A DNA stretch of 37,152 bases from a virus. Location: positions 1-37,152 of IMG/VR virus record IMGVR_UViG_3300042566_000349; one strand, 5' to 3'. The notes below the pieces were generated by a model that was given only the letters and a program-made list of their open reading frames with translations, did no database searches and was not told the origin of the DNA. A program made the translations under genes and the position numbers. Below are positions 1 to 37,152 of this stretch, in pieces. The first letter of the stretch is position 1, and every line of letters begins with the position of its first letter.

Positions 1-1303
1 CCTGCATCAGTATCCGATGGCAGATAACCGGCACACCCTGACCCTGGCGACGTACCCGTGCGTTGAACTGCTCGTACAGATCAAGGCTCCAGTTAAGCCC
101 GTACCACACTAGAATGTGGCCGTTCTTCTGCAAGCCGTCAATCCCGTGACCCATCGACGCTGGATGCCCGATCATCAGCTGACAGTCACCTGTTTTCCAG
201 CGGTGCATGGCGTTAGTCAGGCTGCTCTCAGACTTGCACTCAGTCAGGTTAATCGGATCGATAGCGGCAAACCGCTTCATGATCCGCTCAGCATCTGACC
301 GGTAAGCGTAGGAGCACAGCACTGGACTACCCTGAGCCTCCTCAATAATGTCCTCTAAAGCCTCCAGCTTGAGATCGTGGATCGGTTCCCACAGAGGCAT
401 ACCGGCCACAGGGTACATAGCACCGTTGCTGAACTGGAGGCACTTGTTGGTCAGTGCTGCCTGATTGAACACCTCAATCTCTTTGCCGCTATCAAGCTGT
501 AGGAAAAACTCTTTTTCCATCTTCTCGTACTTGTCTCGCAGCTCAGGGGGCATCTCAATCTCGACGTTGTTGACGATCAGATCAGGCAGCGGGTTGTAAT
601 CCTCAGCCGACATCTCCAGCGTGATGTCACCGATCAAACCCTTGATTACTGTCTCAGTATCGTCAAACGGTACCTCTTTGTACGGCCCCACCTTCCGATA
701 GAACCGAGTGCGGAAAGCCGTCTTGCTGGTGCCCAAGCGCACACCCTTGTCCACCACTAGGAACTGACCATGCAGATCCTTGTAGCCATTGCTGGCAGGC
801 GTACCGGTCAGCCCCGTCGTCCAGTCGAACTTGTCAGCGATCTTGCGGAAAGCCTTGACCCGATTGGTGCTGCTGTTCTTCATCTTGCTGATCTCGTCCC
901 AGACAATCCCGTTAAAGGGCATCGGGCGATCCTTCTTGACAAAGTAAGTCTGTAGCGTCTCAGCCAGCCAGCCCAGGTTCTCAAAATTGATCAAATAAAT
1001 ATCTGCTGGCCGTAAAAGCGCCCTCGTTCTTTGATCTTTTGTACCCGCAACCATACTGAAATTAAGATGCTTTGAGTGTGCCCATTTAGCAGCCTCTTGT
1101 TTCCACACAAGTCTGATGACGCGAATCGGCGCGACAATTAAAACCCCGCGCAAAAATCCGGTTTTCAATAAATGTGAAACGCTGGTCAAAGTAATGACAG
1201 TCTTACCCAAACCCATATCTAACCAAAGCATAGAGTTGGGATGAGTACATTGAAAATTGACGGCCTTTTTTTGATATTCGTGCAATAGATCAGGAGTCAG
1301 CAT
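1..1303 (-). CDS. SNF2-type DEAD/DEAH helicase, N-terminal 434 residues (cut by window edge)
   Basis: ATP-dependent superfamily 2 helicase of the SNF2 kind, common in phage replication operons, probably acting on forks or recombination intermediates. Translating back from the ATG at 1303 gives a Q-motif-like start (LLHEYQKKAV), Walker A DMGLGKT at about residues 29-35, a Walker B variant WDEIS near 130, motif III TGTPAS near 160, and C-terminal motifs PASMGHGIDGLQ and QFNARVRRQGQ (motifs V and VI). The frame is open to the window edge. The missing C-terminus is very likely the 30-residue piece at the other end (37060-37152), giving about 465 residues, normal for this family. The start overlaps the stop of the upstream HNH gene by 14 bp. 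Family call is firm; the exact role in the phage is inferred. Confidence 0.9.
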   Translation of the reverse strand, partial: MLTPDLLHEYQKKAVNFQCTHPNSMLWLDMGLGKTVITLTSVSHLLKTGFLRGVLIVAPIRVIRLVWKQEAAKWAHSKHLNFSMVAGTKDQRTRALLRPADIYLINFENLGWLAETLQTYFVKKDRPMPFNGIVWDEISKMKNSSTNRVKAFRKIADKFDWTTGLTGTPASNGYKDLHGQFLVVDKGVRLGTSKTAFRTRFYRKVGPYKEVPFDDTETVIKGLIGDITLEMSAEDYNPLPDLIVNNVEIEMPPELRDKYEKMEKEFFLQLDSGKEIEVFNQAALTNKCLQFSNGAMYPVAGMPLWEPIHDLKLEALEDIIEEAQGSPVLCSYAYRSDAERIMKRFAAIDPINLTECKSESSLTNAMHRWKTGDCQLMIGHPASMGHGIDGLQKNGHILVWYGLNWSLDLYEQFNARVRRQGQGVPVICHRILMQ

Positions 1304-1799
1304 GGCGAATCCACCTATAACCTTTACAAGTTCCGTTGCGTCTGACAGCAGACCAGATTGCCGCAGTTGTTACACCAAGCAATTTTGCCGCATCCGCACC
1401 ACTGCGAAATGACATAACAATTTCACCGTTTTCATCAACTGCCACTATTTTTTGATCAAATGGTGTACGACGACCATTGTTTTGATAACCGTGTTTGTTA
1501 TTTTCGCTGTATGTTGACCATTCGAGATTGCTTAGGTGATTGTCTTTTGGATTACCGTTTTTATGATTAACAAGTGGTTTAGCTTCTGGATTGTCCAGAA
1601 ATGCAAGCGCAACCAGTCGGTGAACATACATACTCTTCGGCTTACCTTTTCCTTTGCAAAGCGCAACGGTCAAGTGACCAGAAGGGATTGATCCGGGCTT
1701 CATTACCATCGGCTTGCGTCTGACGCGCCCAAGGTTACTCACCTCATACATATCGTAACCGTCAATATCGCGCCATATTTCATCCTGGTGTGTGAGCAT
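1290..1799 (-). CDS. HNH homing endonuclease with NUMOD4 and NUMOD1-like domains
   Basis: 169 residues. An N-terminal NUMOD4 motif (EIWRDIDGYDMYEVSNLGRV, residues 8-27) is followed by an HNH core (HRLVALAFL, then VNHKNGNPKDNHLSNLEW with its His-Asn pair) and a C-terminal NUMOD1-like helix-turn-helix region (AAKLLGVTTAAIWSAVRR) for DNA binding. Such proteins cut specific DNA sites and spread their own gene. It lies between the VRR-NUC gene (20-bp overlap) and the helicase (14-bp overlap), so it sits inside a once contiguous operon without breaking either neighbour. A GGAAAGG ribosome binding site precedes the ATG inside the upstream gene. Its codon usage is AT-richer than the flanking genes, fitting separate acquisition. 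Confidence 0.9.
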   Translation of the reverse strand: MLTHQDEIWRDIDGYDMYEVSNLGRVRRKPMVMKPGSIPSGHLTVALCKGKGKPKSMYVHRLVALAFLDNPEAKPLVNHKNGNPKDNHLSNLEWSTYSENNKHGYQNNGRRTPFDQKIVAVDENGEIVMSFRSGADAAKLLGVTTAAIWSAVRRNGTCKGYRWIRHADS

Positions 1800-2061
1800 C
1801 GACCATTACCTTTCCGTCATTAACATTGTCAATTACATAAACGATACAACCCTGATTACGCAGCTTCTCATGCTCCCGTAGCTGCCCCGGTGTTGGCTTA
1901 GCACCTTCCCGCTTAAACTCGATGAAGATGACATGACCATATGGCGTAATGAATATCTGGTCAGGGACGAACATATGTCCTGGCGATGTCCACTTCCGGG
2001 TCAGCCAGCCTTTCGATTCGGCGTAGCGTTTGACCGACTTCTCAATATCTTTTTCTAACAT
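1780..2061 (-). CDS. VRR-NUC domain nuclease
   Basis: 93 residues, essentially one VRR-NUC (PD-(D/E)XK) domain. The visible core is VPDQIF (residues 32-37), IFIEFKREGAKPTPGQ (about residues 45-60, with the E-x-K pair) and a following histidine helix. In phages this minimal form is found beside SNF2 helicases, as here, and probably acts as a Holliday-junction or flap nuclease during recombination or replication. Its ATG overlaps the polymerase stop as TAATG, indicating translational coupling. Length is typical for the stand-alone phage form. The biochemical substrate is inferred from the family. Confidence 0.85.
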   Translation of the reverse strand: MLEKDIEKSVKRYAESKGWLTRKWTSPGHMFVPDQIFITPYGHVIFIEFKREGAKPTPGQLREHEKLRNQGCIVYVIDNVNDGKVMVDAHTPG

Positions 2062-3893
2062 TACGATAACCCCAAGGTTAGTTTCTCGACTTCAGCGATG
2101 TAATAGTCATGGTTGACCGGCAGCACTGCATCCTTTAGATCGTTGCAGACTTGCACATCCCATCCCGACTCCACGCCAATCTTGCGCCACTCATTAGGCT
2201 TCTTGGCTAGTGGCGGCATCCACTTGAATAATGGCTTGCCACCCTTGGCGATGTAGTAACGGGTAATGTTCTGCACCTGCTCGTCACCCCATTGCAGGTA
2301 ACTGGAGCGGGGTACTTTGGTACGCAGCATGAAGTCCATCAGCTCAGGCCAGTTCTCCACCGTCTCACGGATAGGCGCACCATCGACTAGCACCTTCTCG
2401 GCTATCTTTGGGATCACCAGGCCACCAGCGTTCTGGTGCCAGCTGAGGTTGTACTCATAGGCACCCTTACGCTTGACCTTACCGGACTCATAGACAGCCA
2501 GATAGTTGTTGACGTCACGGATCATCATCGACTTGTAGATCGCCTCCTCCAGCTCTAAACCGGTCAGGCGCTCCCACCAATGGCGAACCTCTTGCAGATG
2601 GTGCATCTCGGTACGCGGCAGGCGCACGGTCACGCCATCCGTATTGATCTGGATCAGGCTCAGGTCTTTAATGCGGATCAGGTTCTCAGCCAGTACACAC
2701 AGCAGCAGCTGACCATTGAGCGTAATCGACATGGTGAACAGCGGATCGTAGAACACGCTGAACTTATTATTGCTGTCACCATAGACGCCATTGAGCGCCA
2801 GCTTGAGCATGGCGTTCTCGGCTGAACCTTTGGCGTAGGTCTTACGCTGCTCGTACAGGTTCTTGTAGATGTCGCAAAACGCTACCCCGAGATGCTTAGG
2901 ATAAAAGCGATTGCAAATAGCAAGGTTAGGGTAGTAAGAGCTAACGTCCAGATCAACAATAACAAATTGCTCATCCGACTCAACAACTTCTGATTCGATA
3001 GAACCGTGAATCCCACCAAGGCCAAAAACAAAGTCAAAGCCATCAACCCGGGCAACAAGGTCATTGAATACCCCTTTCGTTTCCGTAATCGTTTGATTCT
3101 TAAGCCAGTTTAACACACGGGTAAATTCTGGCTGCTCAAACTGAATCCACGGCAGGATGGCATCCTTCAGCGCCAGGGTAGGGCGGGGCGTCTGTCTAGG
3201 CGTGCGTCCCTTATTCGAGTAGTCGTAGCAGGCGACGCCTGCCTCCTCCAGTTTCATTACGAAATAGTCTTTCCCGATCTTAGTGTCGTTGTGATTCATA
3301 AAGTCACGGTTGTACTTAACCGTCAGCTCCTCGCGGAACCGGATCATGTCCAGCGTCTTGTAGTAAAACGCCTTGGTTTCCTTGACGTCGTGCTGGTTGT
3401 ACTGCTTGAGTTTCTCCACCTGCTCACGGGTCAGGATGGTGCCAACCTTAAACGGCAGATCCTCGATGTTCTGGGATCTCATGTTGAACTCCAGCACCTT
3501 CAGGCCAGTGGACCGAGCCTTATTGTCAAAGTGATGGATCTTATACAGATCGATCTGGTCAATGAACCGGTCAGATGGATTGACCTGGTGCGCCCAACGA
3601 TCCTCATTATCCTGCGATTGGATGATGGCCTGAGCCTTGTCGTACAGAATCTTGGCGCTGCTCTGACCCATGCGGATCAAGGTGTGCAGTACCGGATAAT
3701 CGAAACCGAGATTATTGAACCCGACCAGACGGGCATTGCTGTCCTTTAGATCAGTCAGGAACTTGCAGATTTCTTGGGAGTCGTTGCGCCAGTCGCTAAT
3801 CTCAAACATCCACGTCAGCGGCATCTCAGCGTGCTCTATCGCCAATGTAAACACATTGGGGTACGTCTCAATATCGAATATATAGTCACGCAT
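2061..3893 (-). CDS. Family B DNA polymerase with 3'-5' exonuclease
   Basis: 610 residues; replicates the phage genome. The N-terminal exonuclease has FDIE (residues 6-9), NNLGFD (60-65) and YNQHD (165-169), matching ExoI-III. The polymerase domain shows motif A DLDVSSYYP (314-322), motif B K364 with NGVYG (368-372) and motif C NTDGV (417-421). The catalytic Asp of motif C (D419) is kept, while the first Asp of the usual DTDS is Asn and the Ser is Gly, a divergent form. A GGIHG motif at 293-297 resembles the loop linking exonuclease and polymerase domains. The ATG at 3893, preceded by ACAGG, is preferred over an upstream in-frame TTG at 3908. No terminal-protein gene is apparent, so protein priming is unlikely. 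The compact size suggests a minimal replicative enzyme. Confidence 0.88.
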   Translation of the reverse strand: MRDYIFDIETYPNVFTLAIEHAEMPLTWMFEISDWRNDSQEICKFLTDLKDSNARLVGFNNLGFDYPVLHTLIRMGQSSAKILYDKAQAIIQSQDNEDRWAHQVNPSDRFIDQIDLYKIHHFDNKARSTGLKVLEFNMRSQNIEDLPFKVGTILTREQVEKLKQYNQHDVKETKAFYYKTLDMIRFREELTVKYNRDFMNHNDTKIGKDYFVMKLEEAGVACYDYSNKGRTPRQTPRPTLALKDAILPWIQFEQPEFTRVLNWLKNQTITETKGVFNDLVARVDGFDFVFGLGGIHGSIESEVVESDEQFVIVDLDVSSYYPNLAICNRFYPKHLGVAFCDIYKNLYEQRKTYAKGSAENAMLKLALNGVYGDSNNKFSVFYDPLFTMSITLNGQLLLCVLAENLIRIKDLSLIQINTDGVTVRLPRTEMHHLQEVRHWWERLTGLELEEAIYKSMMIRDVNNYLAVYESGKVKRKGAYEYNLSWHQNAGGLVIPKIAEKVLVDGAPIRETVENWPELMDFMLRTKVPRSSYLQWGDEQVQNITRYYIAKGGKPLFKWMPPLAKKPNEWRKIGVESGWDVQVCNDLKDAVLPVNHDYYIAEVEKLTLGLS

Positions 3894-3912
3894 TACGTTA
3901 CCTGTCAATTTT

Positions 3913-3938
3913 CTACTAATCTGGTTATAAATTAGTAG
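3913..3938. repeat. Inverted repeat between tRNA-Thr and polymerase gene
   Basis: Perfect 8-bp arms (CTACTAAT and ATTAGTAG) separated by 10 bp. It sits just downstream of the tRNA 3' end in the minus-strand transcript and just before the polymerase start. With no T-run on either side it does not look like a terminator. An RNA processing signal for tRNA 3' release, or a structure affecting polymerase translation, is possible but not shown. Confidence 0.45.
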
Positions 3939-3941
3939 GAA

Positions 3942-4016
3942 TGGTGCCCCCGGTCAGAATCGAACTGACGACCTACCGCTTACAAGGCGGTTGCTCTACC
4001 TCTGAGCTACAAGGGC
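3942..4016 (-). tRNA. tRNA-Thr (anticodon UGU)
   Basis: 75-nt cloverleaf on the minus strand. Acceptor GCCCTTG pairs with CGGGGGC (two G-U pairs). The D arm is GCTC/GAGC. The anticodon stem ACCGC/GCGGT encloses loop CTTGTAA with anticodon TGT. The T arm is GTCAG-TTCGATT-CTGAC. CCA is encoded. All arms pair, so it should be functional and read ACA codons. It is embedded in the replication operon between the ssDNA-binding and polymerase genes, so release must rely on host RNase P/RNase E-type processing. The AT-rich tailspike gene appears rich in ACA codons, a possible reason for keeping this tRNA (inference). Confidence 0.95.
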
Positions 4017-4020
4017 GGGT

Positions 4021-4078
4021 GGGGCAAAGACGTGAGGTTCCCGCCGCACGTCCTTTCTATGCAAAATAGATTAGCCCC
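4021..4078 (-). ncRNA. Structured RNA candidate, unit 2 (58 nt, GGGGC/GCCCC closed)
   Basis: In the minus-strand transcript this stretch lies directly 5' of tRNA-Thr. A 5-bp closing stem GGGGC/GCCCC encloses two hairpins: CTAT/ATAG with a 5-nt loop, and GACGTG/CACGTC with a 12-nt loop extended by AAA/TTT around a bulged G. It is followed by ACCC, like unit 1, and preceded by TTTAC, also like unit 1. No open frame fits the region. Its 5' GGGGC can pair instead with the GCCCC that ends unit 1, so the two units may switch. Function unknown. Confidence 0.45.
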
Positions 4079-4087
4079 GTAAAGGGT

Positions 4088-4164
4088 GGGGCGGCTAGTT
4101 CGCTCAAAAACTAGATAACGAGTGTAGTCCCTTTCGGTTATACATCGTTGGTCGAGGCCGCCCC
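4088..4164 (-). ncRNA. Structured RNA candidate, unit 1 (77 nt, tRNA-like outline)
   Basis: Closing stem of 7-8 perfect pairs (GGGGCGGC/GCCGCCCC) followed by ACCC. Inside are a hairpin CTAGTT/AACTAG that abuts the 3' strand of the closing stem, as a T arm would, and a longer irregular hairpin (AACGA/TCGTT, then TGTA/TACA around one bulge, then CC/GG). There is no D arm and no 7-nt anticodon or T loop, so it is not a canonical tRNA. Size (77 nt), 7-bp acceptor-like stem and unpaired ACC end are tRNA-like. It may be a decayed tRNA, a tRNA-like regulatory RNA or an operon processing element. Pairings were found by eye; no homology known to me. Confidence 0.5.
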
Positions 4165-4171
4165 GTAAAAC

Positions 4172-4816
4172 TTAACCCTGCATAAATGGTGGCAGACCCA
4201 TTGCTGGGGCAGCCGGGGCAGCGGCAGCAGGCTGACCAGCTACAGCGCCGAACAGGTTAGACGCATCAACTGCACCTTCACCAAAGGCTTGATCGTCACC
4301 AGCGAACTGAAGAGCAACCAGGTCACAGCGGACACCACGGCCATGCTTGTTATCTTGCAGCCAAGGCTTGACGGCAGCATTAACACGGCAACCACCGTAC
4401 ATCTTGCGAGTCAGTTGCTGGTAAGCCATCGTATTATTTGGGTCAATGGCCGAGCCATCAGCCTGAATAATCTGTGGCTGGGAGTCACGACCAGCAGTGA
4501 TAAACACATTGCCAGCGTAGCCGTCATACGGCTGAAAGGTCTTTTTGTTGATCTTTTCTTCACCGCGACCGTAGCAGCGTGATTTGCGATCATTTTGGAT
4601 CATCCCCATAACAGTCTGGGCGTGCTCTGCCCATTTAGTCAGTGCCAGCTCGCCATACTTAGCCATGAACTGCTGGAAGCCAGCGTGATCCTGGGGCATG
4701 ATGAACTCGCAGTTGTAGCTGATACGTTCCTTGCCATCGGCATTAACCTGACGCTGTGGTTCAGCGATGTGTGGGAAGCTAAGACGGACGTTCGATAGAA
4801 AAATTACATCTGACAT
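4172..4816 (-). CDS. DUF2815 family single-stranded DNA-binding protein
   Basis: 214 residues. The start SDVIFLSNVRLSFPHIAEP is typical of DUF2815, a phage family with an OB-fold related to T7 gp2.5-like ssDNA-binding proteins. The conserved middle carries a DGYAGNVFITA segment and GGCRVNAAVKPWLQDN. The tail is Ala/Pro-rich and ends GLPPFMQG without the acidic tip usual for SSBs. It probably coats ssDNA during replication and recombination. A strong AGGAG site precedes the ATG. Its position between the DUF2800 nuclease gene and the polymerase is the common arrangement of this replication module. Confidence 0.85.
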   Translation of the reverse strand: MSDVIFLSNVRLSFPHIAEPQRQVNADGKERISYNCEFIMPQDHAGFQQFMAKYGELALTKWAEHAQTVMGMIQNDRKSRCYGRGEEKINKKTFQPYDGYAGNVFITAGRDSQPQIIQADGSAIDPNNTMAYQQLTRKMYGGCRVNAAVKPWLQDNKHGRGVRCDLVALQFAGDDQAFGEGAVDASNLFGAVAGQPAAAAPAAPAMGLPPFMQG

Positions 4817-4836
4817 GATTTACTACTCCTATTAGA

Positions 4837-6093
4837 TTACTTTAACCAGTCCGGCAGGGAATCTGCCAAACCATTAACTGCACCGAACATCGGGGCAGCA
4901 TCCAAAATCACCGCTTGGCGATGATCGGATTCGGGAACGATTGTCAGCTTGCCTTGTGACTTCTTGATGTACTCAGTCTCAAGAGTTTTCAGTTGACGAT
5001 CGGATAATTGCTTCTTCTCACCATCTTTTTTCTCCCATGTCAGCTTCTCAGCTTTGGCTGGGGTAATCAGTTTGGTTTCAAAGATTGACGATTTGGGGAT
5101 GCCCATCTTAACCAGCTTGTCGGCCATATCTTCTTCAGACAGTGCCCAGCTGCGGGTACCACGGCCATACACTGCTTTGAGTCCGCTAATGCTGACACCA
5201 GCTTCAAAGCGGCGCAATGCCTCAGCTTCCACGGCTTCGAGTAGTTGGCGTACCAGTGGTGCCGACTCCACGATCTCGCGGATCTGTTGGTCAGATAGTT
5301 CGTTGGGGTTTTTGTCAGCGGCTTGCTGTGCTATGTCGATCGACTTAAACATACCAATGGCCTCCATTACGTTACTGGCTAGGGCATTACACGCTCCCTT
5401 TGCCTTACAGAATTTACATTGACTATCGCCAGGTACTAGCGGTGCGTCCGGTTTATCAGTGGCAGCTGCGGCCTCTGCATAGAACGGAACTTTAGCAAGC
5501 AATTCATCAGTAGTCAAGTCGTGTGACGTAATTGCCTTCATGCCACGCAGCGCCAGCTTAGGCTGGATGATGGTCATGCGTACAGTCTTGAACTTACCGA
5601 GGTGACGGGCTAACACACCTAAAGCGTACAGCTCCAGCTGCTTATTGTCTTTAACATCGACAACGCCCATGCCGTCCTTGTAGTCGATCACGTCCACATG
5701 GCTACCAGCATGGATCTGAACGTCAACGGTACCGCCCAGATCCTCACGGGCAGCAGGCATCAGCAGAGCAGGATTAACCTTACCCTCTGCCATAACAGTC
5801 GCGTTACCCAGCTCCTTAACCCGGTGCTGGATGTGCGAGTAGGCAATGCCGACACGGGTAGCGCGTTCCTTATCGACAGTAAACTCACCCTCATGGTCAG
5901 CCAGTACACGGCCAACGAACTCCAGAGGATCAGTCTTAGTCAGGATCGCCTGCTCAAGTAACGTGTGGCTATGGGTACCATCAACGGCAGCTTGACCTGT
6001 TACGTCGGGAAATTTAGCCTCTTCCCTTATGGAACCAGGGCAAAGTGCCCACCGATGTGCTTTACTCGGGCTTAATTGTGCGTGGGTGGTCAT
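4837..6093 (-). CDS. DUF2800 protein, Cas4/AddB-like PD-(D/E)XK nuclease
   Basis: 418 residues. The catalytic core is visible as H41-S-H43, GTVDV (D124), VIDYK (D137, K139) and QLELYALG (152-159). Four cysteines, C18 and the cluster CKFCKAKGAC (C226, C229, C235), match the 4Fe-4S pattern of Cas4 and AddB nucleases. Likely a 5'-3' exonuclease making ssDNA for the neighbouring DUF2815 protein. The C-terminal third is Lys-rich and lacks obvious motifs. The start is coupled to the stop of the upstream HNH gene (ATGA). Family call strong; polarity inferred. Confidence 0.85.
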   Translation of the reverse strand: MTTHAQLSPSKAHRWALCPGSIREEAKFPDVTGQAAVDGTHSHTLLEQAILTKTDPLEFVGRVLADHEGEFTVDKERATRVGIAYSHIQHRVKELGNATVMAEGKVNPALLMPAAREDLGGTVDVQIHAGSHVDVIDYKDGMGVVDVKDNKQLELYALGVLARHLGKFKTVRMTIIQPKLALRGMKAITSHDLTTDELLAKVPFYAEAAAATDKPDAPLVPGDSQCKFCKAKGACNALASNVMEAIGMFKSIDIAQQAADKNPNELSDQQIREIVESAPLVRQLLEAVEAEALRRFEAGVSISGLKAVYGRGTRSWALSEEDMADKLVKMGIPKSSIFETKLITPAKAEKLTWEKKDGEKKQLSDRQLKTLETEYIKKSQGKLTIVPESDHRQAVILDAAPMFGAVNGLADSLPDWLK

Positions 6094-6587
6094 GCCGCGT
6101 ACTCCGTATTGTGATGTGTGAATAACCGATCGCGTGCATTTTTAGCAGCATTTGCAGCTTCTTTGAGACTTTCATAACGCCCGATAAATTTTCGCACATT
6201 GTTGTGACGAATCTGTGCCATCCATTTTTGCGCTGATTTGTCCCATGTTACCCCACGATAACCTGATGTGTTATTGACATGAAGTGTTTGATTTTCACTG
6301 TTCTGTTTGTTACAAACCAGTCTCAAATTTTCAATACGATTGTCTTTTCGATCGCCATTTATGTGATCCAGTTGTTTTTTAGGCCATTCGCCGTAAACGT
6401 ACAACCAAGCCAATCGGTGCGACAAATAACATTTACGATTAATTTTCATGTGCCGATAACCATCGGGATGATCAGTACCGGCCACCGCGCCAATCGGTGC
6501 TCGCGGATTACGGGTAATTCGATTGACGAATATTCCCGTATCCGGATCATAGATCAGCAGTTCTTTAAGCTCTGCCTGAGTCAGCAT
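6090..6587 (-). CDS. HNH homing endonuclease with AP2-like DNA-binding domain
   Basis: 165 residues. HNH core SHRLAWLYVYGEWPKKQLDH followed by INGDRKDNRIENLR and NSEN (about residues 55-97). The C-terminal part, SGYRGVTWDKSAQKWMAQI with FIGRYESLKEAANA, resembles an AP2 DNA-binding domain. Closely similar in layout to the genes at 25218-25712 and 34712-35173. It is inserted between the linker protein and the DUF2800 gene: it starts 2 nt after the upstream stop, and its own stop overlaps the next start as ATGA. Probably mobile; no essential phage role expected. Confidence 0.9.
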   Translation of the reverse strand: MLTQAELKELLIYDPDTGIFVNRITRNPRAPIGAVAGTDHPDGYRHMKINRKCYLSHRLAWLYVYGEWPKKQLDHINGDRKDNRIENLRLVCNKQNSENQTLHVNNTSGYRGVTWDKSAQKWMAQIRHNNVRKFIGRYESLKEAANAAKNARDRLFTHHNTEYAA

Positions 6588-6589
6588 GA

Positions 6590-7018
6590 TTAAGCCTTCA
6601 GTGCCTCAACCTTGGCAAAGAAAGCATCGTACTCAGTCGGGCGCAGTTCATTTACGTTCTGCAAACCCATTTCAACCAACACACCTTGGATCTGTGCACC
6701 CTTCTCGGCACCCATTTCCTTGTAGGCAGTCATAACGTAGTCGATCAGACCCTTACCGTCGGTAAACGGGGCTTTGGCTACATCGTTAGTCGGGCAGGCT
6801 GGCTCAAAGGTAGGGGCAGCAGGCATTACTGGTGCAGCTTGTGGAGCCTCAACTACCGGAGCAGCCTCTACAACGGGTTTAGCTACTGATGCAGACTCCT
6901 TAACTTTTACAGGCTTAACAGGTTCTGGCTTTACTTCTTTACCAGCTTCAATCTTACCGATCAGTTCAGTTAGGGCGATTACGGCTTTGGTTAGTTCTTC
7001 AATTTTTACTTCTAACAT
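6590..7018 (-). CDS. Hypothetical protein: N-terminal helix, Pro/Ala linker, C-terminal helical domain
   Basis: 142 residues of unknown function. Residues 1-27 form a Leu/Ile-rich amphipathic helix (IEELTKAVIALTELIGKIEA), suited to oligomerisation. Residues 30-75 are a flexible Lys/Pro then Ala/Pro/Val linker. Residues 80-142 look like a small helical domain (GLIDYVMTAYKEMGAEKGAQ). The layout resembles an adaptor joining replication proteins, but I recognise no family. It follows the RHH regulator and shares its operon; an AGGAGTAATACC site precedes the ATG. Confidence 0.7.
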   Translation of the reverse strand: MLEVKIEELTKAVIALTELIGKIEAGKEVKPEPVKPVKVKESASVAKPVVEAAPVVEAPQAAPVMPAAPTFEPACPTNDVAKAPFTDGKGLIDYVMTAYKEMGAEKGAQIQGVLVEMGLQNVNELRPTEYDAFFAKVEALKA

Positions 7019-7029
7019 GGTATTACTCC

Positions 7030-7221
7030 TTACAGGTTAAAAAGGGACTTACGGTTGGGGTCAGGACGCACTGTTAAGCGGTTATCGTTAAAAGCGGTGA
7101 CGATCTCTCGCATCACTTCTGATGTACCGCCGAACTCTTTGGCTTTCGTTCTGAAAGCATCGGCTGTATCCTTGTCGATTCTCACCGTCAAGAAAGCCGT
7201 GTAGTTTTTTGGTAGAGTCAT
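7030..7221 (-). CDS. Ribbon-helix-helix (Arc/MetJ-type) DNA-binding protein
   Basis: 63 residues. FLTVRIDKDTADAFRTKAKE is a beta strand plus first helix typical of RHH proteins, followed by GTSEVMREIVTAF as the second helix. Such proteins bind operators as dimers. It is the first gene of the leftward replication operon, and its promoter (7253-7281) abuts the divergent primase gene, so it probably regulates one or both. The ATG at 7221 is preferred over an upstream TTG at 7254 because that lies inside the promoter's -10 element. The ribosome binding site is weak. Confidence 0.75.
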   Translation of the reverse strand: MTLPKNYTAFLTVRIDKDTADAFRTKAKEFGGTSEVMREIVTAFNDNRLTVRPDPNRKSLFNL

Positions 7222-7252
7222 AAAGTTGGAAATAATTTGTTGTAGTGCTTGC

Positions 7253-7281
7253 AATGTAGTTGATCTGTGCTATTGTGTCAA
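7253..7281 (-). promoter_or_regulatory. Sigma-70 promoter of the leftward replication operon
   Basis: Minus strand: -35 TTGACA (7276-7281), 17-bp spacer, -10 TACATT (7253-7258). A start near 7246 leaves about a 25-nt leader before the RHH gene. A direct repeat TGTAGT(T/G)G flanks the -10 and is a possible operator. The divergent primase has no equally good promoter in this gap. Confidence 0.75.
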
Positions 7282-7314
7282 GACTAAATCATAAAATTTT
7301 TGCTGAGGGGCAAA

Positions 7315-9789
7315 ATGCTAACGCAACCAGTAACTCAAATGATCCAGCATCCAGCATCTGTAGAGTCCTATATCCGTCATGGCTGGAGCCTTGTACCGAT
7401 CCCACCAAACACCAAAGGCCCACGCTCACCCGGCTGGCAGCTCAAAGAAAACGCGCTTAAGTCTCAAACCGATCTGCCTGTAGGCTACGGCATTGGACTT
7501 GCCCATGCTTACTCCGGCACGATGGCGTTCGATATTGACGATTGGGATATGTGCGCCGGTGCACTGGCGATCAAGGGCATTGACCTTAACGCGCTATATA
7601 ACGCACCCGATGCTGTGGTAGTCGATAGCGGTAGGGCAGGGCATGGGAAGCTGCTTTACGCTATGCCCTTTGGTATGGCACCAATTACCAAAAAGGTTAT
7701 TACCGAGGGTAAAACTGTTTACGAGCTACGTTGCGCTAGTGCTACCGGCTTAACTGTGCAGGACGTTCTGCCCCCGTCAATCCACCCGACTACAGGCAAA
7801 CCCTACACATGGGCAGGCATGGGTCATTGGTCGCGCTTACCGCAGATCCCCGATGCCCTGTTAGACCTCTGGCATGAGCTGCTAGACCTCGATAAAGAGC
7901 GATCAATCAAGGTATCCGGTGAGGCAATTAACGCCAACTGGGAGGAGATACAGGCAGCGGTAGAACATATCCCCGCCGACTGCTCACGCGATGAGTGGGT
8001 CACTGTGGGCATGGCGCTGCACTGGGCTGGCGATCAGTCTCAGCAATCGGATCAGGCGCTTTACCTATGGAACGAGTGGAGCAAAGAGTCACCGCTTAAA
8101 TACCCTGGTGAGCGTGAGATCCTGACTCAATGGCAGAGCTTTAAGACCGACAAGGCTAACTCAGTCAAACTGGGCAGTCTATTCCATATCGCCAAGCGTC
8201 ACGGCTGGGTGCGTCCGGCTGTCGATGTGTCCGAGCTGTTTAAGAACCACGTCAAGCTCTCAACGCCCGACCAGGTACTTAAGGCACTAAACCCGCCTGC
8301 ACCACGCGCTGACTTATCGTTATTCCCTCCGGTGCTGGCTACCCGTGCCGAACAAATAGGAGTCACTGTAGGATGTGACCCGATGGTGCCCCTTTGGGCG
8401 GGATTGGCTGCTGTATGTGGAGTCGCTAACGCGGAAAGCCGATTAGAGCTGCTGGACGGGTTCAAAGTGCCCCCAGTGCTATGGCTTATGACCATCGGCG
8501 AACCGGCTGACAAGAAAACCCCTGGCTCTACGCCTATGTTCGGCACGCTTCAAGATTTAGAGCTTGAGGATCGCCCACGCCATCGGAAAGCCTTACTCGA
8601 TTGGGAGGGGCGCGAAGCTATGTATAGCGCAGCGCATAAGGCGTTTATCCAGTTCAACGAGTCACCGGAAGCCCTATTAGGCGGTCAGGCACCCAACGTG
8701 CCAGAGCTGCCACCACAGCCCGTTCCCTTACGCATCAAGGTATCCGACATCACCAGTCAGAAGCTCGTCCGATTGGCTGCGGATCGTCCCCGGGGCTTGC
8801 TCTGTCACCTCGATGAGATGGCCGGATGGGTGCGTAAGCTATGCGACAAGAGCAGCGGTGAGGATCGTTCGGCCTGGACTGTATCCTATGAGGCAGCCCC
8901 GTATGATATGGATCGGGTAGGGGCTGGCACCATCCATGCCGAGAACATGGCAATCAGCATATACGGCAACGTACAGCCCCGCGTGCTGCGTGAGTCGATC
9001 GCACCCTTATCGGCTGACGGCCTATTGCAACGATTTATCCCCGTTATTCTGGATGGATCGCTTACCCGTAAGCCTGAGCCATTACCGGTTTATATGCGGA
9101 ACGATAACGACTGGTCACAAGCCCTCCGTGCCGTGTTCAGTCTCCCGACTATGACCTATAAACTCGATTCCGAGGCATACGCGGCTTATCGGGATTTCCA
9201 GGACTGGTACCAGCAACGGCGCAACGATGAGCGGCTTCTCCAATCGGATGAGGCCTATATGACCGCCTTCGGTAAGCTCGAGGGGCTTACGGGTCGCATT
9301 GCCTTAGTTTTCCACCTTATCGAAGCCCCGTTTGAGCCTATGCTGTCCGGCGATCTTATGCGCCGCGCTATACGCTTCGCTCAATCCTATATCGTACCGG
9401 CTCTGCGTACCGCCTTATGCGACATCGGTGGATCATCAACTTTCGAACGATGGGTACATGACTGGATCATTCAGCACGCTGATAAGCAGATGGTGAGCTG
9501 TTCCGATGTTAAACGTGCTGCACGCCGTCAACTGGAGGGCACGCACCCTGCACAGCAGGATACCCGCGTAGTCGTGGCGATGATTCCTCTCGAGGATGCC
9601 GGATACGTTATACGATTAGACGATCAGCTAAGCGCGAATAAAGCACAATGGGCTATAAACCCCGCGCTAGTGAATCAGCACGCCGAATACCGGCAACAGG
9701 TCATTGAGGCGAAGCAACGCCGACTTGATGAAATCTACAAAGACAATCCAAAAGACACTAAGCACCACGTGCACGGGTTTACCGGATAA
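7315..9789 (+). CDS. Primase-polymerase fused to DUF3987 helicase-like domain
   Basis: 824 residues; probably primes and unwinds DNA at the origin. An N-terminal Prim-Pol domain shows SYIRHGWSLVPIPPNTKGP (18-36), the metal-binding DIDD (73-76), SGRAGHGKLLY (105-115) and QDVLPPSIHP (149-158). Residues 210-300 resemble a PriCT linker domain. The C-terminal half is DUF3987-like: the P-loop position reads GEPADKKTP (395-403), not GxxxxGK(S/T), followed by a CHLDEMAGW acidic motif and ISIYGNVQP sensor-like segment. The ATG at 7315 has a GAGGGG site, so it is preferred over the in-frame TTG 15 nt upstream. It is the only gene in its transcription unit, divergent from the replication operon and closed by a terminator. 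Confidence 0.88.
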   Translation: MLTQPVTQMIQHPASVESYIRHGWSLVPIPPNTKGPRSPGWQLKENALKSQTDLPVGYGIGLAHAYSGTMAFDIDDWDMCAGALAIKGIDLNALYNAPDAVVVDSGRAGHGKLLYAMPFGMAPITKKVITEGKTVYELRCASATGLTVQDVLPPSIHPTTGKPYTWAGMGHWSRLPQIPDALLDLWHELLDLDKERSIKVSGEAINANWEEIQAAVEHIPADCSRDEWVTVGMALHWAGDQSQQSDQALYLWNEWSKESPLKYPGEREILTQWQSFKTDKANSVKLGSLFHIAKRHGWVRPAVDVSELFKNHVKLSTPDQVLKALNPPAPRADLSLFPPVLATRAEQIGVTVGCDPMVPLWAGLAAVCGVANAESRLELLDGFKVPPVLWLMTIGEPADKKTPGSTPMFGTLQDLELEDRPRHRKALLDWEGREAMYSAAHKAFIQFNESPEALLGGQAPNVPELPPQPVPLRIKVSDITSQKLVRLAADRPRGLLCHLDEMAGWVRKLCDKSSGEDRSAWTVSYEAAPYDMDRVGAGTIHAENMAISIYGNVQPRVLRESIAPLSADGLLQRFIPVILDGSLTRKPEPLPVYMRNDNDWSQALRAVFSLPTMTYKLDSEAYAAYRDFQDWYQQRRNDERLLQSDEAYMTAFGKLEGLTGRIALVFHLIEAPFEPMLSGDLMRRAIRFAQSYIVPALRTALCDIGGSSTFERWVHDWIIQHADKQMVSCSDVKRAARRQLEGTHPAQQDTRVVVAMIPLEDAGYVIRLDDQLSANKAQWAINPALVNQHAEYRQQVIEAKQRRLDEIYKDNPKDTKHHVHGFTG

Positions 9790-9792
9790 AAG

Positions 9793-9817
9793 AAAAGCCC
9801 CGTAAAGGGGCTTTTTT
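9793..9817. terminator. Bidirectional intrinsic terminator
   Basis: Nine-pair stem AAAAGCCCC/GGGGCTTTT with loop GTAAA, ending in a T-run. The leading A-run gives the same structure on the other strand. It lies between the primase-helicase and the convergent HTH gene and should stop both. Confidence 0.9.
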
Positions 9818-9834
9818 GCGTCATGGTGCAACGA

Positions 9835-10059
9835 TCAAGACTTTCCCGCTATATGGTCATGGATAGAGGGTGCTAACGTCTCTAACAGCGATAAAAGCGT
9901 CACGATGCGATGTGCTGATGTACTGGGGGCACGCGCACCCGTTTTCCAAGCGTATAACGCAGACTTAGTAACGCCCAATATATCGCACAAACGGGCATCA
10001 GTTATCGAGTGTCGATCTTGATAAGACAGGATAAAAGCGGCTTTAGATAATTCGGTCAT
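9835..10059 (-). CDS. Cro/C1-type helix-turn-helix regulator
   Basis: 74 residues. ITDARLCDILGVTKSALYAW (residues 19-38) is a clear HTH with the usual Gly in the turn, followed by KTGARAPS and a short C-terminal helix pair for dimerisation. It is the last gene of the leftward unit whose promoter carries two copies of the TTCACATTGT repeat, so autoregulation through those repeats is a reasonable guess. AAGGTG precedes the ATG at good spacing. No long CI-like partner is seen, which suits a Cro-like early/late switch rather than a lysogeny repressor. Confidence 0.8.
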   Translation of the reverse strand: MTELSKAAFILSYQDRHSITDARLCDILGVTKSALYAWKTGARAPSTSAHRIVTLLSLLETLAPSIHDHIAGKS

Positions 10060-10061
10060 GA

Positions 10062-10121
10062 TTACACCTTGAGAATGATAGAAAGTAGAAACGCTAGAAA
10101 CGCAGCAATGGCGGCTATCAT
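10062..10121 (-). CDS. Possible 19-residue hydrophobic peptide
   Basis: Reads MIAAIAAFLAFLLSIILKV, a single membrane-spanning helix. The ATG overlaps the upstream stop (ATGA), a GGGGG run lies about 10 nt before it, and its own stop overlaps the region of the next gene's ribosome binding site. Position and coupling make it plausible, but at this length it may be chance. Confidence 0.35.
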   Translation of the reverse strand: MIAAIAAFLAFLLSIILKV

Positions 10122-10294
10122 GTTGTGCCCCCTTGGTCAGTCGGCTGGGTTAATAGATTTTCTGCGAAAAATATCTCATCCGTGAGATTCTTGCAGGTGC
10201 GCGGGTATCGCATCCACAATGTAAGCGCTAAGCGTGCCAGATCATCATCAGATAACAGGCTGAGGCTCAGGGTGAGTTCATCGATGCGGGTCAT
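10118..10294 (-). CDS. Small hypothetical protein (58 aa)
   Basis: Starts MTRIDELTLSLSLLSDDDLA and ends TQPTDQGGTT. The N-terminal two thirds look helical and Leu-rich; no family recognised. It is coupled to both neighbours by ATGA overlaps and has AAGGTG before its ATG. Reading-frame economy and spacing support a real gene; function unknown. Confidence 0.6.
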   Translation of the reverse strand: MTRIDELTLSLSLLSDDDLARLALTLWMRYPRTCKNLTDEIFFAENLLTQPTDQGGTT

Positions 10295-10455
10295 GTTGTC
10301 ACCTTGTCCAAAGCATCTTCAAGATCCCAAATCTTTTCGATCAGGCGTTCATTCTCGGCTGTAAGCTCGGCTAACTGCTCCAGTGCATCGGACAGTTCGA
10401 TATTGCCGTTAGCGTATGCATTACGGGCGCGTTCGGTATAGGTTAGGTTGTGCAT
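10291..10455 (-). CDS. Small coiled-coil protein (54 aa)
   Basis: After MHNLTYTERARNAYANGN, residues 19-52 form a leucine-zipper-like helix (LSDALEQLAELTAENERLIE, continuing with IWDLEDALDKV), with Leu/Ile at heptad positions. Likely dimeric. An AAGGGG site 7 nt from the ATG supports the start, and its stop overlaps the next start. Could be a cofactor of a regulator or an inhibitor; no family recognised. Confidence 0.65.
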   Translation of the reverse strand: MHNLTYTERARNAYANGNIELSDALEQLAELTAENERLIEKIWDLEDALDKVTT

Positions 10456-10465
10456 GGTGATCCCC

Positions 10466-10801
10466 TTAGCAATTGAACAAAGTTTCCAGCGATTCATCCA
10501 GGTCACGGGCAAAATCGCTGTCGGTGTTATATGTATCGGTGAAGCTATCGCCCCACCATGCGCCCTCAACTGTGCCTTTGCTGGTATCGATCCAAATATT
10601 TGGGCCACCAAAGGCGACAAGTAAGCGCGCACCTTTTAGCGTCCGGTCAGAATTCAGAATCCAGTTGATATCGAGAACATCGTTCAAATACTCAAAAGCG
10701 CCCTGATACTCGCCGTATTCGTTTTCTTCACCATAACCATCAAAGCCATTGTTAAGGTCATTGATGATGGACAGAACGTGTGATTTGATTTGGTCAGACA
10801 T
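10466..10801 (-). CDS. Hypothetical phage protein (111 aa)
   Basis: Acidic protein beginning MSDQIKSHVLSIINDLNNGF, with a Tyr/Glu-rich stretch (GYGEENEYGEYQGAFEY) and a beta-like segment GARLLVAFGGPNIWIDTSKG. The acid-rich DSDFARDLDESLETLF end is helical. Proteins of this general type occur in several phage early regions without assigned function; I cannot place it in a named family. AGGATTAATC precedes the ATG. Confidence 0.7.
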   Translation of the reverse strand: MSDQIKSHVLSIINDLNNGFDGYGEENEYGEYQGAFEYLNDVLDINWILNSDRTLKGARLLVAFGGPNIWIDTSKGTVEGAWWGDSFTDTYNTDSDFARDLDESLETLFNC

Positions 10802-10822
10802 GATTAATCCTTTACTTAACGA

Positions 10823-10942
10823 TTACAAGAAAAAGGCAACACAGAGAACAGCGAGAACTACACCACAGCCGATCGAGATCAACAGATTCTCACGGCGTTG
10901 TTGGGATACGTTCAGTCTAGCTTTGATTGTGAGCGGGTTCAT
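10823..10942 (-). CDS. Small single-pass membrane protein (39 aa)
   Basis: Hydrophilic, basic N-terminus (NPLTIKARLNVSQQRREN) followed by one membrane helix LLISIGCGVVLAVLCVAFFL at the C-terminus. A GAGGTG site precedes the ATG, which overlaps the stop of the upstream gene (ATGA). Topology with the basic part inside the cell is likely. A role in exclusion or membrane signalling is possible but unproven. Confidence 0.6.
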   Translation of the reverse strand: MNPLTIKARLNVSQQRRENLLISIGCGVVLAVLCVAFFL

Positions 10943-11121
10943 GCTGCACCTCGGTTCTGAGCAGGATAGTTTTTGCAGAAAAACTCATGATCGAACTGGT
11001 CAACGTAATATGTATTCTCGTGGCCGTAATCACTCACACGGATTGTGCCTTGCGCGAGCCATGTTGCAGCGGTAAGTTCAGACAGTTCGCGTGGAAGTGG
11101 GGAAAGTGTTTTGCGTTGCAT
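10939..11121 (-). CDS. Small hypothetical protein (60 aa), first gene of the leftward regulatory unit
   Basis: Sequence MQRKTLSPLPRELSELTAAT at the start and a Tyr/His/Asp-rich middle (YGHENTYYVDQFDHEFF). No family recognised. It is the promoter-proximal gene, about 45 nt downstream of the predicted start of transcription, with GGAGTAATCAATT before its ATG. Early, highly expressed position suggests a host-takeover or regulatory protein. Confidence 0.6.
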   Translation of the reverse strand: MQRKTLSPLPRELSELTAATWLAQGTIRVSDYGHENTYYVDQFDHEFFCKNYPAQNRGAA

Positions 11122-11142
11122 AATTGATTACTCCAGGTTGAT

Positions 11143-11713
11143 TACATTGTGAATTGCTTACTGTGTTCACATTGTAGGATAGTGTTTTCACATTGTCAAG
11201 GGTTTTGTGCATCTTTTTTCAAACTATTTTCGAGTGTGTTTTCACTGTCTAGATGCGTCACTTTATCACATTGTCAGATTGCTGTGATGGTGAACTGTGA
11301 CAGATGTGACTCAAATCAGGGTAATCGGATTTTGGGTAAAACTAGAAAAATAGCCTTTTTAAACCCCCCCTCGCCTGCATAGTCACACTTGTACCATTTC
11401 GTCATTTTTGCCCATTTTGCCAAAATTGGTCTGACCAATTATTCACATTGTCATGACCAGGGAATTCCCGCTTCACTTTGTCATGACCAGGGGAAAATCC
11501 TCCCGACTGGTCATGGTCACATGGTCACATTGTGATGCATGGATTCACATTGTGGAATCTTGCTCATCCTAGTTGAGTGTGACAATTGCGCCAGGATTTA
11601 GGGAAAATCCGAATTCCGAGAAGAGGGGGCGGGTGGGGGCCCGCGCAAATGAGGAATTGGCAGGAAGGAACCTCACAGAATTTTTTAATTTTTTTAATCC
11701 GTTACACAATGTA
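11143..11713. repeat. CACATTGT repeat array (dyad consensus TTCACA-T-TGTGAA)
   Basis: Exact CACATTGT at 11168, 11189, 11267, 11444, 11526 and 11546. One-mismatch copies lie at 11143, 11474 and, inverted, 11706. The copy at 11525-11535 is a perfect dyad TCACATTGTGA; others keep one or both halves. Copies at 11168 and 11189 lie 21 bp apart exactly over the -10 and -35 of the leftward promoter; 11526 and 11546 are 20 bp apart. Spacing near two helical turns suggests protein binding on one DNA face. Confidence 0.7.
11171..11199 (-). promoter_or_regulatory. Sigma-70 promoter of the leftward regulatory unit
   Basis: Minus strand: -35 TTGACA (11194-11199), 17-bp spacer, -10 TACAAT (11171-11176). 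Both hexamers overlap CACATTGT repeats, so a protein bound there would block RNA polymerase. Confidence 0.8.
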
Positions 11714-11718
11714 AACAC

Positions 11719-11747
11719 TTGACGCCAACCTTCCCGTGTGATACATA
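11719..11747 (+). promoter_or_regulatory. Late promoter before terminase genes (extended -10)
   Basis: -35 TTGACG (11719-11724), 17-bp spacer, -10 TACATA (11742-11747) with an upstream TGA giving an extended -10. An inverted copy of the array repeat lies just upstream (11706-11713). Predicted transcription starts near 11754, leaving a very short leader before the small terminase gene. Confidence 0.65.
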
Positions 11748-11772
11748 GACACCACACATTTCAGTGGCGCAC

Positions 11773-12276
11773 ATGATGCAGATGACACAACCAATCGAAC
11801 TACCCTCGTGGATGATTCAGGCTCCACCACCAGCAAGCAACAATCCGGTTAAGGAGTTGCGTGAGAAGCGGTTTGAAATTTTTTTTGAAACTGTCTTGCA
11901 AAAACTCGAACAGGGAATCGCGCTGACTGAGATCCTCAAGGATGACCAGCGAGACTTCGATTATGCTGGCCTGCTCCGTTGGATACATAAAGATCCGCAG
12001 CGTAAGAGCAGATACTACGAAGCGCAGGAGATTGGTACAGAGATGATCCTCGCTGAGTGCATCGAGATTGCTGATGGCAAAGATGGTATGGAGGATGTCC
12101 AGCGGTCGAAGCTGCGTATCGATACTCGATTGTTCCAAGCGAAGAGCTGGAACCGGAAACGGTATGGTGATGTTAAGACGCTGGAGGTAAACCAGAACAT
12201 ATCGATCACGGCTGCGCTGGAGCAGGCAAACGCTAGATTACCTGGCCGAGTGATTGACCATGAGGATGTCGAATAA
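11773..12276 (+). CDS. terS: Terminase small subunit
   Basis: About 167 residues; recognises phage DNA and feeds it to the large subunit. The segment IALTEILKDDQRDFDYAGLL then RWIHKDPQRKSRYYEAQEIG is the helix-turn-helix region of Sf6-type small terminases, followed by the oligomerisation helix and the conserved RLFQAKSWNRKRYGD end. No Shine-Dalgarno is seen; possible starts are GTG 11764 and ATGs at 11773, 11776 and 11782, so the N-terminus is uncertain by a few residues. Its stop overlaps the large-subunit start as TAATG. First gene of the late operon. Confidence 0.85.
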   Translation: MMQMTQPIELPSWMIQAPPPASNNPVKELREKRFEIFFETVLQKLEQGIALTEILKDDQRDFDYAGLLRWIHKDPQRKSRYYEAQEIGTEMILAECIEIADGKDGMEDVQRSKLRIDTRLFQAKSWNRKRYGDVKTLEVNQNISITAALEQANARLPGRVIDHEDVE

Positions 12277-13805
12277 TGCAAAAGCCGATCTATTCACCGG
12301 ATGATGAGCAGTTGCTTATGTCGCAGTTGTGGTCGCCGCAGCTGAAGGATGACCCAGAATCGTTTGTGTTGTTCGCGTTCCCGTGGGGGCAGAAGAATAC
12401 GCCGCTTGAGAAGTTTGATGGTCCGCGTATGTGGCAGCGGAGGGTGCTGCGGGACATCGGTAAGCACATTCGTGAGAATAAGGGTGCGGATGTGATGGAC
12501 GCGCTGCGTGAAGCGGTTGCGTCTGGTCGGGGTATTGGGAAGAGTGCGCTGGTGAGCTGGTTGATCCTGTGGATGCTGACAACGCGGATAGGTAGCACTG
12601 TGGTCGTATCGGCCAATAGCGAGAACCAGCTACGGACGGTGACGTGGGGTGAGCTGACTAAGTGGAGCACGATGATCATCAACGCGCACTGGTGGGAGAT
12701 TAGCGCGACTAAGCTCGTACCGGCACAGTGGGTGACTGAGTTAGTCGAGCGGGATCTGAAGAAGGGTACGCGTTACTGGGCAGCTGAAGGGAAGCTGTGG
12801 TCTGAGGAGAACCCGGACAGTTACGCGGGTGTGCACAACCATGACGGGATGATGGTGATATTCGATGAGGCGAGTGGTATTCCTGACGGTATTTGGTCGG
12901 TTGCGGCTGGTTTCTTTACAGAAAACATCCTTGATCGTTACTGGTTCGCGTTTTCAAACCCTCGTCGGAACACGGGATATTTCTTCGAGTGTTTCCACGC
13001 TAAGCGGGATTTCTGGCGTGGCCGTCAGATCGACTCGCGGACAGTTGAGGGTACGGACAAGGGTATATACCAGCAGATTATCGACGAGTATGGCGAGGAC
13101 TCGATCCAAGCACGGGTGGAGGTTTACGGTGAATTTCCGTCGGCTAATGATGACCAGTTTATCTCGCCGGTTACTGTCGAGGATGCGTTTAAGCGCGAAG
13201 CGTATAAGGACATTACAGCGCCTATCGTGATCGGGGTTGACCCTGCACGGGGCGGGAATGACAGCACGGTGATCGTGGTGCGCCAGGGACGTGATCTGGT
13301 AGCCGTTAAGCGGTATCGCGGTGAGGATACGATGGAGGTGGTCGGTCGGGTGATTGACGCCATCGAGGAGTACAAGCCGACGTTGGTGGTGATCGATGAG
13401 GGTGGTCTGGGCTATGGCATCCTTGACCGGCTGCATGAGCAGCGGTACAAGGTGGTGCGTGGGGTCAACTTCGGTTGGAAGTCCTCTAATTCCAGAATGT
13501 ACAAAAATAAGCGTTCTGAGATGTGGGGGGACATGAGGGAATGGCTCAAAACGGCCAGTATGCCCACGGACAGACAGATGAAAGCTGATTTGACAGCTCC
13601 TGCCATGAAACTTGATTCGTCAGGTGCCATTCAGCTTGAGGGTAAGAAAGAAATGAAAGCCCGTGGGCTGGCATCGCCGGATGCTGCCGATGCTTTGGCC
13701 GTTACATTCGCTTTCCGTGTCGCTCACCGCGAAGAACGTATTGCAAAAGTACCACGAAAGATATACGATAAGCAGATGGTTAGCACATCGTGGATGGGAT
13801 CGTGA
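12276..13805 (+). CDS. terL: Terminase large subunit (ATPase and nuclease)
   Basis: 509 residues; packaging motor that pumps DNA through the portal and cuts it. ATPase: Walker A SGRGIGKS (83-90), Walker B VIFDEAS with D197-E198. RNase H-like nuclease: GVDPARGGND (D322), VVIDEGGLG (D374) and SPDAADALAV (D469/D472). All catalytic acids are present. Gene order terS-terL-portal with a P22-type portal suggests headful packaging and circularly permuted virion DNA, which agrees with the two window ends joining. Its stop overlaps the following HNH gene. Confidence 0.95.
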   Translation: MQKPIYSPDDEQLLMSQLWSPQLKDDPESFVLFAFPWGQKNTPLEKFDGPRMWQRRVLRDIGKHIRENKGADVMDALREAVASGRGIGKSALVSWLILWMLTTRIGSTVVVSANSENQLRTVTWGELTKWSTMIINAHWWEISATKLVPAQWVTELVERDLKKGTRYWAAEGKLWSEENPDSYAGVHNHDGMMVIFDEASGIPDGIWSVAAGFFTENILDRYWFAFSNPRRNTGYFFECFHAKRDFWRGRQIDSRTVEGTDKGIYQQIIDEYGEDSIQARVEVYGEFPSANDDQFISPVTVEDAFKREAYKDITAPIVIGVDPARGGNDSTVIVVRQGRDLVAVKRYRGEDTMEVVGRVIDAIEEYKPTLVVIDEGGLGYGILDRLHEQRYKVVRGVNFGWKSSNSRMYKNKRSEMWGDMREWLKTASMPTDRQMKADLTAPAMKLDSSGAIQLEGKKEMKARGLASPDAADALAVTFAFRVAHREERIAKVPRKIYDKQMVSTSWMGS

Positions 13806-14419
13806 AAGTTATTACTCGTAAAGAAGCTATTGATCAAGGTTTGCCACGTTATTTCACGGGCAAATCTTGTAAGCATGGTCACATTGCAGAACGATATGTT
13901 CTAAACTGGACTTGTGTTGTATGTCATGCCGAGAAATGTGCGGAATATCAGCCCAAATGGAGAAGCGCAAATCCCCATAAAGCTGCAGAATATAGTCAAA
14001 AGTATTCTGAAACGCATAAGGCGCAGACAAAAAAGTGGCGTGAAAGCAATAAATCCAGATGTGCTGAAACACAGCGTAATTGGAACGCTAAAAATCGTGA
14101 AAAACGTAATGAACTAAGCAGAGTGTGGCGTTCTGAAAATCAAGCTGTCATGCTTGCTCATGTTAAAAAGCGTAAACTGGACAAGATCGATCGGACTCCG
14201 AAATGGCTAAATGCTGATGATTTCTGGATGATGACGGAAATACAAGAAATTGCGTTATTGAGAACCAAAGTTACTGGGATTGCGTGGCACGTTGACCATG
14301 TGATACCGTTGCGTGGAAAAATTGTTTCTGGTTTGCACACTCCATTGAATTTGCGTGTGATTCCAGCTTATGAAAACATGAAAAAAGGAAATCGCTATGC
14401 CATTAGTGAAATCTACTAG
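13802..14419 (+). CDS. HNH endonuclease with N-terminal zinc-binding motif
   Basis: 205 residues from a GTG overlapping the terminase stop (GTGA); a GTG 12 nt upstream is the alternative. The N-terminus has zinc-ligand-like residues in GKSCKHGH and TCVVCHAEKC. The middle is a basic, repeated helical segment (RSANPHKAAEYSQKY and similar). The C-terminal HNH core is AWHVDHVIPLRGKIVSGLHT with LNLRVIPAYENMKKGN. A different HNH subtype from the AP2 forms in this genome. Its 3' end overlaps the next gene by 23 bp. HNH genes next to terminases are common in phages; some assist cos cleavage, but a headful phage would not need that, so it may be purely mobile. AT-rich. Confidence 0.85.
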   Translation: MKVITRKEAIDQGLPRYFTGKSCKHGHIAERYVLNWTCVVCHAEKCAEYQPKWRSANPHKAAEYSQKYSETHKAQTKKWRESNKSRCAETQRNWNAKNREKRNELSRVWRSENQAVMLAHVKKRKLDKIDRTPKWLNADDFWMMTEIQEIALLRTKVTGIAWHVDHVIPLRGKIVSGLHTPLNLRVIPAYENMKKGNRYAISEIY

Positions 14420-14549
14420 TAAAGCCGCCTTTCGTTCCAATGTAAAAGCGGAAATCGCCAGCGGAAAAAAGCCCGCTCAAGCCGTAGCCATCGCTTATGC
14501 CACAAAACGTGCCGCCGCTGCACCTAAATCTACAGGGAAAAAGAAATGA
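14397..14549 (+). CDS. Small basic protein (50 aa)
   Basis: Lys/Ala-rich: MPLVKSTSKAAFRSNVKAEI at the start and a KRAAAAPKSTGKKK-type end. The FRSNVKAEIASGKKPAQAVAIAYA core is a pattern I recognise from many small uncharacterised phage proteins near terminase or portal genes. Net positive charge suggests nucleic-acid binding. It starts inside the HNH gene and its stop overlaps the GroES start (ATGA). Too small for confident function. Confidence 0.75.
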   Translation: MPLVKSTSKAAFRSNVKAEIASGKKPAQAVAIAYATKRAAAAPKSTGKKK

Positions 14550-14830
14550 ACATCAAGCCAATGTTTGACTGCGTGTATATCGAGCAAGAAGTAGAGAAAC
14601 ACGAGGGTCTGTTGGTTGTACCGAGTAGCGAAAAGAAACTGTCGCAAGGTATTGTGGTCGCAGTTGGCCCTGGCACCCGCACAGATTCAGGCGATTGGAT
14701 CAAATTATCGCTAAATGTAGGTGACAAAGTTCTTTTCGGAGAGTATTCTGGGCAAACTATTAAGCATGAAGGCAAAACATACCTTGCCATGCGTGAAAAA
14801 GATGTGATCGGAGTATTCGATGGCGTATAA
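14546..14830 (+). CDS. Phage GroES-like co-chaperonin (Cpn10)
   Basis: 94 residues matching the Cpn10 family: PMFDCVYIEQEVEKHEGLLV at the N-terminus, IVVAVGPGTR, LNVGDKVLFGEYSGQ, the roof-loop/strand region with KTYLAMREKDVIGVF at the end. Length is normal for GroES. The mobile loop (about residues 17-32) is short and carries LLVV where host GroES has IVL for GroEL contact. By analogy with T4 gp31 it probably pairs with host GroEL to fold coat or other late proteins. It is tightly coupled to the small gene upstream and overlaps the portal start. No GroEL gene in the window. Confidence 0.85.
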   Translation: MNIKPMFDCVYIEQEVEKHEGLLVVPSSEKKLSQGIVVAVGPGTRTDSGDWIKLSLNVGDKVLFGEYSGQTIKHEGKTYLAMREKDVIGVFDGV

Positions 14831-16970
14831 CGGTGAAATGGCGACAGTCGGCAAGGTAGCCGACGGTAATCAGCCCAAAGAGGAAATGCTGGCAACAATG
14901 CGCCAGCGATTAAACGTCGCCATTTCCGCGTTGTCGGATTCCCGTGAAGATGAGCTGGACGATCTGCGTTTCTACGCAGGTTCGCCGGACAATCAGTGGC
15001 AGTGGCCGTCAGATGTGCTGGCGACCCGTGGCGCTGTTCAGGGTCAGACGATCAATGCACGTCCTACGCTGACGATCAACAAGCTCCCGCAACACGTCCA
15101 CCAAGTTACCAACGATCAGCGTCAGAATCGTCCAAGTGGCAAGGTTATTCCTGCTGATGACAAGGCTGACGTAGAAGTTGCTGAGATTTTCAACGGCGTT
15201 GTGCGCCACATCCAGTACATCTCAGACGCTGACGTAGCCTACGACACGGCTTGCGAGAATCAGGTGGCCTACGGTGAGGGTTACATCCGTATCTTGACCG
15301 AATACTGCGACGAAAAGACCTTCGAGCAGGACATCAAAATTGCGCGTATCCGCAATAGCTTCAGCGTATACATGGACCCGCTGATTCAAGACCCGACAGG
15401 TGCTGATGCCAAATGGTGTTTCATCACTGAGGATGTCACCCGCGAAGAATATGAGTATATGTACCCCGATGCAGCGCCGATCTCGACGCTACAGACGCTG
15501 GGTGTAGGCGATCAAGAGATTAGTCAGTGGATCGGTGAGTACACGGTCAAGATCGCCGAGTATTTCTACATCGACTGTAAGAAAAAGAAGCTGAACCTGT
15601 ATCCGAATGGTGAATCTGTCTTTGAAGGCACGCCTGAAGATAAAGAATTGAAGGTCATTTATGGCCGTCCGATCCGCTCACGCGACTCGGAAATGAAGAA
15701 AATCATGTGGCTCAAGACCAACGGTTACGAAGTGCTCGAAGAGCGCGAGTGGGCCGGTAACTGGATTCCTGTAGTCCGTGTGGTTGGTAACGAATTTGAA
15801 GTGGAAGGCCGACTCTATGTGTCCGGTCTGGTCCGCAACGCCAAAGATGCCCAGCGTATGTACAACTACTGGGTATCGCAGGAAGCCGAGATGCTGGCTC
15901 TGGCACCGAAAGCACCGTTTATCGGCTACGGTGGTCAGTTTGAAGGCTACGAAATGCAGTGGAAAACGGCCAATACGAACAACTGGCCGTATTTGGAGGT
16001 AAATCCCGATGTTACAGACGGTAATGGAGCAGTTCTCCCGCTTCCGCAACGCGCTGCACCTCCTCTGGCTCAAACTGGCCTCATTCAAGCCAAAATGGGC
16101 GCTGCTGACGACATTAAATCGTCAACTGGTCAGTACAATGCTTCTCTTGGACAACAATCTAATGAGCGCAGCGGAAAAGCTATCCTCGCCCGTCAGCGTG
16201 AAGCGGATGTTGGTACTTATCATTACGTTGACAATCTGGCTCGTGCTGTCCGTCACGTTACTCGTCAGCTAGTTGATCTGATTCCAAAGATTTACGATAC
16301 CCAGCGTATCGCCCGGATCATTGGTGAAGATGGCGAAACCAGCATGGTCAAGATGGACCCGATGCAGCCAGAACCGGTTCGCAAGATCATGGACCAGAAC
16401 GGGATTGTAATTGACAAAATCTACAATCCTAGCGTTGGTAAGTATGATGTGGTCGTTACCACTGGTCCTGGTTATGCTACCAAGCGGCAGGAAGCTCTGG
16501 AAGCAATGGCGCAACTGCTGCAAGGCAACCCACAACTGTGGCAAGTGGCTGGCGACCTGTTTGTTAAGAACATGGATTGGCCTGGTGCTCAGGAAATGGC
16601 GAAGCGTTTTGCCAAGACCATCGATCCTAAGATTACGTCTGAAGCTGATGAATCGCCTGCACTGCAAGCTGCTCAGCAGCAGATTCAGGCAATGGGTCAG
16701 GAAATGGAGCAAATGCACCAGATGATCCAAAATGCTGCCAAATCCATTGAGGTTCAGGATCTGCGCCGTAAGGACTATGAAGCTGAGATCAAGGCTTATC
16801 AGGCTGAAACGCAGCGTATTGCTGCTGTTCAAGCCGGTATGTCGCCCGAACAGATCCAAGACATTGTTATGGGCACTATCGCAGCAGCTTTGGACACTGG
16901 CGATCTAGTCGGTGCTGAATTGGAACCGCGTGAAGCACCGGAAATGGGAGAACCAAATGAAATGCAATGA
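14820..16970 (+). CDS. Portal protein, P22 gp1-like
   Basis: 716 residues, the size of P22-type portals (about 725). Forms the dodecameric ring through which DNA enters and leaves the head. N-terminal helical part with DDLRFYAGSPDNQWQWPSDV (about 44-63), RPTLTINKLPQHVHQVTNDQ (80-99) and NRPSGKVIPADD, all typical of this family. The C-terminal part is long, Gln-rich and helical (residues 600-690), corresponding to the P22 barrel. The last nine codons overlap the next gene's start. The fold assignment is strong from sequence pattern. Confidence 0.92.
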   Translation: MAYNGEMATVGKVADGNQPKEEMLATMRQRLNVAISALSDSREDELDDLRFYAGSPDNQWQWPSDVLATRGAVQGQTINARPTLTINKLPQHVHQVTNDQRQNRPSGKVIPADDKADVEVAEIFNGVVRHIQYISDADVAYDTACENQVAYGEGYIRILTEYCDEKTFEQDIKIARIRNSFSVYMDPLIQDPTGADAKWCFITEDVTREEYEYMYPDAAPISTLQTLGVGDQEISQWIGEYTVKIAEYFYIDCKKKKLNLYPNGESVFEGTPEDKELKVIYGRPIRSRDSEMKKIMWLKTNGYEVLEEREWAGNWIPVVRVVGNEFEVEGRLYVSGLVRNAKDAQRMYNYWVSQEAEMLALAPKAPFIGYGGQFEGYEMQWKTANTNNWPYLEVNPDVTDGNGAVLPLPQRAAPPLAQTGLIQAKMGAADDIKSSTGQYNASLGQQSNERSGKAILARQREADVGTYHYVDNLARAVRHVTRQLVDLIPKIYDTQRIARIIGEDGETSMVKMDPMQPEPVRKIMDQNGIVIDKIYNPSVGKYDVVVTTGPGYATKRQEALEAMAQLLQGNPQLWQVAGDLFVKNMDWPGAQEMAKRFAKTIDPKITSEADESPALQAAQQQIQAMGQEMEQMHQMIQNAAKSIEVQDLRRKDYEAEIKAYQAETQRIAAVQAGMSPEQIQDIVMGTIAAALDTGDLVGAELEPREAPEMGEPNEMQ

Positions 16971-17319
16971 TTTTATCGGGACATTGTTTTTGGCACGGGA
17001 TGTCACCCATTCTGTGCATCTGAACACCCGTAGCTACGCAAAACATAAGGCTTTGCAGAAGTTTTACGAAAACATTATTGATCTGGCAGACGGTTTTGCC
17101 GAAGCATATCAAGGCCGTCATGGTCTGATTGGCCCGATTTCACTGATGTCTGCCAAGAAAACGACAAATGTTGTTGAATTTCTTGAAGATCAGCTTGCTG
17201 AAATTGAAAAAGGTCGATACGATGTCTGTGAAAAGGACGATACTCCCCTTCAGAATCTGATTGATGGTATTATCGAGTTGTACCTGAGCACTCTCTACAA
17301 GCTCCGCTTCTTAGCGTAA
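16957..17319 (+). CDS. Hypothetical phage protein, DUF5856-like (120 aa)
   Basis: Starts MKCNDFIGTLFLARDVTHSV and continues HLNTRSYAKHKALQKFYENI, a helical ferritin-like pattern with spaced acidic and His residues seen in uncharacterised phage proteins (DUF5856-like). The ATG at 16957 overlaps the portal end; a longer upstream start is less likely. No catalytic motif is certain. Location between portal and virion genes suggests a late function, but T4-like relatives are not known to be structural. Confidence 0.65.
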   Translation: MKCNDFIGTLFLARDVTHSVHLNTRSYAKHKALQKFYENIIDLADGFAEAYQGRHGLIGPISLMSAKKTTNVVEFLEDQLAEIEKGRYDVCEKDDTPLQNLIDGIIELYLSTLYKLRFLA

Positions 17320-17328
17320 GGAACAAAT

Positions 17329-17634
17329 ATGGAACTACTTCACCCTTTAGCCGATGCTAATTACCCAGCAGATTCTGATACAACCAGCGGCACTGCTGTT
17401 GCTCTGGGTCCGTGGCCTCCTGGTCCTCAAGGCGTTTTGGTCTGGTGTACGCAAGATGCGTATATTGCTGTTGGTGAAGGCGTTACAGCGACTTCTGCCA
17501 GCACACCGATCCCAGCCTACACACCGATTCCGTTCTACGCTCCACAGACAGGTTCTGGTGCCCCGTGGCAAGTCAGCGCATTGCAAGTATCAACCGCTGG
17601 CACTGTTTACGCTAAGCCGATCAATATCCGATGA
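17329..17634 (+). CDS. Hypothetical virion-associated protein (101 aa)
   Basis: Pro/Thr/Ser/Ala-rich beta-type sequence (TSGTAVALGPWPPGPQGVLV, then VWCTQDAYIAVGEGVTA and VSTAGTVYAKPINIR). The pattern of short strands ending in VYAKPI fits a small beta-barrel or virion surface protein. No named family recognised. AAGGAACAAAT precedes the ATG. Overlaps the next gene by 4 bp. Confidence 0.6.
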   Translation: MELLHPLADANYPADSDTTSGTAVALGPWPPGPQGVLVWCTQDAYIAVGEGVTATSASTPIPAYTPIPFYAPQTGSGAPWQVSALQVSTAGTVYAKPINIR

Positions 17635-17789
17635 GCTGGGGGATCGGCCTACGCACCGCTGTCGCCGTAGGTATTGGTGGCATCGCCAGTTTTTTCTCTG
17701 GTTACGGGCGTGACCAAGAGTTTGGCAACCTAATCACTGAATCTGGCGCTAATCTTGTACAAGAAGATGGCGGCTTCATCATCGTTTAA
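17631..17789 (+). CDS. Small protein with N-terminal hydrophobic helix (52 aa)
   Basis: Residues 4-24 (GIGLRTAVAVGIGGIASFFS) form a Gly-rich membrane-type helix; the C-terminal half is NLITESGANLVQEDGGFIIV, a beta-repeat pattern frequent at the ends of small phage structural proteins. Starts in an ATGA overlap with the upstream gene. Function unknown; could be virion-associated. Confidence 0.6.
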   Translation: MSWGIGLRTAVAVGIGGIASFFSGYGRDQEFGNLITESGANLVQEDGGFIIV

Positions 17790-17798
17790 GGATGAATC

Positions 17799-20108
17799 AT
17801 GGCTTCTTATACTATTTCTCCGATTTGGGGCGCAGGCGCTCAATTATTTGATAACAACGGAATCCCTTTAGTTGGCGGTAAAATTTATACATACTACGCG
17901 GGATCAACAACCCCGCTTACAACGTATACCAATCCAATCGGCACTGTTGCTAATTCAAATCCAATTATTACAAATTCAGCAGGGCGTTTAACTAATGAAA
18001 TTTGGTTTCCTGTAAGTGGATCTTATAAATTTGTTCTCAAAGACGCAAATGATGTATTAATTGCGACTTATGATAATATTCCAACTACACCGCAACCACC
18101 TATAGTAAACGACTCATCCAGTATTTCTTATCAGCCGGGATATGAGGTAACGGCTGGTAATTTTACTATCGGTGCAACATATTTAATTACATCTGTCGGC
18201 ACTACTGATTTTGTTGCGATTGGTGCAGGTGCAAATGTCACAGGAATTTTATTTACAGCTACTGGTGTAGGTTCTGGTACAGGAACAGCAGAATACTCAA
18301 GAACTGTTCAAAATAAACTTCGAGAAATTGTAAGTATTACTGATTTTGAAGCAATTGGCGACGGTGTTACTGACAACACACCAATGATTCAAGCGGCTTT
18401 AGATACTGGTAAATCTGTTTTAATTCCAGACGGTGTGTTTTTCTTTGCATCGCCTATTTTATTTACAGCGGATGATCAGTGTATCTTTGGTAACGGTAAT
18501 ACATCTGTACTTAAGCATAGAGGTACAGGAACCGCAGGACCATCGTGGATTTCAACAGAAGGATTCAGTAATATATCAATTGTTAATTTGCAAATTGATG
18601 CAGGAACTGGAGCAACAGCGGCTAATCCTGGATTTTATATCAATAGTGGATCAGACAATGTATCGGTAAATTCTGTATTTTTTAACGGTGGTAATCAAGT
18701 TGTATGGTTAGGTGCTTGTACGAATATCAAGGTTGTAAATAACACATTCAAAATGAATGGTTATGGTGTAGTTCAAAGAGTGGGACAAATTGCAAATAAC
18801 ATCCTCGTTGATGGAAATACTTGCATTGACATGGTTAATGATTTTGTAAACGCAAATGGAGAAAGCACCGGAGAATCTGAAAACTGGATTGTTTCTAATA
18901 ACACATACAACGGAAATGCAAACTATCCAACATTAGAAACAGAAGGCCGATTTGTTACAATTACTTCAACCAAGGGTGTTTCTATTACTGGCAACACTGT
19001 TGTAAAAGTTGCTGGCGATGCTGCAATTCATTTTGAAAACACACTCGGTGACACAGTAATCTCCGGAAATGTTTTTGATAATTGCGCTGTGGCTGGTGGC
19101 AATGATGGCATCATTTGGCCTGGTAATAATCCAGAAAATACTATCATTAGTAACAATGTGTTTTTGAAAACAGATCCTGCACTTGGACCAATGTTTGCGG
19201 TTTCGGTCGCAAACGATGTTTTAATTAATAGTCTTACATTGACGGGTAATTTAATTCGTGGACCAGTAACCGGAAGCGGATTAAATGGATTTAATCTGGG
19301 TTTTCAGCAAAATACGTCATCTATTACTTGTACGGGAAACACATTTCAAAAAATAAATGTTGGTATCTCTATACCCAATACATTTAACGCTGTAATTTCG
19401 TCTAATTCGTTCAATGAATGTTATTTTCCAATTGAATGTGCTTCATTATATGGATTATATGATTTTGTTATTGCCAATAATGTATTCAATGATACAAGTG
19501 GACCAGATGATCTTTACATTTACAAAACAACTAGAGGCATAGTTCAAGGAAATAAATTTACAAAAAATGTAACTCTTGATTTACCCACGGATGTATTAGT
19601 ATCCAATAATTTGTTTGATGCAACGGCATCTTTGGTAAAAACTTATGGAACCAATCAGCGAATAATTAATAATTTATTTGAATCATCTACTGATTTTGTT
19701 GGACAGTATAGTTTACTTGGTACGAATTATACTTACGAAATGTCAAAAACCGCCGGTAATTCTGGAGGTAGCGCCAGTGTTACATTTACTGTGACTTGTA
19801 ACGCAGCGGCATCAGCTTGGAGTCCTGGTAATATCATTATCAATGTTGCTGCTTGCGATGGTATTGGCACAACATATACAACCGCTTGGTGGAATTATAA
19901 ATTTCAATTACTAGGTGGTAATACAAATACTAACGAGGGTATTGAAGATAGTGGAGGTACAACGGCTAGTTATGCTATATCCTTTGTTAATGTTTCAACA
20001 AGTTCAACATCTGTTGTATTTTCCGTAGTGATAACCGCAACAGGAGCTGATGAACTTGCGGCAAATATAAAAGTATTATCTTACAAAGGTGTTCAATCGA
20101 TACAATGA
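17799..20108 (+). CDS. Tailspike: head-binding-like N-terminus and pectate-lyase beta-helix
   Basis: 769 residues; likely the receptor-binding, possibly polysaccharide-degrading protein. Residues 1-100 (LFDNNGIPLVGGKIYTYYAG, SAGRLTNEIWFPVSGSYKF) resemble the N-terminal domain of P22-like spikes that docks to the virion. Residues 105-165 hold a Gly/Thr-rich segment (ITSVGTTDFVAIGAGANVTG) found in many environmental phage tail proteins. From about 170, REIVSITDFEAIGDGVTDNT opens a pectate-lyase-type right-handed beta-helix with many N-N-x-F turns to about 620. The C-terminal 130 residues look like a beta-sandwich. Base composition is clearly AT-rich compared with portal and coat genes, with frequent ACA and AAT codons, a sign of exchange. 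Confidence 0.85.
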   Translation: MASYTISPIWGAGAQLFDNNGIPLVGGKIYTYYAGSTTPLTTYTNPIGTVANSNPIITNSAGRLTNEIWFPVSGSYKFVLKDANDVLIATYDNIPTTPQPPIVNDSSSISYQPGYEVTAGNFTIGATYLITSVGTTDFVAIGAGANVTGILFTATGVGSGTGTAEYSRTVQNKLREIVSITDFEAIGDGVTDNTPMIQAALDTGKSVLIPDGVFFFASPILFTADDQCIFGNGNTSVLKHRGTGTAGPSWISTEGFSNISIVNLQIDAGTGATAANPGFYINSGSDNVSVNSVFFNGGNQVVWLGACTNIKVVNNTFKMNGYGVVQRVGQIANNILVDGNTCIDMVNDFVNANGESTGESENWIVSNNTYNGNANYPTLETEGRFVTITSTKGVSITGNTVVKVAGDAAIHFENTLGDTVISGNVFDNCAVAGGNDGIIWPGNNPENTIISNNVFLKTDPALGPMFAVSVANDVLINSLTLTGNLIRGPVTGSGLNGFNLGFQQNTSSITCTGNTFQKINVGISIPNTFNAVISSNSFNECYFPIECASLYGLYDFVIANNVFNDTSGPDDLYIYKTTRGIVQGNKFTKNVTLDLPTDVLVSNNLFDATASLVKTYGTNQRIINNLFESSTDFVGQYSLLGTNYTYEMSKTAGNSGGSASVTFTVTCNAAASAWSPGNIIINVAACDGIGTTYTTAWWNYKFQLLGGNTNTNEGIEDSGGTTASYAISFVNVSTSSTSVVFSVVITATGADELAANIKVLSYKGVQSIQ

Positions 20109-20130
20109 TGAATATTGAAAGGATTAAATC

Positions 20131-20904
20131 ATGGCCGATGTAAAAATTTCCGCATTACCTGCATCTACAACCCCTTTAACGGGTACTGAAGTATTACCAA
20201 TTGTTCAAGGAACTACGACTAAAAAAGTTGCAGTGAGTGATCTTACTGCTGGACGTAATACAAGTGCTACCCAATTCACATCGACTGTTGCTACAGGCAC
20301 ACCACCTTTGGTTGTCTCATCGACAACAGAAGTTGCTAATTTAAGAGCAGCTACATCGACTGCGGCTGATTTATCCAATGCAATTAAATCAAATTCGACT
20401 ACCGGACTACTTCAAGTAACTGGTCCAGCTGCTGCATCTACCCGTGTAATGACTACACCGGATGCAAATTTTACAGCAGCCCGTACTGATGCGGCTCAAA
20501 CATTCACCGGCGCTCAAAGATTTTTGTCTTTAATTGGATTAAATAATTCCGCAATGCTTTCCAGCAATACATCTGGAGCATTTGACATCACATTGAGCAA
20601 TTTAACATTAGTCAATGGTAGTGCTTGGCGCAGAGCATCGTTGTTGATTTTTTATTCCGGTGAAGATGGAAATAGCGGAAATTCTACGACTTGGTTATCA
20701 ATCGTGAATTTGGACGGTCTTACTGATTATTCAACAATCGCTACAGTTAATATTTCTGGAACAGCGTCTGTTGCTGCATCTGCTGCCACAAGCACAGGTG
20801 TTACTTTAACATTTAGCCCACCTTCTACTAATGCTGGTACTGTGTTTGCAATAGTTCTTGGTGGACCTAATGGTGCAACACCTACACTGACTATTACACC
20901 TTAA
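20131..20904 (+). CDS. Tail fibre/virion protein with ISALP-type N-terminus (257 aa)
   Basis: The start ADVKISALPASTTPLTGTEV then LPIVQGTTTKKVAVSDLTAG is a common N-terminal module of phage tail fibre and virion adhesin proteins. Residues 85-125 include VMTTPDANFTAARTDAAQTF, another fibre-like turn. The C-terminal part is beta-rich and Ser/Thr-rich. It shares the AT-rich composition of the upstream tailspike, so the two likely moved as a cassette. An AAAGGATTAAATC site precedes the ATG. Confidence 0.7.
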   Translation: MADVKISALPASTTPLTGTEVLPIVQGTTTKKVAVSDLTAGRNTSATQFTSTVATGTPPLVVSSTTEVANLRAATSTAADLSNAIKSNSTTGLLQVTGPAAASTRVMTTPDANFTAARTDAAQTFTGAQRFLSLIGLNNSAMLSSNTSGAFDITLSNLTLVNGSAWRRASLLIFYSGEDGNSGNSTTWLSIVNLDGLTDYSTIATVNISGTASVAASAATSTGVTLTFSPPSTNAGTVFAIVLGGPNGATPTLTITP

Positions 20905-20915
20905 ATTTATAAATC

Positions 20916-20943
20916 TTGACATGCACTTTGTAATATGTAACAT
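20916..20943 (+). promoter_or_regulatory. Promoter for the scaffold-coat genes
   Basis: -35 TTGACA (20916-20921), 16-bp spacer, -10 TAACAT (20938-20943). It lies right after the tailspike cassette and would give coat genes transcription independent of the upstream AT-rich insert. Confidence 0.6.
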
Positions 20944-20957
20944 TTGTATTAACTGTA

Positions 20958-20989
20958 CTGGTGCAGCACACCAGGGATTCTTAGGAATC
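20958..20989 (+). promoter_or_regulatory. Paired hairpins in the scaffold/coat mRNA leader
   Basis: Hairpin CTGGTG/CACCAG (20958-20974, 5-nt loop) is followed by GATTC/GAATC with loop TTAG (20976-20989). The second stem-loop contains the AGGA ribosome binding site of the scaffold gene, so it may tune translation or protect the 5' end of this abundant mRNA. Confidence 0.5.
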
Positions 20990-20993
20990 AAAA

Positions 20994-21791
20994 ATGAGTG
21001 AAAATGAACTAGCGGGTGAAATCCCCGTGCCGGAACAGGCTGTAACGGCTGCACCTGAACCCGAAGTTTCTTCGCCGGAAGTAACTGCTGAAACACAGCA
21101 ACCAGAAGAACAACCTGCTGCGAAAACATTCACACAGGAAGAACTGGACGCTGCAATCGGTAAGCGACTTGCTCGAGAGCAACGCAAATGGGAACGTGAG
21201 CAAGCTCAGCGTGCGGCAGAAGCCCAAGCTAAGCAAGCTCCCGCAGATTTGCCGCCTGTAGATCAGTTTGAGTCCCCGGAAGCCTATGCGGAAGCACTGG
21301 CTGAACGTAAGGCCGAAGAACTGCTTGCCAGACGGGAAGCTGAACGTCAACAATCGGAAACGATTGAGGCGTATCACGAGCGTGAGGAAGAAGCCCGGAA
21401 TAAGTATGATGACTTTGAACAAGTCGCATATAACCCGCAGCTGCGAATCACCAATGTGATGGCCGAGACGATTCAGTCGTCGGATATTGGTCCTGATGTA
21501 GTTTATTACCTCGGATCTAATCCCAAGGAAGCAGAACGTATTTCCAAATTGCAACCTTTCCTGCAAGCCAAAGAAATCGGTCGGATCGAAGCCAAATTGG
21601 TAGCTGAACCGGTCACAAAGAAAACCTCTAGTGCTCCCGCGCCTATTGCACCTGTAACTGCCCGTACCTCTGGTACACCGTCTTATGACACGACTGACCC
21701 ACGCTCAACTAAAACCCTGAGCACGTCTGAGTGGATTGAGCAGGAACGGCAGCGTCAGATCAAGAAGCTGGAAGCACAAAGAAACCGCTAA
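20994..21791 (+). CDS. Scaffolding protein
   Basis: 265 residues, directly before the coat gene as in P22-like phages. It directs procapsid assembly and then leaves. The N-terminus is acidic and Glu/Pro/Ala-rich, the middle is a long charged helix (RLAREQRKWEREQAQRAAEA, continuing to about residue 145) and the C-terminus is basic with EWIEQERQRQIKKLEAQRNR, matching the coat-binding basic helix of scaffolds. Assignment rests on composition and position rather than a sequence motif. Confidence 0.8.
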   Translation: MSENELAGEIPVPEQAVTAAPEPEVSSPEVTAETQQPEEQPAAKTFTQEELDAAIGKRLAREQRKWEREQAQRAAEAQAKQAPADLPPVDQFESPEAYAEALAERKAEELLARREAERQQSETIEAYHEREEEARNKYDDFEQVAYNPQLRITNVMAETIQSSDIGPDVVYYLGSNPKEAERISKLQPFLQAKEIGRIEAKLVAEPVTKKTSSAPAPIAPVTARTSGTPSYDTTDPRSTKTLSTSEWIEQERQRQIKKLEAQRNR

Positions 21792-21814
21792 TTTCATTTT
21801 GAAAGGAAGTTATT

Positions 21815-23017
21815 ATGTCAAATAGCATTTTGACCATTGACATGATCACCCGTAAGTCACTCGAAATTCTCGAGAACAACCTGGTGCTCACCCGCAACGT
21901 AAACCGTCAGTACGACGACAGCTTCGCTGTTGAAGGTGCTAAGATTGGTTCGACTCTGCGTATCCGTCTGCCTGACCGCGCTCTGGTAACTGATGGTGCC
22001 GCTCTGCAAGTTCAAGACGACAACGAACAGTACACAACCCTGACTGTTGCTTCGCAAAAGCACATCGGTGTGAACTTTACGTCTGCCGAACTGACAATGC
22101 AGTTGGACGATTTCGCAGAACGTGTTCTGAAGCCGCGTATCTCCCAGCTGGCTTCGAGTATCGATGCTGACGTTGCTAACGCATACAAGACCATCGGTAA
22201 CTCGGTTGGTACCCCTGGTACTACGCCTGCTACTTCGCTGGTTCTGCTGCAAGCTCAACAAAAGCTGAACGAAAACGCTGCTGTTATGTCGCCACGTTAT
22301 GCCACCGTCAACCCAGCTGCCAACGCAGGTCTGGTTGAAGGCATGAAGGGCCTGTTCAACCCAACTGACACGATCTCGAAGCAATTCAAGAACGGTCTGA
22401 TGGGCACTGGCGTTCTGGGCTTTGAAGAAATCAACATGAGCCAGTCGATCAAACAGTTCACCACCGGCTCGCGTGGCGCTACTGGCAACACGACTTCGGC
22501 TGCTGTGACTTCGGAAGGCGCTACTTCGATCGCTCTGACCGTTGCTTCAAGCGCTACGATCAAGGCTGGTGACGTGTTCACGGTTGCTGACTGCTACGCT
22601 GTCAACCCACAAACCCGTGAATCGACTGGTTCGCTGTTCCAGTTCGTAGCTCTGGCTGATGCAACTGCCAGCGGTACTGCTGTTACGGTTACTGTTGCTC
22701 CAATCTACTCGGCTACTAACGCTCTGGCTACCGTTGATTCGCTGCCTGGCAATGGTAAAGCTGTTGTATTCGTCGGTGCTGCATCGACTCAGTACGCACA
22801 GAACCTCGTGTACCACAAAGACGCAATAACATTTGCTACGGCCGATTTGTTGCTGCCACAGGGGGTCGATATGGCCTCGCGTGCTGTTCACAACGGCATT
22901 TCGCTGCGTGTTGTACGTCAGTACGACATCAACAATGACCGTATGCCTTGCCGTATCGACGTTCTGTACGGCTACAGCACGATCCGTCCGCAAATGGCAG
23001 TCCGCATGTGGGGCTAA
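21815..23017 (+). CDS. Major capsid (coat) protein, P22 gp5-like
   Basis: 400 residues, close to the P22 coat length (430). ITRKSLEILENNLVLTRNVN and KIGSTLRIRLPDRALVTDGA are typical of this HK97-fold subfamily, as is the end VLYGYSTIRPQMAVRMW. Residues about 225-320 (Ser/Thr/Ala/Val-rich beta sequence) sit where P22 has its inserted I-domain. Codon choice is strongly biased (CTG, GCT, TCG), as expected for the most abundant protein, unlike the AT-rich tailspike. AAAGGAAG precedes the ATG and a terminator follows. Confidence 0.93.
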   Translation: MSNSILTIDMITRKSLEILENNLVLTRNVNRQYDDSFAVEGAKIGSTLRIRLPDRALVTDGAALQVQDDNEQYTTLTVASQKHIGVNFTSAELTMQLDDFAERVLKPRISQLASSIDADVANAYKTIGNSVGTPGTTPATSLVLLQAQQKLNENAAVMSPRYATVNPAANAGLVEGMKGLFNPTDTISKQFKNGLMGTGVLGFEEINMSQSIKQFTTGSRGATGNTTSAAVTSEGATSIALTVASSATIKAGDVFTVADCYAVNPQTRESTGSLFQFVALADATASGTAVTVTVAPIYSATNALATVDSLPGNGKAVVFVGAASTQYAQNLVYHKDAITFATADLLLPQGVDMASRAVHNGISLRVVRQYDINNDRMPCRIDVLYGYSTIRPQMAVRMWG

Positions 23018-23025
23018 TCTGAATT

Positions 23026-23044
23026 GGGGGCTTCGGCCCCCTTT
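23026..23044 (+). terminator. Hairpin after the coat gene
   Basis: Six-pair stem GGGGGC/GCCCCC with a TTCG tetraloop and a short T run (TTT). Probably a partial terminator or 3' mRNA stabiliser allowing less expression downstream. Confidence 0.75.
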
Positions 23045-23071
23045 CTGAACTAAATACTGAAAGGAAATATC

Positions 23072-23503
23072 ATGGCTCTCCCTAATGGTGCAGGTGGTTA
23101 TCAACTAGGCGACGGTAATCTGAATGAAACAACACTCGGTTATATGTCGGCTCCTACAACCAACACTGGCGTTACAGCTGTTACGCTGACCGCTGCTGAA
23201 GTTACTGACGACGTTCTGGTTCTAAATCCAGGTACGACTGCTACTGCTTATACACTGCCAATCGTAGTGACAGCAGGCGGCGTTACTGGCGTGAACGACG
23301 TTGTTAGCTCGGCTAAAGTCGGTAGCACGTTCCAACTGACAGTTATCAACATCGGTACTTCTTCGGGTACTGGTACGATGACTGCCGCAGCTGGTTCGGG
23401 CTGGTCAATTGTTGGTTCGGCTACCGTAACTTACGGTACATCGGCTCAGTTCATCGCCCGTAAATCGAGCGATACGACTTGGGTTCTGTACCGCGCTGCT
23501 TAA
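23072..23503 (+). CDS. Putative head decoration or minor virion protein (143 aa)
   Basis: Gly/Thr/Val-rich all-beta protein (GAGGYQLGDGNLNETTLGYM at the start; residues 30-143 alternate short strands such as AYTLPIVVTAGG and FQLTVINIGTSSG). It uses the same biased codons as the coat gene and is bracketed by two TTCG hairpins, implying high expression. Position right after the coat suggests a capsid-binding protein; no named family recognised. Confidence 0.6.
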   Translation: MALPNGAGGYQLGDGNLNETTLGYMSAPTTNTGVTAVTLTAAEVTDDVLVLNPGTTATAYTLPIVVTAGGVTGVNDVVSSAKVGSTFQLTVINIGTSSGTGTMTAAAGSGWSIVGSATVTYGTSAQFIARKSSDTTWVLYRAA

Positions 23504-23510
23504 TGAAGTT

Positions 23511-23539
23511 GCCCCGCTTCGGCGGGGCGCTTTCCTTTT
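23511..23539 (+). terminator. Hairpin terminator-like element
   Basis: Seven-pair stem GCCCCGC/GCGGGGC with TTCG loop, followed by a mixed T/C-rich run (TTTCCTTTT). Same design as the hairpin after the coat gene; probably leaky. Confidence 0.7.
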
Positions 23540-23562
23540 GGAATCGATAAAGGAGTTTCATC

Positions 23563-24144
23563 ATGGCAAATAACAAGCCTATCGGCGTAGCTTACGCTGA
23601 CCCAATGCTTGATTCATACCAAGTTGGTACATCGAGCGCCCCTATTCAGATTACTTCGGCTGGCGTTCTGAATGGTAGCTACGCTACTACTTCGGCAACT
23701 TCGGGCGACACCCGTCTGGATTATGAAAAACTAACCTTCACCTCGACTGGTTCGGGCGAGACGCTCCGCGCTTTCTCGGTTGTTACTGGTGCTGGCGCTG
23801 CTGCTGCCGGTACGATTAACGGCGCTCACATTTCGGCTGAAGTTGATGGTTCCGGTACTATTTCTGGTGCTGCCAATGCTCTCCGCGCTACTATCGGCGG
23901 TACATCGACAACTCCAGGTGGTACTTTGGCTGCAATCCAAGCTGACACTAACTTCGGTGCTGGTGTTACGCTGCCAGGTTCGGCTGCATTTATCCGCTTT
24001 AGCAACAGTGGCACTACCACTCTCAGCACATTCTTCAATGTGCCGAATGGCTCGCTGGCCTCGACTACTGCAACCGCTACTAAGGGTCTGCGTATCGTGA
24101 CTGACACAGGTGTTGCTTACAACATCCTTTGCGCTGCTGCCTAA
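23563..24144 (+). CDS. Putative virion protein (193 aa), beta-rich
   Basis: After MANNKPIGVAYADPMLDSYQ the sequence is Ala/Gly/Ser/Thr-rich beta structure (ETLRAFSVVTGAGAAAAGTI; INGAHISAEVDGSG), ending GLRIVTDTGVAYNILCAAA. Codon bias matches the coat gene, so it is probably abundant. A small jelly-roll capsid accessory or head-fibre protein is a fair guess. No family recognised. Confidence 0.6.
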   Translation: MANNKPIGVAYADPMLDSYQVGTSSAPIQITSAGVLNGSYATTSATSGDTRLDYEKLTFTSTGSGETLRAFSVVTGAGAAAAGTINGAHISAEVDGSGTISGAANALRATIGGTSTTPGGTLAAIQADTNFGAGVTLPGSAAFIRFSNSGTTTLSTFFNVPNGSLASTTATATKGLRIVTDTGVAYNILCAAA

Positions 24145-24145
24145 G

Positions 24146-24304
24146 ATGGAAATAACGAAAGAGTTTCTTCTTTCGGAGATCAGTGACCTTGAGCAAGAAT
24201 TACGCAAGGCTGAAACCTTTGTAATTCAAGCTCAAGGCACTATCACTGCATATAAAATGCTAGTCAATCGTCTGGATACAGAAGAATGTCCGTCATCTAC
24301 TTAA
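24146..24304 (+). CDS. Small coiled-coil protein (52 aa)
   Basis: MEITKEFLLSEISDLEQELR then KAETFVIQAQGTITAYKMLV forms one long helix with hydrophobic heptads. Similar one-helix proteins lie downstream of coat genes in many phages, without known function. The ATG one base after the upstream stop is chosen over an in-frame start inside the previous gene. Overlaps the next gene by 19 bp. Confidence 0.7.
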   Translation: MEITKEFLLSEISDLEQELRKAETFVIQAQGTITAYKMLVNRLDTEECPSST

Positions 24305-24504
24305 AACATCCCCTCCACGGCGCCAAAGTTGCTACAATGGACATGGAAGCCGATATGGATGAACAAAACGGTTGGGTGCGTTATAATCCTAACGAACCTG
24401 AACCAGAAGCTGAGATTCCGTCGTTTCTACAAGCAACGGAAGAACCGGTAAACGAGCTGGCCGCTCCTAAAAAAGGGCGTCCGCGCAAGATTAAAGAGGT
24501 CTGA
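24286..24504 (+). CDS. Small protein with C-terminal AT-hook-like motif (72 aa)
   Basis: Begins MSVIYLKHPLHGAKVATMDM, has an acidic Pro/Glu-rich middle (NPNEPEPEAEIPSFLQ) and ends PKKGRPRKIKEV, where KKGRPRK matches the minor-groove-binding AT-hook. Similar small proteins are common between coat and gp4-type genes. It could touch DNA in the capsid; unproven. The ATG lies inside the previous gene and the stop is 2 nt before the gp4-like gene. Confidence 0.7.
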   Translation: MSVIYLKHPLHGAKVATMDMEADMDEQNGWVRYNPNEPEPEAEIPSFLQATEEPVNELAAPKKGRPRKIKEV

Positions 24505-24506
24505 TT

Positions 24507-25217
24507 ATGGCAGTCACCACAGCAGCAGATCAAATCTACGCAGCACTTCGATTGATTGGTCAACTCGCTGAGGGTGAGCAGCCGTCAGCAGATACAGCAC
24601 AAGATGCTTTGGTAGCGTTTAACCAGCTTGTAGATAGCTGGAATACAGAGCGTCTTTCTGTTTTTTCCACCCAGGATCAGGTATTCACTTGGCCTGCTGG
24701 TGCAATCCGTAAAACTCTTGGTCCAACAGGCGACTTTGTAGGCAATCGTCCAATTCTGGTTGATGATGCCACTTATTTCAAAGTCGGCAACGTGTCCTAC
24801 GGCATCAAGCTGATCAATCAGCAAATGTACGACGGTATCGCCGTTAAGACAGTAACATCGACCTATCCGCAGGTCATGTTCGTCAATAACACATATCCTG
24901 ACATCGAGATGTATGTCTATCCGGTGCCTAACACGGCCTGTGAATTTCACTTCATCTCGGTTGAAGAACTAAGCAATCCCGCTTCGTTGTCCACGACTCT
25001 GGCTTTCCCGCCAGGCTATCTGCGTGCGTTTAAGTACAATCTAGCCTGTGAAATCGCCAATGAGTTCGGTGTAGAGCCGCCTCAGACAGTACAGCGTATC
25101 GCCATGACCAGCAAGCGCAACCTGAAGCGCATTAACAATCCTGACGACATCATGTCGATCCCATATCCGCTGGTGGTTCGTCAGCAGCGGTTTAATGTCT
25201 ATGTTGGCAACTATTGA
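24507..25217 (+). CDS. Tail accessory factor, P22 gp4-like head-to-tail adaptor
   Basis: 236 residues. AADQIYAALRLIGQLAEGEQ and QDALVAFNQLVDSWNTERLS match the N-terminal helices of P22 gp4, which forms the ring directly below the portal. The rest is beta-rich (VMFVNNTYPDIEMYVYPVPN), and the C-terminal helices (GYLRAFKYNLACEIANEFG) complete the family pattern. P22 gp4 is 166 residues; this longer form is usual in environmental phages. It should close the filled head before tail hub addition. Confidence 0.88.
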   Translation: MAVTTAADQIYAALRLIGQLAEGEQPSADTAQDALVAFNQLVDSWNTERLSVFSTQDQVFTWPAGAIRKTLGPTGDFVGNRPILVDDATYFKVGNVSYGIKLINQQMYDGIAVKTVTSTYPQVMFVNNTYPDIEMYVYPVPNTACEFHFISVEELSNPASLSTTLAFPPGYLRAFKYNLACEIANEFGVEPPQTVQRIAMTSKRNLKRINNPDDIMSIPYPLVVRQQRFNVYVGNY

Positions 25218-25712
25218 TTAAATGGTGCAGGCATCGTGATACTTTCGTTTTGCCGCAACATACGCATCATGCGCTTCTTCGGGGGTGTTGTAATCCCCGA
25301 TTCGTTGCGTTTTTTTATCAATGGTGATACTCGCGCGCCATTTGTTTTGAAACCAGATGACTCCCATAAATCCAGATTTGTTGCGTTTGTTAGGTCGGCG
25401 CACATTTTCCGAATTTGCGCGTGGGCCTATATCTCTGAGATTTTCAAAACGATTATCGGATTTGTTTCCGTTAATGTGATCCATCAAACCGCTGGGCCAT
25501 TCTCCGGTGACATACAGCCACGCAAGTCGGTGAGCTTTGTAAACTTTTCCACAAATCCCGATAGTAATGTACCCGGTGCCGTTAAGACTTCCAGCAATTT
25601 GTCCAATCTTAACAGCCTTGCTGGGTCTAGCAATCCATGTAAAAATACCGGTATCGCGGTCATAACTCAATACGCTTCGCAATTCATTTGCGGTAACATT
25701 GGGCTTACTCAT
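25218..25712 (-). CDS. HNH homing endonuclease with AP2-like domain, antisense in the late operon
   Basis: 164 residues. HNH core AHRLAWLYVTGEWPSGLMDH then INGNKSDNRFENLR and NSEN; AP2-like end SGFMGVIWFQNKWRASITID with RIGDYNTPEEAHDA. Strong AGGAG 7 nt before the ATG, so a longer upstream frame is rejected. Its stop codon directly abuts the gp4-like stop. It is read against the late transcript, but a good promoter lies upstream (25738-25766), so it can be expressed alone. Clearly a paralogue type of the genes at 6090 and 34712. Confidence 0.9.
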   Translation of the reverse strand: MSKPNVTANELRSVLSYDRDTGIFTWIARPSKAVKIGQIAGSLNGTGYITIGICGKVYKAHRLAWLYVTGEWPSGLMDHINGNKSDNRFENLRDIGPRANSENVRRPNKRNKSGFMGVIWFQNKWRASITIDKKTQRIGDYNTPEEAHDAYVAAKRKYHDACTI

Positions 25713-25737
25713 AAAGGTTCTCCTATGACAAGATTCA

Positions 25738-25766
25738 ATGTTAGCACAGGAATTACTAAATGAAAA
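25738..25766 (-). promoter_or_regulatory. Promoter of the antisense HNH gene
   Basis: Minus strand: -35 TTTTCA (25761-25766), 17-bp spacer, extended -10 TGCTAACAT with TAACAT at 25738-25743. It overlaps the start codon of the gp10-like gene. Transcription would begin near 25731, just before the AGGAG site. Confidence 0.55.
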
Positions 25767-27202
25767 CGCCGATTCTCGGATCAACTTATGTTGCTCGGAG
25801 CGTCAATGCTGCCGATGCGCGAATGGTCAATCTGTTTCCAGAAATTGTGCCAGAGGGTGGTAAAGAACCTGCTTTTTTGCAACGATGTCCTGGATTGCAG
25901 TTCCAGCAAACAATCGGAACTGGTCCAATTCGCGGTCTTTGGGTAAGTCAAACATATCCGAACACTTTTTATGTTGCCTCGGGTAATGAGTTTTACAAAT
26001 TAACCGGTTTGATAAATACTCCTGTTAAACTCGGCAATATTTCTGGAACAGGTCCTGTATCTATTGCAGACAACGGAAATCAGATTTTTATAGCTTGCGG
26101 TGCCAAAGGTTATATTTATAACCAGACCACGAATGTTTTTGCTCAAATCATTGATGGTGATTTTCCAGGCGCTACTACAGTAACTTATTTAAATGGCTAC
26201 TTTGTGTTTAATGAGCCAAACAGTCAGAAAATCTGGATTAGTAATTTATTAGATGGCACATCGGTAGAACCGTTGGATTTTGCCAGTGCCGAAGGTGCTC
26301 CAGATGGTGTTGTTGGTCTTATCAACGATCATAAAGAATTATGGGTGTTTGGTACAGATACAACTGAAGTCTGGTATGACGCCGGTATAGCAGATTTTCC
26401 ATTAGCGCCGATTCAAGGTGCTTTTAACGAGGTCGGCTGTGTATCTGCATTTTCTATTGCCAAGCTGGACAATTCGTTGTTTTGGCTTGGTAGTGATCCC
26501 CGCGGTCGCGGAATTGTATACCGCGCTGATGGTTACACGGCTAAACGTGTATCGACTCATGCTGTAGAGTGGCAGATCCAGCAATACGAGAGTATTAGCG
26601 ATGCCGTGGCTTATTCGTATCAGCAAGACGGTCATGTGTTCTATGTGCTGAATTTCCCCACAGCTAATCGCACATGGGTTTACGACGCATCGACTAACGC
26701 ATGGCATGAGCGTGCCGGTTGGGACAATGGTGAATTTACTCGCCATCGATCAAATAATCAGTGCAATTATCAAGGCAACATTGTCGTTGGTGATTACGAA
26801 AACGGAAACATTTACACATTTGAGTTAGATGTCTATGCCGACAATGGTCAAATTCAGCGATGGTTACGCAGATGGCGTGCATTACCCACTGGTCAAAATG
26901 ATCTAAAACGCACCGCACAACACAGCCTTCAGTTGGATATAGAATCAGGTGTTGGATTGATTACAGGACAAGGTGATGATCCCGAGGTCATGTTACGTTG
27001 GTCCGATGATGGTGGTCACACTTGGTCCAATGAACATTGGGTTAAAATTGGCAAAATTGGTGAATATGGGCGCCGTGCTATTTGGCGTCGTTTGGGCATG
27101 ACGGAAAAGATTCGTGACCGAGTGTATGAAGTGTCTATGACCGATCCGGTCAAAACGGCAATCATGGGTGCAGAACTTTTTGTGACTCCGACAAATGCCT
27201 AA
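25760..27202 (+). CDS. Tail hub / packaged-DNA stabilisation protein, P22 gp10-like
   Basis: 480 residues, like P22 gp10 (472). The opening STYVARSVNAADARMVNLFP and EIVPEGGKEPAFLQRCPGLQ is the family signature, followed by repeated W/Y/F-G blades (for example ELWVFGTDTTEVWYDAGIAD, FWLGSDPRGRGIVYRADGYT) of a beta-propeller. It plugs the portal-gp4 channel and carries tailspikes and needle. AGGAATTACTAA precedes the ATG. Overlaps the next gene by 8 bp. Confidence 0.9.
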   Translation: MKTPILGSTYVARSVNAADARMVNLFPEIVPEGGKEPAFLQRCPGLQFQQTIGTGPIRGLWVSQTYPNTFYVASGNEFYKLTGLINTPVKLGNISGTGPVSIADNGNQIFIACGAKGYIYNQTTNVFAQIIDGDFPGATTVTYLNGYFVFNEPNSQKIWISNLLDGTSVEPLDFASAEGAPDGVVGLINDHKELWVFGTDTTEVWYDAGIADFPLAPIQGAFNEVGCVSAFSIAKLDNSLFWLGSDPRGRGIVYRADGYTAKRVSTHAVEWQIQQYESISDAVAYSYQQDGHVFYVLNFPTANRTWVYDASTNAWHERAGWDNGEFTRHRSNNQCNYQGNIVVGDYENGNIYTFELDVYADNGQIQRWLRRWRALPTGQNDLKRTAQHSLQLDIESGVGLITGQGDDPEVMLRWSDDGGHTWSNEHWVKIGKIGEYGRRAIWRRLGMTEKIRDRVYEVSMTDPVKTAIMGAELFVTPTNA

Positions 27203-28559
27203 TCCACCTAACATTAGTCAAATTACTCCTCCGCGAGTCCCGCTTATCGACGAGCGTACTGGTAATATCACTCGTGAATGGTATCGATATTTTTACAATT
27301 TGTATTATGCGACAGGTGGTGAAAACGGAGGTGCTGTTCCCGTAGATCGCGGAGGTACTGGTACCACATCAATTATTCAATACGGTGTCGTATGGGCCGA
27401 AACCCCATATAAAATGACAACGACATTGGATTTTACATTTGATGGTACTGATGTTCACACGACTGGCAGTGTTACAGCTGATGTAAATCTTAATGCTGGA
27501 ATTGATGTCAATGCGGGTAATGATGTAAATGCCGAAGTCGATGTAAATGCTGGCCGAAATATCAATGTTGTCGGATATGTTGCAGCACCTACATATGTTG
27601 ATTTTAACGATTCTGTTGCCAACCCAGCGTATCAAGAAGGCCGCGTATTCTACGACAATACGCAAAAAGCCCTGTCTTATTACAACGAAGTTGATGGCGT
27701 AACGGTAAACTTGGGTCAAGAAATGCTGGTTCGGGTGTTTAACAATACCGGATCTGACATTCTTAACGGTGAAGTCTGTTACTTAAGCGGTGGCGCTGAT
27801 GACTTTCCAGAGGTCGAATTAGCACAAGCGGATAATGATGCCACCAGCCAATCAACCCTTGGCATGGCAACAGCGGACATTCCAGATCAGACTTTTGGTT
27901 ATATCTGTACAAGTGGCCTTGTTCACGACTTAGACACCTCTGCTTATACAGTAGGTCAGCCAGTATATTTGTCGGCAACAGTAGCCGGCGGCCTTACAGA
28001 TACGTTACCACTACAGCCAAACTATGACATTGTGGTTGGATATGTAACTGCCTCTGACGCTACTATAGGCACCATTTACGTTCATATCGACAAGCTGCCT
28101 TGGTTTCCGAACGGTCAGATTCTATTAACAGCGGCTTCTTATACGCTTCCGACCACGCCTACAGTGTTTGCACAGCCCACAGCGATTACTCAACAAGGCA
28201 TTAGTTATAATGCTGCAACAGGCGTTCTGACGTTTAATGTAAGCGGTTCTTACACCTTGTCGCATACCCTTAACTGCGAGCCATCGGCCTCTAACAAAAA
28301 CGTCTATTTCTACGTTGAAGAATCGACTGACGGCGGTTCAACATGGGTTATCGCTCAATACAGCGCCCGTGAACTAAAGTTGCCTAACGCCACCCAAACT
28401 CAGCTTACAATTGTAGGCGCCCGGTACTATGCTGTCGGCACAAAAATTCGTTACTATTTATGGGGCGATGCAACTGTTTATCTGAAGACAGCAAATTTAG
28501 CAGGTACAACGCCCGGTACTGTGACTCTACCCGCTTATCGTCTGACACTGGCTGGATAA
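27195..28559 (+). CDS. Tail needle/fibre-like structural protein (454 aa)
   Basis: N-terminal segment PPRVPLIDERTGNITREWYR is a conserved docking motif of phage tail structural proteins. Residues 96-121 form six-residue repeats (DVNAGN, DVNAEV, DVNAGR) suggesting a trimeric beta fibre. The end (about 325-454; ITQQGISYNAATGVLTFNVS, RYYAVGTKIRYYLWGD) resembles a C1q/TNF-like knob, the fold on the Sf6 needle tip. Directly after the gp10-like hub, the place of gp26-type needles, but I see no long coiled coil, so fibre is equally possible. Confidence 0.65.
   Translation: MPNPPNISQITPPRVPLIDERTGNITREWYRYFYNLYYATGGENGGAVPVDRGGTGTTSIIQYGVVWAETPYKMTTTLDFTFDGTDVHTTGSVTADVNLNAGIDVNAGNDVNAEVDVNAGRNINVVGYVAAPTYVDFNDSVANPAYQEGRVFYDNTQKALSYYNEVDGVTVNLGQEMLVRVFNNTGSDILNGEVCYLSGGADDFPEVELAQADNDATSQSTLGMATADIPDQTFGYICTSGLVHDLDTSAYTVGQPVYLSATVAGGLTDTLPLQPNYDIVVGYVTASDATIGTIYVHIDKLPWFPNGQILLTAASYTLPTTPTVFAQPTAITQQGISYNAATGVLTFNVSGSYTLSHTLNCEPSASNKNVYFYVEESTDGGSTWVIAQYSARELKLPNATQTQLTIVGARYYAVGTKIRYYLWGDATVYLKTANLAGTTPGTVTLPAYRLTLAG
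27480..27560 (+). repeat. Degenerate 18-bp tandem repeat (GATGTAAATGC...)
   Basis: Four imperfect copies of an in-frame unit beginning GATGTAAAT or GATGTCAAT, mostly 18 bp apart, coding for DVN(A)-type hexapeptides in the needle/fibre-like protein. Unit number could vary by slippage and change fibre length. Confidence 0.65.
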
Positions 28560-29020
28560 TGACTGACATTGTAAAAAAATCAAATCTTGAAGAACGGGTA
28601 AAAATTCTTCAACAAGAAGTAGCCAAACTTCCTCAGTTTGAGCCACCGACTGAACATTTATTTCATGGCGGTATGTATTGCCGTCAAGTCTGGCGTCCGG
28701 CAGGAATCGTAATTGTTGGAAAAGTGCATAAAAAAGAGCACTTCTACATGGTTGTTTCTGGTACAGTTTCAATAACTACCGATGACGGTGTGCAAACTGT
28801 AACGGGACCATTCTTGTTTTGTAGCAAACCTGGCACAAAACGCGCTGTATTTGCTGAAACAGATGCTTTATGTATGACAATTCACAGAGTCGATTCAGAT
28901 AATGTGGAAGATGCTGAAACAGAATTAGTAGAACCTGATGAAGATGCGCTATTTGATGCGCGAAACATTCTCAAGAATCCTCAAAACGCTCTTGGGAAGG
29001 TAGAAGGAGATCAATTATGA
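28559..29020 (+). CDS. Cupin-like protein (153 aa)
   Basis: After an N-terminal helix (EERVKILQQEVAKL) comes a beta-barrel pattern: GGMYCRQVWRPAGIVIVGKV, HKKEHFYMVVSGTVSITTDD, GPFLFCSKPGTKRAVFAETD. The KEHFYMVVSGTVSI stretch matches a cupin motif with His and Glu in ligand positions; a second His is in MTIHRV. The C-terminal tail is acidic. The ATG overlaps the upstream stop (TAATG). Such proteins recur in podovirus late operons with unknown role; virion part or sugar-binding are both possible. Confidence 0.7.
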   Translation: MTDIVKKSNLEERVKILQQEVAKLPQFEPPTEHLFHGGMYCRQVWRPAGIVIVGKVHKKEHFYMVVSGTVSITTDDGVQTVTGPFLFCSKPGTKRAVFAETDALCMTIHRVDSDNVEDAETELVEPDEDALFDARNILKNPQNALGKVEGDQL

Positions 29021-29826
29021 CATGGGCCGTTGTAGCAGGTGCAGTTATCGGAGCAGGCGGTGCTTATCTAGCATCGGAAAATCAAGCAAGTGCTGCTGAA
29101 AGTGCTGCTAATACATCAGCGGCTGCTTCAAATCGTGCTGCCGATCTTCAATACAAAATGTGGCAAGAGCAACAAGCTCTGCAAAAACCTTGGCTTGAAG
29201 CTGGTCAGCGTGCTCTTCCTAAGTTGGAAGCTCAGTACAATGCGATGCCTGCTGCGTTTACTGGCAAAGTTACTCTTGGTCAAGATCCCGGTTATGCGTT
29301 TCGCTTAGCCGAAGGCAATCGCGCACTTAATCAATCTGCCGCCGCCCGTGGTGGTCTGATTTCAGGTAATGCACTTAAAGCCGCTGAACGATATGGTCAA
29401 GAAATGGGTTCGCAAGAATACGGCAATGCTTATCGACGTGCTCTTGATGTGTATAACGCAGGAGTTCAACGTGAAACCACCGGCTACAATCGATTGGCGT
29501 CACTGGCAGGAATCGGTCAAACAGCCGCTGGCACATTAGGATCACAGGCTGGTCAGTACGGTACGAATGTCGGTAACTTGACAATGACCAATGCTGCCAA
29601 TCAGGGTAACGCGCTCATGGCGGCAGGAGCTGCTCGATCCAGTGCATATCAAGGTTATGGCAGTGCTCTTGGTCAAGCTATTGGTGGATACAGGTGGAAC
29701 AATTTGGGTAGCGGCGGTAACAGTTTACCGTATGCAACTGGAGATACTACTACTCAAGGACCTATGTATCAGAGTATGTTAAGCCAAGGAGCTACTTTGA
29801 ATCCCGATGGTACTTTAAGTTATTAA
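29017..29826 (+). CDS. Ejection/DNA transfer protein (269 aa)
   Basis: Starts with a Gly/Ala-rich membrane-active helix (WAVVAGAVIGAGGAYLASEN) followed by Ala/Ser/Gln-rich helix (residues 20-60) and the motif DPGYAFRLAEGNRALNQSAA then ARGGLISGNALKAAERYGQE, shared by proteins named DNA transfer protein p32 in other phages. Residues 150-215 include YNRLASLAGIGQTAAG. These proteins sit inside the head and form a channel through the envelope. The stop of the cupin gene overlaps its start (ATGA). Confidence 0.8.
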   Translation: MTWAVVAGAVIGAGGAYLASENQASAAESAANTSAAASNRAADLQYKMWQEQQALQKPWLEAGQRALPKLEAQYNAMPAAFTGKVTLGQDPGYAFRLAEGNRALNQSAAARGGLISGNALKAAERYGQEMGSQEYGNAYRRALDVYNAGVQRETTGYNRLASLAGIGQTAAGTLGSQAGQYGTNVGNLTMTNAANQGNALMAAGAARSSAYQGYGSALGQAIGGYRWNNLGSGGNSLPYATGDTTTQGPMYQSMLSQGATLNPDGTLSY

Positions 29827-29835
29827 GGATCGATC

Positions 29836-31005
29836 ATGGCTGGTGAAATGAATTTCGCATTATTGAATCGCGATGCTCCTGCTGAGGCAGCACTTGCTCC
29901 GATTAAAGGCATGGGTGCCGTTAATGCTTTGGCTGCTCAACAGCTTCAAAATGAAGCTGCTCAGTTTGAGATGCAAAACGCACTGGCTGAACAGGAAGCG
30001 TATAAAAGATCTGCTAATTTAGGCGAAGTTCAGCAAAATTTACTTCAGCGTGGTTTAGGTAAACAAGCTGTTGCTGTAGGTAAAGGTTTAGCTGATACTC
30101 AAAAAGCCCAAGCTGATGTACTTAAGTCCAAAATTGAGCAATCTCGTTTTGCACTCGAGGGTGTAACTACTCCCGAGCAATACTTACAGTGGCATATTGC
30201 TAATCACAGTGATCCTGTTATGGGCTCTTGGTTGGCTTCGCGTGGCATGACTCCTGAAAGATCAATGCAGAATATTCAAACCGCACTTCAAACTCCTGGC
30301 GGCTTTGATAGATTGTTGACAGAATCAAAATTAGGTTCTGAAAAAACGCTGGAGATGTTAGATAAACAACGTCAACGTACACAAGGCACTGTTCCAGCTG
30401 GCTATCGCATGACACCCGAGGGTAATCTGGAAGCGATTCCTGGTGGCCCTACTACGACTCCATTGGCTCCTAAAGAACTTCAGAAGCGTAATGCTGATTA
30501 CCCAGCTGCCACCGCAGCCATCAAGGGCTATGAGTCGAAGGCTGATCTATTCATCGAGGATCTTAAAAAGCTGCGTGATCACCCAGGTCTCGAGAATATT
30601 ACCGGCGTTATCGCTGGTCGCACTCCATCGATTACAGCAGATGGCCGTGCTGCTCAGGCTCTGTACGACAAGATTGTCGCTAAGGGCGGTTTCCAAGCCC
30701 TTCAGGATCTGCGTGCCATGTCTAAAACCGGTGGCGCACTGGGTAACGTGTCGAATCAAGAAGGTAAGCAACTTACCCAATCATTTGCTGCCATCAGTCA
30801 AATTCAAGACGCTAAAGATGTTCAAGCAGCAATTGATCAAGCTATTGCCGACATTGAAGGTTCTAAAACCCGTACCCGTGAAGCGTATGATGCGACTTAC
30901 GAGTACAGAAACGCTGCTCCTACTTCAACCGGTGGCGCTCCAGTAACAGGTAATTCCCCTGCTGCACAAGCCCTAGCTAAATTCCGGGCATCGAGAGGTC
31001 AATAA
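29836..31005 (+). CDS. Internal virion/ejection protein candidate (389 aa)
   Basis: Mostly helical, Gln/Ala-rich (LAAQQLQNEAAQFEMQNALA, continuing to about residue 100), then PEQYLQWHIANHSDPVMGSW and a conserved C-terminal domain (residues 230-365) with LKKLRDHPGLENITGVIAGR and MSKTGGALGNVSNQEGKQLT. That domain recurs in phage virion proteins. It sits between two other ejection proteins, and its stop overlaps the transglycosylase start. By position it matches the second of three P22 ejection proteins. Confidence 0.7.
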   Translation: MAGEMNFALLNRDAPAEAALAPIKGMGAVNALAAQQLQNEAAQFEMQNALAEQEAYKRSANLGEVQQNLLQRGLGKQAVAVGKGLADTQKAQADVLKSKIEQSRFALEGVTTPEQYLQWHIANHSDPVMGSWLASRGMTPERSMQNIQTALQTPGGFDRLLTESKLGSEKTLEMLDKQRQRTQGTVPAGYRMTPEGNLEAIPGGPTTTPLAPKELQKRNADYPAATAAIKGYESKADLFIEDLKKLRDHPGLENITGVIAGRTPSITADGRAAQALYDKIVAKGGFQALQDLRAMSKTGGALGNVSNQEGKQLTQSFAAISQIQDAKDVQAAIDQAIADIEGSKTRTREAYDATYEYRNAAPTSTGGAPVTGNSPAAQALAKFRASRGQ

Positions 31006-32945
31006 TGGCTAAAGACGCTGGCGCTCAATACGATAACGCAATTCAGTTTGCGGCTAAAGAATTTGGCGTAGATCCTGACGTTCTGCACGGGATCGCCTAC
31101 GCTGAATCTCGTTACAATCCTAAAGCTGTGTCGCCTAAAGGCGCTCAGGGCATGATGCAATTCATGCCGGATACCGCTAAGCGTTTCGGCATTGATCCCA
31201 GCGATCCTGAACAAGCCATTTTCGGTGCAGCTCAGTATTTAAAAGAAAACCTCGACAAGTTCAAAGGTGATTACGGTAAGGCCGTAGCTGCTTATAACTG
31301 GGGCGAGAATCGCAAAGAGTATGAGCAAGGTGACTGGGTTAAAAAGCTACCCAAAGAAACCGATAGCTATGTTGAGCAAGTGCTCAGTTACGCCGCTAAT
31401 CGTGCCAAGCCTGCTGAAGAAAAAGCTGGCCCTAAACCGGCTTTCCCCGGCAGCAAAGCACATTTGATTCCTGGTGCTGAAACGGATGTTCTTCCGACTC
31501 CGCGTAAAGAATTGACCGGGATGGAGAAGATTAAAGACATCGGTAAAGGTCTGGTTGAGATCCCTGGTGCTGTTATTGGTGGCGCATTGCAAGAACCAAT
31601 TGCCGCAGGTATTGCACTTGCGACAGGTAAAAAGCCTGAAGAAGTCGGCTATCGCATGAAGCCAGTTGAATCGCAATTTGCCCAGTCTGTTCTAGGTGGT
31701 GTGGGTTCTGCACTTGAAGAAGCCAAGGTGCCAGCATTGACACCAGGTATGCTGACTGCTCCTGTACGTCCAGCTATGGCTGCTGGTCGTCAAGTGGCTA
31801 CAGAAACCGCTCCTGTGGCTAATCAACTGGCACGAGTTACCGGTCCGATTGCTGAGGAAGTGGCTGCGCGTAACGCCATTAGAACTGGTGAGCGTGTTGC
31901 CAAGTCGTATCAAGAAGCCCCTCGTATTGAGGCAGCTCAAGAAGCTCAGCGTCTGGGTATTAACTTGAATCCAGCTGCATCTAATCCAACAATGCGTAAC
32001 CGTCTGAAAGAAATGATGGTTGGTGGCGAGGATTTGGACAAAGCGATTGCTGAATCGAATAAAGCTCAATGGGGCAAAATTGCCAAAGGCGAATTGGGTA
32101 TTCCTGAAACAGAAACCCTTTCTCCAAAAGCTTTTGCTCAGGCTCGTACTGCTGCATCTAAGCCTTACGAACAGATCAAAGCCATTGACAATTTTGTTGC
32201 CGATGAAGGCACTGTCACTGCCTTGAATGATCTGCGTCAATCTGAAGCCCTGATCGGTGGTGAAGCTACTAAAGGCGCGATTGATAAGCTAATCGATAGT
32301 GCCGTGACCCGTGTTGAAAAGGGCATGAACGGTAAAGATTTGCTGGATAACATCTCAAATCTGCGTAAAGATGCCCGGACAATCTATAAAAAGACTGATC
32401 TTAGCCCTGAGCAGCGTGCTGTTGCTGATGCCAATATCAGCATCGCCAACACTCTTGAAGGTCTGGTAGAAAAGAATTTGGCTGGTAATCCTAAACTGCT
32501 GGAGCAGTTCCGCGAAGCGCGGACTAAGATGGCTAAGAGCTACGCTTACGAAGGTGCCACGGACATGAATACCGGCATCCTTGATCCGGCTAAGATTGCT
32601 CAGATGACAGCCAAAGATAATGCGCTTACTGGCGACATTGCTGCTATCGGCAAGATTGCCGGTAACTTCCCTGAGACAGTCTCTACCACGCCACGCGGTC
32701 TGCCTGCTAGAGCAATTAGCCATCTAACCCGTTCAGGTGTACCAGGCGCATTAGGTTTTGCTGCTGGTTCGCTGGTCGGTTCGCCAGGGTTAGGTGTGAT
32801 CACTGGTGCTGCTGCCGGTCAGCTTGCTGCCAAAATCGGTGCTAAGCGCGTACTTAATAAAGCATATCAAGCTAAACGAGCTGTGCCAAAAGATTACCGA
32901 AACAATCTTGCACCTATCGAAAAGCTGAACGCTTTGATAAAATGA
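31005..32945 (+). CDS. Ejection protein with N-terminal lytic transglycosylase (SLT) domain
   Basis: 646 residues. Residues 8-130 are a soluble lytic transglycosylase-like domain: IAYAESRYNPKAVSPKGAQG with catalytic E34, then MMQFMPDTAKRFG and AVAAYNWGENR. This cuts peptidoglycan to let DNA through. The rest is long, Ala/Lys-rich helix (residues 200-560) with a hydrophobic Gly-rich stretch near 590-620 (GALGFAAGSLVGSPGLGVIT) that may insert in the membrane. Equivalent in place to the large P22 ejection protein gp16, though here fused to a muralytic domain as in T7 gp16. Confidence 0.85.
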   Translation: MAKDAGAQYDNAIQFAAKEFGVDPDVLHGIAYAESRYNPKAVSPKGAQGMMQFMPDTAKRFGIDPSDPEQAIFGAAQYLKENLDKFKGDYGKAVAAYNWGENRKEYEQGDWVKKLPKETDSYVEQVLSYAANRAKPAEEKAGPKPAFPGSKAHLIPGAETDVLPTPRKELTGMEKIKDIGKGLVEIPGAVIGGALQEPIAAGIALATGKKPEEVGYRMKPVESQFAQSVLGGVGSALEEAKVPALTPGMLTAPVRPAMAAGRQVATETAPVANQLARVTGPIAEEVAARNAIRTGERVAKSYQEAPRIEAAQEAQRLGINLNPAASNPTMRNRLKEMMVGGEDLDKAIAESNKAQWGKIAKGELGIPETETLSPKAFAQARTAASKPYEQIKAIDNFVADEGTVTALNDLRQSEALIGGEATKGAIDKLIDSAVTRVEKGMNGKDLLDNISNLRKDARTIYKKTDLSPEQRAVADANISIANTLEGLVEKNLAGNPKLLEQFREARTKMAKSYAYEGATDMNTGILDPAKIAQMTAKDNALTGDIAAIGKIAGNFPETVSTTPRGLPARAISHLTRSGVPGALGFAAGSLVGSPGLGVITGAAAGQLAAKIGAKRVLNKAYQAKRAVPKDYRNNLAPIEKLNALIK

Positions 32946-32968
32946 CGCAAGCATAATCGGAGCGTGTT

Positions 32969-33223
32969 ATGGAAAGCTGGCAGCATCTAATTAACGTAAT
33001 CGGCGGTGCTGCACTGGCGGCAGTTGGCTGGTTTTGTCGTGAAATATGGGATTCGCTCAAGGTTCTGCGAGAAGATGTCCACCGAATCGAAATTAACCTG
33101 CCTGAAAGCTATGTTAAACGCGCTGAAATCGAAACTAAGCTGGACAAGATTGACCAGCGATTCGACAAGCTGGACGCCCACATCACAAAGCTCTTTGAGC
33201 GTATTGAGCAAAAAGGGTTGTAA
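32969..33223 (+). CDS. Small membrane protein with coiled coil, holin-region (84 aa)
   Basis: One N-terminal membrane helix (LINVIGGAALAAVGWFCREI, residues 7-26), then an amphipathic helix KVLREDVHRIEINLPESYVK and a charged coiled coil to the end (DKIDQRFDKLDAHITKLFER). This form precedes endolysin genes in many phages and is often listed as a holin-like or lysis accessory protein. CGGAG precedes the ATG; its stop overlaps the endolysin start as TAATG. Confidence 0.7.
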   Translation: MESWQHLINVIGGAALAAVGWFCREIWDSLKVLREDVHRIEINLPESYVKRAEIETKLDKIDQRFDKLDAHITKLFERIEQKGL

Positions 33224-33699
33224 TGGACTTTCAGACCGCCTTTGATCTACTGATCACCCATGAGGGCGGTTTCTCGAATCACCCTGATGATCCTGGTGGC
33301 GCGACAATGTACGGAGTCACTGAAGCCGTAGCCCGTGCCGAGGGCTTTACCGGCTCAATGCGTAACTTCTCGCTGAATGACGCCAAAACGATTTATCGTA
33401 AGAAGTATTGGGACGCCTGCCGGTGCGACGCTATGCCCGATCAGCTGCGCTACCCGCTATTCGATGCAGCAGTCAACTCCGGCCCCAGTCAATCGATTAA
33501 ATGGCTACAATCTGCGCTAGGTGTTAAAGCTGATGGCGCTCTCGGTCCAATGACTCAGCAAGCTGCTAATGTGTGTTTCCCGCAGATTGTGCGCCAGAAG
33601 ATGATAGGAGCCAGACTCAGGTTTATGACAAACCTGGCTAACTGGCCTTCCTTTTCTAAAGGATGGGCACGGCGTATTGCGGCAATTCTGGAGATGTAA
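33223..33699 (+). CDS. Endolysin: GH108 N-acetylmuramidase with peptidoglycan-binding domain
   Basis: 158 residues. ITHEGGFSNHPDDPGGATMY (11-30) with Glu14 is the active-site signature of GH108 (ZliS-type) lysozymes, followed by GVTEA. FDAAVNSGPSQSIKWLQSAL then GVKADGALGPMTQQ (about 84-117) is the C-terminal peptidoglycan-binding domain 3. It cuts the glycan chain at the end of infection. No signal peptide, so release depends on a holin, which the neighbours may supply. Confidence 0.93.
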   Translation: MDFQTAFDLLITHEGGFSNHPDDPGGATMYGVTEAVARAEGFTGSMRNFSLNDAKTIYRKKYWDACRCDAMPDQLRYPLFDAAVNSGPSQSIKWLQSALGVKADGALGPMTQQAANVCFPQIVRQKMIGARLRFMTNLANWPSFSKGWARRIAAILEM

Positions 33700-33707
33700 C
33701 CGACTTT

Positions 33708-34076
33708 ATGATTCTTGAAGCTATCCTATCCGCATTAGTCCCAGTCGGCATCGAGGGGATTAAACAGGTCATTGCTAAGTTCACCGGCAGTGTGCGCCCC
33801 ACAACCATCGCTGAACAGATTCAACTAGATCAAAATGACATTCAGAAACTTAATGCTTTGGCTGCTCTGGATAATCCGGGTGGCACTCCTAGCCAGTGGG
33901 TTATTGATCTTAGAGCATCTTCTCGATATATTGGTGCCCTGGCAGTTATTAGTGTAGGCATTACCAGCATCTATTTGCCATTGGACGACTACACCAAAGG
34001 CATCGCATTAGAAGCTGCCAACATAGCCTTCGGCTTCCTGTTTGGCACCCGGATCATGGCTAACTTGAACAAATGA
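33708..34076 (+). CDS. Putative holin, 3-TM type (122 aa)
   Basis: Hydrophobic segments at 2-18 (ILEAILSALVPVGIEGI), 72-92 (YIGALAVISVGITSIYLPL) and 98-115 (IALEAANIAFGFLFGT) with a conserved SQWVIDLRASSR before the second, like the 3-TM holin family (GTA_holin_3TM) in layout. The ATG at 33708 gives the hydrophobic N-terminus; an upstream frame inside the endolysin gene is less likely. Next to the endolysin, so a holin is a good but unproven call. ATGA overlap with the next gene. Confidence 0.65.
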   Translation: MILEAILSALVPVGIEGIKQVIAKFTGSVRPTTIAEQIQLDQNDIQKLNALAALDNPGGTPSQWVIDLRASSRYIGALAVISVGITSIYLPLDDYTKGIALEAANIAFGFLFGTRIMANLNK

Positions 34077-34285
34077 CCACAGTTGATGACGACGCCTCCA
34101 TGCGTGAGGAGCAATTTCTTAAAGTTGCCCTCCAGAAACGTAAGCCTAGTGGCCCTGTTGCCACTGGTCGGTGTTTATATTGCAACGCAGAGCTGTCTGA
34201 TAATCGTCGGTTTTGCGATGGTTGGTGTGCTGAAGATTGGAACCTTGAGCAAGAAGCACAAAAGCGACACAGAGGCCGATATTAG
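34073..34285 (+). CDS. Zinc-ribbon protein (70 aa), last late gene
   Basis: Four cysteines, C34-x2-C37 and C48-x3-C52 (GRCLYCNAELSDNRRFCDGW), make a single zinc ribbon like DUF2116-type proteins, followed by a basic helix (EQEAQKRHRGRY). Found at the end of lysis operons in several phages; could bind nucleic acid. Ends about 50 bp before the terminator. Confidence 0.75.
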   Translation: MTTVDDDASMREEQFLKVALQKRKPSGPVATGRCLYCNAELSDNRRFCDGWCAEDWNLEQEAQKRHRGRY

Positions 34286-34337
34286 GTTATAATGTACCCG
34301 TTTCGTTTTCTTGCCTTGTCCCCTCCTGGCAAATTAA

Positions 34338-34364
34338 AAGCCCCTACTTAGGGGCTTCTTTTTT
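34338..34364. terminator. Bidirectional terminator between late operon and right operon
   Basis: Eight-pair stem AAGCCCCT/AGGGGCTT with a 4-nt loop, then CTTTTTT. The A-rich left flank lets the same stem serve the other strand. It closes the plus-strand late operon and the convergent minus-strand right operon. Confidence 0.9.
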
Positions 34365-34442
34365 GGTCAATAGCCAGATTGGTATGGCGAACAGTATCGC
34401 CATGATAAATGCGCCAAACAGGAAGCACTCATCATTTGACAC
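34344..34442 (-). CDS. Possible 32-residue membrane peptide
   Basis: From a GTG overlapping the end of the upstream gene: an acidic start (SNDECF) and one membrane helix LFGAFIMAILFAIPIWLL, then TKKEAPK. The stop falls inside the terminator hairpin. Helix plus positive tail look genuine, but there is no clear ribosome binding site. Confidence 0.4.
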   Translation of the reverse strand: MSNDECFLFGAFIMAILFAIPIWLLTKKEAPK

Positions 34443-34728
34443 TGGCTAACTCGCGTACCTTGGCGTCATAGGCTTCACCGCTGCCACGATGTTTACAACC
34501 TTCACACCACGGATCTTGTAGGCTGCGATCAAACCGACACTCACGGCTCATGGTGAACGGTATGCGTACCCGCTCCATGTAGAAGGTTGGCTCATAGCCA
34601 TTAGCGCCAGCCCTGCGATTAGGCGCGTAATAGCTTTCCACAAAGTCCTTACGATTGTGGCAACCGTATCGGGTTGTATCGTCGAATTTGGTTTTCTTGT
34701 GTACTGCGTGATCAACGACTGGTGGCAT
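34432..34728 (-). CDS. Hypothetical protein with C-terminal Cys pair (98 aa)
   Basis: Starts MPPVVDHAVHKKTKFDDTTR. Tyr/Arg-rich middle (SYYAPNRRAGANGYEPTFYM), then SRECRFDRSLQDPWCEGCKH, where the three Cys and a His could bind a metal. AAGGAG 10 nt before the ATG supports this start over one 15 codons upstream; the site lies inside the HNH gene. Seen in other phages as an uncharacterised accessory protein (recognition weak). Confidence 0.65.
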   Translation of the reverse strand: MPPVVDHAVHKKTKFDDTTRYGCHNRKDFVESYYAPNRRAGANGYEPTFYMERVRIPFTMSRECRFDRSLQDPWCEGCKHRGSGEAYDAKVRELASVK

Positions 34729-35173
34729 GATTTGCAAACTCCTTATGATGTTTATTTCTAGCTTCTGTGGCAACTAAGTCGGCAAGCTCCATATCGTCAT
34801 ACCCACCAAACCATGTATTTTTACCGTTAATTTTTAATCTAACGCACCATTTATTGTTTTGTCGAAACACATTCTTGTGACCAGACGTATTACAAATGTT
34901 CAGTTTCTGATTCATTCCGTTTCTGCAATGATCTGCGGAACGTAAATTTTCAATCCGATTGTCTGACTTCATGCCATTGATATGATCAATTACACGCGGA
35001 ATATATCCATGATGGATAAAAAACACCAGTCTGTGAGCAGCATACCTGTTGTTCTTTACTTGAACACGAATATATCCGTCAACATTCAATGATCCAGCCT
35101 CTTTGCCAGACTTTTTCCAAAACAATTTGCCGTCTTTATATGCAAGTAGCTGCACTGCTTCTTTTATGGGCAT
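34712..35173 (-). CDS. HNH homing endonuclease with AP2-like domain
   Basis: 153 residues. HNH core AHRLVFFIHHGYIPRVIDHI with NGMKSDNRIENLR, and an AP2-like C-terminus SGHKNVFRQNNKWCVRLKIN with FGGYDDMELADL. GAGGAAAACCT precedes the ATG at 35173, preferred over a start 16 codons earlier. It overlaps the upstream stop by 10 bp and the downstream start by 17 bp. Third AP2-type copy of the genome and more AT-rich than its neighbours. Confidence 0.9.
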   Translation of the reverse strand: MPIKEAVQLLAYKDGKLFWKKSGKEAGSLNVDGYIRVQVKNNRYAAHRLVFFIHHGYIPRVIDHINGMKSDNRIENLRSADHCRNGMNQKLNICNTSGHKNVFRQNNKWCVRLKINGKNTWFGGYDDMELADLVATEARNKHHKEFANHATSR

Positions 35174-35376
35174 AGGTTTTCCTCTATAAAGTTGGCCCAC
35201 ATTGAGCCATTGATACGCCACTCAATAGCTGCCTTAGCCTGAGCTTTACCAGCCTGGATACCCAGCGCATATATTTCATTGAGAAGCTCGAGGTGGCGAG
35301 GATCAACCTCGCCGTACATCAGGCTGTGCTTACGGATCAGATGTGCAATGTCAGACTTGTTTAACATGATAGACAT
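35164..35376 (-). CDS. Small hypothetical protein (70 aa)
   Basis: Helical protein: MLNKSDIAHLIRKHSLMYGE at the third codon after the first possible start, then HLELLNEIYALGIQAGKAQA and a WRINGSMWANFIEEN end. The ALGIQAGKAQAK pattern is common in small phage early proteins. Start is either 35376 or 35367; neither has a strong ribosome binding site, and both overlap the upstream gene, suggesting coupling. Function unknown. Confidence 0.65.
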   Translation of the reverse strand: MSIMLNKSDIAHLIRKHSLMYGEVDPRHLELLNEIYALGIQAGKAQAKAAIEWRINGSMWANFIEENLCP

Positions 35377-35731
35377 ACCAGCGAGTACCGGATTCTTTGA
35401 TTTTGATTCTGGTGATTAGTTTCTTACGATACAGTGCGGTCAAAAGCATGGAGCAGTGATTAGCTGTCCATTTAGTTTTTTTAGAAGCATCAATACCGGT
35501 AATTCCATTATTGCACTTAACAATCGCCAGCATCCGTTTCTCGGAATCTTTTAGTACATTCGGGTCTTTAGGCTTAGCGGCTCTTTGCTGCTTGTATTGC
35601 TCTTCCTCTTTGTCGTTACGCTCGTAGCCTGAGCTATACACCCCGATCCGGTGCTGCCTGGTTGTAGGCGCATTGGGGATCGGTGTGTTGTAGCCGCACA
35701 TATTGTTGAGGATCTCAAGACCGATCATCAT
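35351..35731 (-). CDS. Winged-helix-like protein (126 aa)
   Basis: Residues 25-60 are charged and probably flexible. Residues 62-126 (DSEKRMLAIVKCNNGITGID, then ASKKTKWTANHCSMLLTALY and RKKLITRIKIKESGTRWYVY) follow the helix-helix-helix-wing order of a winged HTH. Likely binds DNA, perhaps regulating this operon. A GGGAG site lies inside the upstream gene just before the two adjacent ATGs. Domain call from pattern only. Confidence 0.6.
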   Translation of the reverse strand: MMIGLEILNNMCGYNTPIPNAPTTRQHRIGVYSSGYERNDKEEEQYKQQRAAKPKDPNVLKDSEKRMLAIVKCNNGITGIDASKKTKWTANHCSMLLTALYRKKLITRIKIKESGTRWYVYHVKQV

Positions 35732-35852
35732 CTAGCTCCCGTTGCCGTTGGATGTCGCGCTCATAATCGCCCCGTGTGTCCTCATCAGTCGGTGCCCAAG
35801 GGTCATCATTGTCGCCCCACAGGTCATCGTAATCATCTTCAGTTTTGCTCAT
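35715..35852 (-). CDS. Small very acidic protein (45 aa)
   Basis: Eighteen Asp/Glu in 45 residues (SKTEDDYDDLWGDNDDPWAP, ending RELDDDRS), net charge near -12, with two Trp. AAGGAG lies 9 nt before the ATG and the start overlaps the upstream stop as TAATG. Strongly acidic small phage proteins sometimes mimic DNA or bind host enzymes; nothing here proves that. Confidence 0.65.
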   Translation of the reverse strand: MSKTEDDYDDLWGDNDDPWAPTDEDTRGDYERDIQRQRELDDDRS

Positions 35853-36034
35853 TATTTCATGCTCCTTATGGCTGCGGCGCAATCTGCTTCGGTTTCACCA
35901 CCATCACCCTCGCGCCAACCAAATTCAAAATTAAGCCAGCCAATCCCAATCCAAAACTCTTCGTCAAAACCTACGGCGATAACCGGCCACAAAAGAACGT
36001 GTGGTTGATCTGCTTCAAAATAAAATCCTTTCAT
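35852..36034 (-). CDS. Small protein with CAAAIRSMK C-terminus (60 aa)
   Basis: Aromatic-rich start MKGFYFEADQPHVLLWPVIA, then VGFDEEFWIGIGWLNFEFGW and the tail EADCAAAIRSMK. The tail is the same as that of the upstream protein and is encoded together with the next gene's ribosome binding site as a duplicated DNA module. AAGGAG precedes the ATG, which overlaps the upstream stop (ATGA). Function unknown. Confidence 0.7.
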   Translation of the reverse strand: MKGFYFEADQPHVLLWPVIAVGFDEEFWIGIGWLNFEFGWREGDGGETEADCAAAIRSMK

Positions 36035-36066
36035 TTCATGCTCCTTATGGCTGCCGCGCAGTCTGA
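35854..36066. repeat. Direct repeat: gene end plus ribosome binding site module
   Basis: A stretch of about 33 bp starting ATTTCATGCTCCTTATGGCT on the plus strand occurs at 35854 and again at 36034, with two mismatches. On the minus strand each copy encodes the CAAAIRSMK gene end and the AAGGAGCATGAAAT leader of the following gene. It can act as a recombination site for swapping or deleting the gene between. Confidence 0.8.
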
Positions 36067-36375
36067 CTGAAACCAATTCGACATTGGCATTCCCTCGCAC
36101 ACCTTCGCTGCCTTCTCTTTCGTTGCCTCTTTACCAGCCTCAAATCCAACCATGTAGGCAATGGTTAGGTCGTCGTTGTGATCATCACGCTTTTTCAGTT
36201 CATTAAACTGACGGTCAATGTCGTCACGAACCGCTTGTTCAATGTTTATCTCTTTCGTTGCCTCTGCCACTAGGTTGGCGAAGCGTTCAAGGTCTTCTAC
36301 TGTAAAGTAATAAATCTCATACTTTTCGAAAGCGCAAGCCTCCCGCGCCATACGGATGATTTCTTCCTGCGTCAT
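36031..36375 (-). CDS. Hypothetical phage early protein (114 aa)
   Basis: MTQEEIIRMAREACAFEKYE, then FTVEDLERFANLVAEATKEI, a pattern I know from many uncharacterised phage proteins that start MTQEEIIRMAREA and contain an LERFA helix. The rest is helical and charged, ending NWFQSDCAAAIRSMK. The ATG at 36375 overlaps the upstream stop (ATGA), with a GGGGAGG site upstream; an in-frame start six codons earlier is less likely. Function unknown. Confidence 0.75.
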   Translation of the reverse strand: MTQEEIIRMAREACAFEKYEIYYFTVEDLERFANLVAEATKEINIEQAVRDDIDRQFNELKKRDDHNDDLTIAYMVGFEAGKEATKEKAAKVCEGMPMSNWFQSDCAAAIRSMK

Positions 36376-36512
36376 AGCAGTGCCTCCCCACACTCATACA
36401 GTGCTTTCTGATACGGATTGACCGGTGCAGCCTGTACTGGCTTTTGCTGCACCGGTTTAGCTGGCTGATACAGCTCAGCATGATTGTAAAACTTAGGCGT
36501 GTTGCTAAGCAT
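36372..36512 (-). CDS. Small Pro/Gln-rich protein (46 aa)
   Basis: MLSNTPKFYNHAELYQPAKP, then VQQKPVQAAPVNPYQKALYE and CGEALL. A short linker-like protein with no recognised family. It starts in a TAATG overlap and ends in an ATGA overlap, so translation is coupled on both sides, which supports a real gene. Confidence 0.6.
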   Translation of the reverse strand: MLSNTPKFYNHAELYQPAKPVQQKPVQAAPVNPYQKALYECGEALL

Positions 36513-36703
36513 TAGACTGGCCGTGGCTCATCAAGGCGCGACTTCATGTGCGATGGGTGCAGGATGTATTTGGTGCCCATCTCCTCTTTGATCTTAGCCA
36601 TGCGAGCTGCGTTACGCTCAGCCATACCTTCCATGCACTGCAGCAGCTCAGGTGTGGTTTCTGGTGACTTAATGAATTTACGGATAATGTCGATCATAGT
36701 CAT
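36512..36703 (-). CDS. Small helical protein (63 aa)
   Basis: MTMIDIIRKFIKSPETTPEL, then LQCMEGMAERNAARMAKIKE, two helices with a Met-rich face, and a basic end. AAGGGGACAACC precedes the ATG at 36703. A much longer frame through the upstream gene is rejected as it has no start signal. Unknown function. Confidence 0.65.
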   Translation of the reverse strand: MTMIDIIRKFIKSPETTPELLQCMEGMAERNAARMAKIKEEMGTKYILHPSHMKSRLDEPRPV

Positions 36704-36713
36704 GGTTGTCCCC

Positions 36714-37019
36714 TTAGTTGCAATATGTGAATTGACCGATGGTTTGGCACATTGTCTGTGGACCCCTCGGTGGTGTGATATAGGTAAAGTTACCCGACTG
36801 GAACACGGTCGTCTGACCTTGTGGCTCATCGATATAGGTGTAATTGCCCGATTGCCAGATGGTAGTTTGACCACGATCACTGATTGGTGCCACAGGCAAT
36901 ACAGCAGCTGCCGTTGGACGCTGTGCCAACAGTGGTGATTTGAACGTGGTGTCCAGCTCATAAGACTGAGCCATAGCGCCAGTGGATACCAGCATTGTTG
37001 CGATGATTAAATGTTTCAC
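36714..37019 (-). CDS. Exported protein with three internal repeats (101 aa)
   Basis: GTG start preceded by AAGGAAATAATC. Residues 1-18 are a signal peptide (KHLIIATMLVSTGAMA, then QS) with an AMA cleavage site. The mature part has repeats GQTTIWQSGNYTYIDEP and GQTTVFQSGNFTYITPP, then a diverged PQTMCQTIGQFTYCN with two Cys. Repeats of about 19 residues with alternating polar and aromatic residues suggest short beta hairpins on the periplasmic side or cell surface. As first gene after the nested promoter it may be made early, fitting superinfection exclusion or envelope change; unproven. Confidence 0.7.
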   Translation of the reverse strand: MKHLIIATMLVSTGAMAQSYELDTTFKSPLLAQRPTAAAVLPVAPISDRGQTTIWQSGNYTYIDEPQGQTTVFQSGNFTYITPPRGPQTMCQTIGQFTYCN

Positions 37020-37048
37020 GATTATTTCCTTACTGTTAATGTGCTTAG

Positions 37049-37077
37049 AGTGTATAACCCTATACACCCTTTGTCAA
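37049..37077 (-). promoter_or_regulatory. Sigma-70 promoter of the right leftward operon, inside the helicase gene end
   Basis: Minus strand: -35 TTGACA (37072-37077), 17-bp spacer, -10 TACACT (37049-37054). The -35 lies in the last codons of the helicase gene. The spacer and -10 carry an 18-bp palindrome, so repression by a bound dimer is likely. Confidence 0.85.
37050..37067. repeat. Operator-like palindrome in the promoter spacer
   Basis: GTGTATA-ACCC-TATACAC: perfect 7-bp arms around 4 bp, filling the space between -35 and -10. Typical place for a repressor dimer. The RHH, HTH and winged-helix proteins of this genome are candidates. Confidence 0.75.
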
Positions 37078-37152
37078 GCGATATTGTTTGATCGCGTTTC
37101 TGAGTCCTGCCTGAGTCTGTGCTTTCTCATCCAAAGCCATAGCCTGAGCCTG
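37060..37152 (-). CDS. C-terminal 30 residues of the SNF2-type helicase (partial)
   Basis: Open from the window edge to a TAG at 37060: QAQAMALDEKAQTQAGLRNA then IKQYRLTKGV. The xALxxKxQTQxxLxxAIxxYR pattern is the usual last helix of phage SNF2 helicases, whose main part lies at the other window end on the same strand. Both ends share CCTG; joining over those 4 bases keeps the frame. A few codons may be missing at the junction. Confidence 0.75.
   Translation of the reverse strand, partial: QAQAMALDEKAQTQAGLRNAIKQYRLTKGV

Follow-up and report, generated by a model that had tools for sequence, protein, structure and literature searches.

The region between the single-stranded-DNA-binding protein (SSB) gene and the tRNA-Thr gene of a phage record in IMG/VR raises the question of what two tandem, structured RNAs with tRNA-like outlines are, and how they come to lie there. 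The window, meaning the whole stretch of DNA analysed, is this 37-kb record (37,152 nt), in which the SSB, tRNA-Thr and polymerase genes and both RNA units are all coded on the minus strand. In that strand's direction the order is SSB stop codon, GTTTTAC, unit 1, ACCC, TTTAC, unit 2, ACCC and tRNA-Thr. The SSB gene (4172..4816) encodes a gp2.5-like protein of 214 aa (PHROG phrog_112, E 3.7e-29), and its 3' UTR is the site of both units. The 5' spacer GTTTTAC (4165..4171) puts 7 nt between the stop codon and unit 1; unit 2 lies in tandem and tRNA-Thr comes next. The tRNA gene (anticodon TGT; 3942..4016; ARAGORN; Rfam RF00005, 71.7 bits) starts at 4016, the first base after the ACCC of unit 2, and that tail (4017..4020) is the entire spacer between them. 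A simple hairpin, CTACTAAT...ATTAGTAG (3913..3938), recognised from its sequence and minimum free energy (MFE) fold, lies between tRNA-Thr and the next gene downstream, which encodes a phage DNA polymerase (2061..3908; phrog_1252, E 9.4e-193). This polymerase is 73.8% identical to a protein annotated as DNA polymerase family B in phage DSL-LC05, the closest isolate.

Both units were examined by MFE folding and shuffle tests. Unit 1 (77 nt; 4088..4164) is closed by an 8-bp stem, GGGGCGGC/GCCGCCCC (4157-4164/4088-4095), which encloses an inner hairpin (4117-4149) and a T-arm-like hairpin (4096-4113). It is followed by the ACCC tail (4084..4087), in which a tRNA-like discriminator A precedes CC, comparable to the RCC of the class E units described below, and then by the TTTAC linker to unit 2 (4079..4083); comparable linkers, CCCACCCTTTTCGGGG and CCCACCTTAAACGGGG, join tandem units in other loci. 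Unit 2 (58 nt; 4021..4078) is closed by a 5-bp stem, GGGGC/GCCCC (4074-4078/4021-4025), around an inner hairpin (4056-4070) and a T-arm-like hairpin (4026-4055). In each unit the 3' of the two enclosed hairpins meets the closing stem without a spacer, as the T-arm does on an acceptor stem. The acceptor-like stem and T-arm-like hairpin that the original prediction gave for unit 1 are supported, and both units have them.

The folding of both units and their tandem arrangement are confirmed. Unit 1 has an MFE of -29.2 kcal/mol (z -3.6), a value reached by 1 of 500 shuffles, and unit 2 one of -24.0 kcal/mol (z -3.5), reached by 3 of 500; the pair probabilities of both closing stems are 0.90-0.97. 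When both strands of the window were scanned, unit 1 was the sole helix of at least 8 Watson-Crick pairs that spans 37-91 nt and is followed by ACC. Such an 8-bp helix with ACC arises in 16 of 5000 dinucleotide shuffles, and two non-overlapping helix-plus-ACC units arise in 11 of 5000, which agrees with the earlier description of two tandem, tRNA-sized structured units. The same description had proposed built-in alternative folds, in which the GCCCC of unit 1 pairs with the GGGGC of unit 2. This pairing is possible, with a probability of 0.027, and because the competing fold makes up only about 3% of the ensemble, a conformational switch is not supported.

The units match no Rfam family, in line with the earlier remark that no RNA of this form was known: across the locus ARAGORN and Rfam found tRNA-Thr alone, and Rfam covariance models, at gathering and at relaxed thresholds, matched no unit in the window or in sister loci, those for GOLLD and ROOL included. 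An intrinsic terminator was considered and rejected, since ACCC rather than a U-run stands behind both units and a terminator scan made no call there.

The interiors of the two units are orphans. Both were searched for with blastn and nhmmer in the fetched loci (3.5 Mb) and, as exact and as degenerate patterns, in IMG/VR, and unit 1 was compared with phage records by blastn; any matches were at chance level. A 10-mer, GGCGGGAACC, common to unit 2 and other loci was set aside, its 9 matches in about 7 Mb being at chance level. The interiors are missing even in the nearest relatives: L001 and L002, whose SSBs are 94-95% identical to that of the window, show nothing but a plain hairpin, and the unit of L003 is a different one, sharing TCGAYCAAC with unit 1 and nothing beyond. 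The window's pair was therefore acquired or replaced recently. Because their interiors have no detectable homologue, the window units yield no covariation of their own; their structure is supported by thermodynamics and context, and their assignment below to a family is by frame, tail, position and tandem layout, not by homology.

What occupies this position in other phages proved more informative. Relatives were fetched through their SSB and polymerase genes, and 150 SSB-polymerase gaps, 108 of them different, were read; this sample is dominated by metagenomic contigs. Nearly all of the gaps contain a GC-rich structure. In about a quarter it is a plain hairpin, often GGGGGC-UUCG-GCCCCC. More than half contain a larger unit, for the most part with GGGG../..CCCC as its closing stem and ACCT or ACCC behind it. 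Where the closing stem of a larger unit was identified correctly, RCC stands behind it in nearly every case, as against 1 of 25 plain UUCG-type hairpins of the same gap; the ACC is therefore a property of the unit rather than of the operon. Within this common frame lie at least 15 unrelated structured classes of interior, to which we have given our own labels (C, D, E, F, G, H, J, K, M, N, O, P and others). The window units share the frame, a G-C-headed closing stem (4-13 bp in the family, here 8 and 5) followed by RCC, and the position, which is either no more than about 20 nt downstream of the stop codon of an SSB gene or beside another unit or a tRNA in a tandem array. Tandem units with window-like linkers recur elsewhere, and arrays of units with tRNAs occur in the window, in L021 and in two cultured phages, CASP1 (beside tRNA-Met and tRNA-Arg) and IFTN6 (beside tRNA-Arg). 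Decay of the region had been named as an outcome that would overturn the original prediction. The interiors are indeed absent in relatives, yet these keep other structured interiors in the same frame, and the window locus is not decaying.

The classes are exchanged rather than inherited with the surrounding genes. On a polymerase tree of 70 phages we counted 35 class changes, which rules out vertical inheritance of a single RNA, and near-identical polymerases are accompanied by different classes. Close relatives, too, differ in class (D in L115 and K in L128; S in L007 and H in L047). In DSL-LC05 the SSB-polymerase gap is occupied by a unit of class C. Payloads of classes H and G were seen both on the class E platform and directly on a closing stem, and the E and P cores and the D, C and H payloads are conserved in sequence across unrelated phages. 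The possible meaning of the ACC tail, the recurring position in the SSB 3' UTR and this exchange of cassettes go beyond what was originally predicted, and are the main finding.

Several further features of the gap were observed. HNH endonuclease genes lie near the locus in the window, at 1290-1799 and 6090-6587, both on the minus strand, and HNH-like ORFs lie inside the gap of L052, L054, L059, L074 and L076; a homing endonuclease might drive the exchange. Bodies of tRNAs, some degenerate, are found inside E units or alone in the gap (L020-L023, L028, L137), a possible route from tRNA to payload. The gaps of L035/L036 and L049 contain longer structured-looking inserts of about 120-210 nt in the same slot. 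In the Alcaligenes phage CASP1 (L404, 1701-2583), an 880-nt unannotated stretch upstream of tRNA-Met/tRNA-Arg contains several structured units (G class and E-like).

Two sister classes supply the covariation that the window units themselves lack. A scan for its core pattern placed class E (L285-L402, alignment A4) in no fewer than 120 contigs of IMG/VR, from unrelated phages, and class P (L164-L283, alignment A3) likewise in at least 120. Since exact patterns served to retrieve both cores, their internal invariance is partly by construction; these patterns included neither the closing stems nor the tails. Neither the E core, GAAAGCGGATGCTG...GCAGCGAGTA, nor the P core, CCAGCnnTCGAGGATG...TTTTCTGG, was present in either window unit on sequence comparison, and neither class has a family in Rfam 15. 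For the compensatory changes proposed as a check on the two RNAs the answer is divided: the window's interiors, absent from relatives, show none of their own, and the closing stems of E and P covary strongly.

A class E RNA consists of a closing stem, a GAAA/GAGUA element that by our own reading of the sequence resembles loop E, and a variable payload, from a few nt up to 70 nt long, which is sometimes a tRNA body (L021, L028; degenerate in L020, L022 and L023). In the closing stem 97% of cells are paired, with compensatory changes in 5 of 5 pairs. Of the 110 non-redundant units, 101 open their stem with a G-C pair and 95 have RCC behind it, in 92 of them as ACC; among the 33 units with a stem other than GGGG, RCC is present in 21. 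ACCU is the commonest tail and ACCA is rare (8 of 110). Identical payloads recur on different stems. In many units an A/U-rich flank like that of unit 1 in the window, often ending in TTTAC or TTAAC, precedes the first G of the stem, and the units begin about 5-8 nt, and the cores mostly 9-14 nt, behind the upstream stop codon. The gene before an E unit encodes an SSB much more often than chance would give: an acidic ..PF tip, typical of SSBs, ends 17 of the 69 proteins encoded upstream of E, and among the remaining ORFs of these loci the figure is 5 of 1887 (Fisher p 6e-22). As named by PHROGs and Pfam, these upstream genes include at least five SSB families, among them phrog_112, 7364, 18154, 44 and 6015, and PF10991 and PF00436. 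Other contexts occur as well; some E units, for example, follow a TATA box that resembles a promoter, within extended noncoding sequence.

A TATAAT-like box stands just upstream of an E unit in L324 and L312, which raises the possibility of long, modular noncoding RNAs driven by a promoter of their own. A further unit, 'V' (TGAGGATTG...CAGTCCTCAGTCGTG), is chained with E and P units in L213 (11800-12200), in L324 (6780-6910) and near 4618 on the minus strand of L217. In sister loci Rfam recognised tRNAs only, plus C4 and Burkholderiales-2 elsewhere in the Bordetella phage IFTN6; the C4 antisense RNA and its targets lie at 4547-4748 (L403), and the E unit of IFTN6 is elsewhere in that genome.

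Class P is an RNA of about 85 nt that forms an H-type pseudoknot, in which AAGCCAG pairs with CUGGCUU within the loop of a second helix. On 44 diverse sequences 91.5% of the cells of this structure are paired, compared with at most 54% when it is slid by 1-3 columns, and 17 pairs have compensatory changes, among them every pair of the inner helix (six) and of the closing stem (nine). Behind about 40% of P units a U-rich run takes the place of RCC; the tail is thus not universal in the family. The genes before most P units were not recognised as SSB by PHROGs or Pfam and often belong to an uncharacterised family. Scanning genome contigs for the P pattern returned a single MAG contig, labelled Enhydrobacter (L284). 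GGA is found in several cores, for which a CsrA-type GGA sponge was considered.

We infer the processing and function of these RNAs as follows. Each cassette would comprise a G-C-headed stem, a single-stranded ACC and an interchangeable folded interior, placed in the SSB 3' UTR. Stem and ACC would imitate the acceptor end of a tRNA, with G1-C72, discriminator A73, C74 and C75, and RNase P would cut the SSB-polymerase transcript before the first G of each unit, aided by pairing of the ACC with the GGU of RNase P RNA. The CC end would withstand 3' trimming, CC ends being generally resistant to RNase T. In the window, the 5' maturation cut of tRNA-Thr by RNase P alone would leave unit 2 ending exactly in ACCC. 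The predicted products are an SSB mRNA with a defined 3' end, split from the polymerase and the tRNA, and small stable RNAs whose interiors would do class-specific work in trans.

Release or trimming by the tRNA-maturation route is favoured by the constant end, a G-C-headed stem with ACC, and by the precedents for RCC. RNase P RNA of E. coli cleaves a non-tRNA pseudoknot only when it has a 3' RCC trailer, and RCC pairs with the GGU of bacterial RNase P RNA (PMC12710915); the window units carry this substrate feature, a stem with a 3' RCC next to the position of G1-C72. A passage of the same paper describes the T2/T4 gene 32 (SSB) mRNA as containing a pseudoknot followed by ACCA and claims it as an RNase P substrate (PMC12710915). 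Natural phage substrates of RNase P include C4 RNA and phi80 M3 RNA (PMC12710915, PMC11143913). That conserved payloads jump between phages suggests work in trans, and the SSB position also allows a purely cis role. We give about even odds to the reading in which frame and position place the window units in a large family of phage RNAs built as exchangeable cassettes, released by RNase P and working in trans.

A cis role would make the units a form of 3'-UTR armour, in which stable folds keep 3'-5' exonucleases off the abundant SSB mRNA and lessen read-through to the polymerase gene, the ACC overhang stalls trimming, and no discrete trans-acting RNA is made. Such a role would account for the turnover of interiors, because any stable fold serves, and for the position right behind the SSB stop codon; a plain GGGGGC-UUCG-GCCCCC hairpin fills the slot in other phages, and some P units end in a U-run and may act as terminators. 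However, the interiors (E and P cores; D, C and H payloads) are conserved across unrelated phages far more than a simple block would require, the same payload can move from one stem to another, and units also occur in tRNA-side arrays and behind promoter-like sequences, not behind SSB alone. We regard armour as rather unlikely. Chance or decayed sequence without function, such as pseudo-tRNAs, would be consistent with the absence of homologues for the interiors and with the degenerate tRNA bodies inside E units of L020, L022 and L023, but it is hardly credible given the shuffle statistics, the intact 8-bp and 5-bp stems, and the strict frame and ACC tail common to covarying sister units.

The remaining alternatives assign the RNAs a partner. 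The SSB or the DNA polymerase could bind its own unit as a translational operator and regulate SSB or polymerase synthesis, as T4 gp32 does, which would fit the placement between the two genes; one class (P) is an H-type pseudoknot, and the T-even gene 32 mRNA has an autoregulatory pseudoknot, as a passage of PMC12710915 states. Nevertheless, closely related SSB/polymerase pairs are accompanied by RNA classes that have nothing in common, and a single class is found with unrelated SSB families; with classes and SSB families uncoupled, a specific protein-RNA pair does not fit, and the units lie 3' of SSB and not in its leader, which leaves operators very improbable. Alternatively, the SSB slot may express decoys or other trans-acting RNAs that titrate host RNases, tRNA-attacking toxins or RNA-sensing defences, with the interior setting the target. 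In favour of this are the rapid turnover of units at one fixed slot, their tRNA-like ends, the tRNA-like bodies found next to them or embedded in them, and a neighbour gene expected to be highly expressed; the sequence names no defence system, and we consider decoys unlikely, although they are compatible with cassettes released by RNase P.

Non-tRNA phage RNAs cut by RNase P are known from C4 of P1/P7 and phi80 M3, and claimed for T4 gene 32, and the cassettes, for which cleavage is predicted, differ from them in lying 3' of SSB, in having exchangeable interiors and in being spread over unrelated phages. The gene 32 transcript is likewise an SSB mRNA, and it has a pseudoknot with ACCA behind it; C4 had no Rfam match in the window. 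GOLLD and ROOL are also structured RNAs of phages and prophages near tRNA islands, with unknown function, and GOLLD can carry tRNAs (PMC12286853). They are single large cage-forming RNAs, GOLLD often exceeding 800 nt, whereas the units described here are self-closed and about 30-110 nt long. With tRNAs the window units share an acceptor-like G-C-headed stem, a stacked 3' hairpin, an ACC end and a tandem arrangement with a real tRNA, but they have no D arm, anticodon arm, T-loop consensus or match to the tRNA model, and in the family the terminal A of CCA is usually not encoded. Like intrinsic terminators and intergenic hairpins they place a GC-rich stem behind a gene, and a plain hairpin takes the slot in many relatives; unlike terminators, the window units have no U-run, and sister classes have elaborate conserved interiors.

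Our search of open-access full texts found no paper on these RNAs, and a large set of phage RNAs with a closing stem, an ACC tail and swapped interiors has apparently gone undescribed. We tentatively propose, at somewhat less than even odds, a widespread modular system of phage small RNAs, in which a constant acceptor-like frame, sometimes with a loop-E-like platform, would carry exchangeable payloads, be expressed from the SSB 3' UTR and be released by the host's tRNA processing, the payloads moving independently of the surrounding genes. With at least two covarying classes outside Rfam 15, each in 120 or more IMG/VR contigs, lying directly behind SSB genes, among the best-defined places in phage genomes, and being exchanged as cassettes, phage annotation would have a large blind spot here. 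That SSB transcripts are processed by RNase P is a directly testable hypothesis for which T4 gene 32 provides a precedent, and the cassettes constitute a natural set of small RNA folds to screen for effects on RNases, defence systems or replication.
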